Part shown: piece by piece, positions 1-64,000 of the stretch | How the letters are laid out: the number at the start of each line of letters is the position of its first letter | Numbering within the stretch: the first letter of the stretch is position 1 | Source of the DNA: Niastella vici | GTDB taxonomy: Bacteria; Bacteroidota; Bacteroidia; Chitinophagales; Chitinophagaceae | Assembly: GCF_002077945.1 (NCBI RefSeq) | Contig: NZ_LVYD01000051.1 | Location: 1-64,000 of the forward strand | Length of the DNA stretch: 64,000 nt | Direction of reading: 5' to 3' | The notes under the pieces: model-generated | Database searches by the model: none | The model's input: the letters and a program-made list of their open reading frames with translations, nothing else | What the model was told of the DNA's origin: nothing | Translations under genes and position numbers: made by a program

Positions 1-237
1 GATTAAAGACGCAACGCTTGTGATGCGGCTTAATTAGCAACTTTGGGTACAGCTTTCCAAAAAATGACCCCTGATACCTGTTCGTAGTGTAAAATGATCA
101 ACCTGGGTTCCATTTTAAACATAAAAAATGGCTTTCGATACAAATGCCTTTCCAGATTGTAAAGTGTGGGATTGAATTACCGTTCACCAGCCGGCAGATA
201 TGGGTAACCGCGTCACATTATCGCATAAAATTGTAGA
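1..237. other. gene-free left edge
   Basis: I see no open reading frame, RNA gene or clear signal in this stretch. It lies downstream of the minus-strand tRNA genes, so it may be spacer or the flank of a gene outside the window. Confidence 0.5.
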
Positions 238-268
238 AATAAAAAAGGCTCCCATTACAGAAGCCTTT
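238..268 (-). terminator. Rho-independent terminator of first initiator tRNA
   Basis: The inverted repeat AAAGGCT (244-250) / AGCCTTT (262-268) reads on the minus strand as a hairpin followed by a run of T. It sits just downstream of the tRNA at 275-346. The same arrangement recurs at 451-476 behind the second tRNA copy. Confidence 0.75.
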
Positions 269-274
269 CCTTTG

Positions 275-346
<72 letters not shown>

Positions 347-450
347 ATATAATAAGTTTGCATTTAATTTTAAGAACCTGATCGAACCGCCATGCGCCCT
401 TGGAAATAAGCCCATGATCACCGGGCGAATTTGACGCTAATTTGTGAAAT

Positions 451-476
451 AAAAAAAGGCTCCTGTTACAGAGCCT
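451..476 (-). terminator. Rho-independent terminator of second initiator tRNA
   Basis: GGCTC (458-462) / GAGCC (471-475) reads on the minus strand as a short hairpin followed by seven T. It lies directly downstream of tRNA copy 2 and closely resembles the terminator at 238-268, so tRNA and terminator were probably duplicated as a unit. Confidence 0.75.
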
Positions 477-484
477 CTTCTTCG

Positions 485-556
<72 letters not shown>

Positions 557-752
557 ATATAATAAGTTGAATTTACCTTTTTAAGAACTTTGTCCGGTAC
601 CTGCACAAGTATTTTAACTTTTCTTTGCCCTCAAAATCAGTCCCGGTGCGTCGATTTTTCCAATTTTTTTCCGCTTCTAAACAACCTTCTTCGTTAATTG
701 GGTTGCAAAGATAAAGATATAAATGATTGCCACCAAACAAATTTTAATAATC

Positions 753-760
753 TACCTTTG
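753..760 (+). promoter_or_regulatory. -7 promoter element for era
   Basis: TACCTTTG matches the Bacteroidota -7 consensus TAnnTTTG and lies 11 bp before the era start, implying a very short leader. No convincing -33 TTTG is found at the usual spacing; a TTG at 727-729 is slightly too far. Confidence 0.5.
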
Positions 761-771
761 CAGGAATTTTA

Positions 772-1647
772 ATGTCAATGAAAGCGGGTTTCGTAAGCAT
801 TTTTGGGCGCCCCAATGCGGGCAAAAGCACCTTGCTGAACGCTCTTATGGGTGAAAAGCTGGCTATTGTATCTCCCAAGGTGCAAACCACCCGTCACCGT
901 ATCAAGGGCATTTTAACAGAGCCTGAGTACCAGATCATCTTTTCTGATACGCCCGGCATTATTGATCCTAAATATAAATTACAGGAAAAAATGATGCAGG
1001 CGGTAAAACAGGCACTTGAAGATACAGATGTCGCCCTGCTGATGGTTGATATCAATGAAACCCTCGATGAAGTAAACGGTATCTTTGAAGCGCTGCGCCT
1101 GAAGGTGCCCGCGATCATCGTTATCAATAAGCTCGATGAAGCATCGGCGGCCAAAAAAAAGGAAGTATTTGATTTCTTTGCCGCCAAACCTTATTGCAAA
1201 GCACTGGCTGGCATCTCGGCCCTGAAAAAAACAGGTCTGAAAGAACTAATCGATGCCATCCTGCAATTCCTCCCCGAAAATCCGCCATTTTTTGAAGGGG
1301 ATGAGCTCACCGATCTGCCTACCCGTTTTTTTTGCGCGGAAATGATCAGGGAGAAGATATTTTATTTATACCAGGAAGAAATACCCTATCACACAACGGT
1401 TATTGTGAACGAGTTCAAGGAAAAATCATCCTTAGTGAAAATTGCTGCTGATATAATCGTAAACCGGGAATCGCAGAAAGGTATTTTGCTGGGCGTTGGC
1501 GGAAAAATGATCAGGCAGTTGGGTACAGAAGCCAGAAAAGATATTGAACAGTTCCTGGGACAAAAGATATTTCTGGAACTGTTTGTGAAAGTGCGACCCA
1601 AGTGGCGCGATAATGATTACATGTTAAAAGAATACGGCTATCACTAA
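772..1647 (+). CDS. era: GTPase Era
   Basis: Ribosome-assembly GTPase that binds the 3' end of 16S rRNA and monitors 30S maturation in the cytoplasm. At 291 residues it has the usual family length. The N-terminal G domain shows the P-loop GRPNAGKST (G1), QTTRHR (switch I), DTPG (G3) and NKLD (G4). The C-terminal third has the KH-domain signature GKGGKMIRQLG-like stretch (here GVGGKMIRQLGTEARKDIE). A second ATG two codons in (778) could be the true start. der follows after 18 bp, so the two GTPase genes are probably co-transcribed. Confidence 0.97.
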   Translation: MSMKAGFVSIFGRPNAGKSTLLNALMGEKLAIVSPKVQTTRHRIKGILTEPEYQIIFSDTPGIIDPKYKLQEKMMQAVKQALEDTDVALLMVDINETLDEVNGIFEALRLKVPAIIVINKLDEASAAKKKEVFDFFAAKPYCKALAGISALKKTGLKELIDAILQFLPENPPFFEGDELTDLPTRFFCAEMIREKIFYLYQEEIPYHTTVIVNEFKEKSSLVKIAADIIVNRESQKGILLGVGGKMIRQLGTEARKDIEQFLGQKIFLELFVKVRPKWRDNDYMLKEYGYH

Positions 1648-1665
1648 TAATTTTTGAGCAACATT

Positions 1666-2982
1666 ATGTCAGGTTTTACAGTAGCAATTGTTGGAAGGCC
1701 CAATGTAGGGAAAAGTACATTTTTTAATCGCCTGCTTGAGCAGCGTAAAGCAATCGTGGATGACGTGAGCGGTGTAACCCGCGACCGCCAGTATGGTGTG
1801 GCCGACTGGAATGGTAAATCGTTCAACATCATAGATACGGGCGGTTTTGTACCGGCAAGCGAAGACGTTTTTGAAAAAGAGATCGGTAAACAGGTGATGA
1901 TCGCCGTGGAAGAAGCCAATGCCATGTTATTTATGGTTGACGCCGCAACCGGTATTACCGACCTCGATGAATCTATGGCCGATGTATTGCGCCGTACCGC
2001 CAAACCCGTTTTCCTGGTGGTGAACAAAGTAGATAATCATGAACGCCTGCTCGAAGCCACCGAATTTTACGGACTGGGCTTTGATAATATCTTTTTCATT
2101 TCGTCAATGAGTGGCAGTGGTTCTGGTGAATTGCTCGATGCATTGGCCGCCCTCATCACCGAAGACCAGGCGGCTGCTGTAGAGGCAGAAGCCGCTTTAC
2201 CCAAGTTTGCGATCATTGGTCAGCCCAATACAGGGAAATCGTCTTTGCTGAACGCCCTCATAGGGCAGGAGCGCACTATTGTCAGCGATATTGCCGGTAC
2301 AACCCGCGATACCATTCATACCCATTATAATTTATTCCAGAAAGAATTTGTTTTGATCGATACTGCAGGTATCCGTCGCAAAACAAAAGTGCACGAAGAC
2401 CTGGAATTCTATTCGGTGATCAGGGCCATTAAAGCCATGGATGAAGCTGATGTTTGTTTGCTGTTGCTCGATGCTGAAAAAGGGATCACCCAACAGGACC
2501 TGAACATTTTCAGCCTGGCAGTGAAAAAAGGAAAAGGCATATTGTTGTTGGTGAACAAATGGGACAAAATGGAGAAAGCGACCAACACCGCCCGCGATTA
2601 TGAGAACGAATTGAAAAAGCGCATAGCGCCGTTCTCCGATGTGCCTATCATTTTTATTTCGGCCCTCGAAAAGCTGCGCATTCATAAAGCCATTGAAATA
2701 GCCCTGGAAGTATATGATAATAAATCGCGTAAGGTGCCTACTTCCGAACTGAATGAGGTAATGTTGAAAGCAATTGGTGCGTATCAGCCGCCGGTGGTGC
2801 GGGGTAATCCTATTAAAATTAAATATGTAACACAGCTGCCTACGCATGTGCCATCGTTTGCTTTCTTCTGCAATTTCCCCGACGATGTAAAACAGCCTTA
2901 TAAAAATTATCTTGAGAACCAGCTGCGCCAGCATTTTAAATTCACCGGCGTGCCCGTGCGTCTCTTCTTTAGAAAGAAATAA
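1666..2982 (+). CDS. der: GTPase Der (EngA)
   Basis: Double-GTPase needed for 50S subunit assembly. Two tandem G domains are visible: GRPNVGKS near residue 10 and GQPNTGKSS near residue 185, each with DTGG/DTAG and NKVD/NKWD motifs. A C-terminal KH-like domain ends in the typical basic GVPVRLFFRKK. The frame is open back to a TTG at 1654, but the ATG at 1666 (protein MSGFTVAIVGRPN) fits family N-termini and gives 438 residues. It follows era by 18 bp and ends in a strong terminator. Confidence 0.97.
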   Translation: MSGFTVAIVGRPNVGKSTFFNRLLEQRKAIVDDVSGVTRDRQYGVADWNGKSFNIIDTGGFVPASEDVFEKEIGKQVMIAVEEANAMLFMVDAATGITDLDESMADVLRRTAKPVFLVVNKVDNHERLLEATEFYGLGFDNIFFISSMSGSGSGELLDALAALITEDQAAAVEAEAALPKFAIIGQPNTGKSSLLNALIGQERTIVSDIAGTTRDTIHTHYNLFQKEFVLIDTAGIRRKTKVHEDLEFYSVIRAIKAMDEADVCLLLLDAEKGITQQDLNIFSLAVKKGKGILLLVNKWDKMEKATNTARDYENELKKRIAPFSDVPIIFISALEKLRIHKAIEIALEVYDNKSRKVPTSELNEVMLKAIGAYQPPVVRGNPIKIKYVTQLPTHVPSFAFFCNFPDDVKQPYKNYLENQLRQHFKFTGVPVRLFFRKK

Positions 2983-3017
2983 TCTATTGCATTCCAAATA
3001 GCCGTGAGGCAGATGAA

Positions 3018-3049
3018 AGCAGGAAGGAAACATCTTCCTGCTTTTTTTT
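3018..3049 (+). terminator. Rho-independent terminator of era-der
   Basis: Stem AGCAGGAAG (3018-3026) / CTTCCTGCT (3034-3042) is followed by eight T. It lies 35 bp downstream of the der stop codon. Confidence 0.9.
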
Positions 3050-3147
3050 CTGATACCGGTACGGTACAATATTGTACTCATGCCTGTAGCATATATATAC
3101 TATAGTATATTACACTAACAGGTATTCGAAAAAATATTTATTTTTTA

Positions 3148-3178
3148 TTTGGTTGATATGATTATTTTTTTACCTTCG
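3148..3178 (+). promoter_or_regulatory. Bacteroidota-type promoter of the secreted protein gene
   Basis: TTTG (3148-3151), 19 bp, then TACCTTCG (3171-3178): a close match to the -33 TTTG / -7 TAnnTTTG pattern with one mismatch and canonical spacing. The start codon is 41 bp downstream. Confidence 0.65.
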
Positions 3179-3218
3179 ATATAACGGCTCTGTAAAGTGG
3201 TATAAAAACTTTACTGTT

Positions 3219-5081
3219 ATGTGGAATAGAAAATTGTTGCGGATCGAGCAGCCTCTGCTTTGTTTTGCCCTTCTTGTAAGTGTTCCCTCTATTGCTCAAC
3301 TTAAATGGGATGGGGAAGCCGGAGATGGCCAATGGATGACAGCCCGGAACTGGGTTGGCGATAAACTCCCTGCTATTACAGATGATATCATTTTGGATAA
3401 TGCGTTTATAACCGGCGGTTATACCGTTACTTTACCAGGCGGCAATAGCAGCGTGCATATCCGCTCAATAGCCATTGCCCCGGGACCGGGCAATACCATT
3501 GAATTAATACTGCCTGCTACCAACACGGCCATTCCTGCTTTTATAATTTCCGGTGCAGTATATGGAATGGTGATCGGGAATGGGGGTATTTTTAAAAATG
3601 CATCCGGTACCGACAGCGGGTTGCCCGTTGAAATAGCTGATTCCCTTAAAATCAATAATGGGGGCCGGTATATCCAAAACACATCCGGCAGTCATGCCGC
3701 TATTGTAACGGTTCTGTCAAAAGCGCCCGGTACTGAAGAGGGAATCTTTGAGTTTGATTTACCCACCGCCTCCAGCACCGTTTCATTGAGCGACCGAAGT
3801 TATGGTAAACTGATATTTTCATCCAATGCCATGAATGGAGCGGTTACTTATACAGCTTCAGGCACAAATCCTGTTACAATAAGAAGTGATCTGTATGTTG
3901 GCACCGGCGTATCGCTTAGCCTCAATTTTACTGATACGCTTTTTATAGGCCGCGATCTGATTCAGCAGGGTGGAACCATAAACCTGGGTACGGCTGCCCG
4001 TACACTGGTAACTGTTATCAACCGGCATCTGGTACAATCTGTCACTGGTTTAATTTGTGAAACAGGGAAGTCTTTTCCTGAAATAGTATTTGGCGGTGTT
4101 AATAACCAGCACATCGATTGTAAAGGCACACTAAAAGATAGCGTTACCATAAAAATGAATAATACAGCCGGTGCTACCCTCACTTCGCCCTGGGCATTAC
4201 CCTATAAATTAAAACTGGCGAAGGGGAATATAACTACTTCTGTGGCTAATATCCTGCAATTGCTTGCGGGCTGCAGTATTGAGGTTGACAGCTTGTTAAG
4301 TAACAGCTTTATTGATGGTCCGCTTCGTAAAGAAGGGCTTTCCGCCGCTGCGCATTTTTTATTCCCGGTTGGAAAAGGAGGTACTATGCGCTGGCTGGCA
4401 TTGAAAAATGTCAGCGGCAATTTTAAGGTGGAGTTTTTTAGCAGCAATCCACAACAGCTTAGCAATACCTATGGTTCCGGCATCAAACAAATTTCGCAAA
4501 CAGGGTACTGGACAATACAGGCCGATGCAAGCCCATTGCCTTCCGCAGCTGTTGAATTATCGTTTAACGGGCCCAACAGTGTGGTGGGCACCAATTTGGC
4601 CACCGCAAGGGTTGCTAAACTTGATAACAACGTTTGGGTGAATGGCGGCAACACCGCTTATACCGGCACTGCCGGTTCACGAGGATCAATAGTGAGTAAT
4701 ACAATGGCTTCCTGGAGTGGGCTTCCTAAGTATTTTACGCTGGGCAGCAGCGAACTGGCCGATGCTCCGCTTACATTGAGCGATGCGTTACCGGGTATCC
4801 GTAATAATGCTATCAATAATAATGGCGGTTCATTACGGTTATTGTCGGTTAGTTTTCCCAATGCTCAGGTGCTTACCTGCCGGGCTTCCGAGAAAACAAA
4901 AGCCAGCTTGTGTATGGTAACCAGTAACGGTGTGGTAGTAAAAGTTACGAATATGATTGTTGAACGCGGTGTAAACAATTTACCGGTACAAATGGCCTCA
5001 CTGCCGGCAGGGGTTTACAGCCTGTATGCTGTTACTGCAAAAGGAGCTTCGAATGTATTGCGGTTCGTATATATAAAGTAA
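3219..5081 (+). CDS. secreted beta-rich protein with T9SS-like C-terminus
   Basis: 620-residue protein with a Sec signal peptide (hydrophobic stretch around residues 12-26, cleavage after SIAQ). The body is Gly/Thr/Ser/Asn-rich with many short beta-prone segments. It opens with a motif around WDGEAGDGQWMTARNWVG that is common at the start of large Bacteroidota surface proteins. The last 30 residues (LPAGVYSLYAV...RFVYIK) resemble a type A T9SS sorting domain, although the usual PNP motif upstream is missing. Export to the cell surface via T9SS is therefore an inference. No catalytic motif is recognised. It has its own promoter and no operon partner. Confidence 0.8.
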   Translation: MWNRKLLRIEQPLLCFALLVSVPSIAQLKWDGEAGDGQWMTARNWVGDKLPAITDDIILDNAFITGGYTVTLPGGNSSVHIRSIAIAPGPGNTIELILPATNTAIPAFIISGAVYGMVIGNGGIFKNASGTDSGLPVEIADSLKINNGGRYIQNTSGSHAAIVTVLSKAPGTEEGIFEFDLPTASSTVSLSDRSYGKLIFSSNAMNGAVTYTASGTNPVTIRSDLYVGTGVSLSLNFTDTLFIGRDLIQQGGTINLGTAARTLVTVINRHLVQSVTGLICETGKSFPEIVFGGVNNQHIDCKGTLKDSVTIKMNNTAGATLTSPWALPYKLKLAKGNITTSVANILQLLAGCSIEVDSLLSNSFIDGPLRKEGLSAAAHFLFPVGKGGTMRWLALKNVSGNFKVEFFSSNPQQLSNTYGSGIKQISQTGYWTIQADASPLPSAAVELSFNGPNSVVGTNLATARVAKLDNNVWVNGGNTAYTGTAGSRGSIVSNTMASWSGLPKYFTLGSSELADAPLTLSDALPGIRNNAINNNGGSLRLLSVSFPNAQVLTCRASEKTKASLCMVTSNGVVVKVTNMIVERGVNNLPVQMASLPAGVYSLYAVTAKGASNVLRFVYIK

Positions 5082-5093
5082 CCAGGAAAATGT

Positions 5094-5165
5094 GTCAGGG
5101 AAGTAAAAAGGGCAAATAAGTATAGAATGATGAAACTTATTATTTGACCCTTTGACTTCCCTGAC
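5094..5165. repeat. palindromic intergenic element
   Basis: Perfect outer arms GTCAGGGAAGT (5094-5104) and ACTTCCCTGAC (5155-5165) enclose a second imperfect pair (GGGCAAATAAGT against ACTTATTATTTGACCC). It lies between convergent genes and could act as a bidirectional terminator, although it lacks strong T runs. It belongs to the class of word-like palindromes seen elsewhere in the window. Confidence 0.7.
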
Positions 5166-5186
5166 CCTTATTACTTTTGAAACTTT

Positions 5187-7427
5187 TTAGGCTGTTTTTA
5201 ATTTAGCTGGTTTATCTAACTTTAATTTAGTGACCAACTGCTGTATCTCTTTCTTGTATTCTTCCAGCGCTTTTTGTTCCTGTTTTATAAAGCTGTTGTC
5301 TTCGAGCTTGCCTACCACTTTGTTCATGGCTTCAGGTGTTTCATATACCATTTTGCGGAAAGGATTGCGATAGTCCTTGGCGCGTGATTCGTATATTTCT
5401 TTTACCATCCATTCTTTGGTGGCAATACTTTGCTGCAACAGGCTTTTTATGATACCCGCACTGGATTTCTTCAGATTGATATCAAACACTTCTTTTACGG
5501 CAGCCATGGCATGCGCCAGTTTCTCCATAGGGTAATTTTTACCCTGCTGCACATAAAATGCATGTACTGCATCCCAATCCTTTATTTTGCCCGCAACGAT
5601 CTGTTTGTTCAGCTTATCTATCTCAGAGCGAAGTATCAATTGACCGCCCACATTCATCCAGGAGGCAATAACCGCTTTTGAAGGCAGGCTTTCGATCAGT
5701 TGCTCATGTGTTTTGATATTGTTGCTGCGAATATGTTCCAGTAACTGCTGCACCAGGTAATACATCACCAGTTCTTTGAACAGGTGATAACTTTTCATCA
5801 CCTTAATGAGGCGTACCGGGCGGCGGCTGTTCTCGAAGTTATCGGCCAGCACTACCAGCTCATTTACCACGGGATCTTGCGTATCGAGCAGTACCTGCCC
5901 AATGGCAATGATGTCATCATCGCTCATTTTTTTGTGGTTGCCTTCGCGCTTCAGCCAGGCTTTACCAACAAATTTTTGCAATAAAGGCAATGACTGTAAC
6001 AGATCGTTGATTGAATCGGGCGCCAGGAAATTAAATTCCAGGGTCTGCGTTTTGTCGGTGCGTTTATCCCGGTCAACATATTTCCAGGAATTACGCGCCA
6101 GGGCATACATGTTGTACATGAACCAATAGCCCGGCATTACCACCAACTGATCATTACTGAGGTCATTGCTGATCAATGAAAATGGAATGGGAATGTGTAA
6201 CTCTGCCGAGTAATCGCCTTTTGCCACTATTGAATAGCAGGCAAATTTTGAATTGTGTTTCAGGCTTACACACAAGCCCGGCCAAAAACCACGGCCGGCA
6301 ATTATTTCACCATCCGGGCTGCGGCTGTTGTGGTTAGAGCCCACGGTGGCGCCTGCGGCCATATTGCTTTGTCCCTGTACCAGCGCAGCACATAAAAATG
6401 AATTGTTATGGTGTTGCTCGTGCGAAGGAAAGATCAGTGAATTCAACACCTCACAACAGGAAATAGTGGAGTTGTCGCCCAGGTACGAGTTGATCAACCG
6501 GGCCCCATATTTAAGTTGCGAGAACGATGCCAGCACAAAACGTACGGCTTTTACGCCATAGAACAGGCGGCAACCGTAACCGATAATACCGTTCACCAGC
6601 TCACAGCCTTCACCTACCTGGGTATTGGCCTCGGCCGATGAATTAATGGTTACGTTCTTTATTTTATTGGCGCCTTTTAAATAAGCGTCGGTCCCGATCT
6701 TTACATCCTTGAGGATGCGGCAATTTTTGATAACCGTGCGGTCGCCAATAGTGCCGTAATAACCACGCAGTGCATCGAACTTCTTTTCGGTAAACTCCTT
6801 AAAGCGGTTCAACAGCTTATCATCATCGCGGAAATAGGTCCATAAAAAAGCATCGCCGGGTAATATGCCATCGAAGGCCAGAATACTGCGGCCCGCATTT
6901 TCATTGCATAGTTCCATCCAGATGCGAATGTTCTCCGGTTCCCCTTCTTTCAGGATACCATTACCGAATTTGGAGTGATCGGTGGTGGCAATTTCATTGC
7001 AGTTCACCAGTATCACTTCATTGCCGATGATATAATGAGAAATGTAATTTACATTATCTACTACCACATTGTCGCCAAAATCGCAACTGATAACGGTACT
7101 GTTGTAAAACCCTACCGGGCGGCGCAGGTTATGGTACTCGAGGTAATAGGGTTCCAGCTTACCTATTCGTACCAGTCCAAAGAACTTACAGTTTTGCACC
7201 AGTTCGGGATTGAACGCATCAGATACCAGCAGGTTATTCCAGTTATCTGAAGTGTTGCGGTTACGTACCAGTACTTCAATTTCGTAGGCTGAAAGGTGAC
7301 GGTAATGAATACCGTTCTTCACCTGTTTATTGCGCAGGTAATACTCATCTTTCCCCTTGGGTAAATAAGGAGACTGAATAAAGTCGTACCCTAACGTATT
7401 GAGAGGTTTACGATTAATTTCATTCAT
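5187..7427 (-). CDS. DUF4954 family left-handed beta-helix protein
   Basis: 746-residue cytoplasmic protein of the DUF4954 family, recognised from its overall sequence. The first two thirds contain degenerate hexapeptide-like repeats (for example IGDRTVIKNCRILKDVKIG, VGEGCELVNGIIGYG and SNMAAGATVGSNHNSRSPDGE), as in left-handed beta-helix acyltransferases and sugar-nucleotide enzymes. The last third is helical and charged. Its function is not established. It starts 33 bp after glmS on the same strand, so co-transcription is likely and a link to amino-sugar metabolism can be suspected. Confidence 0.85.
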   Translation of the reverse strand: MNEINRKPLNTLGYDFIQSPYLPKGKDEYYLRNKQVKNGIHYRHLSAYEIEVLVRNRNTSDNWNNLLVSDAFNPELVQNCKFFGLVRIGKLEPYYLEYHNLRRPVGFYNSTVISCDFGDNVVVDNVNYISHYIIGNEVILVNCNEIATTDHSKFGNGILKEGEPENIRIWMELCNENAGRSILAFDGILPGDAFLWTYFRDDDKLLNRFKEFTEKKFDALRGYYGTIGDRTVIKNCRILKDVKIGTDAYLKGANKIKNVTINSSAEANTQVGEGCELVNGIIGYGCRLFYGVKAVRFVLASFSQLKYGARLINSYLGDNSTISCCEVLNSLIFPSHEQHHNNSFLCAALVQGQSNMAAGATVGSNHNSRSPDGEIIAGRGFWPGLCVSLKHNSKFACYSIVAKGDYSAELHIPIPFSLISNDLSNDQLVVMPGYWFMYNMYALARNSWKYVDRDKRTDKTQTLEFNFLAPDSINDLLQSLPLLQKFVGKAWLKREGNHKKMSDDDIIAIGQVLLDTQDPVVNELVVLADNFENSRRPVRLIKVMKSYHLFKELVMYYLVQQLLEHIRSNNIKTHEQLIESLPSKAVIASWMNVGGQLILRSEIDKLNKQIVAGKIKDWDAVHAFYVQQGKNYPMEKLAHAMAAVKEVFDINLKKSSAGIIKSLLQQSIATKEWMVKEIYESRAKDYRNPFRKMVYETPEAMNKVVGKLEDNSFIKQEQKALEEYKKEIQQLVTKLKLDKPAKLKTA

Positions 7428-7460
7428 GGCTGTTGATGTTAATGGGTGAATGTTTTCGGC

Positions 7461-9302
7461 TTACTCCACGGTTACAGATTTAGCCAGGTTTCTTGGTTTG
7501 TCTACATCCAGTCCTTTTGCAACGCCAATGTAATAGGCCAGCAGCTGCATAGGAATAACGCTGAGCATAGGCGCTACCAGTTCATCGGCAGCCGGCACTA
7601 CAATTACATCATCGGCCATTTTGGTAATAACATCATCGCCTTCTGTGATCACCGCAATTACTTTTCCTTTCCGGGCTTTTATTTCCTGGATGTTGCTGAT
7701 GATCTTCTCATGGTATGAGTCTTTGGTAGCTATGAACACTACAGGCAGGTTTTCATCAACCAGGGCGATAGGGCCATGTTTCATTTCTGCTGCCGGATAG
7801 CCTTCTGCATGAATGTAAGAAATTTCCTTCAGCTTTAACGCGCCTTCCAGGGCAATAGGGAAGTTGTACCCACGGCCTAAATACAGGAAATCACGGGCAT
7901 CTTTATATTTATAAGCCAGTTGTTTTACATGTTCGGCCTGTTGTAAGGTTGCAGGTATTTTTTCAGGAATAGCCTCTAACTCGTTTAATAAATGCAGGAA
8001 GCGTTTATTATCGAGGGTGCCTTTTTCATAACCGAGTTTCAGGGCAATAATGGTGAGTACAGCCAATTGCGCGGTAAATGCTTTTGTACTGGCCACGCCA
8101 ATTTCAGGACCGGCATGGGTATAGGCGCCGGCTTGTGAAACGCGGGCAATGGAGGAGCCCACTACGTTCACAATACCGAAGATAAGGGCGCCCTGTTCTT
8201 TGGCCTTTTCAATGGCCACCAGGGTATCGGCCGTTTCACCGCTTTGCGATACGGCAATGATCACGTCGCCTTTTTGCACCACCGGGTTGCGGTACCTGAA
8301 CTCTGATGCATATTCCACCTCAACGGGAACGCGGCACAATTCTTCAATAATATATTCAGCCAGCAAACCGGCATGCCAGCTGGTTCCGCAGGCAATGATA
8401 ATGATGCGCTGGGCATTCTTAAGCTGCTCTATATTATTCTCAACACCGGCCATAGTTATGGTGCCCTTTTCTGCATCTACGCGACCGCGTAAGCAATCGA
8501 ACACGGTGCTGGGTTGTTCAAAGATCTCTTTCAGCATGAAGTGATCATAACCACCTTTTTCAATTGCGGCCAGTTCAAGATCGAGTTGTTGAACATATGG
8601 TGTTATCTTTTCGTTACCCAGATTTTTTAAGATGAGCTCATCGGGTTTTATAATGGCCAGTTCATAATCGTTTACGTACACAACAGTTTTTGTGTATTCG
8701 ATAATGGGTGAAGCGTCGGATGCGAGGAAATGCTCGTCGCGGTTCTTGCCAATACCAATTACGAGCGGACTGCCTTTGCGGGCGGCAATAAGGGTATCGG
8801 GATTATCCTGGTCGATGAGGATAATTACATAAGCGCCCACAACCCGTTTCAGGGCAATACGAACTGCTTCTTCGAGGCTGCATTTGTTGTTCAGCTGAAT
8901 ATCTTCAATAAATTTCAACAGCACTTCTGTATCGGTATCGCTGATGAAATTGTAGCCTTTTTTCTGTAACTCGCTTTTTAACTGGTTGTAGTTCTCAATG
9001 ATCCCGTTGTGGATCATGGCCAGTTTGCCATTTTCTGATACGTGTGGGTGCGCATTGCGGTCGCAGGGTTCGCCATGGGTGGCCCAACGGGTGTGGCCGA
9101 TACCAATGTTGGCATGCAGATCTTTACCTACCAGTGTTTCTTCGAGATCGGCTACTTTCCCTTTCTTCTTATATACATTCAATCCGCCGTTCAGCAGGGC
9201 AACACCGGAACTGTCGTATCCACGGTATTCGAGTCGTTTTAATCCTTTTAAGATAATAGGGTAAGCTTGCTTGTGTCCTATATATGCTACAATTCCGCAC
9301 AT
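7461..9302 (-). CDS. glmS: glutamine--fructose-6-phosphate aminotransferase
   Basis: Makes glucosamine-6-phosphate from fructose-6-phosphate and glutamine, the entry step to peptidoglycan and LPS amino sugars. 613 residues, full length. The N-terminal class II glutaminase domain begins MCGIVAYIG, with the catalytic Cys2 exposed after Met removal, and contains RWATHG. Two SIS sugar-isomerase domains follow (SQSGETADT; EGALKLKEISYIHAE), and the protein ends in the conserved DKPRNLAKSVTVE. I see no glmS ribozyme upstream. DUF4954 follows downstream. Confidence 0.98.
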   Translation of the reverse strand: MCGIVAYIGHKQAYPIILKGLKRLEYRGYDSSGVALLNGGLNVYKKKGKVADLEETLVGKDLHANIGIGHTRWATHGEPCDRNAHPHVSENGKLAMIHNGIIENYNQLKSELQKKGYNFISDTDTEVLLKFIEDIQLNNKCSLEEAVRIALKRVVGAYVIILIDQDNPDTLIAARKGSPLVIGIGKNRDEHFLASDASPIIEYTKTVVYVNDYELAIIKPDELILKNLGNEKITPYVQQLDLELAAIEKGGYDHFMLKEIFEQPSTVFDCLRGRVDAEKGTITMAGVENNIEQLKNAQRIIIIACGTSWHAGLLAEYIIEELCRVPVEVEYASEFRYRNPVVQKGDVIIAVSQSGETADTLVAIEKAKEQGALIFGIVNVVGSSIARVSQAGAYTHAGPEIGVASTKAFTAQLAVLTIIALKLGYEKGTLDNKRFLHLLNELEAIPEKIPATLQQAEHVKQLAYKYKDARDFLYLGRGYNFPIALEGALKLKEISYIHAEGYPAAEMKHGPIALVDENLPVVFIATKDSYHEKIISNIQEIKARKGKVIAVITEGDDVITKMADDVIVVPAADELVAPMLSVIPMQLLAYYIGVAKGLDVDKPRNLAKSVTVE

Positions 9303-9330
9303 AATTACAGGTTTGAGTTTTACAAATTAA

Positions 9331-9378
9331 GTGTTGAGTTAACAGTGTTACTGTTGTTATTGTGTTGTGTTGAGTTAA
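9331..9378. promoter_or_regulatory. direct and inverted repeats upstream of glmS
   Basis: GTGTTGAGTTAA occurs twice (9331-9342 and 9367-9378), 36 bp apart, with a small inverted repeat AACAGT/ACTGTT (9341-9355) between them. The position 30-75 bp upstream of the glmS start would suit an operator or leader structure. This is sequence pattern only. Confidence 0.35.
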
Positions 9379-9584
9379 ATGTTCTGTATTGCGGATCCTC
9401 GCAATCGGTTGCGCAATATTATCAAAAAAAAGGCCATTCAGTATGCAAAAACATGCAAGGTTAACATACCATTTAAGTGGTATGGGCTGAACGCTTGCTG
9501 ATCCATACAAAATGCCTCATCCTCCCGCCGTTCTGCACGCTCGGTATTACCAGGAAATCAGATAAACAGTAAAGGAAAAATGGA

Positions 9585-11978
9585 TTATTTTTTTAGCCAG
9601 GTTTCAAACAACCGGAAGATCCTTTTGTATTCGTCGGTCCAGCTTTCAGGCTCAATAAAGCCATGATCTTCCATCGGATACACGGAGAGTTCCCAGTTGT
9701 CTTTGCCTAATTCAATAAGACGCTGTGTTAGACGTACAACGTCCTGGAAATGAACATTTACATCGATCATGCCATGGCAAATCAGTAAATGGTCCTGTAA
9801 GCCTGCTGCAAAGTTTATGGGCGAACTGCGACGAAACGCAATACTATCGCTAAAAGGTTCATTTAAAATATTGGAGGTATAGCCGTGGTTGTAATGAGCC
9901 CAGTCTGTAACAGGGCGTAAAGCGGCTCCGGCCACAAAGATAGTAGGTTTTGTGAATAATGCCATTAATGTTAAAAAACCACCATATGATCCCCCGTACA
10001 AGCCAATATGCCGGGAATCAACACCGCATTGCTGCACCAGGTAGCGGGCGCCATCTTCAATATCATCCAGGTCTTTTCCGCCCATATAGCGGTAAATGCC
10101 AGTGCGCCAGTTGCGTCCATAGCCGGCGCTACCCCGGTAATCGATGTCGAGCACGGTGTAGCCATTATCGGCCAACAGGTTATTGAACATGTATTCCCTG
10201 AAATACATACTCCACCATTTGTGGGCGTTTTGCAAATAGCCGGCGCCGTGTATAAAGATCACTGCCGGTTTACTGGCGTGTGGTTGTGCCGGCCGGTACA
10301 GGCGGGCATACACTTTAGCGCTGTCGCGGGCAGTAAAGGTGATCACCTCAGGATCGCGCCAGGGATATGTTCTGAATTCCTCGCTTTGCCCCAGCGTGGT
10401 AATTTGTACAGGCTTTGATCTGTTATTATTGGCAGGCGTATTGGGCTGCAAATACAGCTCCCAGGGTTTGTTGCTGTATGAATGCAGCACTGCTATCCAT
10501 TTTTCATCGGGCGAAAGGCTTATTTGGTTAGAACCGGTAAAGGTGGTGATGCGTTCCGCTTTTCCGCCAGTTACCGGAAGCCGGTAGAAATGCTGTTCTC
10601 CCGGATGCACTTCATTGGTGGTGAGATAAAAATATTTTTTGTCGTTCGACAGCTGCGCGTCCAGTACCTCATAATTACCACTGGTGAGCGCCTTTATTTC
10701 TTTTGTTAGAACATTGATGGTATATAAATGAGAATAGCCGGTTGATTCGGATTGGAACCAGAAAGTTTGATCATTTACCCAGCCGGAATTGTTAGCAGGA
10801 AAACCATTGGTACTGGGCCCACCGATCCAGGCCTCATCTCTTTGCCTGTTCAGCAACGATAAACGGCCGGTTTCGCCTTCGAGCAACAGCAGCCAGCGAT
10901 CTTTGCTATCCTGTGACCGCAATTCTACCACGGCATAATTACCCGCAGGCGCCCAGGTTGTGCTCGCGAAATTCACGGCGCGCAGCGGCGGGTTCCTGCT
11001 CATTTCTTTATAAACAGCGGGATAATCTTTTACATAATCCGGCAGGTCGCGCATACCGGCAATAGAATCGGTTTTTATGGTGAACACCGTGTCTTTTCCG
11101 GTATCAAAAACAAACAGTTCCTGACTGTTTTGCGCAACGCCTACTTTAGCACGGGCCGAAAGATCTTCGGTAAATCCGCTTTCTGTAACATAGCTGGGCA
11201 CAATGGTAGTTTTGCCCGTAGCGGTTGTATTTAACCGGTAAGCAATAAAACGGCCATTGCTGCTGATGGTAAGCATTGACAGGGTTTTGCCATCGAGCGG
11301 TATGGCGCGTACTATTTTTTCTTTGATGAATTGCTTCACCATGGAATCGGCCTGTTCCTTTTTTTGCTTGCGCCGTTGTAATACAACAGAATTTTCCAAC
11401 GCCTCCTGCTGCAACCATTTTTCCTGCTGATTGCCACTGCTTTTCTGACTGCGTTGTGCCGATGCTGGTGCAGCGGCTGATTGAAAATTCGTGAGCTGGG
11501 TAGTTGATCCGGTTTGTATTTCCCAGGCCCAGGCATTTTGTTCGCGCTGGTATACTACTTTTTGATCATTGAACGAGAACTGCGGATTGCTTTCGGTAGC
11601 TACTGTTTGTGTTATCCGGCGACGCATACCTGTTTTCACAGACACGAGGTACAGATCGCCTTCCCAGGCATATACATATTGATCGCGGGCCGTATTATAT
11701 TTTATCTGGCTTTCAGTGATCGCTGCCTGGCGAAATGCCCAGCTTGATTTTTGCGGAACCGTGGCGGCAGGTGTGATATAGTATAATGAATCGGAGTTGG
11801 CTTTTTCGGGATTCCAGTTAAACAGCAGGTATTTTCCATCGGCTGTCCATTGCGGATTGGCGGGGGAGGTGCCCATCCATTTGGGATCGCGCATTATTTT
11901 TTCAACGGTTAAGGGACTAAGCTGACTATGCGCAATAAGGACAGGCTGCAAAAGCAGTAGTAGCAGTAGTTTTTTCAT
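9585..11978 (-). CDS. S9 family peptidase (DPP4/prolyl oligopeptidase-like)
   Basis: Exported serine peptidase of 797 residues. Residues 1-19 form a Leu-rich signal peptide ending AHSQ. The middle is a beta-propeller of the DPP4 N-terminal type. The C-terminal alpha/beta-hydrolase domain carries the nucleophile elbow GGSYGG (Ser about 664), Asp about 739 (GMIDVNVHFQD) and His about 772 (EDHGF), a complete catalytic triad. It probably cleaves dipeptides or oligopeptides in the periplasm. It lies just downstream of mgtE (24 bp) on the same strand. Substrate specificity cannot be read from sequence. Confidence 0.95.
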   Translation of the reverse strand: MKKLLLLLLLQPVLIAHSQLSPLTVEKIMRDPKWMGTSPANPQWTADGKYLLFNWNPEKANSDSLYYITPAATVPQKSSWAFRQAAITESQIKYNTARDQYVYAWEGDLYLVSVKTGMRRRITQTVATESNPQFSFNDQKVVYQREQNAWAWEIQTGSTTQLTNFQSAAAPASAQRSQKSSGNQQEKWLQQEALENSVVLQRRKQKKEQADSMVKQFIKEKIVRAIPLDGKTLSMLTISSNGRFIAYRLNTTATGKTTIVPSYVTESGFTEDLSARAKVGVAQNSQELFVFDTGKDTVFTIKTDSIAGMRDLPDYVKDYPAVYKEMSRNPPLRAVNFASTTWAPAGNYAVVELRSQDSKDRWLLLLEGETGRLSLLNRQRDEAWIGGPSTNGFPANNSGWVNDQTFWFQSESTGYSHLYTINVLTKEIKALTSGNYEVLDAQLSNDKKYFYLTTNEVHPGEQHFYRLPVTGGKAERITTFTGSNQISLSPDEKWIAVLHSYSNKPWELYLQPNTPANNNRSKPVQITTLGQSEEFRTYPWRDPEVITFTARDSAKVYARLYRPAQPHASKPAVIFIHGAGYLQNAHKWWSMYFREYMFNNLLADNGYTVLDIDYRGSAGYGRNWRTGIYRYMGGKDLDDIEDGARYLVQQCGVDSRHIGLYGGSYGGFLTLMALFTKPTIFVAGAALRPVTDWAHYNHGYTSNILNEPFSDSIAFRRSSPINFAAGLQDHLLICHGMIDVNVHFQDVVRLTQRLIELGKDNWELSVYPMEDHGFIEPESWTDEYKRIFRLFETWLKK

Positions 11979-12002
11979 AGATGGAAATTAGGAGAAAATA
12001 TT

Positions 12003-13385
12003 TTACAGCAGGATACCACTCAAAAAAACGTATGCTACCGAGAAGTAGATCACCAAACCGGTAACATCGACCAGGGTAGCTACAAAGGGGGCCGAGGAAG
12101 TGGCCGGGTCGGCGCCCAGTTTTTTTAAGATGATGGGCAGCATGGAACCAGACACGGTGCCCCACAGCACCACGCCTATTAACGAAAAACCAACGGTACA
12201 GCCAATAAGCACGGTATGATTACCGTAGGTATGAAAAACACTGTTCCATAAAGCCACGCGAATAAAACCGATTATCCCCAATACAGCCCCCAGCAGCAAA
12301 CCCGACACTATTTCCCGGCGCAATACCCGCCACCATTCTGAAATGGTAATTTCACCCACGGCCATGGCCTGAATAATAAGGGTAGATGCCTGTGAGCCGC
12401 TGTTACCACCGCTGGAAATGATCAGCGGAACAAACAACGCCAGCACCACCGCTTTGGCAATTTCATCTTCAAAATAACCCATGGCCGTGGCCGTCAGCAT
12501 TTCGCCCAGGAACAGCACGATGAGCCAAACCACCCGCTTCTTAAACAGTTTTATAATGGGCATTTCGAGGTAGGGTTCGTCCAACGCTTCGGTACCCCCG
12601 ATCTTTTGAATGTCTTCGCTGAACTCTTCATTGGCCACCCACAACACGTCGTCGATGGTCACAATACCTAACAGAATGTTTTTATCATCTATCACCGGCA
12701 GGGCCACGCGGTTGTTCATTTTAAATGTTTGGTTGGCTACCTCCTGGTCGTCATTTACATTCAGGGTTATATAACGGTTATCGATAATTTCTTCCACCAT
12801 TTTTTGGGGATTGGCCAGAATGATCTCGCGAATGCGGATGTCATCAACAAATTCACCCCGGTCGTTCACCACATAGATCACATCAATGGTCTCACTGTCT
12901 TTCCCCACTTCCCTGATGTGGTCAAGCACTTCCTGAACCGTCCAGTCAACACCCACTGCAATATAATCTGGCGTCATGAGCCGGCCAACGCTGCTTTCGG
13001 GGTAACCGAGCAGCGCCAGGGTTACCCGGCGCTCATCGGGATCGAGCAGTTTGATGAGCTCTTTAACCACCTCGCTGGGCAGTTCTTCCAGAAAGGCGGT
13101 GCGGTCATCGGCGGGCAGCTCGTTCAGCAGTTCGGCCGTTTTAAAGGGGGGTAATTCCTGTATAATGGCTTTCTGGTCCTGCAGGTCAAGGATCTTGAAT
13201 ACACTGGATGCCCGGTGAATACTCATATTGCCAATGATCTGGCTTGAGAATTCAGGGAATTCGTTGATCAGTTCAGCTACATCGCTGATGTTCTGGTCGT
13301 TCAAAAACTCCCGCATCTGCAACACATCTTCGCGGCCTATCAGGTCCAGGAATTGTTCTTTTGCGTTTTCAATTTCCATGCTCAT
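12003..13385 (-). CDS. mgtE: magnesium transporter MgtE
   Basis: Inner-membrane Mg2+ channel, 460 residues. The cytoplasmic N domain (about 20-130, with ELPPFKTAELLNELPADDRTA) is followed by two CBS domains (about 140-265) and five membrane segments (about 280-460), including the conserved SSGGNSGSQAST pore region. A second ATG two codons downstream is an alternative start. No Mg2+ riboswitch is evident upstream. The S9 peptidase gene follows after 24 bp. Confidence 0.96.
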   Translation of the reverse strand: MSMEIENAKEQFLDLIGREDVLQMREFLNDQNISDVAELINEFPEFSSQIIGNMSIHRASSVFKILDLQDQKAIIQELPPFKTAELLNELPADDRTAFLEELPSEVVKELIKLLDPDERRVTLALLGYPESSVGRLMTPDYIAVGVDWTVQEVLDHIREVGKDSETIDVIYVVNDRGEFVDDIRIREIILANPQKMVEEIIDNRYITLNVNDDQEVANQTFKMNNRVALPVIDDKNILLGIVTIDDVLWVANEEFSEDIQKIGGTEALDEPYLEMPIIKLFKKRVVWLIVLFLGEMLTATAMGYFEDEIAKAVVLALFVPLIISSGGNSGSQASTLIIQAMAVGEITISEWWRVLRREIVSGLLLGAVLGIIGFIRVALWNSVFHTYGNHTVLIGCTVGFSLIGVVLWGTVSGSMLPIILKKLGADPATSSAPFVATLVDVTGLVIYFSVAYVFLSGILL

Positions 13386-13515
13386 GGGCCAAAATTAGGC
13401 AATAGGCAATACACAAAGAAAATCCGGGGCTTTTAATAACATGCCGGTCACTTATTGCCGGTTGTTAAGCCCGTTCCCACTATATTGCAACTCGTTTTAG
13501 CCTAATTCACCTAAC

Positions 13516-13899
13516 ATGATTTTACCTTGTCTGTACATTGCCCCTACCGATAAAATGGGGCGCGGTGTATTTACTTCCGAAAAGCTGAAAGCGGGTACCG
13601 TTATTGAAATTGCCCCGGTCATTGTAATGGGCCAGGACGACCGTAAACTTATTGACCAGACTTTACTACACGATTATATTTTTGAGTGGGGCGACCAGCA
13701 CAATCAGTGTTGTATGGCGCTGGGCTATGTACCGGTGTATAACCATTCCTACAGATCGAACTGCGAATATGAAATGGATTATGATAACCACCTCATCACC
13801 ATTAAAACGGTGCGGAACATAAAAAAGGGAGAGGAGTTATTCATCAACTACAATGGAGAATGGAATGATGAAAAGAAGCTGTGGTTCGAGGCGGTTTAG
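13516..13899 (+). CDS. SET domain-containing protein
   Basis: 127-residue protein consisting of a compact SET fold. Visible elements are the N-terminal GRGVFTSEKLKAGTVIE, the pseudoknot motif YNHSYRSNCEYEMD (corresponding to NHSCxPN) and GEELFINYN near the end. SET proteins are lysine methyltransferases in eukaryotes; the substrate of these small bacterial forms is not known to me. It stands alone, facing away from mgtE. Confidence 0.9.
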   Translation: MILPCLYIAPTDKMGRGVFTSEKLKAGTVIEIAPVIVMGQDDRKLIDQTLLHDYIFEWGDQHNQCCMALGYVPVYNHSYRSNCEYEMDYDNHLITIKTVRNIKKGEELFINYNGEWNDEKKLWFEAV

Positions 13900-13900
13900 C

Positions 13901-14019
13901 TGGTTGCTGGTTTCCGGTTACCAGTTACCGGGCCTTGAATGTCGAGAGCTCTTCCTGCCATCGGGGTCTCCGAATTTTTTTTACCTGGTAACCGGGACCA
14001 GGTAACCGGTTACAGCAAC
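13901..14019. repeat. dispersed GGTTACC-type repeat, single copy
   Basis: CCGGTTACC (13914-13922) pairs with GGTAACCGG (14001-14009). The interior (CCTTGAATGTCGAG... TCGGGGTCTCCGAATTTTT-like) is clearly related to the 88-bp unit tandemly repeated at 49838-50579. It fills the gap between the SET gene and the next gene on the opposite strand. Confidence 0.8.
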
Positions 14020-14151
14020 ATTCATGTTTGCTGATTCACAACTCACGATCCCCATTTCACAAAAAAAGCCGCCCCAATATACTATCGGAGCAGCGTGGTG
14101 TTGATTTCAAAGTGTGTATCCAAATAAACGGTTATACTATTTATTGAACGG

Positions 14152-15711
14152 TTATTTTTTTCGGAGACCTAATTTATACTTCAACGTAAAGTATACTCCA
14201 TAGCTATCCATCTTTATACTTCCCAGGCCCAGGCCCTGTAATGGTACTTTGAGATAGGGTTCTGCCTGAAGTGAGAAATGTTTACCCAGCGAACGCTCCA
14301 TACCTACCGATAAATTCAGGATGGAGAAAAGATAGGTGGAGTTGGTATCTGAATTTTTCGGCCAGGTATAACTATTACCACCCCAGGTGTAATACATGTC
14401 GTAATTCTCTTTATCCATCAGGTAGGTTGATAAGCCCGTACTTACAAACCAACGCCGTTTTGTATTGAACGAAACATCGTATCGTACATTCACCGGTATT
14501 TCCCACATAGAGCAGTTGCCTTCTGCTTTATCTATTGGCCAGGGGGCTTTATAATTAAAATCCTTACCCTGGGCTTTGTACCATTTTTTAGTGTATATGA
14601 GGCCGGTATTTACCGACCAGCGGTTCGAGAACCGGTAACCAACCTGCAAGCCGAAATTATACCCGGGTTTGTAGAGTGGACCGAATTTAACCGTGCTCGC
14701 ATCTGGACCTGCCATTAAACCCAGTTCAAACCCTTTTACATTTTTATCCTTTTTAGGCGCCGTTTTTTTGTTGTTTTCTTTAGCCGGCGTTTTGGCCGAA
14801 TCAGCGGCAGGTGGTACAATGGTGTTGTTCTTTGCAGAATCAGCCGGTGTAGCAGCCGCCTCTGTGGTTGATGGCTCATTGTTCACCGCAACCGGTTGGG
14901 TAGTTGGCTGCTGATCATTAGCGGTAAGGCCGCGATCGGGTGTTGATGTATTATCAGGTACCGGGCTACCTGTTTGCTGTTGTTGACCGGCTTTGGTGGT
15001 GCCTTTCTTTTTACCCGTTTTATTGCTGGTTGCGTTGGTTACATGCAGGCCGTTCTGCCCCTTGATGGTGGGCGCAATGGTGGCATAATTCAACGAAAGC
15101 GGCGATTTATCGGCGCCTGTTTTTGAAACAGGTTTCCCTTTGTTTGTCTTGTTTGCTTTTGCAACAGGTTGAGCGCTGTTCCTATCAGCCGTTGTATTTA
15201 ATACGGTAGCATCAGCAGCCTGATTGGCGCCGGCAGTATGCGGTTCTGGTGTGGCCAATGATGGTGTAACAGGACTGCCTTCATACCCGCTGGCATTCGG
15301 GGTATTGCCAGGAACGGCATTCGGGCTGGCCGGTGTTTGAGCAGGCGTTATTGCTGCAGGTGTACTGTTGTCAGTTGCAGTACCTGGCTGAACCGCTTCG
15401 TTTATAGAAGCAGTCGCAGTAGGCTGTTGTTGAGAAACTGCAGATCTTTGGGCAGGGGTTACCACACCCACGGTATTTTTGCCTAATGGCGATGCTGGTT
15501 TGTAGGTTAATATAGCGGTTAAAGCGCCGCCGGTAGTGGCGGTAATAAAAAAGAGCCAGAACAGGAACCGTCGCCGTTTTTTCTTTTGCGGCAATTCCTC
15601 ATCCAAACGTTTTTCCAGATGGTCCCATCCAGAAGCGCCTGGCTCCACCTCGAAGTGCTCAGCAGCTTCGCGGCTTAAACGGTCTAGGTCATGGTCATGG
15701 AGGGGATACAT
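14152..15711 (-). CDS. candidate dual-membrane anti-sigma factor with C-terminal outer-membrane barrel
   Basis: 519 residues in three parts. Residues 1-47 are a charged cytoplasmic segment with GWDHLEKRLDEELP; 48-70 are a membrane helix preceded by KKKRRR; about 71-326 are a low-complexity Ala/Thr/Pro/Asn linker; 327-519 form a porin-like outer-membrane beta-barrel (alternating aromatic strands such as GLQVGYRFSNRWSVNTGLIY, ending YFTLKYKLGLRKK). The start overlaps the ECF sigma gene by 17 bp. This is the architecture of anti-sigma factors anchored in both membranes, as reported for Bacteroides. Sigma-binding is inferred from context; the short N-terminus has no recognised anti-sigma motif. 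Confidence 0.8.
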   Translation of the reverse strand: MYPLHDHDLDRLSREAAEHFEVEPGASGWDHLEKRLDEELPQKKKRRRFLFWLFFITATTGGALTAILTYKPASPLGKNTVGVVTPAQRSAVSQQQPTATASINEAVQPGTATDNSTPAAITPAQTPASPNAVPGNTPNASGYEGSPVTPSLATPEPHTAGANQAADATVLNTTADRNSAQPVAKANKTNKGKPVSKTGADKSPLSLNYATIAPTIKGQNGLHVTNATSNKTGKKKGTTKAGQQQQTGSPVPDNTSTPDRGLTANDQQPTTQPVAVNNEPSTTEAAATPADSAKNNTIVPPAADSAKTPAKENNKKTAPKKDKNVKGFELGLMAGPDASTVKFGPLYKPGYNFGLQVGYRFSNRWSVNTGLIYTKKWYKAQGKDFNYKAPWPIDKAEGNCSMWEIPVNVRYDVSFNTKRRWFVSTGLSTYLMDKENYDMYYTWGGNSYTWPKNSDTNSTYLFSILNLSVGMERSLGKHFSLQAEPYLKVPLQGLGLGSIKMDSYGVYFTLKYKLGLRKK

Positions 15712-16285
15712 ACGCTTTAATAATATTTTTATTCTGCAATAGTTTTCTTAGGTTGTCTCGTGCTTTTGACAGGTTGGATTTTGAGGCGCCCACTGAAATG
15801 CCCAGTGTTTGCGATATTTCTTCATGGCTAAGCCCTTCTATAACAAATAAATTGAAGACCGCCCGGTAAGCCGGCGATAATAACCGGATGGCTTCAATGA
15901 TCTCTTTGTACGACAGCATATCAATACCTGTTTCCCCCTGATCAGCAATCGTTTCCGATTCATGATTGGTTAGCACATGACCATTTACCGATGAATTGCT
16001 TTTGCGGTAATGATCTATGCAGGTATTGATCAGGATCCGTTTAAACCACCCTTTCAGCGAAAGCAGCGTATCTTCCTGCCTGGTTTCATCAAATTGATGA
16101 ACGTTCTTGAAGAGTTTTACAAACCCTTCATTCACAATTTCTTCGCATTCTTCCATGGCATTGGTATAGCGGTAGCATATTTTCATAGCGAATCCCCGGA
16201 GCAGATAATACAACTCCTTTTGGCTGTTTCGATCGTTCTTTCTACAGCCACTCAATAATGAGGAAATGTTCGAGTTATCTAGCAA
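15695..16285 (-). CDS. ECF-type RNA polymerase sigma factor
   Basis: 196-residue sigma-70 family protein. Region 2 is visible as ICYRYTNAMEECEEIVNEGF followed by a segment ending RILINTCIDHYRK, and region 4 as SPAYRAVFNLFVIEGLSHEE with the helix-turn-helix GISVGASKSNLSKARDNLR. The only fitting start is a TTG at 16285, because an in-frame TAA lies just upstream and the first internal ATG would remove region 2. It overlaps the downstream membrane protein, its probable anti-sigma factor. Confidence 0.92.
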   Translation of the reverse strand: MLDNSNISSLLSGCRKNDRNSQKELYYLLRGFAMKICYRYTNAMEECEEIVNEGFVKLFKNVHQFDETRQEDTLLSLKGWFKRILINTCIDHYRKSNSSVNGHVLTNHESETIADQGETGIDMLSYKEIIEAIRLLSPAYRAVFNLFVIEGLSHEEISQTLGISVGASKSNLSKARDNLRKLLQNKNIIKAYVSPP

Positions 16286-16382
16286 GGGTGTTGGTTTGCG
16301 GGAATATTACATTGCTAACTAATTGTTTTTCATAACTCAACGGCTACTACGATGAATCAGCTGCCAGGGTTGCCTGGTACTG

Positions 16383-16414
16383 CAAAAGTTTTTTAATGCA
16401 GATCCCCCTGCAAA
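16383..16414 (-). promoter_or_regulatory. putative promoter of the sigma/anti-sigma operon
   Basis: On the minus strand TTTG (16411-16414), 20 bp, then AACTTTTG (16383-16390): near the Bacteroidota consensus with one mismatch in the -7 element. It leaves a leader of roughly 90 nt before the TTG start. Confidence 0.5.
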
Positions 16415-16461
16415 AATATGACTTTCAGCTTTTTTGTAATGTATTGTTTGGGAGAAGCCAG

Positions 16462-17889
16462 CTACTTTTTCAACACGCTTACCGGCGGTTGTCCAATTAA
16501 CATCAATGTTCCGCGAAGATGGGCCTGTACCTGTATGTAGTCTTTTTGCGGAAGCAGTCCTACCAGCCTGAATTGTTGAAAGGTGCCGGCGGTGCTCATC
16601 CAGGGTGTTACGGTTTGATTTAAGCGGGCCTCAATAGCCGGTTTATTTTTTTCGATCAGCGCGGCAATATCCAGTACCGACTGGTTGGCCAGCTGTTTCA
16701 TGATCTTTTTCCGGAACAGGGCCTTGGCAATATTCACCATCATATCTTTTGTATCGATAGCAAAACTTACATCGGGCATGGAGAGCACCTGCTTTTCGGC
16801 ATCGAGTATGGGCGTTCCTTTCAAATGCAGTACGCCTTTACGGTTACCGGTAAAAGAAACATCCACCTGTATTTTACCATCGTTGGTGCCACTGATGTTT
16901 ATATCTTTTATCACAAACGTTCTTCCTTCCACTTCAAATGGTTTGTTGCGTAAGCTATCGTTCATGAGCTTGTTAAAGAAACTGTATTGATAAACAGCAT
17001 CGAAGTAAGTATTGATGCCGGTGGAGTATTCAGAATTGCTGATGGGCGGCAGGGCAGCGTGGGTAACCAGCCGCTGGCTGTCGGAGGAGAATTTCGGCTG
17101 GCCGCTATAGCCTATCGAAAAGTACAGGGTATCCTTATATACATTGAATTTGCTTACCCGCAGGGCCGATGGGTTCAAATTTAAAAAGCCATATGTGCTG
17201 ATGGGGATTACCCGGCTGCCGCCACTGCGCCACTGACGCAACAGGTCGTTGTTGTTAAGGGTTTGAACAAATTTGTCGAAGGAGCCGCAATAACTTTCGA
17301 TCGAGGCCTTGATGCTGTCCATTATTTGTCCGGTAAGATCGGTTTGCAGCAGGGTGACCTCGCATTTATCCAACGGATTTATTTTATCTAACCTGGTTGC
17401 CGTAAGCACCTGGTGGTTGGGTAATAAAGTAAGGGTAGAACTGATGTTGAGATCGACCCGGCGCAGGGCTTCATTGCCAAAACCACAGCTACCGGTCACC
17501 CAGGGCGATATCTGTTTATCGAATGTACATATGGTTTTACTTCCCCCGATCTGGTAACTGCCGCGAAAACCTATTGTTACTTTATTATTAACACAGCTAA
17601 AAACAAAGGGCGACCGTACAAACCGGAATTTATAACGGAAATCGCAACCCGATTGCGTAAAATTGGGCCATTTATCATTGGTGAACTCTTTGGATGTTCC
17701 TGAATCCATCATAGCCAGCAGGGGCTTCATGTAGATCTTGAAGGGAAGATTGATCGTTGAGCCGGGCAAAGCCGGTAAAAGCCTGGCCGGTGTTTCGGTA
17801 GGTTGAATGGTTACTTTTTTGCTGCTGTTACAGGCTGTGATACAGAATAATAAAGCTACTACAGGAAGAATACCAAAGATTTGTTTCAT
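16462..17889 (-). CDS. DUF4403 family lipoprotein
   Basis: 475 residues with a lipoprotein signal (LLFCITAC, Cys about 20). The remainder fits the DUF4403 family, which is found in Bacteroidota and Proteobacteria, and is rich in beta-strands with two similar halves. The role is unknown. It is monocistronic, with a -7 element just upstream. The family assignment rests on overall sequence appearance and not on a discrete catalytic motif. Confidence 0.8.
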   Translation of the reverse strand: MKQIFGILPVVALLFCITACNSSKKVTIQPTETPARLLPALPGSTINLPFKIYMKPLLAMMDSGTSKEFTNDKWPNFTQSGCDFRYKFRFVRSPFVFSCVNNKVTIGFRGSYQIGGSKTICTFDKQISPWVTGSCGFGNEALRRVDLNISSTLTLLPNHQVLTATRLDKINPLDKCEVTLLQTDLTGQIMDSIKASIESYCGSFDKFVQTLNNNDLLRQWRSGGSRVIPISTYGFLNLNPSALRVSKFNVYKDTLYFSIGYSGQPKFSSDSQRLVTHAALPPISNSEYSTGINTYFDAVYQYSFFNKLMNDSLRNKPFEVEGRTFVIKDINISGTNDGKIQVDVSFTGNRKGVLHLKGTPILDAEKQVLSMPDVSFAIDTKDMMVNIAKALFRKKIMKQLANQSVLDIAALIEKNKPAIEARLNQTVTPWMSTAGTFQQFRLVGLLPQKDYIQVQAHLRGTLMLIGQPPVSVLKK

Positions 17890-17914
17890 AGTGCAAAGAA
17901 AAAGATTCTATAAT

Positions 17915-17922
17915 CAAATATA
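17915..17922 (-). promoter_or_regulatory. -7 element for the DUF4403 gene
   Basis: The minus strand reads TATATTTG, an exact TAnnTTTG match, 25 bp before the start codon. No clear -33 element is seen. Confidence 0.45.
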
Positions 17923-17975
17923 AGACCGAAGTCTGACTTCTGATTTCCATTCTTTCCGCCTAATTTAGTGTCATT

Positions 17976-18248
17976 ATGAGTACTACTTATTCAGCTGTTT
18001 ATTATGATGCCGCCGGCCGCACTTACGGGGCCACCATTTTTCTGTCGGCTGCTACTATCACCATCCGGTACCTCGATGAAAACAGGCAGGAAAAAGTTGT
18101 GTACTGGCTTACAAAGGATACCCGCTTTTGGCAACAGACCATACAGAGCGAGTTACAATATAAAAACAACAAGGGGCAAACGGAACGCCTGTGCTTCCAG
18201 GACGTAGCGTTTATACAGGCGATTAAGAAAATCCCTATCGCAATATAG
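17976..18248 (+). CDS. stand-alone copy of the M48 peptidase N-terminal domain
   Basis: 90-residue protein that aligns without gaps over most of its length with the first 85 or so residues of the M48 peptidase encoded 5 bp downstream (shared MSTTY, ATIFLSA, TITIRY, QEK, VYWLTK, SEL, Y.N.KG, ERL). It has no signal peptide, membrane helix or zinc motif. It looks like a partial tandem duplication that kept only the N-terminal domain, here ending in a short unrelated tail. It may bind or regulate the protease; that is inference. Confidence 0.8.
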   Translation: MSTTYSAVYYDAAGRTYGATIFLSAATITIRYLDENRQEKVVYWLTKDTRFWQQTIQSELQYKNNKGQTERLCFQDVAFIQAIKKIPIAI

Positions 18249-18253
18249 CCAAT

Positions 18254-19339
18254 ATGAGTACTACTTATACAGGTACTTACCATGAAGCCGGCGGCCGGTA
18301 TTACCAGGCTACCATCTTTTTATCGGCAGTGACCATTACCATCCGGTATCGCGATGAAGCAGGCCAGGAAAAAGATGTATACTGGTTAACAAAGGAGCTC
18401 ATTGCATTCAATGACCAGGTTGCAGGAAGTGAATTACGATACCGGAATAAAAAAGGGGAAATTGAACGGCTGGTGATACGGGACCCACAATTGGTGCAGG
18501 CCCTTAAAAACACGCTTACGCACCACCGCCTGTTCGGTAAAGCGCATACCCGCCTGTTCGGCAATATCTGGTTAAAGCTGGGCGTAATTGCGCTTATAAT
18601 TATTGCGATACTGGTTGGTTTATACGCCTGGCTAATGCCCTGGCTGGGTGATCGCATGGCCAGCCGTTTCTCCAAAATTCAGGAGATCGACATGGGCGAG
18701 CAAATGTACCAGGCTGTTATGCAGCAATATAAAGTAGATACGCATAAAACGGAAGTGCTGAATGCCTTCTATGAACAATTGCATTATGATATCGGGTATC
18801 CGGTAAAAATAACTGTTGTTGAATCGAATGACATGAATGCCTTTGCCATACCCGGCGGTCATATTGTAGTGTACGATGCCATCCTGGAGCAAATGAAAAC
18901 ACCCGAAGAACTGGCTGCCCTGTTGGGGCATGAAGGTTCGCATATTGCGTTGCGCCATTCCCTGCGTAATATCTTTCGCGACCTGTCGCAAAAGATGTTT
19001 ATTTCCCTGTTGCTGGGAAACGAATCGGGTATTGCTTCAACAGTGGTGAACAACGCGAGTGCATTACAACAACTGCAATATTCCCGTTCCCTTGAAACGG
19101 AGGCCGATGACAATGGACTGCAGCTGATGGCAAAAAATAACATCAGCACCCAGGGCATGGTGCGGTTGATGAAAATGCTGCAAAAGGAAAGCAGCGGGGC
19201 AGAACCGGCGCCATTTTTAAGCACGCATCCTGTATTTAAGGACCGCATCAGCAATATTGAAAAACAGATACAGCAATTGCCTGCTGTATCCACTTCGAAT
19301 GACAACCTGAAAAAATTATTTCACGAGATTTACGAATAG
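18254..19339 (+). CDS. M48 family metallopeptidase
   Basis: 361 residues. An N-terminal small beta-rich domain (1-90) is followed by a membrane helix (about 108-130) and an M48 zinc-protease domain with HEGSH (226-230), the third-ligand region SLETEAD (279-285) and STHP (323-326). This resembles BepA/Oma1-like membrane-quality-control proteases with a domain added in front of the helix. The preceding gene encodes that N-terminal domain alone. The protease domain is probably periplasmic or cytoplasmic-face; sequence alone does not decide. Confidence 0.93.
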   Translation: MSTTYTGTYHEAGGRYYQATIFLSAVTITIRYRDEAGQEKDVYWLTKELIAFNDQVAGSELRYRNKKGEIERLVIRDPQLVQALKNTLTHHRLFGKAHTRLFGNIWLKLGVIALIIIAILVGLYAWLMPWLGDRMASRFSKIQEIDMGEQMYQAVMQQYKVDTHKTEVLNAFYEQLHYDIGYPVKITVVESNDMNAFAIPGGHIVVYDAILEQMKTPEELAALLGHEGSHIALRHSLRNIFRDLSQKMFISLLLGNESGIASTVVNNASALQQLQYSRSLETEADDNGLQLMAKNNISTQGMVRLMKMLQKESSGAEPAPFLSTHPVFKDRISNIEKQIQQLPAVSTSNDNLKKLFHEIYE

Positions 19340-19344
19340 AAAGC

Positions 19345-20226
19345 TCAGGAAAGGATCTCGACCACATGTTTTTTTATGTTCTGGGCCATTTTATTCATTG
19401 GCAGGTCGTTTTCATCGCCGCCGAACGGGTCTTCAATTTCTTCTGCTATCTCTTCAAGACTGGCCAGTACATAGAAAATAAAGGCCACCACCGGAACGGC
19501 CAAATAACCCAGGCTCAACGCAAAGCTGAAGGGCAGCGTCATAACGTAAAAGAAGATAAACTTCTTCAGGAACACACTATACGAATAGGGGATAGGGGTG
19601 TTCTTGATGCGCTCACAGGCGCCACAGATATCAGTGAATGATTGCAGTTCGTTATTGAGGATGATCAGCTGATCGCCTTTTATCTTGCCTTCTGTATACA
19701 ATTTGTTCACCCGTTGTATTATCAGTTTTGCAACCTGGTTGGGCAAATGCTGACTGGTATTGAGCTCACGCAATTCGGGATGTTCCTGCTCATCCAATGC
19801 CAGGCGGGTTGATTCAGCATGCAGGTGGTGCGCTAATACCGAGGCGTACATGGGAATGATCTTTTTAAAGAACGAGCGGTGCGCGGCATCTTCATACCCC
19901 AGCATGCTGTGTAGTTTTATGGCCAGGTTACGGCTGTTATTCACCAGCGAGCCCCATTGTTTACGGCCTTCCCACCAGCGGTCATACGCCGTATTGGTGC
20001 GAAACACCAGCAGCATCGAGATCACGAAGCTGAGCAGGGTATGCATGACGGTTATTTGCTTGATGTGGCTGTTGTCGGGTATTTTGAGAACGTGCAGTTC
20101 CAGAAAGGCAATGACCCAGCAGTAAACGCTGATACCAAAGATAAGCGGGGCCAGCTTGCGCAGGGTATCTGCTTTATGAAAGCGGAAAATAAAAGTGAAC
20201 CAGTCTTTGGGATTATAGGTGATCAT
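19345..20226 (-). CDS. bestrophin family ion channel
   Basis: 293-residue inner-membrane protein of the bacterial bestrophin (UPF0187/YneE) family, pentameric ion channels. Family marks are the N-terminal MITYNPKDWF, the RTNTAYDRWWEGRKQWG stretch after the second helix and the C-terminal LEEIAEEIEDPFGGDENDLP. It is convergent with the M48 gene, only 5 bp between stop codons, so no independent terminator separates them. Confidence 0.94.
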   Translation of the reverse strand: MITYNPKDWFTFIFRFHKADTLRKLAPLIFGISVYCWVIAFLELHVLKIPDNSHIKQITVMHTLLSFVISMLLVFRTNTAYDRWWEGRKQWGSLVNNSRNLAIKLHSMLGYEDAAHRSFFKKIIPMYASVLAHHLHAESTRLALDEQEHPELRELNTSQHLPNQVAKLIIQRVNKLYTEGKIKGDQLIILNNELQSFTDICGACERIKNTPIPYSYSVFLKKFIFFYVMTLPFSFALSLGYLAVPVVAFIFYVLASLEEIAEEIEDPFGGDENDLPMNKMAQNIKKHVVEILS

Positions 20227-20252
20227 AACGATTGTTCAGGACGGCAAGATAA

Positions 20253-20284
20253 GAAAAAAGCCCTGAGGGTTTAATCCTCAGGGC
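20253..20284 (-). terminator. Rho-independent terminator
   Basis: GCCCTGAGG (20260-20268) / CCTCAGGGC (20276-20284) reads on the minus strand as a GC-rich hairpin followed by six T. It terminates the gene at 20312-21637 and lies upstream of the bestrophin start. Confidence 0.9.
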
Positions 20285-20311
20285 CCGGGTATGTTGACTT
20301 AACGTGTAAAC

Positions 20312-21637
20312 TTATTTTGGCTTTGCCCAGGTACTGGCCGGGAAGCTTGGATTAATATCGTAGCTCTCGTACGAAATTGTTTGTGCATGCTTACCTGCCT
20401 GCATGATCTCTGTATAAGGTAACAGAATGTTGCCTGTTTTCTTGAAGTCTGAGTAGGTAAAGGTGGTTGTACCACTCAGCGGATCAGCGATCACCAGCGC
20501 TTCAAGGCGGTTGCTGCGGTTGCTTATGATGTAACCGGCGCGTATACTGTTCACCACTACCATTACCGACGACAGATCATATTGCTGCGTTTGCAGGGTG
20601 GCGGTTGATTTGGCCAGGATATCTGATTTCAATCCCAGCATACCACAAAACAGATAACGTTTCAATTCAGTAACGCGTTGCGCAGAAAGCGGCGCATAGC
20701 CATTGCCATCAAAGCTCCAGCCGCTGTTGCCTTCCATTTGTTCCAGCAAAATGGTGTTGCCCTGCAGTGAAGATTCCAACCGTACTATCTGACGGGTGAA
20801 GTCGGCTTGCATAGTGAGCGTAAGGTTATTGGTGTTCATCACCGCTTTCAAGGTGGTAAGGCCATCCAGCGCTTTACCGCCATGGGCCTGGTTAGCCTGT
20901 TTCATGAGGTTCATGCCAGCTTCCAGTACATCAGCTGCTTTGGCTGCAACAGGATTGTCGGTCCTTACCTGTTTTGCCTGTTCTTCTTCATCGAGGTAAT
21001 AGATATCACCATTTATAACAACCAATGATTTTTTTTCATTGCTGCTGAAGAAGCTATAATTCTGCGTGCGGCCATTGGCGAACTTAAGGCTTAACTGACT
21101 TTGATTAATTGTATAAGAACCATCTTCGCCGCTGTTATTGCTTCCGCCACTTACAGTTGAAAGGGTGGCGGTACGTTTGAATTTGCCATCAGTAAAATAG
21201 AAACCATCCTGTTTACCTGAAGATCTTATATACTTATAAAACCCGGCAGGTACAGCACTGGAAACATTCAGCCTGATAAAAGTAGCTGCGCCCGATTGAC
21301 CGGTTTCGCCGGTAACGCTTAACAGGATTATTTTTTCGGATCCATCGCTCAAAAACCGCATCTTCAGCTGATTGCCGGTAATAGAATAGGTTCCATCCAC
21401 TTTCTTTTGCCAATCGGGCTTATCAAGTCCGCTGCAAAAAGAGGAGTTTGGCCTGAAGTAGAACACGTAATCAGTTCTTACCATTTCGCCGGCATCAGAC
21501 GTTTGGTCATACTCATATGCAGTACCTGCATACACCGCATTGATAGTTTGATTTTGTGCAAAAAGGATCGAACAGGAGAATAGTAAGCATAAAAATAAAA
21601 CGCCAGTACGGATTCTCGCCAAGGTGTTAAGTGTCAT
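20312..21637 (-). CDS. secreted protein of unknown function
   Basis: 441 residues with a signal peptide (hydrophobic 12-25, cleavage after LFAQ). The first half contains two similar modules with the pattern DGTYSITGNQLKMRF / DGSYTINQSQLSLKF, which suggests a duplicated lipocalin-like or beta-sandwich unit. The second half starts with a helical QANQAHGGKALDGL segment and continues as beta-rich sequence reminiscent of the LolA fold; that resemblance is tentative. No catalytic motif is recognised. A strong terminator follows. Confidence 0.75.
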   Translation of the reverse strand: MTLNTLARIRTGVLFLCLLFSCSILFAQNQTINAVYAGTAYEYDQTSDAGEMVRTDYVFYFRPNSSFCSGLDKPDWQKKVDGTYSITGNQLKMRFLSDGSEKIILLSVTGETGQSGAATFIRLNVSSAVPAGFYKYIRSSGKQDGFYFTDGKFKRTATLSTVSGGSNNSGEDGSYTINQSQLSLKFANGRTQNYSFFSSNEKKSLVVINGDIYYLDEEEQAKQVRTDNPVAAKAADVLEAGMNLMKQANQAHGGKALDGLTTLKAVMNTNNLTLTMQADFTRQIVRLESSLQGNTILLEQMEGNSGWSFDGNGYAPLSAQRVTELKRYLFCGMLGLKSDILAKSTATLQTQQYDLSSVMVVVNSIRAGYIISNRSNRLEALVIADPLSGTTTFTYSDFKKTGNILLPYTEIMQAGKHAQTISYESYDINPSFPASTWAKPK

Positions 21638-21671
21638 GATAACGTTTATGTATAAAATTCAAAAAGTCTGC

Positions 21672-21703
21672 CGAAATAATTGATCTTATAAATTCAGTGC
21701 CAA
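21672..21703 (-). promoter_or_regulatory. putative promoter of the secreted protein gene
   Basis: The minus strand has TTGG (21700-21703), 20 bp, then TTATTTCG (21672-21679), an approximate -33/-7 pair 35 bp before the start codon. Confidence 0.4.
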
Positions 21704-22101
21704 TAAGTTTATTAGTGAAATTTATTCAACAGGAGCAAGCAAAAAAGCATATCGTTTTTCTCTATACGATAGAGCATTACAGCGCCACAAGGATAGGTTA
21801 TTTCTTATGAAGAATTGTGGCTGTTTAGGTGTTCAATTCCGGGCGCACAAACGTATGGTCTTTGTCTCAAACAGATGTCCTGTAGTGTCCTGCTCCAGCC
21901 CTTCAGGTCATGCGGCGCCGCATCCAAAAACGTGTGCCCAATTCTATTATTGTGTTGTATTTCATTTTGTTACATATCCGGGACGAATGGTGATAAATGA
22001 ATTGAAATGAGACAGATAGGAGGGTTATTACCTGGGGAATAGTCAAATTGGCGTGGGGTGATAATAGTCATTAGTCGGTTATGACAGGTAGCAAAAAGCA
22101 A
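21704..22101. other. gene-free stretch
   Basis: Only short unconvincing frames are present. There is no RNA-gene or repeat signature apart from the terminator at its right end. Confidence 0.5.
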
Positions 22102-22131
22102 AATGCCACCCCGGTTTACCGGAATGGCATT
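22102..22131 (-). terminator. Rho-independent terminator
   Basis: AATGCCA (22102-22108) / TGGCATT (22125-22131) with an inner CGG/CCG pair. On the minus strand it is followed by TTTTGCTTTTTG. It lies 28 bp downstream of the membrane protein gene at 22159-22620. Confidence 0.75.
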
Positions 22132-22158
22132 GAAATATGATTAAAAATGTATATGCTA

Positions 22159-22620
22159 TTATAAGCCAGGGAACAGCGGGCGGCCAAACCGGGAAGGCCA
22201 GGGAATAGCAGCCAGTATAAGAATTAATGCAACAACAAAGAACCAGAATGCTTTTTTGTATTTAACAGCATCGGGAATTGATTTCTTTGCCTGTCCTCTG
22301 CCAATGGTGATAAACACAATGGCAATGATCATCATTAAAGGATGTTCCATGTAAAAGAACCGGTACGTTGCATCTTTCATTACGCTGGTACCGGCAGGTG
22401 GCGGATTGGTAAATATACCCATGCGGCCAAAGAGTAACAGTATAAGACCGATCAGCAAAGTGGTATGCGCCGAGATCATGGTGAACAACCATAATTTTTT
22501 GTCGCCTGCCGTTAATGCTTTTTTACCGCCAAGACCGGAAAGACCTTTTAAAATGGAAGCTAATAACAGCACCAACAGTATCCACCGGAGATAGCTATGT
22601 AGTACAACTAAAAAATTCAT
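22159..22620 (-). CDS. four-helix membrane protein, cytochrome b-like
   Basis: 153 residues with four membrane segments. The ATG at 22620 (MNFLVVLHSYLRW) is preferred over the upstream frame to 22668 because it matches the usual N-terminus of this Bacteroidota family, often labelled cytochrome B. Possible ligands are the histidines in HSYLRW, SAHTTLL and EHPLMM, one in each of three helices. Heme binding is unproven. The protein ends in the conserved PWPSRFGRPLF. Confidence 0.75.
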   Translation of the reverse strand: MNFLVVLHSYLRWILLVLLLASILKGLSGLGGKKALTAGDKKLWLFTMISAHTTLLIGLILLLFGRMGIFTNPPPAGTSVMKDATYRFFYMEHPLMMIIAIVFITIGRGQAKKSIPDAVKYKKAFWFFVVALILILAAIPWPSRFGRPLFPGL

Positions 22621-22715
22621 ATTGGGGAGATTTGGCGCAAAGCTAATGGTGCAGAAGGGAAATCTCAAATTTGATTCCTGATCATCGGGTAACTGCTTTC
22701 AACTGTTGACCGGCA

Positions 22716-23825
22716 TCATTCTTCGACCCAATCGGCAATAAAGATGTTGGTATCATGCGTTCCGCCATTGTTGCGGTTGCTGCAAAAAACGATCTTTTTT
22801 CCATTGGGGCTGAACATGGGAAAGGCATCAAACCCTTTGTCGCGGCTGATCTTCTGCAGCCCGCTGCCATCAGGCTGCATAATATATAAATTGAACGGAA
22901 AGCCCCGTTTGTATTCATGGTTCGACGCAAAAATGATACGTTTGCTATCGGGCAAAAAGGCCGGCGCCCAGTTGGCTTGTCCCAGGTGCGTTACCTGTTG
23001 TGCATTGCTGCCATCTGCATCGGCAATGAAAACTTCCATTTGTGTAGGCGCTACCAGGTTCTCGGCCAGCAGCTCTTTATACGATTGCAATGCTTCGGGT
23101 GTTTGCGGACGTGAAGCACGCCAGATGATCTTTTTTCCATCGGGACTGAACCAGGCGCCCCCATCATATCCGGGTGTATTGGTGATCCGCTTTTCTTTAC
23201 CGGTTTGCAGGTTCATCAGGTACAGATCGATATCGCCATCCTTAACGCTTGTATAGATCATCTTTTTGCCATCGGGCGACAGGGTGGCCTCGGCATCATA
23301 TCCCTTGCTGTGCGTGAGTTGTTTAACGATCTTTCCATTGAGATCGGCCATAAAAATATCATAGCTGCTGTACAAAGGCCAAATGTATTTATTACCGTAT
23401 TTAGAGCGGTCGGGTAATGGCGGGCAACTATCGCCACCCAGGTGTGTGGAGGCGTAAATAACGTGTTTGCCATCCTTTGTAAAAAAGCCACAGGTGGTTC
23501 TTCCTTTACCGGTGCTAACCATTTTGTATTGAAAGGGAGCGCCGGGCGCGGGTATCTTTCCAACAAAGATCTGATCGCATGGCAGGCCATCTTTCGCACT
23601 GGTGCGTTGAAACACGAGCCATTGACCATCGAAGCTGAAATAGGCTTCGGCATTATCACCCCCAAACGTTAATTGTTGCAGGTTCCGGAAATGTTTTTCT
23701 TCAGGATATTGTAATGTGTCGGCCGGTAGCGAAGACGCAACTGGTGACAATGGTTTATATTTAAACGCAGTAATGACAATACCTGCCAGCAGCGGGAACA
23801 GCAACCATATTTTCATAAATAACAT
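22716..23825 (-). CDS. TolB/PD40-like beta-propeller protein
   Basis: 369 residues with an N-terminal hydrophobic signal or anchor followed by repeated PD40/WD40-like blades: YFSFDGQWLVF, FFTKDGKHVIYAS, TLSPDGKKMIYTS, WFSPDGKKIIWRAS, AFLPDSKRIIFAS and MFSPNGKKIVFCS, six visible copies. Such periplasmic propellers bind proteins or peptides and often have no enzymatic activity. A second ATG at 23816 is an alternative start. No operon partner is certain; the four-helix protein lies 95 bp downstream. Confidence 0.88.
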   Translation of the reverse strand: MLFMKIWLLFPLLAGIVITAFKYKPLSPVASSLPADTLQYPEEKHFRNLQQLTFGGDNAEAYFSFDGQWLVFQRTSAKDGLPCDQIFVGKIPAPGAPFQYKMVSTGKGRTTCGFFTKDGKHVIYASTHLGGDSCPPLPDRSKYGNKYIWPLYSSYDIFMADLNGKIVKQLTHSKGYDAEATLSPDGKKMIYTSVKDGDIDLYLMNLQTGKEKRITNTPGYDGGAWFSPDGKKIIWRASRPQTPEALQSYKELLAENLVAPTQMEVFIADADGSNAQQVTHLGQANWAPAFLPDSKRIIFASNHEYKRGFPFNLYIMQPDGSGLQKISRDKGFDAFPMFSPNGKKIVFCSNRNNGGTHDTNIFIADWVEE

Positions 23826-23942
23826 ATTTTACAAGCGCGCAATACCTTGTTTTATAGGTAATGCACGGTATAAAAATGAAGATAATTTTGTTAAATAGTT
23901 TGCATGTCAGAATATTGTCATAAGTACTTTATAAAAATCGGT

Positions 23943-23950
23943 TAGTTTTG
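23943..23950 (+). promoter_or_regulatory. -7 element for the TPR lipoprotein gene
   Basis: TAGTTTTG is an exact TAnnTTTG match. Transcription from it would start near 23957, which favours the ATG at 23994 over the one at 23964. A -33 element is not obvious. Confidence 0.5.
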
Positions 23951-23993
23951 CCGGAGTTCGGCCATGGATTTGAAAAAAACATATATAACGCAG

Positions 23994-25007
23994 ATGAAAA
24001 GATGGTTCTCTTTACAGTCTTTATTATTGGTAGGTTTACTCTGTTGGTTAGGTAGTTGTCATTCCCGTACCAATGAAAAGGAATCGGCCGAAAAAATATT
24101 GAGCTCGCCACCTTATGCGGGTTTAACTGATAGCATCAGGCAATTCCCCAAAAATCAGGACCTGTATATGCAACGAGCCGTGTTGTTGTCGCAGAACGAC
24201 AAACATGAGCTGGCTATGCTGGATTATAAAAAAGCCTGGGAACTAAAGCCTGAACAATATATTGCCACGCAATATGTATCGAATTTGATGCTGGTGAATA
24301 AGCCTGATGAAGCAGTGAAGTTATTGAAAGAAAGCATTGCCAAATGGCCCGAAAATCCCAATCTGCATCGGCGCCTCAGTGAGATCTATGCACAACTGGG
24401 CGATCCCCAAAAAGCCATAGACCAATACGATGAATGGGCGCAACAGGATTCGCTCAACTTTGAAGTATGGTATGAAAAAGGTGTGTTGCTGGCCAAGTTA
24501 AAAGACACCCCCGCTGCCATTCAGTCGCTGGAAAGATCTTACAAAGTACAGCCCATCAACTATAACGGACTGGCACTGGCCAGTTTGTATGCCGCTACCC
24601 TCAATCCCAAAGTGATCACTCTTTGTGATGAATTGATAAAGAAGGACACTACGGGTATTATCAACGACGTGTTGTATTTGAAAGGAAGTTTTTATTCTGA
24701 TACAAAACAATACGACAAGGCCATGGAGATGTTTAACCAATGTATCAGCCACGACTGGAAATTTACCGATGCGTACATTGAAAAAGGAATTGTTTTGTAC
24801 GATCTGAAAAAAACTGACAGCGCTTTAAAGGTTTTCACAATGGCGGCTACCGTTTCCAATACCAATGCCGATGCCTGGTACTGGATGGCCCGTTGTTATG
24901 AAGTGCAGGGTAAGAAGGAACTTGCCCAGGTGAATTACGAACGTGCCCTTGCCCTTGATAAAAACTTTCAGGAAGCACGGGAAGGGTTAAAGCGATTAAA
25001 GAAATAA
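23994..25007 (+). CDS. tetratricopeptide repeat lipoprotein
   Basis: 337 residues from the chosen start; the frame is open to an ATG at 23964, but that would leave almost no leader after the -7 element. The signal sequence ends in the lipobox WLGSC. The rest is a run of about seven TPR units (for example NPNLHRRLSEIYAQLGDPQK, ADAWYWMARCYEVQGKKELA) ending LALDKNFQEAREGLKRLKK. It is probably an outer- or inner-membrane-anchored periplasmic scaffold. rpe lies 79 bp downstream, after a long inverted repeat. Confidence 0.9.
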   Translation: MKRWFSLQSLLLVGLLCWLGSCHSRTNEKESAEKILSSPPYAGLTDSIRQFPKNQDLYMQRAVLLSQNDKHELAMLDYKKAWELKPEQYIATQYVSNLMLVNKPDEAVKLLKESIAKWPENPNLHRRLSEIYAQLGDPQKAIDQYDEWAQQDSLNFEVWYEKGVLLAKLKDTPAAIQSLERSYKVQPINYNGLALASLYAATLNPKVITLCDELIKKDTTGIINDVLYLKGSFYSDTKQYDKAMEMFNQCISHDWKFTDAYIEKGIVLYDLKKTDSALKVFTMAATVSNTNADAWYWMARCYEVQGKKELAQVNYERALALDKNFQEAREGLKRLKK

Positions 25008-25018
25008 ATTAATAACCT

Positions 25019-25073
25019 GCCTGCCGGCCCTGCTTCGCCGAAGTTTCGCGAATGCGCAGTAAGGCCGGCAGGC
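25019..25073. repeat. long GC-rich inverted repeat
   Basis: Perfect 11-bp arms GCCTGCCGGCC (25019-25029) and GGCCGGCAGGC (25063-25073) flank a loop with the further small palindrome TTCGCGAA. There is no T run, so it is not a standard terminator. It resembles a REP-like element and lies 13 bp before rpe. Confidence 0.75.
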
Positions 25074-25086
25074 TTATCAACCTGCC

Positions 25087-25737
25087 ATGGCAATAGTAGC
25101 ACCATCATTTTTATCGGCAAACTTTCTTAACCTCGAAGCAGATTGCAAAATGGTGAATGAAAGCGGGGCCGACTGGTTTCATTTAGATGTAATGGACGGA
25201 CGGTTCGTTCCCAATATTACATTTGGCCCTATGATCATCGAATTCATTCGCAAAACCACTACCAAAGTTTGTGATGTGCACCTGATGATCGTGGAGCCGG
25301 AAAAATATGTAGAAGATTTTAAAAAAGCCGGCGCCGATATCCTGACCGTGCACCAGGAAGCCTGTACCCATTTACACCGGAATATTGAGCAGATAAAATC
25401 ACTGGGCATGCAGGCCGGTGTGGCGTTGAACCCCCATACGCCGGTAGAAGCGCTGAAAGAAGTATTGCACGATATTGATGTGGTGTTGATCATGAGCGTA
25501 AATCCGGGTTTTGGCGGACAGAAATTCATTCCCAATACGCTGAAGAAGATCAGTACCCTGCGCCGGATGATCGATGAAAAAGGATTGGCTACCAAAATAG
25601 AGATCGATGGCGGCGTAACCCTGCAAAATGCCCCCGACATTATAAACGCCGGGGCGCATGTACTGGTAGCAGGAAATACCGTATTCCGTTCAAAAGATCC
25701 CAAAGACACCATTGCACAGTTGAAGAAAATAACCTGA
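25087..25737 (+). CDS. rpe: ribulose-phosphate 3-epimerase
   Basis: Interconverts ribulose-5-phosphate and xylulose-5-phosphate in the pentose phosphate pathway. 216 residues, full length TIM barrel. Family motifs include HLDVMDGRFVPNITFG (metal-binding His and catalytic Asp), DVHLMI, MSVNPGFGGQKFI and EIDGGV with the second catalytic Asp. A methyltransferase gene follows after 6 bp. Confidence 0.97.
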   Translation: MAIVAPSFLSANFLNLEADCKMVNESGADWFHLDVMDGRFVPNITFGPMIIEFIRKTTTKVCDVHLMIVEPEKYVEDFKKAGADILTVHQEACTHLHRNIEQIKSLGMQAGVALNPHTPVEALKEVLHDIDVVLIMSVNPGFGGQKFIPNTLKKISTLRRMIDEKGLATKIEIDGGVTLQNAPDIINAGAHVLVAGNTVFRSKDPKDTIAQLKKIT

Positions 25738-25743
25738 TCCCAT

Positions 25744-26490
25744 ATGGCAAAAGATCTTTTCAGCAACCAGGCCTCGCTCTATGCGCAATACCGCCCCGGT
25801 TATCCGCATGAGTTGTATGAATATATTCTGCAACAGGTGACCAACAGGCAACTGGCCTGGGATTGCGCCACCGGGAATGGACAGGCCGCTGTTGAGCTGG
25901 CGAACTATTTTGAGCAGGTGATGGCAACCGATATCAGCGAAAAACAGTTGCAGCAGGCCCAGCCGCATGAAAAGATCACTTACCTGGTAAGTACGGCCGA
26001 ACAAACTCCGTTCAACGACAACAGCTTTGATTGCATTACCGTAGCCCAGGCTTATCACTGGTTCCGGTTCGGGGCATTTGAAAAAGAAGTGCAGCGCATT
26101 GCCCGGCCGGGCGCCATTGTAGCCATTTGGGGATACAGCCTGGTGGTGTGTGAAGATGAAGCGATGAATGCCCTTATCAATACATTCTACCGCGAAACCG
26201 TAGGGCCGTATTGGGATAAAGAAAGAAAATATGTCGACGATCATTATACCACGGTTCCCTTCCCTTACGAACCCTTACCCTCAAAAGATTTTAAGATACA
26301 GGTGCAATATAACCGGCAGCAATTTATAGGGTATTTAAATACCTGGTCGAGCGTACAGCATTTTATAAAAGCGCATCAGTACAATCCCGTTGATGAACTT
26401 ACGGCCGCCATAGAACAGGTGTGGCCCGGGGATAGTTTTAAGTCATTTTATTTTCCATTGTTTTTAAAGTTGGGCAGGGTAATGAAGTAG
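25744..26490 (+). CDS. class I SAM-dependent methyltransferase
   Basis: 248 residues of the Methyltransf_11-type fold. The N-terminus FSNQASLYAQYRPGYP is typical of a subfamily of small-molecule methyltransferases. SAM motif I is WDCATGNGQAA (about 39-49), followed by ATDISEKQL (motif II) and FDCITVAQAYHWF (motif IV region). The substrate is unknown. It is 6 bp after rpe and probably co-transcribed. Confidence 0.92.
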   Translation: MAKDLFSNQASLYAQYRPGYPHELYEYILQQVTNRQLAWDCATGNGQAAVELANYFEQVMATDISEKQLQQAQPHEKITYLVSTAEQTPFNDNSFDCITVAQAYHWFRFGAFEKEVQRIARPGAIVAIWGYSLVVCEDEAMNALINTFYRETVGPYWDKERKYVDDHYTTVPFPYEPLPSKDFKIQVQYNRQQFIGYLNTWSSVQHFIKAHQYNPVDELTAAIEQVWPGDSFKSFYFPLFLKLGRVMK

Positions 26491-26606
26491 GAGGTAAGAT
26501 GTAGGAAGTAAGAAGAATCCTAATTTCTTAACTCATAAGTAAATTCGTATTTTCTTTACCGACAACTGAAAAATTCGTAAACTTCTTACTTCATACTTCC
26601 TACTTC
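26484..26606. repeat. imperfect palindrome of repeated words
   Basis: The left arm (26484-26515: GAAGTAGGAGGTAAGAT..., AGGAAGTAAGAAG) and the right arm (26582-26606: CTTCTTACTTC, ATACTTCCTACTTC) are reverse complements with a few changes, and each arm is itself a repeat of the word GAAGTA. It overlaps the end of the methyltransferase gene and precedes an oxidoreductase gene. Confidence 0.7.
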
Positions 26607-26650
26607 GGAATTAAAGAAGCAGGAAGTAACAATTAAACAAGGTGTATCAT

Positions 26651-27733
26651 ATGAACAAACTCAGATCAGCAATAATAGGTTGTGGCAAAATGGCGCAGGT
26701 GCATGCGCAGGCTTTGAAAAATATTGAGGAAGCAGAACTGGTGGCGGTACAAAGCCGCAATCAGGAAAAAGCAGCCGCCACGGCGGCCCGTTTTGGCGCA
26801 AAGGCTTATACAGATATTGCTGAAATGATACAACAGGAGCAGGTGCAGGTGGTGGTTATATGTACGCCGCACCCGGCCCACCGCGAGGCTGCTGTGATTG
26901 CCATGCAGCACGGCGCGCATGTACTTACAGAAAAACCACTGGCCGTTAGCCTCGAAGATTGTGATGCCATGATGCAGACTGCTGCCGCCTGCAATAGAAA
27001 ACTGGGAATGGTTAGTCAGCGCCGCTTCCTGGCGCCCTGCCGGCGTATACGGCAGGCTATTGATGCGGGTAAGCTGGGTACGCCTATGCTGGGTTCGGTG
27101 GTGATGTATGGCTGGCGCGATGAAAAATATTATAGCAGCGATCCCTGGCGCGGCAGTTGGGAGCAGGAGGGTGGTGGGGTGCTGGTGAACCAGGCGCCGC
27201 ATCAGTTAGACCTGCTGTTGTGGTATATGGGCAGTGAAATGGAAGAACTATACGGGGTATGGCAAAACATCAACCATCCTTATATTGAAGTGGAAGATAC
27301 CGCCGTTGCCATTATCCGGTTTAAAAATGGCGCAGTGGGAAATATTGTGGTAAGCAATGCCCAAAAGCCTGGCATTTATGGCAAAGTGCATATACATGGT
27401 AGCAATGGTGCATCGGCCGGCGTGCAAACCGATGGCGGTTCTATGTTCCTGCCCGGGCAGTCAACAATGCTTGAAGCGCCGGTAAACGATATCTGGACGG
27501 TCCCCGGCGATGAACAACAATTGAAAACATGGCAGTCAGCAGATACTGCTGAATTTAATTCAGGCAATCCCGTTGAATATTACATTCGCCAGCAGATCAG
27601 GGACTTCCTGTTAGCTGTAGCCGAAAAAAGGGAGCCATTGGTTACGGCCGCCGAGGGCCGAAAAACAGTAGAGTTGTTCACTGCCCTGTATCGTTGTATG
27701 AAAACCAAACAACCCGTTCGCTGGCCGTTGTAA
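26651..27733 (+). CDS. Gfo/Idh/MocA family oxidoreductase
   Basis: 360 residues. The ATG at 26651 is preferred to an in-frame GTG at 26642. The N-terminal Rossmann fold has AIIGCGKMAQVHAQAL for NAD(P) binding, then VVICTPHPAHREAA and the catalytic-lysine motif TEKPLAVS (EKP). The C-terminal domain includes GGGVLVNQAPHQLDLLLWYMG, with the His/Asp pair of the family. The substrate is probably a sugar or inositol derivative but cannot be specified. A nested terminator-like structure follows. Confidence 0.94.
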   Translation: MNKLRSAIIGCGKMAQVHAQALKNIEEAELVAVQSRNQEKAAATAARFGAKAYTDIAEMIQQEQVQVVVICTPHPAHREAAVIAMQHGAHVLTEKPLAVSLEDCDAMMQTAAACNRKLGMVSQRRFLAPCRRIRQAIDAGKLGTPMLGSVVMYGWRDEKYYSSDPWRGSWEQEGGGVLVNQAPHQLDLLLWYMGSEMEELYGVWQNINHPYIEVEDTAVAIIRFKNGAVGNIVVSNAQKPGIYGKVHIHGSNGASAGVQTDGGSMFLPGQSTMLEAPVNDIWTVPGDEQQLKTWQSADTAEFNSGNPVEYYIRQQIRDFLLAVAEKREPLVTAAEGRKTVELFTALYRCMKTKQPVRWPL

Positions 27734-27773
27734 AGACAGTGTAGCGTTTGTTCCCGTGAAAAAAAATCTACAG

Positions 27774-27837
27774 AAAAGCTGTTTTATAGATGCCACTCCC
27801 CGGTGGCATTTTTTGTATATATAAAAAAAACAGCTTT
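27774..27837 (+). terminator. terminator inside a larger inverted repeat
   Basis: Inner stem ATGCCAC (27790-27796) / GTGGCAT (27803-27809) is followed by six T. It is enclosed by a second perfect pair, AAAGCTGTTTT (27774-27784) and AAAACAGCTTT (27827-27837). It ends the oxidoreductase transcript; the outer pair ends 4 bp before the next start codon. Confidence 0.8.
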
Positions 27838-27840
27838 ATT

Positions 27841-28428
27841 ATGGCAACATCAAACGGAAAGTCAAAGAAAGCACAACAAAAGGAAGCAGATAAAGATCTC
27901 GCCAAAACATATAATCAGTTCAAGGAATTTGAAGGGCAGCAATATACGGGCATGAAGATTGGGCGCAGTCATAAATGGTATTACGACAAAGGCGAATGGA
28001 AGGAAACAAAAGCAACGCCCGACCTGTGGACTATCAGTTATGGTGTAACCAAACGCCGGGCAGGCAAGGCGCCCGAAGGATCGGGCGTACCGGTGGGAAC
28101 AGAATATCACTGGTATATAGCAGCCCATCAGCATGTACGCAAGCTGAATGCGAATGATTATACTACTTCAATGACGGGGCTTAAATTCAAGCTTGCGCAT
28201 AAAAGAGCCGATAAAGACAAATGGAACATCAGCGATAAAGCACAGCGCAAACGCCTCATCAATTTTCTGAAAGATATAATAGTGCAATTGGAAAAAGCAC
28301 CGGAAAATCTTAATCAACCACCCGATACCAAAGCGGTTCCCATACCCAAAAAAGCACCGGCCAAACGTACGGCGGTAAAAACCAGGAAGAAAGTTGCCGG
28401 TAAAAGGAAGACCGCGCCAAATGCATAA
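27841..28428 (+). CDS. conserved hypothetical protein with basic Ala/Lys/Pro tail
   Basis: 195 residues. The frame extends upstream to an ATG at 27790, but that lies in the terminator, so the ATG at 27841 (MATSNGKSKKAQQ) is used. The central part (about 25-130, KIGRSHKWYYDKGEWKET... VPVGTEYHWYIAAHQHVRKL) is globular with many aromatic residues. The C-terminal 40 residues (KKAPAKRTAVKTRKKVAGK) resemble the tail of histone H1-like or HU-type proteins and could bind nucleic acid. I do not recognise the domain. Confidence 0.8.
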   Translation: MATSNGKSKKAQQKEADKDLAKTYNQFKEFEGQQYTGMKIGRSHKWYYDKGEWKETKATPDLWTISYGVTKRRAGKAPEGSGVPVGTEYHWYIAAHQHVRKLNANDYTTSMTGLKFKLAHKRADKDKWNISDKAQRKRLINFLKDIIVQLEKAPENLNQPPDTKAVPIPKKAPAKRTAVKTRKKVAGKRKTAPNA

Positions 28429-28520
28429 AGCATGCTAAGCGCCTGAGTAAATAATTCCTCAGCGACTGATCAATTAATTTTCAATGGGTAACAGCGCAAT
28501 TTTCATGGCAATGCTTTTGC

Positions 28521-28880
28521 ATGAATAAGTTTGTAAACAAATCGTTTGTTATGGTCATAAATGAGAAAGAGTACCCGGTGGTAGTACAGGCATATCAACC
28601 TTCAGCCAACGGAGAATTGTTTGTAGCAGAACAAATGGTAAGAAATCAGGCTGAAGTAGATGGATTTAGTAGCCGGTACGCCGGATATGTTATTAAAGCA
28701 AGGGTTGTAAAGGAAAATGAATTGGTGCCGGAATATCGCAACAGTGACGGTACAAAACGTACGGCTATCCATCGCCGGGGTTTGCCGGCATGGGCAATAC
28801 TTTTATTAATAGTTGTTGTACTGGTTGTAGTGGGATTTACCACAGGCTGGATCCAAAGAACCTTTGAACTTAAATTTTAA
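28521..28880 (+). CDS. small protein with C-terminal membrane helix
   Basis: 119 residues: a soluble beta-rich N-terminal part of about 85 residues, a basic stretch (KRTAIHRRG) and one membrane helix (AWAILLLIVVVLVVVGF, about 91-108) near the end, so tail-anchored with the N-terminal part probably cytoplasmic. The motif TAAGTTTG at 28526-28533 looks like a -7 element; if it is real, the start would be the ATG at 28551 (MVINEKEYPVVV, 109 residues). The family is not recognised. Confidence 0.65.
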   Translation: MNKFVNKSFVMVINEKEYPVVVQAYQPSANGELFVAEQMVRNQAEVDGFSSRYAGYVIKARVVKENELVPEYRNSDGTKRTAIHRRGLPAWAILLLIVVVLVVVGFTTGWIQRTFELKF

Positions 28881-28979
28881 CTAGTTCGTTCCGTTAAACC
28901 GGGGGATTTTGTAAACGAGTTTCCAGTGTACCCGCAACATCTTCCGGTTTTTTTATGAGATGAAAATTAAAATAAAGGG

Positions 28980-29032
28980 GAAAGCTTCAGGGACGTGCAA
29001 CTGCAAAGATTGTAGCGTAACCTGAAGCTTTC
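28980..29032 (-). terminator. hairpin downstream of the YCII gene
   Basis: Perfect 12-bp arms GAAAGCTTCAGG (28980-28991) and CCTGAAGCTTTC (29021-29032) with a 29-nt loop. On the minus strand the hairpin is followed by CCCTTTATTTT, a modest T-rich tail. It lies 22 bp after the stop codon of the YCII gene. Confidence 0.55.
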
Positions 29033-29054
29033 TTAATTAGTAGCCAGGAGCCGT

Positions 29055-29414
29055 TTACGGAAGTTTATCACCCGGTAATCCCATACCGGTAACAATTTCA
29101 TAATCAAAAACACCGGCCATGATGGCGGGGTCTTTATCGAGCAGTCGTTGTACCTCATCTTTATCGGTAGTATTGTAAACCGCTACAGCAGCAAGGTTGG
29201 TGTTGTTGTCCATCACGGGCATGGTTAGCACCATTTGGTTATTGCGCCGTTGTTCAAAGATGTACGGCAGGTGTTCACTTTGAATAATGCGTGGGGAATC
29301 GCTTAACCCATAGTTTTCGCCTTTGGTCAATACAACCAGAATATAAGGCTTGATAGTGGCCAGTTTGGTCAGTACTTCAGGCGATACAAATTGAAATGCA
29401 GCTGGACTACTCAT
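29055..29414 (-). CDS. YCII-related domain protein
   Basis: 119-residue protein with the small ferredoxin-like YciI fold: LVVLTKGENYG (strand 1), HLPYIFEQRRNNQMVLTMPV, then LAAVAVYNTTDKDEVQRLLDKDPAIMAGVFDYEI, the usual YCII pattern with the conserved DPA. Some YCII proteins are enzymes (chlorohydrolase, peroxidase-like) but most have no known function. It stands alone. Confidence 0.85.
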   Translation of the reverse strand: MSSPAAFQFVSPEVLTKLATIKPYILVVLTKGENYGLSDSPRIIQSEHLPYIFEQRRNNQMVLTMPVMDNNTNLAAVAVYNTTDKDEVQRLLDKDPAIMAGVFDYEIVTGMGLPGDKLP

Positions 29415-29552
29415 TGGATAATTTTTGTTTTAGTGGTGGTATATGAATAAATGAAAACCGAACTTATTACGGGAATGGGTAAAGGGTGGGTCGTTATATG
29501 GCGCAATATAATATTTACAGTGGGTTTGAAAGCAGGACCATACAGGTAAGTA

Positions 29553-29585
29553 TAAAAAAAATGGGCTGAATAGACATTCAGCCCC
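29553..29585 (-). terminator. orphan Rho-independent terminator
   Basis: GGGCTGAAT (29563-29571) / ATTCAGCCC (29576-29584) reads on the minus strand as a hairpin followed by eight T, a very good terminator. There is no recognisable minus-strand gene to its right; the next gene there is on the plus strand. Confidence 0.75.
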
Positions 29586-30187
29586 TGTACAAAACACGCC
29601 TTCCAAGTAAATATGTTGATGTAGTTACAATCGAAAAAAGAATCCCCCGGCCCCACAGCCTGTCCCGCCTTAGCGGGAGCCTGCAATCAGCAACGCACTC
29701 TCCATTATCATGCTTTCTGTTCCCTGTTCCTCTTCACTTTCACTTTCTTGCTGATCGCCTTGTTGATATAGTATTTTCCAACCGGGTGCCAAAAAATAAA
29801 TTATTAATAATCAATTGATTAAAGGCGTGCCAAAATAGGGACGCGTCCCTGCCAGGGAACGATTTTCCAGAAATTGGTTGGCATGTTGAACCTGATACAA
29901 AGAAGTACTTACCGGTATGTGTATGTTATAATTGATCTGCGACAAGTACACAAGGTTGCCAGTTACCGGTTACCAGTTTCCGGGGGGCTCTCAAAATATA
30001 GGCAAGCTGATTATAGGCGGGCTTTCCGCATTAAGGTGCTGGTAACCGGTATCCGGTGCCTGGGATATCAATAAAACATTGCATGTTGTCGATTGCACAC
30101 TATCAATTACCCCATTTGTTGGGCAGCCAGGCCTTATGCACCCACTGGCTGATTCGGCGGGCAGGCAATAAAATTGATCTTTTTCAG
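29586..30187. other. gene-free stretch with a palindrome and a repeat
   Basis: No convincing coding frame. It holds a 14-bp perfect palindrome AGGGACGCGTCCCT (29837-29850), a GGTTACC-type repeat (29951-30061) and, on the minus strand, whatever transcript ends at the terminator at 29553-29585. Short frames here lack family resemblance. Confidence 0.5.
29951..30061. repeat. dispersed GGTTACC-type repeat
   Basis: It begins with overlapping words (AGTTACCGGTTACCAGTTTCCGG) and ends with their near-complement (GCTGGTAACCGGTATCCGG). The composition matches the elements at 13901 and 62690. It lies upstream of the TonB-dependent receptor promoter. Confidence 0.7.
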
Positions 30188-30218
30188 TTTACAATGACGT
30201 CAAATTCAATTAATTTCG
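30188..30218 (+). promoter_or_regulatory. putative promoter of the TonB-dependent receptor gene
   Basis: TTTA (30188-30191), 19 bp, then TAATTTCG (30211-30218), an approximate -33/-7 pair 21 bp before the GTG start. Confidence 0.45.
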
Positions 30219-30239
30219 ACGGCACTAAAACATACCCGG

Positions 30240-32723
30240 GTGAAATTTGTCCCTTTATTACTGGTATTCTTCGCAGTTTGTTTTTCCGGTACGGTGATAG
30301 CTCAAAAAAAGACGGCCTGGGTCGCCGGCCGGGTAGTGGGTGATAATGAACAACCCCTCGATAATGTGTCTGTAATGGTATTGGGGCGGCTCAAGGGTGT
30401 AGTCACTTCCGATTCAGGAACCTTTAGGCTGAAAGTGCCTGCCGATAAAGCGTTTGCCATTGTTTTCAGCTATACCGGGTATAAAACCGAACAACGAAAT
30501 TTCCTGCTGAACGAGAATGAAGAAGAATATGTCGTAATCCGGCTCGAACGCGGCGCCCGCGAACTGGAACCCGTAGTGATAACCGATCAGCGGCAGCGGC
30601 ACGAGGCCGGGTTGGTGATCATCAATCCCAAAAACGCCATCAACATTCCGTCACCTACCGGCGGTATAGAAAGCCTGATAAAAGTATTTGTCGGTTCCAA
30701 CAATGAATTAACCTCCCAGTATTCGGTACGGGGTGGTAATTATGATGAGAACCTGATCTATGTAAACGATTTTGAAGTATTTCGTCCATACCTGGTGCGC
30801 AGCGGGCAACAGGAGGGCCTTAGTTTTATAAATCCCGAACTGGCGCGCAATGTGAGCTTCTACAATGGCGGCTTCCAGGCAAAATATGGCGATAAAATGT
30901 CTTCGGTACTCGACATCCAGTATAAAAAGCCGCGGCAATTTGGCGGTTCGGCCTATGTGGGCCTGCTTGAACAGGGATTGCACCTCGAAGGCATGAGCAG
31001 GAATAATAAATTCACTTACCTCATAGGTGTTCGTAACCGCAGCAACCGCAACCTGCTGAAAAGCCAGGAGACGCAGGGCAATTATGTGCCCTCATCAAAC
31101 GACCTGCAGGCGTTGCTTACTTACCAACTCAATGCGAAGAACACCATCGAGCTGCTGGGAAATATTTCACAAACCAAATTCACGCTCATTCCCAAATTCA
31201 GTCAGCTCACCTCATCGGTGTTCTCGCCGTATTTCAGCGCCAACCTGGGACTGGATATTTATTTTGATGGCCGTGAAGAAGACAGGTACCGCACCAATAT
31301 GGTGGGCTTGTCGCTTACCCAGCAACCCAAAAAGAACCTGCGCCTGAAATGGATGCTGAGCCGTTTTGAGAACGACGAACGCGAAGGCATTGACATTACC
31401 GGGGCGTACATCTTTGGCGAACGGGAATTCGATAAATCAAAAGCAGATTACGGACTGATCAACAATCCGCTGGGCGCCGGGCTGTATCAAAACTATGCCC
31501 GTAACAAGCTCAATATACAGGTATGGAATGCCTCACACAAAGGCATGCTCGATAAAGGCAAACATTACCTGCAATGGGGACAAAGCGTAGAACGGCAAAC
31601 CGTTACCGATAAACTCCACGAATGGGAATACCAGGATTCGGCCGGCTACAGCCTGCCTTACACGCCGGGTAACCTCACTTTGAATAAAGCGCTCAATTCA
31701 CACGCCGACCTCACCATTAACCGGATCACGGGTTACTTTCAGGACAATATCATTTTACACGATTCAATGGGCGTGGTGCTGCAGGCAGGTGTGCGGTATA
31801 ATTACAATACGCTCAACAACGAATTTTTGATCTCGCCCCGCGTTGGGTTTTCCTGGAAACCGGCCCACTGGAAGCGGGATATAATTTTCCGTGGCGCTGC
31901 CGGTATTTATAACCAGCCGCCTTTTTACCGCGAATTACGCCGGTACGATGGAACGGTGAATAAAGACCTGAAAGCGCAAAAAAGCTGGCAGCTATCGGCC
32001 GGGTTCGATTATAATTTCCGCTCGGGTAACCGTCCGTTCAGGTGGACGGCCGAAGCCTACTATAAGAACATGTGGGATGTGGTGCCGTATGATATCGACA
32101 ATGTGCGGTTGCGGTATTTTGGGGAGAACATGGCCAAGGCCTATGCCGCCGGTTTGGAAACGCGGTTGTTTGGCGAGCTGGTTAAGGATGCAGAAAGCTG
32201 GATCAGCCTTGGTTTTATGCGTACCCGTGAGAACCTGAAAGGCGATACCTATTACGATTATAAACTCGATTCAGCCGGAACCATACTCGACAGCTCACTG
32301 AAAGAAAAAGGCTGGTTACGCCGGCCAACAGACCGGTTCCTGACCTTTGGCATGTTCCTGCAGGATTACCTGAGCACCAACAAGAATTTGAAAGTATACC
32401 TGAACTTCCTGTATGGCAGTAACCTGCCCTATAATATTCCCGGCAGTGTAAAATACCGCAATGCGCTGATCATTGACCCTTACATCAGGATCGATATCGG
32501 GTTCAGCGCCCTGTTACTTGATAGCGAAAAAAGCAATCGCCGCAGTCATAGCCCATTCCGCAATTTTGAGAACATTTGGGCTACACTCGAAGTGTTCAAC
32601 CTGATCGACCGCGACAATACCATTTCCTACATGCTGATCAAGGATTTTTCAAACACCGTGTATGCCATGCCAAACCGGTTAACGCCGCGCCTGCTGAACC
32701 TGAAGCTGGTAGCCAGGTTTTAA
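30240..32723 (+). CDS. TonB-dependent receptor with CarboxypepD_reg-like domain
   Basis: 827-residue outer-membrane protein starting at a GTG. A signal peptide (1-21, ending GTVIAQ) is followed by a carboxypeptidase-regulatory-like beta-sandwich (about 27-105, VAGRVVGDNEQPLDNVSVMV), a plug domain (about 115-235, SQYSVRGGNYDENLIYVNDFEVFRP) and a 22-strand-type barrel ending LTPRLLNLKLVARF. It is probably a TonB-energised importer or sensor. No SusD partner is adjacent, which argues against a polysaccharide utilisation locus; the ligand is unknown. A terminator follows. Confidence 0.94.
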   Translation: MKFVPLLLVFFAVCFSGTVIAQKKTAWVAGRVVGDNEQPLDNVSVMVLGRLKGVVTSDSGTFRLKVPADKAFAIVFSYTGYKTEQRNFLLNENEEEYVVIRLERGARELEPVVITDQRQRHEAGLVIINPKNAINIPSPTGGIESLIKVFVGSNNELTSQYSVRGGNYDENLIYVNDFEVFRPYLVRSGQQEGLSFINPELARNVSFYNGGFQAKYGDKMSSVLDIQYKKPRQFGGSAYVGLLEQGLHLEGMSRNNKFTYLIGVRNRSNRNLLKSQETQGNYVPSSNDLQALLTYQLNAKNTIELLGNISQTKFTLIPKFSQLTSSVFSPYFSANLGLDIYFDGREEDRYRTNMVGLSLTQQPKKNLRLKWMLSRFENDEREGIDITGAYIFGEREFDKSKADYGLINNPLGAGLYQNYARNKLNIQVWNASHKGMLDKGKHYLQWGQSVERQTVTDKLHEWEYQDSAGYSLPYTPGNLTLNKALNSHADLTINRITGYFQDNIILHDSMGVVLQAGVRYNYNTLNNEFLISPRVGFSWKPAHWKRDIIFRGAAGIYNQPPFYRELRRYDGTVNKDLKAQKSWQLSAGFDYNFRSGNRPFRWTAEAYYKNMWDVVPYDIDNVRLRYFGENMAKAYAAGLETRLFGELVKDAESWISLGFMRTRENLKGDTYYDYKLDSAGTILDSSLKEKGWLRRPTDRFLTFGMFLQDYLSTNKNLKVYLNFLYGSNLPYNIPGSVKYRNALIIDPYIRIDIGFSALLLDSEKSNRRSHSPFRNFENIWATLEVFNLIDRDNTISYMLIKDFSNTVYAMPNRLTPRLLNLKLVARF

Positions 32724-32744
32724 TCCCGGCATTTAAACATATGT

Positions 32745-32777
32745 AAAGGGTTATCCTGACAGGGTACCCCTTTTTTT
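32745..32777 (+). terminator. Rho-independent terminator
   Basis: The words AAAGGG (32745-32750) and CCCCTTT (beginning about 32767) form a stem followed by a run of T. It is 22 bp after the receptor gene. Confidence 0.65.
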
Positions 32778-32973
32778 ATGCTACCTATATTGCTGGAAGC
32801 TTTCCCGTTTTCCAACTGCTTTTCCGGAAATGAGAATAAAATGGCATAACATGAATGTGTAATTTGTTGTTTATCAGACTGTTGTTTTTTGGCACTTTAA
32901 TAGGATACCTTATCACGACCCTATGAGGTCCTGAGCGATAGCAAATCCTCTATAACCCTTAAAGCTAAACAGT

Positions 32974-33240
32974 ATGATGGCACTAAACGTGATTACAACC
33001 CGGCCCAACCCATTTATTTCATCTCTTACCCTTGAGATCACCACTTCAGAAGATCAACCCGGTGTAGTTAGGATGGCCGATCCTACCGGAAAGATCATCA
33101 GTCTTTTCCTGTGGAAATTGAAGAAAGGCATAAATATTAGCAATATTAATAACCTGAACAAACTGAGCCAGGGTATGTACATGCTCGATGTGATGGACGA
33201 AAGAGGTCACATTTTATGCAGTACAAAAGTGGTAAAGTAG
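32974..33240 (+). CDS. tiny protein consisting of a T9SS sorting-domain-like sequence
   Basis: 88 residues. Almost the whole protein matches the pattern of type A T9SS C-terminal domains: the RPNPF entry motif, LTLEITTS, VVRMADPTGKII, GINISNINNLNKLSQGMYML and a final STKVVK. There is no signal peptide and no cargo domain. The start is the first of two consecutive ATG codons. A related gene lies 260 bp downstream. Whether it is secreted, and how, is unclear without a signal peptide; it may be a free-standing fold with another role. Confidence 0.75.
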   Translation: MMALNVITTRPNPFISSLTLEITTSEDQPGVVRMADPTGKIISLFLWKLKKGINISNINNLNKLSQGMYMLDVMDERGHILCSTKVVK

Positions 33241-33500
33241 GTGGTGCATACAGGTTTTCCTGCTAAAAAAAGGAGAAACCCGTATCAACGACAGTAAATT
33301 CCGGTTTTCTTTCCCAAATTAATAAAAATTTATCCCAAACTGAGACAGGACGATGGTATTAAGGCAGGATACGTAGCTGATTATGAGCACTTTAAAATGT
33401 GGCATCCCATTAGTAATCTTTTTATAAACCATTATTTGTGATACCATTAAGCCATAATCATAACACAGAAAAACAAAAGGCGGAAAAAAACGCACTATCA

Positions 33501-33854
33501 ATGCGGCAAAAGCTGAACCGGATATTACAGATCGACCAAACTGGATCCAGTGGTAATCATGGTACATCAGATGTTCCAAATTCAGAAATTATGATCCCTA
33601 AAGTAGTTGTCCGCCCAAACCCGTTTTTCACCGCTATAACGCTCGATGTAACCTGCGCGCAGGGAAAACATGTCATTGTGCGTATGTTCGATGAAGACGA
33701 TAAGATCGTAAAAATGTTCAGCTGGTTCCTGGTAAAAGGAATAAATATTACCAATATAAGCGAAGTGGAATTTTTGCCAACAGGCGTTTATTCGCTCGAC
33801 ATTGTTGATCTGGAAGGTGATGTTTTATACAGCACACATATTTCAAAAGGCTAG
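33501..33854 (+). CDS. second T9SS sorting-domain-like protein
   Basis: 117 residues from the ATG at 33501; the frame is open to a GTG at 33438, which would add 21 Lys/Asn/His-rich residues. A short charged N-terminus is followed by a sorting-domain-like module: VVVRPNPFFTAITLDV, VIVRMFDEDDKIVKMF, GINITNISEVEFLPTGVYSLDI and LYSTHISKG. It is clearly related to the protein at 32974-33240 (shared RPNPF, GINI.NI, STK/STH endings). No signal peptide is visible. A terminator follows. Confidence 0.75.
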   Translation: MRQKLNRILQIDQTGSSGNHGTSDVPNSEIMIPKVVVRPNPFFTAITLDVTCAQGKHVIVRMFDEDDKIVKMFSWFLVKGINITNISEVEFLPTGVYSLDIVDLEGDVLYSTHISKG

Positions 33855-33880
33855 AAAAATATTGGACCCCTAACCCCGTA

Positions 33881-33911
33881 GGAGTTGTTTCATAGAACAG
33901 CTCCTTTTTTT
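33881..33911 (+). terminator. Rho-independent terminator
   Basis: GGAGTTGTT (33881-33889) / AACAGCTCC (33896-33904) with one G-T mismatch pair, followed by seven T. Confidence 0.85.
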
Positions 33912-33960
33912 ATTTCCTTCCTCCCCAATCCCCTGCCGCCGTAAGCCTCAATTTTACGGC

Positions 33961-33996
33961 ATTAATTTAGTAACTAAATTTACCGGGTAAATTAAT
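33961..33996. promoter_or_regulatory. nested palindromes upstream of pdxJ
   Basis: Two overlapping perfect odd-length palindromes, AATTTAGTAACTAAATT (33964-33980) and TTTACCGGGTAAA (33979-33991), sit inside an outer pair ATTAATTTA / TAAATTAAT (33961-33969, 33988-33996). The end is 23 bp before the pdxJ start. It looks like a double operator; no known regulator is implied. Confidence 0.5.
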
Positions 33997-34018
33997 GCAG
34001 TAAATTATAATTTTGGGC

Positions 34019-34735
34019 ATGACAAAGCTGAGTGTTAACATCAACAAATTTGCCACGTTGCGCAATAGCCGCGGTGGCAACAATCCCGATGTGTTAAAAG
34101 CGGCTATTGATGCCGAGCGGTTTGGGGCAGATGGCGTTACGGTGCATCCACGCCCCGATGAAAGGCATATCCGTTACAGCGATGTACGGGCCATTAAAAA
34201 GAACATCACCACAGAATTTAATATAGAAGGCAATTGCAGGGAACAAAAGTTTGTTGACCTGGTGCTGGAAACAAAACCACATCAGGTAACGCTGGTGCCC
34301 GATGCCGAAGGGCAACTCACATCTGACCATGGCTGGGATACCGTTAAACACCGCGATTACCTGCGCGAAATGATACAGGTGTTTCAGCAGGCGGGCATCA
34401 GGGTATCCATTTTTGTTGATCCTGTTATTGAAATGGTGAATGGCGCGGCGGAAACCGGTACCAACCGCATTGAACTGTATACCGAGGCTTACGCCCGCGA
34501 ATATGCGGATCACCGGGAAAAAGCCATTGCCCCCTATATTACAGCGGCCCAACGCGCCAATGAACTGATGCTGGGCATCAATGCCGGTCATGACCTTGAC
34601 CTCACCAACCTGGCTTATTTTTCACAGAACATCCCCGGGTTGCTCGAGGTTTCAATAGGGCATGCACTGATCAGCGATGCGTTGTACCTGGGTTATGAAA
34701 ATGCCATTCAATTGTATAAAAGACAGTTGAAATAA
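34019..34735 (+). CDS. pdxJ: pyridoxine 5'-phosphate synthase
   Basis: Condenses 1-deoxyxylulose-5-phosphate with 3-amino-2-oxopropyl phosphate to pyridoxine phosphate, the last ring-forming step of the DXP-dependent vitamin B6 pathway. 238 residues from the ATG at 34019; a TTG two codons upstream is less likely. Motifs include VNINKFATLRNSRGG, GADGVTVHPRPDERHI, FNIEGN and GINAGHDLDL. It has its own upstream palindromes and converges with the following acetyltransferase gene. Confidence 0.97.
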   Translation: MTKLSVNINKFATLRNSRGGNNPDVLKAAIDAERFGADGVTVHPRPDERHIRYSDVRAIKKNITTEFNIEGNCREQKFVDLVLETKPHQVTLVPDAEGQLTSDHGWDTVKHRDYLREMIQVFQQAGIRVSIFVDPVIEMVNGAAETGTNRIELYTEAYAREYADHREKAIAPYITAAQRANELMLGINAGHDLDLTNLAYFSQNIPGLLEVSIGHALISDALYLGYENAIQLYKRQLK

Positions 34736-34741
34736 AAGTCC

Positions 34742-35020
34742 TCATGCCACAACATCCTGCCACTCTTGCATCTTATCTAAAACTGATTTGGCAAAGGGAC
34801 AAAGGGGCACGATCTTGATGTTATGGGTGCGGGCATATTCAACGGCAGTTTGTACCAGTTGTTTGCCAACGCCTTTTCCGGCCAGGGAATCATCTACTTC
34901 AGTGTGTTCAATGATCATTTTGTTAGGGGCCATCGTATAAACCATTTCGGCCAAAATAGCGCCATCCTGCCCTACATAGAACATACCTTTCCCTTGTAAT
35001 TGTTTGTGTTGTATTACCAT
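34742..35020 (-). CDS. small GNAT-like acetyltransferase (YjdJ type)
   Basis: 92 residues of the Gcn5-related YjdJ group. Signature segments are LAEMVYTMAPNKMIIEHTEVDDSLAGKGVGKQLV, with the acetyl-CoA loop GKGVGK, and IVPLCPFAKSVLD at the end. The acceptor substrate is not known. It ends 6 bp from the pdxJ stop codon on the opposite strand. Confidence 0.9.
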   Translation of the reverse strand: MVIQHKQLQGKGMFYVGQDGAILAEMVYTMAPNKMIIEHTEVDDSLAGKGVGKQLVQTAVEYARTHNIKIVPLCPFAKSVLDKMQEWQDVVA

Positions 35021-35203
35021 AATGAATAGGAATAATGCAATAATTGTAAAAATTATTCATTCCGGCAAGCGGTTCAGGGGTATTATGGGTTATTGCGGGC
35101 CGGCAACCTATGTTGATCATTTTCAGGTTATTCCGGCCTGGGTGCAATTCGTGGGTAAATTTAAATGCATCCTGACAAAATCTCTATCGTTGAACAAAAT
35201 AAA

Positions 35204-35235
35204 TTTGGTCAAATCATTTTTGCAAAGCACTTTTG
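35204..35235 (+). promoter_or_regulatory. trp operon promoter
   Basis: TTTG (35204-35207), 20 bp, then CACTTTTG (35228-35235), one mismatch from TAnnTTTG. Transcription would begin about 35241, just before the leader peptide ATG at 35244. Confidence 0.6.
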
Positions 35236-35243
35236 TACACGTA

Positions 35244-35306
35244 ATGAAAAAGCAATTACAAAATAATCATTGGTGGTGGCATACAAACTCTAAAAGGGGC
35301 TTGTAA
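35244..35306 (+). CDS. trpL: trp operon leader peptide
   Basis: A 20-codon frame (MKKQLQNNH, then WWW, then HTNSKRGL) with three consecutive TGG codons at 35271-35279, immediately upstream of a terminator and trpE. Tandem Trp codons in a short leader are the signature of ribosome-mediated transcription attenuation. The last codons GGC TTG lie in a segment (GGGGCTTG, 35296-35303) that can pair with the 5' arm of the terminator, so ribosome position could switch between the two structures. A longer frame in the same phase starting at 35004 lacks support. Confidence 0.85.
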   Translation: MKKQLQNNHWWWHTNSKRGL

Positions 35307-35369
35307 GCTGCTGTTGATGTTTTATTAAACACCATATTCAGGCCCCGATTTAATCGGGGCTTTTTTTTT
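35296..35369 (+). terminator. trp attenuator with possible antiterminator
   Basis: Terminator stem GCCCCGATT (35342-35350) / AATCGGGGC (35352-35360) is followed by nine T (35361-35369). The segment GGGGCTTG (35296-35303) can pair with CAGGCCCC (35339-35346) over 8 bp, including one G-T wobble, which would block the terminator. A ribosome stalled at the Trp codons leaves it free; a ribosome reaching the stop codon at 35304 covers it. The pairing is seen in sequence, the mechanism is inferred. Confidence 0.8.
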
Positions 35370-35393
35370 GACATTTTTTAAGGGCATCTTTTA

Positions 35394-36827
35394 ATGAAAA
35401 AGATAAACATTACCACCAATTGTAAAAAGCTGCTGGCCGACGTATTTACACCGGTAGGCATTTACCTCCGGGTTCGCGACCGCTTTCGCGACACGGTGCT
35501 CCTCGAAAGCACCGATCACCACGCAGCCGATAACAGTTACTCTTTCATTTGTATCAATGCCATTGCCGGTATTGAGATCACTTCTTCAAAAAGCATCGAA
35601 TTCAAATTGCCAGGCCTGCCTCCCGAAAAAACAGCCATCTCAAACAGCGCCGAAGTGCCCGAAAAGCTGTGGGAATTCATGCAGCGCTTTGAAGTAATCC
35701 CGCCAGACGGGGGCAGCCGCGAAACAAAATTTGCCCAGGGTTTATATGGCTATACTACCTACGATGCCGTACAGTTCTTCGATACCATTCAACTGGGTGT
35801 TGAGCGCAAATCGCCCGAAGGCAAACCCGTTGTTCCCCTTATGCGGTATCGCCTTTACCAATATGTTATTGCCATCAACCATCATAAAGATGAGCTGTTC
35901 ATATGTGAGAACACCATGCCGGGTGTTGAAAGCGAAGGGGCTGTTGTTGAATCGTTGATCCGCAGCAAGGATGTTCCGGTATATCCTTTTAAAACAAAAG
36001 GTGCCGAAGCATCGAACATGACCGACGACGATTATATGAATATGGTGAAGAAAGGGATCCAGAGCTGCCTGCGTGGCGATGTGTTCCAGATCGTACTGAG
36101 CCGGTGTTTTGAGCAGGGCTTTACCGGTGATGAATTTGCTGTATACCGCGCATTGCGCAGCATCAACCCTTCACCTTACCTGTTCTTTTTCGATTATGGC
36201 GATTACAAGCTGATGGGTTCTTCACCCGAAGCGCAGCTCATTATGAAGAACGGAAAGGCGGTGGTTCACCCTATTGCGGGAACCTTTAAACGCACCGGCG
36301 ATGATGAAACCGATCAGCGCGAAGCAGAACGCCTGTTGCACGATGCCAAGGAAAACGCCGAACATGTAATGTTGGTCGACCTGGCCCGTAACGACCTGAG
36401 CCGCCTTTGCGATGAAGTAAAAGTTGATCACTATCGCGAAGTGCAATATTATTCGCACGTGATACACCTGGTGAGCGAAGTGAGTGGTAAAGTGCGTGCC
36501 GGCAGCAATCCGTTTGCCCTGCTGGCCAAAACATTCCCTGCCGGTACATTGAGCGGCGCACCCAAATTCAAGGCCATGGAACTGATCGATGCTTTTGAGC
36601 CTACAGCCAGAAGCTATTATGGTGGCGCCATCGGTTTTATGGGTTTCGACGGACAGTGCAATCATGCTATTATGATCCGCACGTTCATGAGCCGCCAGAA
36701 CAAACTGATATACCAGGCCGGCGCCGGTATTGTAGCTGCCAGCAAACCTGAAAGCGAATTACAGGAAGTAAATAATAAACTGGGCGCATTGAAAAAAGCG
36801 ATCGTTTTTGCCCAGGAGATAATTTAA
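35394..36827 (+). CDS. trpE: anthranilate synthase component I
   Basis: Converts chorismate to anthranilate using ammonia supplied by TrpG; first committed step of tryptophan synthesis. 477 residues, full length. The chorismate-binding core shows QIVLSRCFEQ, HPIAGTFKRTGDDE and AGTLSGAPKFKAMELID. The N-terminal part contains the expected ESTDHHAADNSYSFICI region. A feedback site is likely but not individually identifiable here. It follows the attenuator and is 66 bp before trpG. Confidence 0.97.
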   Translation: MKKINITTNCKKLLADVFTPVGIYLRVRDRFRDTVLLESTDHHAADNSYSFICINAIAGIEITSSKSIEFKLPGLPPEKTAISNSAEVPEKLWEFMQRFEVIPPDGGSRETKFAQGLYGYTTYDAVQFFDTIQLGVERKSPEGKPVVPLMRYRLYQYVIAINHHKDELFICENTMPGVESEGAVVESLIRSKDVPVYPFKTKGAEASNMTDDDYMNMVKKGIQSCLRGDVFQIVLSRCFEQGFTGDEFAVYRALRSINPSPYLFFFDYGDYKLMGSSPEAQLIMKNGKAVVHPIAGTFKRTGDDETDQREAERLLHDAKENAEHVMLVDLARNDLSRLCDEVKVDHYREVQYYSHVIHLVSEVSGKVRAGSNPFALLAKTFPAGTLSGAPKFKAMELIDAFEPTARSYYGGAIGFMGFDGQCNHAIMIRTFMSRQNKLIYQAGAGIVAASKPESELQEVNNKLGALKKAIVFAQEII

Positions 36828-36893
36828 CAGGTGCCCGGCTGCAGGAAGGCTATCAGCGTCCCTTGCGTCGCACACTTCAGCAGCATAACATAA

Positions 36894-37472
36894 ATGAACA
36901 GTATGAAGATCCTTGTTTTCGATAATTACGACTCCTTTACCTACAACCTGGTACACCTGGTTGAAAAGATCCTGCATCAGAAAGTAGATGTATACCGCAA
37001 CGACCAGATCCCATTGGAAAATGTAAAGGCGTATGATAAGATCATTTTATCACCAGGCCCCGGCATACCCGAAGAAGCGGGTTTGTTGCTGCCATTGATA
37101 AAAGAATATGCCGCTACCAAATCTATCCTCGGCGTTTGTCTGGGGCACCAGGCCATTGGTCAGGCATTTGGCGGAAAGCTGGTTAACCTTAGCACCGTGT
37201 ATCATGGCGTGGCCACACCGGTGCAGATCATTAATCGCGATAAACCATTGTTCAACGGTTTGCCCGATGAATTTGAAGTAGGCCGTTATCACAGCTGGGT
37301 GGTTAGTGAAGAAGGGTTTCCAAAAGAGTTAACCATCACTGCCCGCGATGCCAATAATTTCATTATGGCATTGCAGCATAAAAAATATGATGTACAGGGT
37401 GTGCAGTTTCATCCGGAGAGTGTGTTAACACCAAGGGGAGAAGACATCTTACGTAACTGGCTAAAGGTCTGA
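36894..37472 (+). CDS. trpG: anthranilate synthase component II (glutamine amidotransferase)
   Basis: Supplies ammonia from glutamine to TrpE. 192 residues of a class I glutaminase with the oxyanion strand LSPGPGIPEEAG, nucleophile GVCLGHQAIGQ and the His/Glu pair in VQFHPESVLT, all intact. The ATG at 36903 (MKILVFDNYDSFTYN) is an equally good start. It may also serve folate synthesis as PabA. A hairpin and a broken gene separate it from trpD. Confidence 0.96.
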   Translation: MNSMKILVFDNYDSFTYNLVHLVEKILHQKVDVYRNDQIPLENVKAYDKIILSPGPGIPEEAGLLLPLIKEYAATKSILGVCLGHQAIGQAFGGKLVNLSTVYHGVATPVQIINRDKPLFNGLPDEFEVGRYHSWVVSEEGFPKELTITARDANNFIMALQHKKYDVQGVQFHPESVLTPRGEDILRNWLKV

Positions 37473-37520
37473 ACTGGGATTAGTTGGATAGATGGGATAG
37501 AGGGGATATTTGATGCGAGT

Positions 37521-37545
37521 GAGGTTTTACTTTAAAACCTCTTTT
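37521..37545 (+). terminator. possible intra-operon terminator
   Basis: Perfect 9-bp stem GAGGTTTTA (37521-37529) / TAAAACCTC (37533-37541), three-base loop, then TTTT. It would end or reduce transcription after trpG. The T run is short, so strength is uncertain. Confidence 0.5.
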
Positions 37546-37991
37546 ATGGCAAGCTTTAAGTACGGAGAAATAACTGAAAAAATTATCAGTGCATCATTTA
37601 GAGTACACAATACCCTGGGCAATGGGTTCAGGAAGTGATTTACCAGCGGGCGTTGGAATTGGAATTGAAAGCAATAGGTATGATTTATACCAGGGAATTT
37701 GAAATGCCAATATATTATTTAGATCAACAAATAGGTACAAGAAGAGTTGATTTTTTAATTGATGGAAAAATAAGTGTAGAGTTGAAAGCAATAATTAAAC
37801 TTGAAGATGTGCATTTTGCGCAGGCAATGAATTATCTGGAAGCATACAATCTTGAAATAGGCCTGTTAATCAATTTTGGCAGCAAAAGATTGGAATTTCA
37901 CAGATTCACAAATAAAAAATTTAATGATAAACTTATGCAACATTCAACGATATCCAACCTTTCCCATAAATCCCCAAAATCCCAGTTCTGA
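37546..37991 (+). pseudogene. GxxExxY family protein gene, frameshifted
   Basis: The first frame (from ATG 37546) gives MASFKYGEITEKII... NTLGNGF and then hits TGA at 37636. The second frame, from about 37630 on, gives the rest (EVIYQRALELELKA... YLDQQIGTRRVDFLIDGK... VELKAI) of a typical GxxExxY protein, a PDDEXK-like family. The sequence GGGTTCAGGAAGTG lacks one base relative to an expected GGGTTCCAGGAAGTG, so a one-base deletion in a C run is the likely lesion. The gene runs to 2 bp before trpD. Sequencing error is an alternative explanation. Confidence 0.85.
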
Positions 37992-37993
37992 CA

Positions 37994-38986
37994 ATGAAAA
38001 AGATTCTACAATATTTGTTCGAACATAAAACCCTCAGCCGCGAACAGGCTAAAGATGTTTTATTGAACATAGGTAAAGGAACTTACAATGAACATGAAGT
38101 AACGGCCTTTATGACTGTATACCTCATGCGCAGTGTAACCATCGAGGAACTGCAGGGATTTCAGGATGCCCTGCTCGAACTGTGTGTAAAAGTTGACCTC
38201 AACGGTTTCCCCGTAATTGATATTGTAGGAACCGGCGGCGATGGAAAGAATACATTCAATATTTCCACCCTCAGTTGTTTTATAGTGGCCGGCACCGGGC
38301 AAAAGGTGGCCAAGCATGGCAACTATGGTGCTTCCTCAATCAGCGGTGCTTCCAACGTAATGGAACAGCTGGGGTATAAATTCAAGAACGACCCCGACCG
38401 GCTGAAGAAAGAAGTAGACGAGGCCAATATCTGTTTTTTACATGCGCCCTTGTTTCACCCGGCATTGAAGACCGTAGGCCCAATCAGAAAGAACCTCGGC
38501 ATGCGTACCTTCTTCAATATGCTTGGTCCCATGGTGAACCCGGCCTTTCCGCCATTTCAGTTGGTAGGTGTATATAATCTTGAAATGGCGCGCATCTATA
38601 ATTACCTGTTACAACTTACCGATAAAGCCTTTACCATTATTCACGGGTTAGATGGATATGATGAAATTTCACTGACCAACGATACCAAGGTGATCACCAA
38701 TAATGGCGAAAAGATCATGACGCCTGAGCAGTTGGGAAAACGCATGGTAAACCCAACGGATATCTATGGCGGTAACACTGTGGAAGAAGCAGCTAAAATA
38801 TTCATAAAGATCCTGAAGGGCGAAGGAACCTGGGCGCAAAATGCGGTGGTGCTCGCCAATGCGGCCATGGCCCTGCATTGCACCGGCAACTTTAAAACTT
38901 ATGACGATGCATATGCAAAGGCTGTAGATAGTTTAGAGAGCGGTAAGGCAAATGAAGCCCTGAAGAAACTGGTTGCATTACAATAA
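37994..38986 (+). CDS. trpD: anthranilate phosphoribosyltransferase
   Basis: Transfers phosphoribosyl from PRPP to anthranilate. 330 residues, full length. Motifs include DIVGTGGDGKNTFNIST (PRPP loop), AKHGNYGASSISGASNVME and HAPLFHPALKTVGPIRKNLGMRT. It starts 2 bp after the stop of the frameshifted GxxExxY gene, so its translation could be affected by that lesion. trpC follows closely. Confidence 0.97.
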   Translation: MKKILQYLFEHKTLSREQAKDVLLNIGKGTYNEHEVTAFMTVYLMRSVTIEELQGFQDALLELCVKVDLNGFPVIDIVGTGGDGKNTFNISTLSCFIVAGTGQKVAKHGNYGASSISGASNVMEQLGYKFKNDPDRLKKEVDEANICFLHAPLFHPALKTVGPIRKNLGMRTFFNMLGPMVNPAFPPFQLVGVYNLEMARIYNYLLQLTDKAFTIIHGLDGYDEISLTNDTKVITNNGEKIMTPEQLGKRMVNPTDIYGGNTVEEAAKIFIKILKGEGTWAQNAVVLANAAMALHCTGNFKTYDDAYAKAVDSLESGKANEALKKLVALQ

Positions 38987-39008
38987 TTCAAGATACTCGA
39001 TTCCCAAT

Positions 39009-39794
39009 ATGAATATTCTCGATAAAATAATAGCGGTCAAACGTAAGGAAGTAGCTGAAAGAAAGGCCCAAACACCCGTCAACGCGCTGGAAAAACAGGA
39101 ATTGTTTACACGTTCGGTATTATCGCTTGGCGGGTTTTTGCTCGATGAAACCAAAACCGGCATTATTGCCGAGTTTAAAAGAAAGTCGCCGTCAAAAGGT
39201 ATCATCAACGGCGCGGCGGATGTAATTGAAGTTACCTCGGCGTACGCCCGGTATGGCGCATCCGGATTATCGGTACTCACCGACGAAAGTTTTTTTGGTG
39301 GCAGTACGGCCGATCTTATAAAAGCGCGGGTGAACCAGGTGCCCATTCTGCGCAAGGATTTCATGATCGATGAATACCAGATCGTAGAAGCCAGGGCCAT
39401 GGGGGCCGATGTGATCCTCCTGATCGCTGCCTGTTTAACCCCGGCCGAAGTAAAACGGCTGGCAGCCTTTGCCGCTTCTTTACAACTGGAAGTATTGCTC
39501 GAGCTGCATGCCGAAGAAGAGCTGGAACATATTTGTGATGAAACAAAGCTGGTAGGCATTAACAACCGTAACCTGAAAACATTTGAAGTAGATATTGAGC
39601 GAAGCCTGCGAATGGCGGAGCGCATCCCGGCCGATAAAATAAAAATTGCCGAAAGCGGCATCAGCTCGGTGGAAAATATCAGGCTTTTTAAAAAACATAA
39701 CTTTCGTGGGTTCCTGATAGGGGAAAATTTTATGAAAGAAGCTCAACCAGGCGAAGCATTTCATAAATTCATAGCGCAACTGGAAACAAAGTAA
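39009..39794 (+). CDS. trpC: indole-3-glycerol phosphate synthase
   Basis: Closes the indole ring from CdRP. 261 residues from the ATG at 39009 (MNILDKIIAVKRKEV); the frame extends further back into the end of trpD but the family N-terminus fits 39009. TIM-barrel motifs: AEFKRKSPSKG, VPILRKDFMIDEYQ, LLELHAEEELE, GINNRNLKTFEVD and IAESGISS, covering the catalytic Lys and Glu residues. Confidence 0.97.
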   Translation: MNILDKIIAVKRKEVAERKAQTPVNALEKQELFTRSVLSLGGFLLDETKTGIIAEFKRKSPSKGIINGAADVIEVTSAYARYGASGLSVLTDESFFGGSTADLIKARVNQVPILRKDFMIDEYQIVEARAMGADVILLIAACLTPAEVKRLAAFAASLQLEVLLELHAEEELEHICDETKLVGINNRNLKTFEVDIERSLRMAERIPADKIKIAESGISSVENIRLFKKHNFRGFLIGENFMKEAQPGEAFHKFIAQLETK

Positions 39795-39844
39795 TGTAGC
39801 GATTGCATGGCCAAAACCCTAACACTTAAAAATCTGACAACGCT

Positions 39845-40483
39845 ATGCGAGTAAAAGTTTGCGGTATGACATTACCTGAACAGCTGGAACAACTCGGCGG
39901 TTTGGGCGTCACCTTTGCCGGATTTATTTTTTATCCAAAAAGTCCGCGCTATGTTTTCAAAGGCCTTACCACCAGCCAGATCAGGAAAGAGAACGGCATC
40001 AACAAAGTGGGCGTTTTTGTAAATGCTTCTATTGAAGAAGTGTTGCACATGGTTGATGAATGCCGCCTGCACATGGTACAGTTACATGGCGATGAAACCC
40101 CGAAGTATTGTGAAAAGATCGCCGATTATGTATCGGTAGTAAAAGCGTTCAGGATCAGTGAGAATGATAATATTGAATGGATGGTAAAACCGTATATGGA
40201 TGTATGTGATATGTTCATGTTCGATACAATGGGAGCAGGATACGGTGGTACCGGTAAAAAGTTCAACTGGAATATGCTGAAAGACGCTTCCATTGGTAAA
40301 CCTTTTTTCCTGAGCGGTGGTATTGAACCGGGCGATGAAGACCAACTGAATGAATTTGCCAAACTGCCGATCGGCAAAGCCTTGTTCTCGGTAGATATCA
40401 ACAGCAAATTTGAGATCGGTCCGGGTATAAAGGATATGGCAAAGGTGAAGGAGTTTGTGACCAGGTTGAACAGCCGCTATTAA
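39845..40483 (+). CDS. trpF: phosphoribosylanthranilate isomerase
   Basis: Amadori rearrangement of PRA to CdRP. 212 residues, TIM barrel. VKVCGMT carries the catalytic Cys; VQLHGDETPKYC and FMFDTMGAGYGGTGKKFNW follow, the second with the catalytic Asp. It ends with the phosphate loops FLSGGIEPG and FSVDINSKFEIGPGIKD. It is separate from trpC, not fused as in some bacteria. Confidence 0.96.
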   Translation: MRVKVCGMTLPEQLEQLGGLGVTFAGFIFYPKSPRYVFKGLTTSQIRKENGINKVGVFVNASIEEVLHMVDECRLHMVQLHGDETPKYCEKIADYVSVVKAFRISENDNIEWMVKPYMDVCDMFMFDTMGAGYGGTGKKFNWNMLKDASIGKPFFLSGGIEPGDEDQLNEFAKLPIGKALFSVDINSKFEIGPGIKDMAKVKEFVTRLNSRY

Positions 40484-40493
40484 ATTTTATGCT

Positions 40494-41012
40494 ATGATAC
40501 AGATACGAACGGCCCTTGAAACAGATCTGGAAGCCATGCTGGAAATATACAACGACGTTATTGTAAATACGACGGCTGTATACGATTATAAACCGCATAC
40601 GATGGAAATGCGGCGCCAGTGGTGGCGTACCAAACAGGAGCAGGGCTTTCCGGTATTTGTAGCAGAAGAGGATGGCCGTATAGTAGGATTTAGTTCAATA
40701 GGCCCCTTTCGTGCCTGGGCGGCGTATAAATATTCTGTTGAAAATTCAGTATATGTCGCAGCTGATCAACGCGGCAAGGGTATTGGAAAAAAATTGATCG
40801 CGCCCCTGATCCGGGCTGCAGAACAATTGAACATGCATACCATTATCGCGGGCATCGATGCTACCAATGAAGCCAGCATCATGCTGCACCGGAGCCTGGG
40901 TTTTGCTGAAGTAGCCCGGTTTAAACAGGTGGGTTACAAATTTGGCCGCTGGCTCGATCTTACCTTTATGCAGTTGCTGCTGAAAACACCGCAGCAACCG
41001 GTTGAAGAGTAG
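40494..41012 (+). CDS. GNAT family N-acetyltransferase (phosphinothricin-acetyltransferase type)
   Basis: 172 residues. The pattern IRTALETDLEAMLEIYNDVI, VFVAEEDGRIVGFSSIGPFR, VYVAADQRGKGIGKKLI (acetyl-CoA loop) and GIDATNEASIMLHRSLGF is the signature of the Pat/Bar-like subgroup, which acetylates amino-acid analogues. It is embedded in the trp operon, 11 bp after trpF. A role in amino-acid detoxification is plausible but inferred from family only. Confidence 0.93.
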   Translation: MIQIRTALETDLEAMLEIYNDVIVNTTAVYDYKPHTMEMRRQWWRTKQEQGFPVFVAEEDGRIVGFSSIGPFRAWAAYKYSVENSVYVAADQRGKGIGKKLIAPLIRAAEQLNMHTIIAGIDATNEASIMLHRSLGFAEVARFKQVGYKFGRWLDLTFMQLLLKTPQQPVEE

Positions 41013-41038
41013 AATAACAGGCAATTAAACGGCATACT

Positions 41039-41758
41039 ATGATAAAATTAGGCATCATGGGTGATTTTGTTGCTTCGAATGCTACGCATATTGCCAACAA
41101 CGAAGCATTTGATCACGCCGCCAGCCGGTTTGGCAAAGCTTTTCAGTACGAATGGGTAGCAACCGACCGCATTGAACCCGAATTTGAGACCATCATTCAT
41201 TCGTACCAGGGATTACTGATAGCACCCGGTAGCCCGTATAAAAGCATGTCGGGTGTATTGAAGATCATTGAATACGCACGAACGCACCAGCTACCTGTAT
41301 TAGGCACCTGCGGTGGGTTTCAGCATATGATCATCGAGTTTGCCCGTAATGTACTGGGTATAACCGATGCAGAGCATGCAGAATCAAATCCGTACGCATC
41401 ACGCCTGGTAATAAACCCGTTGAGCTGTTCGCTGAAGGGCCAGCAACTCGATATTGAAATAATAGAAAAAGATTCATTGGTATATTCCATTTTTAATACC
41501 AATACGATCACTGAAAATTATTATTGCAATTTCGGATTGAACCCCGAATACCAGGAACAGATCCATAAAGCCGGTTTTGCCATGGTAGCCAGTGATAAAC
41601 ATAATGAAGCGCGGATCATGGAGCTGAAAGGCCACCCTTTTTATGTGGCCACGCTTTTTGTTCCGCAGGTGAATTCAAATTATGAAAAACCGCATCCGAT
41701 TTTAATAGCACTGCTTAAAGCCATGGAACAGTACAAAGAAGAAGGGGTTAGGGCGTAA
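41039..41758 (+). CDS. CTP synthase C-terminal region-related protein
   Basis: 239-residue class I glutaminase-like protein resembling the C-terminal domain of CTP synthase (LGIMGDFVASN; IAPGSPYKSMSG; HPFYVATLFVPQV). The nucleophile is kept (GTCGGFQH, Cys about 101). However, the segment that in PyrG reads TQFHPEF is here TLFVPQV, so the catalytic His and Glu are replaced by Val and Gln and glutaminase activity is doubtful. As I recall, relatives in databases include members with selenocysteine at the nucleophile. It lies between trpF-GNAT and trpB; its role is unknown. Confidence 0.85.
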   Translation: MIKLGIMGDFVASNATHIANNEAFDHAASRFGKAFQYEWVATDRIEPEFETIIHSYQGLLIAPGSPYKSMSGVLKIIEYARTHQLPVLGTCGGFQHMIIEFARNVLGITDAEHAESNPYASRLVINPLSCSLKGQQLDIEIIEKDSLVYSIFNTNTITENYYCNFGLNPEYQEQIHKAGFAMVASDKHNEARIMELKGHPFYVATLFVPQVNSNYEKPHPILIALLKAMEQYKEEGVRA

Positions 41759-41778
41759 GCAGCTAAACAATTTTACAA

Positions 41779-43023
41779 ATGACGACAACAACATATCAGC
41801 AACCCAATGCACAGGGGTATTATGGAAAGTTCGGTGGCGCATTCATTCCCGAAATGCTGCACCGCAATGTGGAAGAACTGCGATCGAAATACCTTGATAT
41901 TATTTACGATCCTGCTTTCCAGAAAGAATTCAGGTCCCTGTTACACGATTATGCCGGCCGGCCAACGCCCTTGTACCTGGCGCAACGCCTGAGCAAACAG
42001 TACGGCACAACAATATACCTGAAACGCGAAGACCTGTGCCATACGGGCGCGCATAAAGTGAATAATACTATCGGGCAAATATTGCTGGCCGAGCGGTTGG
42101 GCAAAAAACGGATCATTGCCGAAACCGGTGCCGGACAACACGGCGTGGCTACCGCTACCGTATGTGCGTTGAAAGGTGTGGAGTGTATTGTATATATGGG
42201 CGAAAAGGACATTGAGCGCCAGGCGCCCAATGTGGCCCGTATGAAAATGCTGGGTGCCACGGTAATCCCCGCCACCAGCGGCAGTAAAACCCTGAAAGAC
42301 GCCACCAATGAAGCCATCCGCGACTGGATCAATAACCCCGTCGACACGCATTACATCATTGGCAGTGTGGTGGGGCCGCATCCCTATCCCGATATGGTAG
42401 CCCGTTTTCAAAGCGTGATCAGTGAAGAAATACGGTGGCAGTTAAAAGAAAAAACCGGCAGTGAATTACCAACGCATGTACTGGCCTGTGTGGGGGGCGG
42501 AAGCAATGCAGCCGGTGCTTTTTATCATTTCCTCGAAGAGCCTTCAGTACAATTGGTCGCTGTTGAAGCATCGGGCCATGGCGTACACAGCGGGCTTAGC
42601 GCTGCTACCACCCAGTTAGGTAAACCGGGTGTATTACATGGCAGCAAGAGCCTGGTGATGCAAACCGAAGACGGACAGGTGGTGGAACCGCACAGCATTT
42701 CAGCCGGTTTGGATTACCCCGGTATAGGTCCCCTGCATGCGCATTTATATGATTCGGGCCGGGGCGTCTTTTTGAGCGCTACCGATGAACAGGCCCTGCA
42801 GGCTGCTTTTAACCTGGCCAAACAGGAAGGTATTATTCCGGCGCTGGAAAGCTCTCATGCACTGGCCAGCCTCGAATTCCTGAACCCGGAAAAACCCAAA
42901 CAATCAGAAGCGCCCATACCGCCAAAAGCGCTGTTCACCAAAGATTCGGTAGTAGTGGTTTGTTTAAGCGGAAGAGGTGATAAAGACATGGCTACGTATA
43001 TGAAAGCTATGGAAATGAAATAA
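41779..43023 (+). CDS. trpB: tryptophan synthase beta chain
   Basis: PLP enzyme joining indole and serine. 414 residues, TrpB1 type. [13 protein letters not shown] begins the protein, [11 protein letters not shown] carries the PLP lysine, [13 protein letters not shown] and [10 protein letters not shown] bind substrate and the PLP phosphate, and [10 protein letters not shown] ends it. It forms the alpha2-beta2 complex with TrpA, encoded 84 bp downstream beyond a palindrome. Confidence 0.98.
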
Positions 43024-43028
43024 ATGAG

Positions 43029-43103
43029 GTTGCAGGTTACAGGTTCCAGGTTACAAGGGATCTGCGACCTGGAACCTGAAACCTGTAACTTGTAACTTGA
43101 AAC
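43029..43103. repeat. palindrome of repeated words between trpB and trpA
   Basis: The left arm (AGGTTACAGGTTCCAGGT, in 43029-43051) and right arm (ACCTGGAACCTGAAACCTGTAAC, starting about 43067) are reverse complements with small differences. Each arm repeats the word AGGTT. It could fold in the mRNA inside the operon. Confidence 0.75.
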
Positions 43104-43107
43104 TAGA

Positions 43108-43878
43108 ATGAATCGAATTCAGGAGTTATTCAACCAGAAGAAGGGTAACATATTAAACGTATACTGTACGGCCGGCTTTCCGCAACTGGAAAGCACGGTG
43201 CCGGTAATGAAAGCATTGCAGGATAGCGGGGTAGATATGATAGAGCTGGGAATGCCCTACAGCGATCCGCTGGCCGATGGCCCCGTGATACAGGCAAGCA
43301 GCACCAAAGCACTGGCCAATGGCATGACCATCGCAACCCTGTTTGAACAGTTAAGAGGTTTTCGCCAGCAGGTGTATGTACCGGTTATCTTAATGGGTTA
43401 TATGAACCCTGTTTTACAATATGGGTTTGAAAAGTTTTGTCAGCATGCGGCCGATGCGCCCATTGATGGACTTATTTTACCTGACCTGCCAGAGTATGAA
43501 TTTGAAACAGAGTACGGCCCCATTATACAGCGTTATGGCCTGAACTTTATTTTCCTGGTAACACCTGAAACTTCTGAGGAACGCATCCGCAAACTCGATA
43601 GTTTAAGCACCGGTTTCCTGTACGCGGTTTCTTCTTCTTCTACCACGGGGAAAGACAAGGATATGAACGCCGTGAACGATTTTCTGCAGCGTTTGCAGAA
43701 TATGAAACTCAAAAATCCGGTACTGGTTGGCTTTGGCATCAAGGACAAGCCTACCTTTCAACAGGCATGTGAGCATGCGAATGGAGCCATTATTGGCACC
43801 GCATTCATAAAAGCAATTGAAAATACTGCTGATGTGGAAGGGGCAACCAAAAAGTTTATAACTGATATTAAAAGCTGA
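43108..43878 (+). CDS. trpA: tryptophan synthase alpha chain
   Basis: Cleaves indole-3-glycerol phosphate to indole, which is channelled to TrpB. 256 residues, TIM barrel. The catalytic pair is in DMIELGMPYSDPLADGPVIQ (Glu) and DGLILPDLPEYE (Asp); phosphate is held by GFGIKDKPT and GAIIGTAFIK. hisH starts 12 bp after the stop codon, which joins the trp and his parts of the cluster. Confidence 0.97.
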   Translation: MNRIQELFNQKKGNILNVYCTAGFPQLESTVPVMKALQDSGVDMIELGMPYSDPLADGPVIQASSTKALANGMTIATLFEQLRGFRQQVYVPVILMGYMNPVLQYGFEKFCQHAADAPIDGLILPDLPEYEFETEYGPIIQRYGLNFIFLVTPETSEERIRKLDSLSTGFLYAVSSSSTTGKDKDMNAVNDFLQRLQNMKLKNPVLVGFGIKDKPTFQQACEHANGAIIGTAFIKAIENTADVEGATKKFITDIKS

Positions 43879-43890
43879 GATATATAAATA

Positions 43891-44493
43891 ATGGACCTGG
43901 TAATTATAAAATACAATGCAGGTAATATTCAGTCGGTACTGTATGCGCTGGAACGCATTGGGGTGAGTGCGCTTGTTACCGATGACTACGAAAAGATCCA
44001 AAGCGCCGGTAAAGTGATCTTCCCCGGAGTAGGAGAGGCCAGCAGCGCCATGCGGTACCTGAAAGAACACAAACTGGATACCGTAATAAAAAACCTGCAG
44101 CAACCCGTGCTGGGTATTTGCCTGGGCATGCAGTTGATGTGTGCTCATAGTGAAGAGAACGATACTACCTGTTTGGGGATCTTCGAAGAGCAGGTAAAGC
44201 AGTTTGCCCCGCCTGCGGGAGAGAATGGGAAGGGCATTAAAGTGCCACAGATCGGCTGGAATAATATCTTCAATCTGAAGTCAGCACTGTTCAGTGAATT
44301 GCCCGAAAACAGTTATTGCTATTTCGTACATGGGTATTATGCTGCATTGGGCGAACACACCATTGCAACAGCAGATTATATACAACCTTATAGCGCGGCC
44401 CTGCATAAAAATAATTTTTATGGCGCCCAGTTCCACCCCGAAAAAAGCGCCAAAGCAGGAGAACAGATATTGAAGAACTTTTTGAGCCTGTAA
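43891..44493 (+). CDS. hisH: imidazole glycerol phosphate synthase, glutaminase subunit
   Basis: Delivers ammonia to HisF. 200 residues with the class I triad intact: nucleophile [11 protein letters not shown] and AQFHPEKS with His and Glu. [13 protein letters not shown] and [11 protein letters not shown] are typical HisH segments. Its stop codon is separated from the next gene by 1 bp, so translational coupling is likely. Confidence 0.96.
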
Positions 44494-44494
44494 A

Positions 44495-45631
44495 ATGATA
44501 ATACAACCTGTTCCTTTAACCGAAGTGTGGGCCATGCGCCAGGCGGTAATGTACCCGCAGGAAAGTATTTCGTTCGTTCAGCTGGAAGATGATGAGCGGG
44601 GTTTACACTGGGGATTGTATGATGGCGGAGAACTGGTTTCAGTGATCTCGCTGTTCGATAAGGATGGCGCCATACAGTTCAGAAAGTTTGCCACCCGAAC
44701 CAGTCACCAGGGCAAAGGATATGGAACTACCTTGCTGAAACATGTAATGGATTGGGCCCATGCCAATAAAAAAATAAGCATCTGGTGCAATGCCCGGTTA
44801 ACTGCTACCGGTATTTATAAAAAATTCGGTATGCAGGCGGTGGGAAAAACCTGGCAGAAATGGGGGCTTGATTTTATAAAAATGGAAAAACAATTATTGC
44901 AATCAAAGCATATGCAGATCATTCCGGCTATTGATATTATTGATGGAAAATGCGTGCGGCTGACGCAGGGCGATTACGAACAAAAGAAAATATACAATGA
45001 GCATCCGTTGGAAGTGGCCAAAGAATTTGAAGATGCAGGCCTCAAACGCCTGCACCTGGTTGACCTGGATGGTGCCAAAGCAGGCGCTGTAAAGAACTGG
45101 AAAGTGCTGGAGGCCATTGCCGGCAAAACTTCGCTGGTCATTGATTTTGGCGGCGGCATTAAAACTGAAAAGGATGTAAATATTGTATTTGATTCAGGCG
45201 CAGCATTGGCCACCATTGGCAGCCTGGCCGTAAAGAATGAAGAGGAGTTTGTAAAATGGCTGTTGCAATTTGGGGCCGAAAAGTTCCTGCTGGGCGCCGA
45301 TGTAAAAGAGGAGAAGATCACTGTAGGCGGCTGGCTCGAGACGACCAATATTTCGATTTATGATTTTCTGCAAAAGTATGTTGACCATGGCGTGCAACAG
45401 GTGTTTTGCACCGATGTAAGTAAAGACGGTTTGCTGGCCGGTCCGTCGGTTGAGCTGTATAAAAAGATCATTGAACGTTTTCCTTCGTTACATTTCATTG
45501 CCAGCGGCGGTGTAAGCTCCCTGAACGACCTGGAGAGTTTGGACGCTATTGGTTGCAGTGGCGCCATTGTAGGAAAGGCGATCTATGAGAATCGAATATC
45601 CTTAGATGACCTGAAGGTATTCAGCAAGTAG
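44495..45631 (+). CDS. hisA: GNAT acetyltransferase-HisA fusion protein
   Basis: 378 residues in two domains. Residues 1-130 are a GNAT fold ([38 protein letters not shown] with the acetyl-CoA loop, [17 protein letters not shown]). Residues 140-378 are complete HisA, the ProFAR isomerase of histidine synthesis, from [17 protein letters not shown] (Asp8) to [15 protein letters not shown] (second Asp) and IASGGVSS. The frame is continuous with no stop at the joint. The ATG at 44912 could also start free HisA. Confidence 0.93.
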
Positions 45632-45632
45632 C

Positions 45633-45723
45633 GATTTAGAGATTTCTGATTTAGTGATTTAGAGATTTCATTTGTTTCAGACTAATACCGGTATTTCAAT
45701 CTCAAAATCGCGAAATCAGAAAT
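45633..45723. repeat. direct and inverted word repeat between hisA and hisF
   Basis: GATTTAGAGATTTC occurs twice (45633-45646, 45656-45669), and the 11-bp word in 45642-45652 is repeated inverted at 45713-45723 (AAATCAGAAAT). Same general class as the elements at 26484 and 43029. Confidence 0.7.
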
Positions 45724-45787
45724 TTGTTACACTTAGCTTTCGATAAAGTACATTGACCACTGAAGACTCAGTAAAAAAAGTATAATA

Positions 45788-46546
45788 ATGTTATGTAAAA
45801 GAATCATCCCCTGTCTGGATATAAAAGATGGCCGTACGGTGAAGGGGACCAATTTCGTTAATCTTCGTGATGCCGGTGACCCGGTTGAACTGGGTGCATT
45901 GTATGCACAACAGGGGGCCGATGAACTGGTGTTCCTTGATATAACCGCTACGGTTGAGAAGCGGAAGACGTTGCGCGAACTGGTGAACCGTATTGCACAC
46001 CACATCAATATTCCTTTCACGGTGGGCGGCGGCATCAGCAGTGTTGATGATGTAAGCGCCTTGCTGCAGAACGGAGCCGATAAGATCTCCGTAAATACCG
46101 CTGCATTTAAGAATCCACAATTGATACAGGACCTGTCGAAAGAATTCGGCAGTCAGTGCGTGGTACTGGCCATTGATACCAGGCAGGAAGAAGATGGCGA
46201 ATGGTATGTGTACCTGAATGGTGGCCGCACCAAAACCGAAGCCCGTTGTTTCGATTGGGCAAAACAGGGTGTTGACCTTGGCGCGGGTGAAATATTGTTG
46301 ACCTCCATGAACCACGATGGTACCAAACAGGGTTTTGCCCTCGATATTACCCGCAGGCTGGCAACGCAGCTACCGGTACCAGTGATAGCATCGGGTGGTG
46401 GCGGTACCATGCAACATTTTGTTGACGTATTTGAACAGGCGCAGGCCGATGCCGCCCTGGCCGCCAGCATATTTCACTTTAAAGAAATCGCAATTCCCGA
46501 ATTAAAGGGATATTTGCACGATAAACAGATTGCCGTAAGATTATAA
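45788..46546 (+). CDS. hisF: imidazole glycerol phosphate synthase, cyclase subunit
   Basis: Uses HisH-derived ammonia to form IGP and AICAR. 252 residues. [18 protein letters not shown] includes the catalytic Asp11, VVLAIDTRQ the second Asp (about 130), and [10 protein letters not shown] the phosphate site. Full length. It follows a 156-bp spacer with a word repeat; the small membrane protein gene starts 4 bp after it. Confidence 0.97.
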
Positions 46547-46550
46547 CCCT

Positions 46551-46736
46551 ATGGTATTTGTAGTAGCCATCATCGCCCTGTTGATATTTATATACTTTAA
46601 CCGGTATATACAACGCAAGCGCGACGAGCGGCGGGAGCACTGGCGGGAAAGAAGGGAAGAACAATTACAGCAATTTTTTGAGGCGAAAAAAAAGCACAGT
46701 AGCGAACAGAGCGGTGAAGTGAATGATCCCGGCTAA
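46551..46736 (+). CDS. small single-helix membrane protein
   Basis: 61 residues: an N-terminal membrane helix (VFVVAIIALLIFIYF) followed by a strongly charged, probably helical stretch (QRKRDERREHWRERREEQLQQFFEAKKK). It lies between hisF and hisIE in the same direction, 4 bp after hisF. Family not recognised, and a role in histidine synthesis is not implied by sequence. Confidence 0.65.
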   Translation: MVFVVAIIALLIFIYFNRYIQRKRDERREHWRERREEQLQQFFEAKKKHSSEQSGEVNDPG

Positions 46737-46817
46737 TGTACGGGACAGGCACAACCGAAGCAAAATAGTAGCACTGCAGCCGGGTACAAAATAGCATTGA
46801 CCACTCAATTAACGATC

Positions 46818-47420
46818 ATGAAAGTTGATTTTAAAAAATACAGCGACGGCCTGGTGCCGGCCATTATCCAGGACTTTGTGACCCATAAAGTACTGATGAT
46901 GGGTTTTATGAACGAAGAGGCCCTGAAGAAAACGATGTCTGAGGGTAAAGTGACTTTCTTTAGCCGCAGTAAAAACCGGCTGTGGACAAAAGGCGAGGAG
47001 AGCGGCAACCATTTGCTGGTAAAAGAGATCCTGTCTGACTGCGACAACGATACCCTGCTTATAAAAGCCCAACCGCTGGGCCCTACCTGCCATACTGGCG
47101 CCGATACCTGCTGGAGCGAACGCAACCATTCAGAAGACTTTTTGTATTACTTGCAGGATATCATTGAGTTACGTAAAAAGAGCGAAGACGAAAAATCATA
47201 TGTACGCCAGCTTTTTAATAAAGGCATCAATAAAATAGCCCAAAAAGTGGGTGAAGAAGCGGTGGAACTGGTAATAGAGGCCAAGGATAATAACGAGGGC
47301 CTTTTCTTAAATGAGGCTGCCGATCTGCTTTTCCACTATTTGGTATTACTTAACGCAAAAGGTTATAATTTGCAACAAGTGGTCGGCGTATTACAAAACC
47401 GGCACTCCAATAAAAAGTAA
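46818..47420 (+). CDS. hisI: bifunctional phosphoribosyl-AMP cyclohydrolase/phosphoribosyl-ATP pyrophosphatase
   Basis: Catalyses steps two and three of histidine synthesis. 200 residues from the ATG at 46818 (MKVDFKKYSDGLVPAIIQD); a TTG at 46797 is less likely. The HisI part carries the zinc-binding TCHTGADTCW and FFSRSKNRLWTKGEESGN. The HisE part carries KVGEEAVELVIEAKD and the final helix. The TlpA-like gene starts 1 bp later. Confidence 0.96.
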   Translation: MKVDFKKYSDGLVPAIIQDFVTHKVLMMGFMNEEALKKTMSEGKVTFFSRSKNRLWTKGEESGNHLLVKEILSDCDNDTLLIKAQPLGPTCHTGADTCWSERNHSEDFLYYLQDIIELRKKSEDEKSYVRQLFNKGINKIAQKVGEEAVELVIEAKDNNEGLFLNEAADLLFHYLVLLNAKGYNLQQVVGVLQNRHSNKK

Positions 47421-47421
47421 T

Positions 47422-48510
47422 ATGAAGAAGCTGATAGCAGGACTTTTCTTACTACCTGTTGCGGTGATGGCGCAGCAAAAGGGATTTGTTATTACTGGTA
47501 CGATCACCGGTTTGGCCGAGAATTCCCGGGTAACATTGGTTGATCTCAACAAACCTACTGATACCCTGGCTAAAGGCCTGGTAACCAAGGGCACATTTGT
47601 GTTGAAAGGAAGCGTGGCAGAACCCAATCTGCATCAGCTGAATTTTGATGTGGCCGGCAAGAAATCGGTATTGTTTATTGGTAATGAGAACATAACCATA
47701 AAAGGCAATATCGATAATGTGCAGCAGTTCGACGTTAAAGGTTCTGTGGTGAACAATGACTTTGTAGCGTTCCAGAAAATATTCAATCCACTGTTTCAAA
47801 CGCTCACCGGGCTGAATCAGAAAATGTACAGCAAGCCGAATGGCCAGGCCGATGATTCATTGATAGCTGCCTCTAAAAAGGTTTATGACGAAATTGTAGT
47901 GGCTATTGACAAATATGTGGCTGAGAAAAAGGCATCCCCGGTAACTCCCTTCCTGCTGGTGGTTACCCGCGAGCTGGAACAGGACCCCATTACGCTGGAA
48001 AAGCGGTTTAATATGCTGAGCCCGGCCGGTCAAAAGGGTTTTTATGGTAAAATTTTACAACAGAGCATAGCCGAGGGCAAAATAGGGTCCATTGGCAGCG
48101 ACGCCATTGAATTTACCCAAACCGATACTACCGGTAAACCGGTTTCATTAAACTCTTTCAGAGGCAAATACGTACTGGTTGATTTTTGGGCAAGCTGGTG
48201 CCGGCCCTGCCGCATGGAAAACCCGAATGTGGTAACCGCGTATAACAAGTTTAAAGACAAGAACTTCACCGTGCTGGGTGTATCGCTCGACAAGGCCCGC
48301 GAGTCGTGGATCCAGGCTATAAACGATGACAGACTTACCTGGACACAGGTAAGCGACCTTAAATTCTGGAGCAATGAAGTGGCCCGGAAATATAAGATCG
48401 AAAGCATTCCGCAGAATTTCCTCATTGATCCCAATGGAAAAATCGTAGGTAAGAACCTCCGTGGCGCCGACCTGGATGCCAAGTTGTGTGAGTTGCTGGG
48501 ATGTAAGTAG
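47422..48510 (+). CDS. TlpA-like thioredoxin with N-terminal DUF4369-type domain
   Basis: 362 residues. Signal peptide 1-17 ending AVMAQ. A beta-rich N-terminal domain (about 20-120, FVITGTITGLAENSRVTLVD) matches the DUF4369 type common in Bacteroidota; a helical linker follows. The C-terminal TlpA/Redoxin domain has DFWASWCRPCRMENP with the CxxC pair, GVSLDKARESW and IPQNFLIDPNGKI (cis-Pro). Probably a periplasmic disulfide reductase. The start at 47422 overlaps nothing and lies 1 bp after hisIE, which places it in the same transcript. Confidence 0.92.
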   Translation: MKKLIAGLFLLPVAVMAQQKGFVITGTITGLAENSRVTLVDLNKPTDTLAKGLVTKGTFVLKGSVAEPNLHQLNFDVAGKKSVLFIGNENITIKGNIDNVQQFDVKGSVVNNDFVAFQKIFNPLFQTLTGLNQKMYSKPNGQADDSLIAASKKVYDEIVVAIDKYVAEKKASPVTPFLLVVTRELEQDPITLEKRFNMLSPAGQKGFYGKILQQSIAEGKIGSIGSDAIEFTQTDTTGKPVSLNSFRGKYVLVDFWASWCRPCRMENPNVVTAYNKFKDKNFTVLGVSLDKARESWIQAINDDRLTWTQVSDLKFWSNEVARKYKIESIPQNFLIDPNGKIVGKNLRGADLDAKLCELLGCK

Positions 48511-48572
48511 TTCACCCCCAGGCCCCCTGAAGGTGGAGTAATTAAGATTAGTAGGATTCCATAGAAAATATT

Positions 48573-48602
48573 AAAAGGCCGTCTGCTCGCAGGCGGCCTT
48601 TT
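48573..48602. terminator. bidirectional terminator
   Basis: AAAAGGCCGTCTGC (48573-48586) / GCAGGCGGCCTTTT (48589-48602) forms a nearly perfect 14-bp stem with T-rich sequence on both sides. It serves the trp-his operon on one strand and the DUF2911 gene on the other. Confidence 0.88.
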
Positions 48603-48626
48603 AATATGTATCAGGTATTTGGGGTA

Positions 48627-49736
48627 TTAGTTTACATCTTTCCCCTCCTGCAACGTCTTTATCATCTTCTCCACATTGGTCTTATTGCCATTATCAGGCG
48701 CCTGGGTAAGGGCTTTCTGGGCAAAACCCAATGCCTTTTTATAATCACCTATAGCTGAGTAACCACGGGCCATACCTACCTGGGTAGTGAACTCATTCGG
48801 GTTCTTATCGAAGTTGAGTTTGAACACCTCAAACGCTTCCTTACTCTTTTTCTGTTGCAATAGTTGACGGGCATAGGCATGCAGCTGTTGTACCGTTCCC
48901 ATTGGCAATGCTTCCTTCATGAGGGCTTCTGCTTCGGCATCCCGGTTGAGCTTTTTTAAGAAACCGGCCTTGGTGCTCAACGTTACAAAATTCTTCTCCC
49001 CTATAAATTGTAAATTAATGGCATCATCGGCCCATTTCATCCCTTCTTCGAGATTGATATTGTTCTGCAGGCAGAATTGAGCTGCCTGGTTAAAGCTTTG
49101 CCAGCCGGGGTTAAAAGCCTTATCACTGCGCAGCTCCCGGCGGAAGCTTTCCAACTGCAGATTGTTATAATCCGTTTCTACTTTAAAAGGGATCTTCAGT
49201 TTTTCCCACGTTAATGCAACGGTGGCGCCGGTATTGGTTTCATCAGTGAACGCATACGTTAACCATTCCACGCTTTTATCGAGCGGTTGGGGTTTTACTT
49301 TAACCCGCAACGCATCTTCTTTGGGATCATAATAAAAACTGCCCCAGGAAGTGGAGTTCTTCGAGAAGATAACAATGCATTCCTGAGGATCGTAAGCAAT
49401 AAAGAAACCGTATTTACCGGCAGGCAGGGCTTGCCCCTCAATGCTTACCGGGGTCGAAAATTCAATGGTCGTGTTTTCGTTGGCGCCCGCCCGCCAGGGT
49501 GCGGCTTTGCTGGTACCAAACCCAAGATCGTTAAAGCCCTTTTGTATAAGGTCGCCCCAGATCTTTCCTTCACGGCCTTTTACGGCCGGCCGGTCGTAAT
49601 TAATGGTGACATCGGTGATACCGATCCGTTCGCCCACCATGGCCTTTTTGTTACCACCATTCGGCGGGGTCATTAATTGCGAGTAAGAAGCGATACAGCA
49701 GGTAAATGCTATGCAAGCAAGCAAGGTCTTTTTCAT
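48627..49736 (-). CDS. DUF2911 domain protein with TPR-like C-terminus
   Basis: 369 residues. Signal peptide 1-19 (ending ASYSQ). The DUF2911 part (about 30-185) shows VTINYDRPAVKGREGKIWGDLI and PAGKYGFFIAYDPQECIVIFSK, followed by a helical region with tetratricopeptide-like pairs (YARQLLQQKKSKEAFEVFKLNFD, GYSAIGDYKKALGFAQKAL). Exported; function unknown. The promoter region borders the 88-bp repeat array. Confidence 0.9.
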   Translation of the reverse strand: MKKTLLACIAFTCCIASYSQLMTPPNGGNKKAMVGERIGITDVTINYDRPAVKGREGKIWGDLIQKGFNDLGFGTSKAAPWRAGANENTTIEFSTPVSIEGQALPAGKYGFFIAYDPQECIVIFSKNSTSWGSFYYDPKEDALRVKVKPQPLDKSVEWLTYAFTDETNTGATVALTWEKLKIPFKVETDYNNLQLESFRRELRSDKAFNPGWQSFNQAAQFCLQNNINLEEGMKWADDAINLQFIGEKNFVTLSTKAGFLKKLNRDAEAEALMKEALPMGTVQQLHAYARQLLQQKKSKEAFEVFKLNFDKNPNEFTTQVGMARGYSAIGDYKKALGFAQKALTQAPDNGNKTNVEKMIKTLQEGKDVN

Positions 49737-49837
49737 GTCAGGTAGTTTTGAAATATAATCTACGTACTATTTCAAAGCCACTGACCTAATATTATATGTG
49801 TTGTAAAAGGGCGGGGGTAGAAGGTTATAAGAGGCGG

Positions 49838-50579
49838 TTACCGGTTATCAGTTACCGGTTGCCGGGTACCTGTTACCAGACCTTTAATGTCGAATTGCTG
49901 TTTGCAATCGGGCTCTCCGAATTTTTTGCCTGGTAACCGGAACCCAGTAACTGGTACCTGTTACCAGGCCTTAAATGTCGAACTCTCTAATTGCAATCGG
50001 GCTCTCCGAATTTTTGCCCGGTATCCGGAACCCGGTAACTGGTACCTGTTACCAGGCCTTAAATGTCGAACTCTCTAATTGCAATCGGGCTCTCCGAATT
50101 TTTGCCCGGTATCCGGAACCCGGTAACTGGTACCTGTTACCAGGCCTTAAATGTCGAACTCTCTAATTGCAATCGGGCTCTCCGAATTTTTGCCCGGTAT
50201 CCGGAACCCGGTAACTGGTACCTGTTACCAGGCCTTAAATGTCGAACTCTCTAATTGCAATCGGGCTCTCCGAATTTTTGCCCGGTATCCGGAACCCGGT
50301 AACTGGTACCTGTTACCAGGCCTTAAATGTCGAACTCTCTAATTGCAATCGGGCTCTCCGAATTTTTGCCCGGTATCCGGAACCCGGTAACTGGTACCTG
50401 TTACCAGGCCTTAAATGTCGAACTCTCTAATTGCAATCGGGCTCTCCGAATTTTTGCCCGGTATCCGGAACCCGGTAACTGGTACCTGTTACCAGGCCTT
50501 AAATGTCGAACTCTCTAATTGCAATCGGGCTCTCCGAATTTTTGCCCGGTATCCGGAACCCGGTAACTGGTACCTATTA
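49838..50579. repeat. 88-bp tandem repeat array
   Basis: Units begin at 49887, 49975, 50063, 50151, 50239, 50327, 50415 and 50503, exactly 88 bp apart. The first is diverged, those from 49975 on appear identical, and the last is cut off at the stop codon of the PBP gene at 50581. A diverged partial unit precedes (49838-49886). Each unit contains GGTAAC-T-GGTACC-T-GTTACC, an interrupted palindrome, and the word TCGGGCTCTCCGAATTTTT shared with the single copy at 13901. Short frames through it are a consequence of the repeat and are not genes. Confidence 0.95.
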
Positions 50580-50580
50580 T

Positions 50581-52977
50581 TTAGTCATCTTTCTTTCCAA
50601 AAAGCCTTCTGAAGAAACCTTTCTTTTTCTTCTGTTCATCGGGCAGTATAGAATCTTTGGGAAGCTGGTTCCTGCTGTTGGTGGCTTCTTTCAACACCTT
50701 TTGTTCTTCCATTGCTTCTTTAGATTCGGTTGGAATGTTCTGGGTATCAGGCTTGCCCAAATAGGCATCGGCAGCCCCATTGCCTACGTCTTCTCCTTCG
50801 GCACCGGGTGGTGGCGTATGATCAATATAATTGCCCATGTCGTAAAACTGATCGTTCCGCAGGCTTTCGGGCCGTACAAATTTGGCCTGTTTGTCGAGGC
50901 CCAGCGAATTATCGGCAAAGGCTTTGGTAAAGAAGTATTCCCAAATGGGCCGGGCGGCAGCGCCACCATAACCCAGGCCGCTTTCCAAACGGATGAACCG
51001 GTCGTCGCAACCGATCCAAACGCCGGCGAGCAGTTGCGGTGTAAAGCCAAAGAACCAGGCGTCTGAATTATCGTTGGTAGTACCTGTTTTTCCGCCCATT
51101 TCGGCAACGCCTAAGCGGCCGCGTAAACCGGCTGCGGTACCATAATCAACCGGGCCCTGCATCATGCGGGCCATGGTATAGGCCGAAGCCTGGCTTATCA
51201 CTTCCTTGCGGTCTGTATCAAAACGTTGAAGCACATTGCCATTCTTGTCTTCAATACGGGTGATATAAATAGGTTTTATGCTGAACCCGCCTGTGGGGAA
51301 CATGCTGTAGCCCCACATCATTTCGTATAACGACAGCTCACAGGATCCCAAACTAATGGAAGGGTAGGGTGGAACCTTTGTTGGTATATTGATCTGGTGC
51401 AGGAATTCGGCAAACCGTTCGGGCGTGGTTTGCTTAATAATGTAAGCGGCTACTTCATTTATAGAATAGGCCAAACCGGTAGCCATGGTGCGTGTACCCG
51501 ATACTTTGGGGTTGGGTTTTGCAGGCACCCAGCCTCTGACTTTAGGGAAGTATTGCTGCACCGCTTCGCACTGTGTTTCGGGTGTAAAGCCGTATTCATC
51601 TACGGCCAGCGAATACAAAAATGGTTTTATGGAAGAACCAACCTGCCGTTTTGTTTTCAGGTTGGCATGATCGAATTTGTAGTTCTTGAAATCAATACCG
51701 CCCACCCAGGCCTTTACCTGTCCGCTCATAGGATCGGTGACCATAAAGGCAGTCTGCAGCATTTCGCGGTGGTATTTGATGGAATCGAGCGGCGACATAA
51801 TGGTATCTTTCTCGCGCTTATTATTCCACGCAAATACTTTCATGTGCACTTTTTGTTTGAACGATTTTCTGATCTCATCATCGCTCAAACCTTCGGCCTT
51901 GAGGTTGCGCCAGCGATCAGAATTACGCATATTGCTTTCCAGCACATTCTCGTGTCCTTTCCAAACGGCATCAGTTTTTAAACTTCTTTGGGCCGCCAGA
52001 ACGCGTTGCAATACCGGCAGGTGTTTGGCCACTGCTTCTTCGGCATACAGCTGCATGCGCGGGTTAATGGTGGTATATACATGCAGGCCATCTTCGTAGA
52101 TGTCGTAATTTTCGCCATCCTGTTTTTTATGTTCGGCACACCATTTTTTTACATCATCCCTTATTACATCCAGAAAGTAAGGGGCAATACCATTGTTCTC
52201 GTTAAGCTTTTTATAGTTGAGGCGAATAGGTTCTTTTTTCAGTTTAGCGCCATCTTCCTGATTGATCTTATCATTACGCATCATTTGATCGAGCACGGTA
52301 TTGCGGCGTTCAAAAGATGATTTGTAATTGGTGCGGGGATTATAAGTGCCGGTGGCTTTCAGCATCCCGATCAGTACGGCGGCTTCTTCCACATTCAGGC
52401 GGTCGGGTTCTTTTGAGAAGAAAGTGCGTGCTGCATTGCGAATGCCATATACGTTATCGCTGAATGAAACGGTGTTCAGGTACAGGGCCAGTATTTCCTG
52501 TTTGGTGAAATTCCGTTCCAGCTTAACGGCAATGATGTTCTCTTTTAATTTCTGAATTAAACGGGCGAACTTGTTATCGGCCCTTTCATCGAACATATTG
52601 AGCGCGAGCTGTTGTGTAATGGTACTACCGCCGCCTTCCTTCCCCATAAAGAAAATGGCGCGGGCCAGTGATTTACCATCGATGCCCGAGTGATCGTAAA
52701 ACCGTTCGTCTTCAGTGGCCACCAGCGCGTCAACCACATGGGGCGAAATGTCTTTATACTGAACAAAACTGCGGTTGCCTTTTTCTTTATAGTATTTCCC
52801 CAGCATGGTGCCATCATCACCATATACCTCGGTAGCCAGGGTAATGGAAGGATTTTCCAACTGGGCTAATGAAGGCATTTTTCCAAACAAGCCAAAGCTT
52901 ATGAGGGTGATGAACAGAACAACTACCAGGAAACCGATCAAAAAGATTTTCCAGAATATTTTAATGGCGCGCGTCAT
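50581..52977 (-). CDS. penicillin-binding protein 1A-type transglycosylase/transpeptidase
   Basis: Class A PBP of 798 residues that polymerises and cross-links peptidoglycan. An N-terminal membrane helix (about 9-30) is followed by the GT51 domain with EDERFYDHSGID and GGSTITQQLALN, then the transpeptidase domain with SSIKPFLYS (SxxK), SINEVA (SxN) and KTGTTNDNSDAWF (KTG). The C-terminal tail is basic (KKKKGFFRRLFGKKDD). The stop codon abuts the 88-bp repeat array. PorW/SprE lies 148 bp upstream on the same strand. Confidence 0.96.
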   Translation of the reverse strand: MTRAIKIFWKIFLIGFLVVVLFITLISFGLFGKMPSLAQLENPSITLATEVYGDDGTMLGKYYKEKGNRSFVQYKDISPHVVDALVATEDERFYDHSGIDGKSLARAIFFMGKEGGGSTITQQLALNMFDERADNKFARLIQKLKENIIAVKLERNFTKQEILALYLNTVSFSDNVYGIRNAARTFFSKEPDRLNVEEAAVLIGMLKATGTYNPRTNYKSSFERRNTVLDQMMRNDKINQEDGAKLKKEPIRLNYKKLNENNGIAPYFLDVIRDDVKKWCAEHKKQDGENYDIYEDGLHVYTTINPRMQLYAEEAVAKHLPVLQRVLAAQRSLKTDAVWKGHENVLESNMRNSDRWRNLKAEGLSDDEIRKSFKQKVHMKVFAWNNKREKDTIMSPLDSIKYHREMLQTAFMVTDPMSGQVKAWVGGIDFKNYKFDHANLKTKRQVGSSIKPFLYSLAVDEYGFTPETQCEAVQQYFPKVRGWVPAKPNPKVSGTRTMATGLAYSINEVAAYIIKQTTPERFAEFLHQINIPTKVPPYPSISLGSCELSLYEMMWGYSMFPTGGFSIKPIYITRIEDKNGNVLQRFDTDRKEVISQASAYTMARMMQGPVDYGTAAGLRGRLGVAEMGGKTGTTNDNSDAWFFGFTPQLLAGVWIGCDDRFIRLESGLGYGGAAARPIWEYFFTKAFADNSLGLDKQAKFVRPESLRNDQFYDMGNYIDHTPPPGAEGEDVGNGAADAYLGKPDTQNIPTESKEAMEEQKVLKEATNSRNQLPKDSILPDEQKKKKGFFRRLFGKKDD

Positions 52978-53125
52978 AGTTGGGCGTTTTGAAAACCGGG
53001 AATTGGAGCCGGGATTTTACGAGTTGCAAAAATCATGCTTTATGGCCGATAAAACTAAATAGGGCTACGAAAGTATTCTTAATTATTTCGGTTTTCCCCT
53101 TTGGGGCCTGATTATTAGAACTTTA

Positions 53126-56100
53126 TTAGAACTTACCGGGGTAATTCTGCTGCAGGAACTTTTTGAATGCATTAACGTCCTTCGTATTCGTCAACACCTG
53201 CAGGTTGTAGTCGGTGGCGATGATAAAGGAATATTTGGCGGCCGGAAGCCAGGGTATGATGTCGCTGGCTGCCAGTTTGCGGGCTTTATCGATGTACGAA
53301 ATGGCCTCATTGGCATTGGGGAAGGTGCCTATCAACACCAGTTTAATGTCATCGCTCACCGTTTGGTTATTGACTGCATACCCCTTGGTTGAATTTTGTT
53401 CCCGGTTATAGCGGGTGAACGCATTGCGGGCTTCGTTCACATACACAGGGTCTACCTTATCGAGCACAATGACCACATAATGCGGTAATTCTGCATTATT
53501 GGCCAACACCAGCGGTTTGGGCGCTTCTACTTTCGCCTTCACCGAATCTTTTATCACCGGCGGGGGCGGCGGCAGCTGGGTAACCGGTTGTTTGGCAGCC
53601 GGTGTTACCGGTTTATCGGTTTTAGCCACATCGGGCTTATTGGTTTTGGCCGTATCGGGCGTATTGGTCTTAGCCACAACGGGCTTATTGGCCCTGGCTG
53701 AATCCTGTGCTTTAGGCACATTTGCCGGGGGCTGCTGTGGTTTGGGCACAGTTGTGGCCGGCGGTTGCTGTGGTTTAGCTGCGGTAACCGGCGCGGGTTG
53801 TTGCGTGGGCTGTACCGTTGCAGGCGGTTGTTGCACCACTACCACTGTTGGCGGGGGAACAATGCCTGTTGGCTCGGCGGTGCTGTCCTCGGCCGGGCGT
53901 TCTATCTTCAGGTTCGTGAGGTAATCTTCAATTTGCTTGCGGCGGCCCAATACATCGATCAATGCGCGCGCTTTGTCGGCCATGGGCGATTTCGGGAACA
54001 GGATAACGATTTGCTGCAAGGTTTTTTTGGCAGAATCGTCTTCGCGTTGCCTGATATAGTAAACCGACTGAATATACAGCAGCTGCGGTGTCCAGTAATT
54101 CTTGTTGTACAGGCTATCGGCAATTTTCTTTTGCGCCTGCGCTTCCTCAAAATTGCCTTCAATGAATAAATTATAGATGTTGTCGTACCGGCGGGTCATA
54201 TCGAGCTTTGCCGTACTGTCGGGCGAAATGCCATTGGGGTTCGATACGATCTTTTCGAAATTGGTACCCGGGTATTTCGTCTTCAGCTCATTCTGCGCAG
54301 CAGTGGCTTTGGCCAGATCACCGGTTTTTGTATAGCAATAGGCCAGCAGGAACAGGGCCTCGGGCCGGTTTTTGCTATCGGGGAAACGGGTAAGGAAGGC
54401 TTCCAGCGTATTGATGGTGGAAGTGTAATCTTCCAGTCCTTCCAGGTAGGCTTTACCCAGGTTGAATTGGGCTTTTTCAATTGAATCGTTCGAGGTATTG
54501 ATCTGCGCCGGGGTAAGCGGAACCGTTTTTAGTAATTCTTCATAGGAGATGGGGCCTGCAGGCACATCGCTGCCTGTAGCTTTTCCTTCATCCATATTGT
54601 TGGCTATTGCCGGTCCCTGTTTTACGGCCGACATCCGCTGCCAGTTATCAACATTGGGCCGGTTGCCCCAGGTGCCTTTGAATTCAGTATAGCCCTTTCC
54701 CTTGAGGGTAGCATTATAAAAATACCAGTCGCCTTTTGCGTTGTTGCCGAACAAATCGCTGGGCCCACTGTTATCATTGAACGATAAGGGCCCGCCGGAG
54801 ACCTCTCCATTATTTTCTTCTTTAAGCCCCTGTTTCTTACGTAATTGCTTTACCAGCTTTTTAATATAGGCATCGCGCTCTGCTTCGGGCATGGCGGCAA
54901 TGCGTTGCAGGCTGTCTTCCCGGTTAATGGCGTTTTGATACACTACGATCTTCGCGAGCGCTGCTTTTAATTTATTAAATGAAGTAAGGTCAACCAGGTC
55001 GGGGTTGATATTGGTAATGCTATCGTAAAAGCGTTTGGCGTCGGGGTAATTTTTTTCTTTAAAACACAGGTCGCCCAGCAATAAGAATGCTTTGGAACGA
55101 ACCGAAGGATCTTCGCCGGGGTTTGTGGTTGCTTTTATCAACAGCGCTTTGGCGCCGGCGATATTATTCCGTTCCAGTTCCATTTCGGCGGCTGCATAAT
55201 AAATGATATCGCGGTAGGCCAGGTAGCGGTCTTTCCGCGCCATTTTCACCAGCTCTTTTATGTTCTCCTGAATTACTTTATCGTCGCCTTTGTGCTGGCG
55301 AATGGCGTTGAGGCGGGCGTACACTTCCAGCACCGGGTTCAATGTATGGCTTACGGCTTTTTCAAAGAACCGGGCCGCATCGGTTGAATTGCCGGCACGT
55401 TCGTATAACTGGCCTATCAGGTATAGCCACCGCGCTGTTTCTTCGCGGTTTTCGGCATTGGGCAGGGCTTCTTCCAGATATATTGCGGCGCTGTCATATA
55501 TCTGTTGTTTGTAGAACCACCAGGCCTGCATTTCGCGCAGGTCGCTTGTTAAGCGGGCCGGGAACAGCGGATCGTGTTTCAGCGTTTCAATTAAGCCGGC
55601 TGCTTCGGGCAGTTCATCATTTGCCAGGAAGGTCCTTATTTGCCAAATGAACGATTCATTACGGCTGGGCGGACGGGCCCATATTTTATGCAGCACATCG
55701 GTTTTCTCTTTGCTTGAAATGGAGAAAACACTGCCGCCTTCATCGGCATTGGCATTGGAACCGATCGGTTTATCATAACCGTCTTTTTCCTTGGGCGCAA
55801 ATGCGTAGTTGAGGTATTGAAATGTGTAATAGGCCGAATCGAGCACCTTCTTGAAATAATAGGCTTCGCCCATTAGCATATACATATTATCGACCCAGGT
55901 GTTGCGGAGGTCGTGCAGCAGAATGGCTGCATTGGACTTGTAAATAACCGAATCGAGTTCAATTTTGTCTTTTGCGGTTACATCAAGGCTGTAGTTATAA
56001 AAAGAAAGCAGGCGGGCGTAATCGTCTTTATGCTGCGCTTTGGCGCGGGCGATCACTTCGGCCAGCTTTTTATAAGCGTTGTAATGATAGTTGAATTTGG

Positions 56101-56281
56101 TGGTGCCGTTCTGTGTAAAGCGGCGCCAGAGGTGGTTTTTGCGGTCTTCAGTTTTTTCGGAAGGGAGCTTGCGGTTCTCGAATTTTTGCGGCTTTTTGAG
56201 GTCAAAAGAAAGCGTGGGCTGAGCGGATAATTTCGGCAGCCAAATTATTAAAACAATAAGTAATGCAAGTATCCTCGTCAA
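53126..56281 (-). CDS. porW: type IX secretion system protein PorW/SprE
   Basis: 1051 residues with a signal peptide (cleavage after KLSAQ; no lipobox Cys, although PorW is usually a lipoprotein). Long TPR-type helical regions are followed by the family-specific segment GDWYFYNATLKGKGYTEFKG...WGNRPNVDNWQR, further TPRs, a Pro/Gln/Ala/Thr-rich linker (roughly 800-930) and a C-terminal domain (YVVIVLDKVDPVYVNEARNAF). In characterised Bacteroidota this protein links the T9SS core to other components and is needed for secretion. Together with sorting-domain proteins in this window it supports a working T9SS. Confidence 0.85.
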   Translation of the reverse strand: MTRILALLIVLIIWLPKLSAQPTLSFDLKKPQKFENRKLPSEKTEDRKNHLWRRFTQNGTTKFNYHYNAYKKLAEVIARAKAQHKDDYARLLSFYNYSLDVTAKDKIELDSVIYKSNAAILLHDLRNTWVDNMYMLMGEAYYFKKVLDSAYYTFQYLNYAFAPKEKDGYDKPIGSNANADEGGSVFSISSKEKTDVLHKIWARPPSRNESFIWQIRTFLANDELPEAAGLIETLKHDPLFPARLTSDLREMQAWWFYKQQIYDSAAIYLEEALPNAENREETARWLYLIGQLYERAGNSTDAARFFEKAVSHTLNPVLEVYARLNAIRQHKGDDKVIQENIKELVKMARKDRYLAYRDIIYYAAAEMELERNNIAGAKALLIKATTNPGEDPSVRSKAFLLLGDLCFKEKNYPDAKRFYDSITNINPDLVDLTSFNKLKAALAKIVVYQNAINREDSLQRIAAMPEAERDAYIKKLVKQLRKKQGLKEENNGEVSGGPLSFNDNSGPSDLFGNNAKGDWYFYNATLKGKGYTEFKGTWGNRPNVDNWQRMSAVKQGPAIANNMDEGKATGSDVPAGPISYEELLKTVPLTPAQINTSNDSIEKAQFNLGKAYLEGLEDYTSTINTLEAFLTRFPDSKNRPEALFLLAYCYTKTGDLAKATAAQNELKTKYPGTNFEKIVSNPNGISPDSTAKLDMTRRYDNIYNLFIEGNFEEAQAQKKIADSLYNKNYWTPQLLYIQSVYYIRQREDDSAKKTLQQIVILFPKSPMADKARALIDVLGRRKQIEDYLTNLKIERPAEDSTAEPTGIVPPPTVVVVQQPPATVQPTQQPAPVTAAKPQQPPATTVPKPQQPPANVPKAQDSARANKPVVAKTNTPDTAKTNKPDVAKTDKPVTPAAKQPVTQLPPPPPVIKDSVKAKVEAPKPLVLANNAELPHYVVIVLDKVDPVYVNEARNAFTRYNREQNSTKGYAVNNQTVSDDIKLVLIGTFPNANEAISYIDKARKLAASDIIPWLPAAKYSFIIATDYNLQVLTNTKDVNAFKKFLQQNYPGKF

Positions 56282-56418
56282 ATCCTTTGAATTTCTACCA
56301 CAAACTAAAATCTTATTAACTGATTTTCAAGAAAAATATTTTGCAGGTACGTTAATTTTTATACTCGTGACCAGCAATTAAAATAACTTATTATCTTTAG
56401 CGTTTTGAAACTCTCTCT

Positions 56419-56814
56419 ATGGCTAAATTCGATGCCCAATCTACCCTGAAGCGCTTGCAGAACCGGTACCGGCTGGTAGTGATGAACGATGATACTTACG
56501 AAGAGGTTGTGACGTTTAAGTTATCCAGACTGAGTGTTTACATTACACTTAGCACCATTTTTGTGTTGCTCACCGGGTTAACGGTGGCACTCATTGTGTT
56601 TACACCCCTGCGTATGTACATACCGGGGTATGGAGACGTTAACACCATGCGTGAGTTGCGCGAACTGAAGGTACGTACCGATTCACTGGAGCAGGCGATG
56701 CAGTATAAAGACAAGTATCTTGACAACGTAAAAAGTGTATTACAGGGGAATATCAGCGTTAAACTGGACACTACCACGCTTTCTATTCCTCAAACTGAGA
56801 ATATTGAAGAATAA
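56419..56814 (+). CDS. membrane anchor protein of the bactofilin module
   Basis: 131 residues. A soluble N-terminus (LQNRYRLVVMNDDTYEEVVTFKLSRLSVY) precedes one membrane helix (about 41-62), then PLRMYIPGYGDVN and a coiled stretch. This resembles the N-terminal half of Bacteroidota M23 peptidases that usually accompany bactofilin, but no M23 domain (no HxxxD/HxH) follows. It is 17 bp upstream of the bactofilin gene. The M23 relationship is from memory of family sequences. Confidence 0.75.
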   Translation: MAKFDAQSTLKRLQNRYRLVVMNDDTYEEVVTFKLSRLSVYITLSTIFVLLTGLTVALIVFTPLRMYIPGYGDVNTMRELRELKVRTDSLEQAMQYKDKYLDNVKSVLQGNISVKLDTTTLSIPQTENIEE

Positions 56815-56831
56815 ACCAACCACCATACCGT

Positions 56832-57266
56832 ATGTTCAATCAAAAATCCAAATCCGAAATCTCAGGTGAAGTATCTGCACCCGGAACAGGGGCTGCTACC
56901 ATTATTGCTGCCGGAACCACATTAAAAGGCGATATTTCGAGCAATGGCGACATCCGTATTGATGGCACGCTGCAGGGAAATATTCAATGCCAGGCCAAGG
57001 TGGTCATTGGCTCAAATGGTTCAGTTGAAGGCGATATTTCGGGACAGCAGGCCGATATCATGGGGAAGGTAAGCGGCACCATCAAGGTAAAAGAGTTGTT
57101 GCAGTTAAAAGGCGGCAGCCATGTGAGCGGCAATTTATATGCAGGAAAACTGCAGATAGAGCCGAGCGCAAATTTCAATGGCCAGTGCCATATGACAACA
57201 GCCACCAATGGTCAGGTGAATGAAGTAATTGCCGATAAAAAGGCAAAAGAGCTTGCAAAAGCCTGA
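56832..57266 (+). CDS. bactofilin (polymer-forming cytoskeletal protein)
   Basis: 144 residues. The central beta-helical bactofilin domain runs from about 22 to 125: GTTLKGDISSNGDIRIDGTLQGNIQCQAKVVIGSNGSVEGDI then ADIMGKVSGTIKVKELLQLKGGSHVSGNLYAGKLQIEPSANFNG, with short disordered ends. Bactofilins polymerise without nucleotide and act in cell shape and localised wall synthesis. It is in an operon with the preceding membrane anchor. Confidence 0.93.
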   Translation: MFNQKSKSEISGEVSAPGTGAATIIAAGTTLKGDISSNGDIRIDGTLQGNIQCQAKVVIGSNGSVEGDISGQQADIMGKVSGTIKVKELLQLKGGSHVSGNLYAGKLQIEPSANFNGQCHMTTATNGQVNEVIADKKAKELAKA

Positions 57267-57424
57267 TTTAGATTACCTGGTTACGCCCCCTATGTACTTG
57301 TTGAACGCACCTATTCGATAACCTGATTGTTACCGGATAAGGACTGTTTTTTCTAAATTGTAGGTTGGTTTGTCCGGGTTTTCTACTCATTTCCTGTCTA
57401 TCTTTGCGCTCCATTATTTAAACA

Positions 57425-57826
57425 ATGAATAAAACGGTTTTCAGGTCATTTCGCCCGCTGGTGCTGATATTTGTTATTACCAATGCGTTGTTTTTAACCA
57501 GCCGGGCCCGGTTGAACCAGTGGAATATAGATGTTGATGTATTGATAATAGGTAACCTGGTGCTGTTTGCTGCTACCGCTGTTTCATTTTTCCTGTTCAC
57601 CCGCCAGCTCAACACTAAGAACCCACAGGCAATTGTGCGTACCGTGTATGGGGGGGTATTGTCAAAAATGATGATTTGCCTGGTGGCTGTCTTTGTTTAT
57701 ATTAGCATAGCTGGTAAAGGAGTTAATAAAGGCGGCGTTTTTGGCTGTATGTTCCTTTACGTGCTTTATACGACCCTTGAGGTTGTCACGCTGATGAAAT
57801 TGAGCAAGCAAAAAAAGAATGTCTAA
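57425..57826 (+). CDS. four-helix membrane protein, AtpI-like
   Basis: 133 residues with four membrane segments (about 10-28, 38-58, 75-95, 100-120) and short basic loops. The size and layout resemble ATP synthase protein I-like proteins that often lie near bactofilin and ATP synthase genes in this phylum, but no diagnostic motif is visible. Its last 8 bp overlap the SprT-like gene, indicating coupling. Confidence 0.65.
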   Translation: MNKTVFRSFRPLVLIFVITNALFLTSRARLNQWNIDVDVLIIGNLVLFAATAVSFFLFTRQLNTKNPQAIVRTVYGGVLSKMMICLVAVFVYISIAGKGVNKGGVFGCMFLYVLYTTLEVVTLMKLSKQKKNV

Positions 57827-58433
57827 GCAGGAGGCCCCATTAGAGTATCTCAGTAAGTTCATTCCCGCCACGGCTGTACCCCGGGTGCTGGAATTCCTGC
57901 ATCAGTATAAGGTACATTTAACCATCACCCGTGAGCGAAAATCAATCCTCGGCGATTACCGCCATGCCACTACCAATAAAAATCACCGCATTAGTGTCAA
58001 CGGCAATTTAAATCCTTACGCTTTTTTGATCACGCTGGTACATGAGCTGGCCCACCTGGTCACCTTTATGCAATTTGGGCACCGCGTATCGCCCCATGGC
58101 CGGGAGTGGAAGAATTTATATGCCATGTTGTTGAAAGACTTTTTGGGTAAAGAGATCTTTCCGCCCGTGGTTGAACAGGCGCTCAAGCAATCGATGCACG
58201 ACCTGCCAGCCAGCAGTTGTGCCGATGAGGGCCTGATGCGGGTATTGAAGCAGTTCGATCGCAATAACGGGCTGGTAATGGTTGAGCAGTTACCCGAAGG
58301 ACAACTGTTCGATATAGGCGAAGGCCGCATTTTTAAAAAAGGGAAGAAATTGCGCAAGCGTTTCCAGTGCGTGGAGGTAGAAACGGGGAAGTTGTATTTG
58401 TTCAGTCCGATCTACGAGGTAAAAGCCTGTTGA
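57819..58433 (+). CDS. SprT-like zinc metalloprotein
   Basis: 204 residues. The zinc site is HELAHLVTFMQFGHRVSPHG, combining HExxH with a third His in PHGREWK. The family is related to SprT/Spartan. The C-terminal half is of unknown structure. Start overlaps the previous gene by 8 bp (ATGTCTAAGC). It may be a protease acting on DNA-protein crosslinks, but for bacterial members this is not established. Confidence 0.9.
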   Translation: MSKQEAPLEYLSKFIPATAVPRVLEFLHQYKVHLTITRERKSILGDYRHATTNKNHRISVNGNLNPYAFLITLVHELAHLVTFMQFGHRVSPHGREWKNLYAMLLKDFLGKEIFPPVVEQALKQSMHDLPASSCADEGLMRVLKQFDRNNGLVMVEQLPEGQLFDIGEGRIFKKGKKLRKRFQCVEVETGKLYLFSPIYEVKAC

Positions 58434-58438
58434 CAATT

Positions 58439-58547
58439 TGCAATTTCGAAGGTTACCTGTTACCAGGTCCCGGTTGCCAGGTCCTTATTGCAAAAGGCTG
58501 ATTACATTTTGTATTCCCCGGTAACCCGAAACCGGTAACTGGCCACT
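58439..58547. repeat. dispersed GGTTACC-type repeat
   Basis: GGTTACCTGTTACCAGGTCCCGG at the left and CCCCGGTAACCCGAAACCGG at the right form opposed arms. Related to the elements at 13901, 29951, 49838 and 62690. It lies between convergent genes. Confidence 0.7.
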
Positions 58548-58549
58548 CT

Positions 58550-59035
58550 TTATAGTTCCTTCAGCATCCATACATCACATCCAAAATGCCCCGTATTTCC
58601 CAGCGGACCATCAAGGTATTTAAATCCGAACTTTTCATACACCGACACCGCTTTTCGCAGCTCGGGCATGGTTTCAAGATATACTTTACGGTAGCCGGCA
58701 TCTTTTGCAAATGCCAGGGCTTTTTCAATCAGGATCTTTCCAATGCCTTTTCCGCGTGCGGCAGGCGACAGGTACATTTTCACCAGTTCACCCGTATCGG
58801 CTGGTAAGCCGGGCGAAGGAAAAATGCCGGCGCCGCCAATGAGCACTCCATTTTCTTCAGCCACATAATAGATACTGCCTTGCTGTTGAAACAATTCGTA
58901 TAAGGCATCGGTTGTGGCGTCGTAGAAAACAGTACCTGGTTTATTAGCGCCGAATTCGGCCAGGGCATTCCGTACAATAATTGCCAGCGCCTGGTTATCG
59001 GCAGGCTGAATAGTTCTGAAAGTAAGGGATGGCAT
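58550..59035 (-). CDS. GNAT family N-acetyltransferase
   Basis: 161 residues from the ATG at 59035 (MPSLTFRTIQPADN); a TTG at 59053 is the alternative. Acetyl-CoA loop YLSPAARGKGIGKILIEKAL, then VYLETMPELRKAVSVYEKFGFK. The C-terminus GHFGCDVWMLKEL is typical of a subgroup annotated as amino-acid or small-molecule acetyltransferases. A TATCTTTG -7 element (minus strand, 59041-59048) lies only 5 bp before the ATG, so the mRNA may be nearly leaderless. Confidence 0.9.
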   Translation of the reverse strand: MPSLTFRTIQPADNQALAIIVRNALAEFGANKPGTVFYDATTDALYELFQQQGSIYYVAEENGVLIGGAGIFPSPGLPADTGELVKMYLSPAARGKGIGKILIEKALAFAKDAGYRKVYLETMPELRKAVSVYEKFGFKYLDGPLGNTGHFGCDVWMLKEL

Positions 59036-59218
59036 GCAACAAAGATACGCCAAATTGCAGGCACTATACCTCGGTTATACCAATAGCCATTGGAACAACA
59101 CCATAATATCAATGGGTAAGCATCAACGGGTGAGCATCTACGGTAAATATCAGATATACAGTAAGAGGAAGTATAAACGTATGGGGTAGGGGAGTGTTCT
59201 TTGTAACTGCAGAAGTAA

Positions 59219-59302
59219 CTAAGCCAGAATTGCCATGAGGCTGTAAATGATCACATAGGCTACAAAGATGAATCCGAAGAATAGTCGTACGGGATTTTTC
59301 AT
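59219..59302 (-). CDS. possible 27-residue membrane peptide
   Basis: A short frame with an ATG and in-frame stop encodes MKNPVRLFFGFIFVAYVII followed by YSLMAILA: a basic N-terminus and one membrane helix. The composition is like that of genuine small membrane proteins and the region contains no other gene. No promoter is evident, so this remains a candidate. Confidence 0.4.
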   Translation of the reverse strand: MKNPVRLFFGFIFVAYVIIYSLMAILA

Positions 59303-59800
59303 TGCTACAGATTAATCAGGTTAACGATTGGTTTAACATTTTATTCGACAAAATTCTATGCCAAAACCCACTTATCCACAAGAGGGATTTACTAATTTTT
59401 AGAATTACAGAAAATACGGTGCATTTTTCGTAACTACACTAATGATGGGCTAGAGGTTAATATCGGGCGGTTGATGAAAACACCTATCAGTAACGGAAAG
59501 CGAATTAAACAGCAGCAGCATTGGTGTTTTCTCTATGATCGCTTATGCGTACAAAGATACTGGTTGCTTTATTACTTCGCAATTGCATTCAGTAAAATTA
59601 GATATCCACGATGTAATGTGTTGGCGGTAGTAAATGAATGATTTATGCAATTGGTAAATGTACGAAGCGGTGTTTGTGGATATACGAGGCATAAAGGTTT
59701 CATCCTAGTTATTTCTAAAATAATCGCACATATTGTTAACTTATTCTTACCAAAAGCTTCCTAATTTGAAGAAATTGTAACATTTTTATACCGGCAATGC
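59303..59800. other. gene-free stretch
   Basis: I find no convincing frame, RNA fold or repeat here. It is AT-rich and separates the small peptide candidate from the short transcript candidate to its right. Confidence 0.45.
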
Positions 59801-59819
59801 AACAACAACACTTTTGTAA

Positions 59820-59962
59820 TAGCTTTGCTCATCCAACGTCAAATGAAAACCGAAAAAACAAAAACATATAACCCTTTCGTATCCGTGAAAACCAATTTCC
59901 ATAACGCATATTATAATGCTGTCACCAGCAATGTCTCCTGCCAGTTACCGGCGGGTTTTTTT
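59820..59962 (+). ncRNA. candidate short transcript with promoter and terminator
   Basis: TAGCTTTG (59820-59827) is an exact -7 match. A stem CCTGCC (59937-59942) / GGCGGG (59950-59955) followed by seven T (59956-59962) looks like a terminator. Between them a 51-codon frame starts at ATG 59843 and continues through the terminator to 59998, so it may or may not be translated. A -33 element is not clear. Could be a small RNA, a leader or a remnant. Confidence 0.4.
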
Positions 59963-60109
59963 ATGCCCATACCCGTTAGTGTAAGGGTATATTCCTAGAT
60001 ACGAATAAGTTTACCAACGAGCAGAACGAATAAGTGATGAAATGATGAATAAAAAGTAGTTAAAGTTTCGATCTTTATACAGGCAAACAAAAAGATATTA
60101 AAGTATCCA

Positions 60110-60470
60110 ACGTCCGAAAGAAAAACCAAAGTAAAAAGTCCAGGTCCGAAAGAAAAACCGAGTTCAACATCCAATTGAAAAACCAAAAGTCCGAAGTCCG
60201 AAAGAAAAACCAGGATCCGAATTCCTAAGAAAACCAAAGTCCGAAGTCCAAAGTCCGAAAGAAAAACCAAAGTCCGAAGTCCAAAGTCCAAAAGAAAAAC
60301 CGAAGTCCAGGTCCGAAAGAAAAACCAAAGTCCAAGAGTCCGAAAAACCGTAACGTATTCCTGTGTTAAACTATCCAAAATGTCCAAAGTCCGAAGAAAA
60401 ACCAAATCCAGATCCAATTGAAAACCAAAGTAAGATCCGAAAGTCCTTTTGAAAACTGATCCAGTAATCC
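60110..60470. repeat. purine-rich degenerate repeat
   Basis: The plus strand is a long run of overlapping words such as AAAGTCCGAAGTCC and GAAAGAAAAACC. The 12-mer GAAAGAAAAACC occurs exactly at 60116, 60148, 60200, 60257 and 60316, with variants between. Spacing is irregular (32-59 bp). The reverse-strand frame through it is a low-complexity shadow. A strong terminator closes it on the right. Confidence 0.85.
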
Positions 60471-60503
60471 TTTGAAAACAGAAACCGTCTCTCAAAAAAG
60501 AAT

Positions 60504-60540
60504 TGCCCCCGCTTTCCGTTGCGGGGGCATTTATTTTTTT
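60504..60540 (+). terminator. strong Rho-independent terminator without a coding gene upstream
   Basis: Perfect TGCCCCCGC (60504-60512) / GCGGGGGCA (60521-60529) followed by TTTATTTTTTT. It points to plus-strand transcription through the purine-rich repeat. Confidence 0.88.
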
Positions 60541-60675
60541 AGAGGGGGTAAGCCCCCTGTTATTATTGGTACGCTTTAGCAAGGCCATGTTCCGGATCAA
60601 TAAATTACCACAAATCCGTAAATGTGTTGAGTGGTTTTTAATATACCGTACTATATGTTAACTTGTATACGAATT

Positions 60676-61182
60676 ATGCGGCCTGTACTTATTATATGGT
60701 TATCGATAGCGTCGATCACTGATGTTGCTGTAGGTCAGATACCACGCACTACTTCGGGCCAGTTCCAGTATTATGGTGAAGTTGTTAGCGAGAATTCCGC
60801 CCATTCCATGGAACGGGCCAAATCCTTTTTTAACCAGCCTTTTCTTGTACATTGGGATACCGTTGCCCACGTTGAGCAGCCAGCTAATTTGCTGTTAACC
60901 GGCAAAGGTTATATTAATGTAAGGGCCAAACTCCATGGTGTTTCGGTTCCCTCCATTATACCGGTTGCCCTGCATATGAGCATTGAGATAATGGATGGCC
61001 ACTATCGCTATATGATCAATCATTTTGAGGTCATTGATAAAGAAGGCAAGTTGCAATACCACCTGGAAGATAAGCCTGAAACAATTAAATCTATTGCCTA
61101 CGACCAACTGCTTCAGAATACCCACAAGCGTGTCAGTTTTGTAATAGGCTGGCTGAAGAAGTATATGAAAGGGGATGAATAA
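60676..61182 (+). CDS. secreted DUF4468-like protein
   Basis: 168 residues from the ATG at 60676 (MRPVLIIWLSIASIT, signal peptide ending VAVGQ). Earlier starts at 60655 (ATG) and 60631 (GTG) are possible. The mature part, with LTGKGYINVRAKLHG, HYRYMINHFEVIDKEGKL and a C-terminal helix, resembles the DUF4468 (TBP-like fold) family; the match is by general pattern. Exported; function unknown. It is convergent with sucC. Confidence 0.75.
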   Translation: MRPVLIIWLSIASITDVAVGQIPRTTSGQFQYYGEVVSENSAHSMERAKSFFNQPFLVHWDTVAHVEQPANLLLTGKGYINVRAKLHGVSVPSIIPVALHMSIEIMDGHYRYMINHFEVIDKEGKLQYHLEDKPETIKSIAYDQLLQNTHKRVSFVIGWLKKYMKGDE

Positions 61183-61261
61183 TACCCCCAGCCCCTAAAA
61201 GGGAGGAAGAAGTTACCAGTTGCCGGTTCCCACTACTCACCTCGCGATATTCAGGGATTTC

Positions 61262-61308
61262 GCATTCAGCGCATTCACCATTGACCATTGACCATTCACC
61301 ATTCACGA
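61262..61308. repeat. short tandem word repeat
   Basis: The words CATTCACCATTGACCATT and CACCATTCAC overlap several times (CCATTGACCATTGACCATTCACCATTCACG). It lies between convergent genes just left of the terminator. Confidence 0.6.
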
Positions 61309-61325
61309 TCTCCCGTTGCCTACAT

Positions 61326-61368
61326 AATAACAAAAGGCCCTCTGTTAAACAGAAGGCCTTTTGTTATT
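61326..61368. terminator. long bidirectional terminator
   Basis: AATAACAAAAGGCC (61326-61339) / GGCCTTTTGTTATT (61355-61368) is a perfect 14-bp stem with an inner TCTG/CAGA pair. T-rich ends on both strands suit both the DUF4468-like gene and sucC. Confidence 0.88.
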
Positions 61369-61426
61369 ATCTTAATAGTCCTATTAACTTTATCTCCCCC
61401 TTTAGGGGGGTGGGGGTGACTTCTCA

Positions 61427-62638
61427 CTAAGCTACCGCTTTACCTACCAGGGCAGCCGCTTCGCTTAACAGAATGGCCGATTGTACTTTCAGGCCGCTTT
61501 CTTCGATCAGTTTTTTAGCTTCTTCAGCATTGGTTCCCTGTAAACGAACGATGATGGGAACAGTGATGTTGCCGATTGATTTATACGCATCGATAACACC
61601 TTGTGCAACCCGGTCGCAACGTACGATACCACCAAAGATGTTGATGAGGATCGCTTTTACTTTCGGGTCTTTCAAAATGATGCGGAAACCAGCTTCTACA
61701 GTAGTGGCGTTAGCTGTACCACCTACATCGAGGAAGTTGGCAGGCTCACCACCGCTCAGTTTGATCATATCCATGGTAGCCATGGCCAAACCGGCGCCGT
61801 TTACCATACAACCTACGTTACCATCGAGTTTTACGAAGTTCAGGTTGTATTTACCTGCTTCTACTTCTGTAGGATCTTCTTCGCTGATATCGCGCAGTGC
61901 TTCCAGTTCGGGATGACGCATCAATGAATTATCATCAAGGCCCATTTTACAGTCAACGGCAATGATCTTTTCGTCAGATGTTTTGAACAGCGGGTTGATC
62001 TCGAGCATAGCGCAATCTAACCCAACGTATGCATTGTATAAATTAGTAACGAATTTTACGCAGTTCTTGAATGCTTCACCTTTTAAACCCAGGTTAAATG
62101 CAATTTTACGCGCCTGGAAAGGGTACAGTCCACTACCTGCGTGAACCCACTCTTTGAAGATCTTGTCGGGTGTATTGTGAGCCACTTCTTCGATATCCAT
62201 ACCGCCTTCAGTGCTGTACATGATCACATTCTGGCCTTTTGTACGATCGAGCAGAATCGATAAGTAAAACTCTTTTACCGGGTTGGGACCAGGATAATAT
62301 ACGTCCTGTGCAACCAGTACTTTGTTCACCAGTTTACCAGCTTCACCGGTTTGAATGGTTACCAGGGTGCCACCGAGTATATTACTGGCGATTGTTTTTA
62401 TTTCTTCGGCACTTTTACCTACAGCCACACCGCGTTGTTCGGTGCCTCTGATTTTACCCTTACCGCGACCACCCGCATGTATTTGCGCTTTTACAACTGC
62501 GAAGTTGTTGCCAAACTGAACTTTTAAATTCTTATATGCTTCTTCGGCCGCGTCGGCTCTGTCGACCGGTATTCCTTCCTGCACCGGTACATTGTATTTT
62601 TTCAGTAATTCCTTTGCCTGGTATTCGTGAAGATTCAT
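61427..62638 (-). CDS. sucC: succinyl-CoA synthetase beta subunit (ADP-forming)
   Basis: TCA cycle enzyme making ATP/GTP from succinyl-CoA. 403 residues from the ATG at 62638 (MNLHEYQAKELLKKYNVPVQEG); the frame runs ten codons further upstream. ATP-grasp motifs: VVKAQIHAGGRGKGK, LEINPLF and GCMVNGAGLAMATMD, and the CoA-binding end NIFGGIVRCDRVAQG. sucD is not adjacent. A repeat of the GGTTACC type lies upstream. Confidence 0.97.
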   Translation of the reverse strand: MNLHEYQAKELLKKYNVPVQEGIPVDRADAAEEAYKNLKVQFGNNFAVVKAQIHAGGRGKGKIRGTEQRGVAVGKSAEEIKTIASNILGGTLVTIQTGEAGKLVNKVLVAQDVYYPGPNPVKEFYLSILLDRTKGQNVIMYSTEGGMDIEEVAHNTPDKIFKEWVHAGSGLYPFQARKIAFNLGLKGEAFKNCVKFVTNLYNAYVGLDCAMLEINPLFKTSDEKIIAVDCKMGLDDNSLMRHPELEALRDISEEDPTEVEAGKYNLNFVKLDGNVGCMVNGAGLAMATMDMIKLSGGEPANFLDVGGTANATTVEAGFRIILKDPKVKAILINIFGGIVRCDRVAQGVIDAYKSIGNITVPIIVRLQGTNAEEAKKLIEESGLKVQSAILLSEAAALVGKAVA

Positions 62639-62689
62639 GCCGTAAAAAATTTTGGCGAAAATAAGCAAAAAAGGTATTACCTGTTACCC

Positions 62690-62812
62690 CTGCTGCCAGT
62701 TAACAGCCTACGATTTACGGTAACGTTGCCGGAAATCGGTTGTTACCGGTTACCAGTTTCCGGTTCCCGGGGCGAAACGCCTGGCAACTGGCAACCCGGC
62801 AACCGGTAACTT
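62690..62812. repeat. dispersed GGTTACC-type repeat
   Basis: Contains GTTACCGGTTACCAGTTTCC and, opposed, CTGGCAACTGGCAACCCGGC and AACCGGTAAC. It separates the divergent sucC and purine nucleoside phosphorylase genes and includes part of their promoter regions. Confidence 0.75.
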
Positions 62813-62815
62813 CCT

Positions 62816-62823
62816 TATATTTG
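62816..62823 (+). promoter_or_regulatory. -7 element for the nucleoside phosphorylase gene
   Basis: TATATTTG is an exact TAnnTTTG match 51 bp before the start codon. The -33 position falls within the repeat and has no clear TTTG. Confidence 0.5.
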
Positions 62824-62874
62824 CACGCATTTTCAACCAATAAAACGCGCCATTAACATTATTATTCATCATTT

Positions 62875-63696
62875 ATGCCCGGTATACTTCAACAATTACA
62901 TGAAACCACTTCCTTTATTCAGAGCAATTATCCCCACATCCCCGAGGTGGGCATTGTTTTAGGAAGCGGATTGGGAAATTTTGCGCAGGAAATCAAAGTT
63001 GAAAAGGAAATCGCGTACGATGCCATTCCCCATTTCCCGGTTTCTACAGTAGAAGGCCATCATGGCAAGCTGATGTTTGGCGAATTAAGCGGGAAGAAAG
63101 TGGTGGTAATGGCCGGCCGCTTCCATTTTTATGAAGGATATACCCCCGATCAGGTATCCTATCCTATCAGGGTAATGAAACAACTGGGTATCCGGCAATT
63201 GATGTTATCCAATGCGGCGGGTGGGGTAAACCCGGCATTTACGGTGGGCGACCTCATGATCATTACCGATCACATCAGTTTCAGCACGGTAAACCCGCTG
63301 ATCGGTAAAAATTATACCGAACTGGGCCCCCGTTTCCCTGATATGAGCGAGCCATATACTAAAGAGATCATAAAAAAAGCCAAAGCCATTGCGGCCGCTT
63401 CGAATATAAAAGTGCAGGAAGGGGTTTATTTTGGTGTAACTGGTCCAACATTTGAAACAAGGGCCGAATACAAACTGATCCATCGTATGGGTGGCGATGC
63501 GGTGGGCATGAGCACCGTACAGGAAGTGATCATTGCAGTGCATATGGGCCTGCCCGTATTTGCCGTGAGCGTTATCACCGATATTGGTATACGGGAAGAA
63601 GATAATATAATCACGCATGAAGAAGTATTACAGGCCGCGAAGGAAGCTGAACCAAAGCTCACCGCTATCTTTAAACAACTGGTAGCTGAATTGTAA
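62875..63696 (+). CDS. purine nucleoside phosphorylase
   Basis: Cleaves purine (deoxy)nucleosides with phosphate to free base and sugar-1-phosphate; trimeric PNP type, 273 residues. VLGSGLGNFAQ (phosphate site), VEGHHGKLMFG, VMAGRFHFYEGY (His), LSNAAGGVNP, GPTFETRAEYK (Glu and Tyr contacting the base region) and GGDAVGMSTVQE are all present. Probably for guanosine/inosine salvage. Single gene. Confidence 0.96.
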   Translation: MPGILQQLHETTSFIQSNYPHIPEVGIVLGSGLGNFAQEIKVEKEIAYDAIPHFPVSTVEGHHGKLMFGELSGKKVVVMAGRFHFYEGYTPDQVSYPIRVMKQLGIRQLMLSNAAGGVNPAFTVGDLMIITDHISFSTVNPLIGKNYTELGPRFPDMSEPYTKEIIKKAKAIAAASNIKVQEGVYFGVTGPTFETRAEYKLIHRMGGDAVGMSTVQEVIIAVHMGLPVFAVSVITDIGIREEDNIITHEEVLQAAKEAEPKLTAIFKQLVAEL

Positions 63697-63792
63697 TATG
63701 CCGAAGCTGCCGGCATTCTGACAGCTTCGATTAGTCAGCACAATTAACTTTCTTATAACCGGTATCGGTTTAATAATTATTAATTTGTCGCC

Positions 63793-64000
63793 TTGTTTAA
63801 TAATCGTTCATACTTGTTAAGGATCTGGTACATATTTATTGGTTCCCTTTTACTGACCGGCTTTGTAAATTCGGCAAAGGCCCAACAGGATTTTCTTCGT
63901 AAGGCGCAGGGGAAGTTCAGTGGCATGAGCATGTCGGGTGGTGGCAGCGATTCAATTGGCCACCGTACGGGCCTCGAAGATTCCATCACCATCCATTTCC
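63793..64000 (+). CDS. N-terminus of a probable outer-membrane porin, cut by the window end
   Basis: The frame opens after a TAA at 63781; the first possible start is TTG at 63793 (no ATG precedes the signal peptide). A signal peptide (RIWYIFIGSLLLTGFVNSAKAQ) and a mature start containing GHRTGLEDSITIHF are visible. The latter motif is common at the N-terminus of large Bacteroidota putative porins (DSxGHRxxLEDSITI). Only 69 codons fall within the window, so family assignment is provisional. Confidence 0.65.
   Translation, partial: MFNNRSYLLRIWYIFIGSLLLTGFVNSAKAQQDFLRKAQGKFSGMSMSGGGSDSIGHRTGLEDSITIHF

Follow-up and report, generated by a model that had tools for sequence, protein, structure and literature searches.

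The trp leader of Escherichia coli carries two Trp codons and three competing hairpins ahead of trpE, and its antitermination works by timing. In the Bacteroidetes/Chlorobi group, attenuators were reportedly listed by Vitreschak et al. in 2004. Rfam lists the family RF01692 (Bacteroid-trp; Weinberg et al. 2010, PMC2864571) under the name "Bacteroidete tryptophan peptide leader RNA", and a transcript map of Flavobacterium psychrophilum, a member of the same phylum, gave strong clues of leader-peptide attenuation before amino-acid biosynthesis operons, but the main text of that report never has the word 'trp' (PMC9723704). Two leaders from other phyla also resemble the one described here: the trpL message of Sinorhizobium meliloti starts at the ATG (PMC7298713), and trpL1 of Streptomyces lividans is leaderless and likewise encodes WWW (PMC8079986).

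The present locus lies in a 64,000-nt stretch of DNA from Niastella vici (referred to as the window, positions 1 to 64,000 of contig NZ_LVYD01000051.1), and we consider it highly probable that the leader preceding its trp genes is a classical ribosome-mediated transcription attenuator of the trp operon. This is a known kind of system in a phylum already on record; what our analysis adds is its extension to this family, evidence at the RNA level, and the prediction of a near-leaderless start. A first, sequence-only reading of the window had been unsure how widely trp attenuation is documented in the phylum, and RF01692 places trp leaders of Bacteroidota on record. For the Chitinophagaceae we found no paper on trp attenuation, in a search that was thin on subscription journals.

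Several patterns emerge from a comparison with the described leaders (Table 1). First, the layout is that of the E. coli and enterobacterial trp leader (RF00513), with a tandem-Trp ORF, a protector, an antiterminator and a terminator before trpE, and the window aligns over the whole of that model with 30.2 bits, under the 41-bit gathering score. Secondly, there are departures from E. coli: the Trp codons number three rather than two, the first base of segment 2 lies within the ORF, 8 nt ahead of the stop, the transcript is predicted to begin a mere 4 nt or so upstream of the ATG, and the genome has no TrpR. Thirdly, the window aligns end to end with RF01692, which comes from the same phylum and has a hairpin holding the Trp codons, with 29.2 bits, under the 49-bit gathering score. 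Because the window scores under both cut-offs it falls outside both families by Rfam's rule, and we rejected either Rfam label for it, alike though the layouts are.

Table 1. Features of the trp leader region and neighbouring genes in the window.
Feature	Coordinates	Strand	Basis or remark
GNAT gene, nearest upstream	34742-35020	opposite to trp	
Putative -33 element TTTG, 20-nt spacer to -7 element	35204..35207	+	sequence
Putative -7 element CACTTTTG; consensus TAHHTTTG, C for T at first place	35228..35235	+	sequence
trpL leader ORF, 20 codons + TAA, MKKQLQNNHWWWHTNSKRGL	35244..35306	+	sequence; kept in relatives
Protector (1:2) hairpin	35262..35326	+	minimum free energy fold; RNAalifold consensus from Trp codons on
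Control codons TGG TGG TGG (3 consecutive Trp)	35271..35279	+	sequence; WWW in 66/72 loci, window included
Segment 2, antiterminator 5' strand GGGGCTTG, in leader ORF end	35296..35303	+	sequence; co-varies with terminator arm
Segment 3, antiterminator 3' strand CAGGCCCC, overlaps terminator 5' arm	35339..35346	+	sequence
Intrinsic terminator (3:4), 10-bp stem, 3-nt loop, T9	35340..35369	+	folding and terminator scan
trpE, first attenuated gene	35394..36827	+	best match NCBIfam TIGR00564, 392 bits, below 517.7 cut-off
trpG	36894..37472	+	TIGR00566 over cut-off
trpD	37994..38986	+	TIGR01245 over cut-off
trpC (ORF as listed; true start may be further in)	38973..39794	+	NF001377 over cut-off
trpF	39845..40483	+	13/13 NCBIfam matches phosphoribosylanthranilate isomerase, two of them bifunctional models, all below cut-off
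trpB	41779..43023	+	TIGR00263 over cut-off
trpA	43108..43878	+	TIGR00262 over cut-off

The trpE gene starts 24 nt past the terminator, and trpE, G, D, C, F, B and A all lie downstream of the leader on the same strand. The window TrpE is 62–94% identical to those of 80 relatives, the closest named one being that of Niastella soli (94%; Chitinophagaceae, Bacteroidota). Some other ORFs occur among or near the trp genes: a PDDEXK_3 (PF13366) nuclease-like ORF (37635-37991) separates trpG from trpD, a class-I glutamine amidotransferase-like ORF (41039-41758) lies just before trpB and adjoins a GNAT gene (40494-41012), and the ORF at 44495-45631 reads as an in-frame fusion of a GNAT acetyltransferase domain with HisA.

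Direct reading of the window places the trpL ATG at 35244 and the TAA at 35304-35306, and the 20-codon frame with TGG TGG TGG proposed by the sequence-only reading could be read off base for base between these limits. The 8-bp pairing that it had proposed between GGGGCTTG and CAGGCCCC was likewise recovered on re-reading, with one G.U at 35301/35341, as was a terminator after the leader; folding and the terminator scan give the same stem (35340-35349/35353-35362), followed by the T9 tail at 35361-35369. However, the switch is not the simple antiterminator–terminator pair that had been described, as the protector hairpin had been overlooked. The fold of 35242-35369 consists of protector plus terminator (z -3.07, with 0/200 shuffles as good). 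The 5' strand of the protector contains the Trp codons and UACAAACUC and its 3' strand contains GGGGCUUGUA and GCUGCUG; in the minimum free energy fold GCUGCUG is the partner of the Trp codons, and the GGGGCUUGUA stretch that of UACAA/CUC. Since the GGGGCTTG strand, like the Trp codons, is paired in the protector, the hairpins in competition number three and not two, and in silico the antiterminator excludes both the terminator and the protector. Unguided RNAalifold analysis of 63 loci, including the window, yields the same two hairpins, protector and terminator, with 10 of 22 pairs changed on both sides, six of them in the terminator and four in the upper protector.

Conservation of the Trp codons and of the pairing segment in relatives are two checks that the sequence-only reading had proposed, and both turned out in its favour. 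The relatives were collected by TrpE similarity, giving 81 loci (the window and 80 others). Of these, 73 carry a short ORF with tandem Trp codons (WW) no farther than 550 nt from trpE, and 67 have WWW, with shuffle expectations for the 81 loci of 4.7 and 0.1 respectively; the terminator is present in 72 of the 73 WW-leader loci, window included. The eight non-WW loci are L076, which has WRW, six with one Trp codon, and L080, which has no upstream sequence. Similar leaders with a single Trp codon, in which the GGGG and the CCCC terminator arm are kept, occur in L053, L057, L064, L065 and L067 (NGWH) and in L068 (TGWH); in these six, sensitivity is possibly being lost.

The segment 2/segment 3 pairing is retained while its sequence differs from clade to clade, and here the anatomy, conservation and pairing of the attenuator are read from the nucleotides themselves. 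Over 72 loci the mean energy of each locus's own duplex is -15.0 kcal/mol, compared to -13.0 (sd 0.28) with partners swapped between loci, with 0/5000 permutations matching the real pairing; in the 63 GGGG-type loci, joint pairing at nine positions is seen in 444/567 cells against a permuted 425.4, with 0/2000 as good, although these permutation counts are not strict probabilities because the loci are related. At one core position the pair is G-C in 58, A-T in 3, and G-T in 2 of the 63 loci. The GGGG core is located 13–19 nt past the last Trp codon, with codon phases of 39/17/7 among the 63, and since GGGG occurs in all three phases and complementarity is kept despite sequence change, it is the RNA pairing that is conserved. 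Nine Ferruginibacter/Chitinophaga-type loci have unrelated segments, each of which pairs its own terminator better than the average other one. The segment pair is TGTGTCG with CGACACA in L038 and CTGTGTTACAG with CTGTTACACAG, with one mismatch, in L072. One locus, L044, pairs worse with its own arm than with the average other one. Compared with duplexes made from dinucleotide shuffles of segment 2, the real one is stronger at p<=0.05 for no more than 36 of the 72 loci.

These same features bear on a possible further role in trans of the peptide or of the short terminated RNA, such as has been reported for peTrpL and rnTrpL of the S. meliloti trpL (PMC7298713). Conservation of the peptide does extend past the control codons, to the HTNS residues that follow the Trp run, as such a role might lead one to expect; however, this conserved part tracks the RNA pairing, with Asn codons 3' of the Trp run being AAC in 51 cases and AAT in 7, compared to 46 AAC and 105 AAT on its 5' side, and the tail of the peptide is either RGL or GVL, as set by the phase of GGGG. 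We regard action in trans as extremely unlikely.

The distribution of tandem-Trp leaders was also determined more broadly, using a phylum sample of 198 genomes. A TrpE match was found in 181, and the upstream DNA of 110 was used, window included; these 110 comprise 30 loci plus 80 hand-picked to spread over families, and are a non-random set. Such leaders are common in the phylum, with WW in 85/110 and WWW in 79/110, whereas the controls give 1 and 0 on the reverse strand and 3.7 and 0.05 in dinucleotide shuffles. The leaders (L082-L191) vary in their Trp runs, which include WWW, WWWW, WAWWW, WAWFW and WLW. The region extending about 500 nt from trpE contains no WW leader in 25 of the 110 genomes. 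Short ORFs with WAWFW, WLW, WGW or WTW take its place in six of them, and the other 19 showed no candidate near trpE (families f11, f13, f14, f16, f17, f25, f27, f28 and f29). The segment 2/segment 3 duplex reaches p<=0.05 against segment 2 shuffles in 18 of 63 loci in this sample, and a terminator by the criteria used is absent from 23 of 86 phylum loci with a leader. Because the duplex test is weak outside the family, we claim the detailed mechanism for the Chitinophagaceae only, where the upstream sequences indicate that textbook trp attenuation is widespread. RF01692 finds 0/97 Chitinophagaceae genomes at E<=0.001 with stricter filters, the control Bacteroides ihuae being positive, and in a set of 20 fetched loci it exceeds its cut-off for 6 of the 7 that belong to family f5 and for none of the others. 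A model built from 63 of our loci, which leaves out the nine Ferruginibacter/Chitinophaga-type loci, matches 72 of the 97 genomes when E<=0.001 is required and 60 when the limit is 4e-9, although some of the 97 may be among the building loci and the weak matches include other hairpins.

Could the leader ORF be incidental, its peptide no sensor, and the hairpin simply a constitutive partial terminator or the end of an upstream transcript? Terminator-like sites are no rarity in regions of this kind, and the one found upstream of trpE in the window, with 1.0 expected per shuffle, is unremarkable alone. But incidental ORFs would not account for the excess of WWW leaders in the phylum sample over its shuffle sets, nor for a distance from Trp run to stop that is fixed at 24 nt in 54/72 loci, nor for complementarity that stays though sequence and frame vary; moreover, the nearest upstream gene is on the opposite strand. 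We consider this explanation very unlikely.

Under ribosome-mediated attenuation, the stalling of the ribosome, its timing and the response to tryptophan would follow the precedent of E. coli. A ribosome would begin on the almost leaderless trpL message and, with Trp-tRNA plentiful, would reach the stop codon and cover GGGGCUUG (35296-35303), such that the terminator (35340-35369) would form before trpE. With Trp-tRNA scarce it would stall on the Trp codons and cover the protector strand to about 35283-35289; the GGGGCUUG freed by the stall would then pair with CAGGCCCC once this is made, and RNA polymerase would read into trpE.

A footprint model was applied to 72 loci, in which the RNA is masked as far as 12 nt downstream of the first A-site base (the footprint size is assumed), the transcript is folded before the terminator 3' arm exists, and an antiterminator is scored if at least 5 arm bases are paired to segment 2. 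In this model the antiterminator forms with a ribosome at W1 or W2 in 72/72 loci and at W3 in 66/66, but in 10/72 once the ribosome has reached the stop codon, in accord with the suggestion of the sequence-only reading that a ribosome at the stop would mask the segment and one at the Trp codons would leave it free. Without a ribosome it forms in 18/72, the window being among these 18. The stall gains at least 4 arm bases over the stop in 63/72 loci (fewer than 4 in 9/72) and over the absence of a ribosome in 56/72 (fewer than 4 in 16/72), and starvation and plenty are therefore told apart in the model. For truncated window RNA without a ribosome the antiterminator forms, with 10.2 arm bases paired, so termination of untranslated window RNA is not predicted at this truncated equilibrium; full-length window RNA without a ribosome prefers protector plus terminator. 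At full-length equilibrium the terminator is favoured, by medians, in every state including the stalled one, and antitermination must therefore be kinetic.

Some bacteria control their trp genes without the ribosome, through TRAP, a T-box or a repressor, and tryptophan could in principle be sensed here by a TRAP-like RNA-binding protein, a T-box binding tRNA-Trp, or a repressor. A conserved ORF with consecutive Trp codons would not be needed by any of these, the window has no T-box or other regulatory RNA at the Rfam gathering score, and no TrpR was found in the Niastella genome; we judge sensing of this kind to be extremely improbable. A T-box riboswitch was rejected as a candidate, two tRNAs being the only matches in the window at that score, and TrpR repression as the main control was rejected for want of a TrpR in this genome. 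Among 97 Chitinophagaceae genomes TrpR was found in only one, which is not that of the window; this sole TrpR-like protein is encoded at G235:C237:26104-26352.

Because the nearest upstream gene is on the opposite strand, the trp operon needs its own promoter. Bacteroidota promoters have the form TTTG / TAHHTTTG, with the last G located at -5 in Flavobacterium johnsoniae (PMC6847099), and because they differ in this way a generic sigma-70 scan is uninformative. The promoter implied by the sequence-only reading is plausible, as both elements can be recognized ahead of trpL, and with the G of the -7 box placed at -5 as in F. johnsoniae, the window transcript is predicted to start at about 35240, giving a 5' UTR of about 3–4 nt. 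A YAHHTTTG box has its G 5–10 nt before the nearest leader ATG in 59 of the 73 WW-leader loci (8 nt in 39), compared to 0.76 in shuffles, for which a wider range of 4–14 nt was allowed, and to 4 of 603 ordinary ORFs from the window and the 80 loci. In 62/73 loci the 5' UTR is predicted at 0–5 nt, and in 41 at 3 nt; of the remainder, nine are without a box (including L017, whose upstream DNA amounts to just some 10 nt) and two are at 13–14 nt. Among the 61 loci with a -7 box next to the leader ATG, a -33 TTTG is present 15–22 nt upstream of the box in 54, compared to 4.5 in shuffles, and the box is an imperfect match to the consensus in 47, window among them, in that it starts with C and not T. 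In the phylum sample without the window, TGGTGG leaders are present in 84/109 loci, 39 of them without a box; for the 45 boxed leaders the predicted UTR is 0–7 nt in 27, 12–17 nt in 15, and longer in 3.

Such short 5' UTRs are uncommon in the phylum as a whole: leaderless mRNAs constitute 5.5% in F. psychrophilum (PMC9723704), 5' UTRs shorter than 10 nt constitute 3.7% in B. thetaiotaomicron, and in F. johnsoniae the 5' UTR is >10 nt in 87% and <=10 nt in 13% (PMC6847099). The S. meliloti and S. lividans leaders belong to other phyla with other promoters, and their ends come from data (PMC7298713, PMC8079986), whereas those reported here are predicted, and lie mostly 0–5 nt before the ATG. Our opinion is evenly balanced as to whether a leaderless leader peptide, with the first base of the message 0–5 nt before the ATG, is a conserved rule of the Chitinophagaceae trp attenuator.

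Six further genes were checked in the same genome, and candidate leaders were seen for hisG, ilvD1 and pheA but not for ilvD2, thrA or hom2. Upstream of hisG (L198; C46:33900-36000, minus strand) is a putative histidine leader, MTIFIHIHHHHHTYPCR, whose -7 box has its G 10 nt ahead of the ATG; downstream, a 9-bp inverted repeat, GGGCTTACC/GGTAAGCCC, is discernible by eye, with no clean T-run. Upstream of the PDT (pheA) gene (L203; C46:12600-13900) is a putative Phe/Tyr leader, MIIAKAYGFFYFYFYFYFTSRPGMLLLTTK; judged by eye, the GCCGGGA that it contains is the complement of a TCCCGGC belonging to the 5' arm of the next terminator downstream. A near-leaderless start is predicted for both of these, with 5' UTRs of 5 nt (his) and 1 nt (pheA). 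The third is a putative branched-chain leader, MQKSSINNIISVVTAIIIIVVVVIIPATHGGGV (L193, C45), with a predicted UTR of 15 nt, located about 1.3 kb upstream of an ilvD match and before another ORF.

A trp attenuator at this locus would not surprise specialists, and the noteworthy part is the predicted, conserved near-leaderless start. If this start is indeed the rule, attenuators in at least three phyla, counting those of the alphaproteobacterial and actinobacterial trpL, would have independently taken up 5'-end loading of the ribosome, which would perhaps lock the first ribosome in step with RNA polymerase without a Shine-Dalgarno site. The predicted near-leaderless start would provide a clean test case of timely ribosome loading in organisms in which Shine-Dalgarno sites are hardly used.
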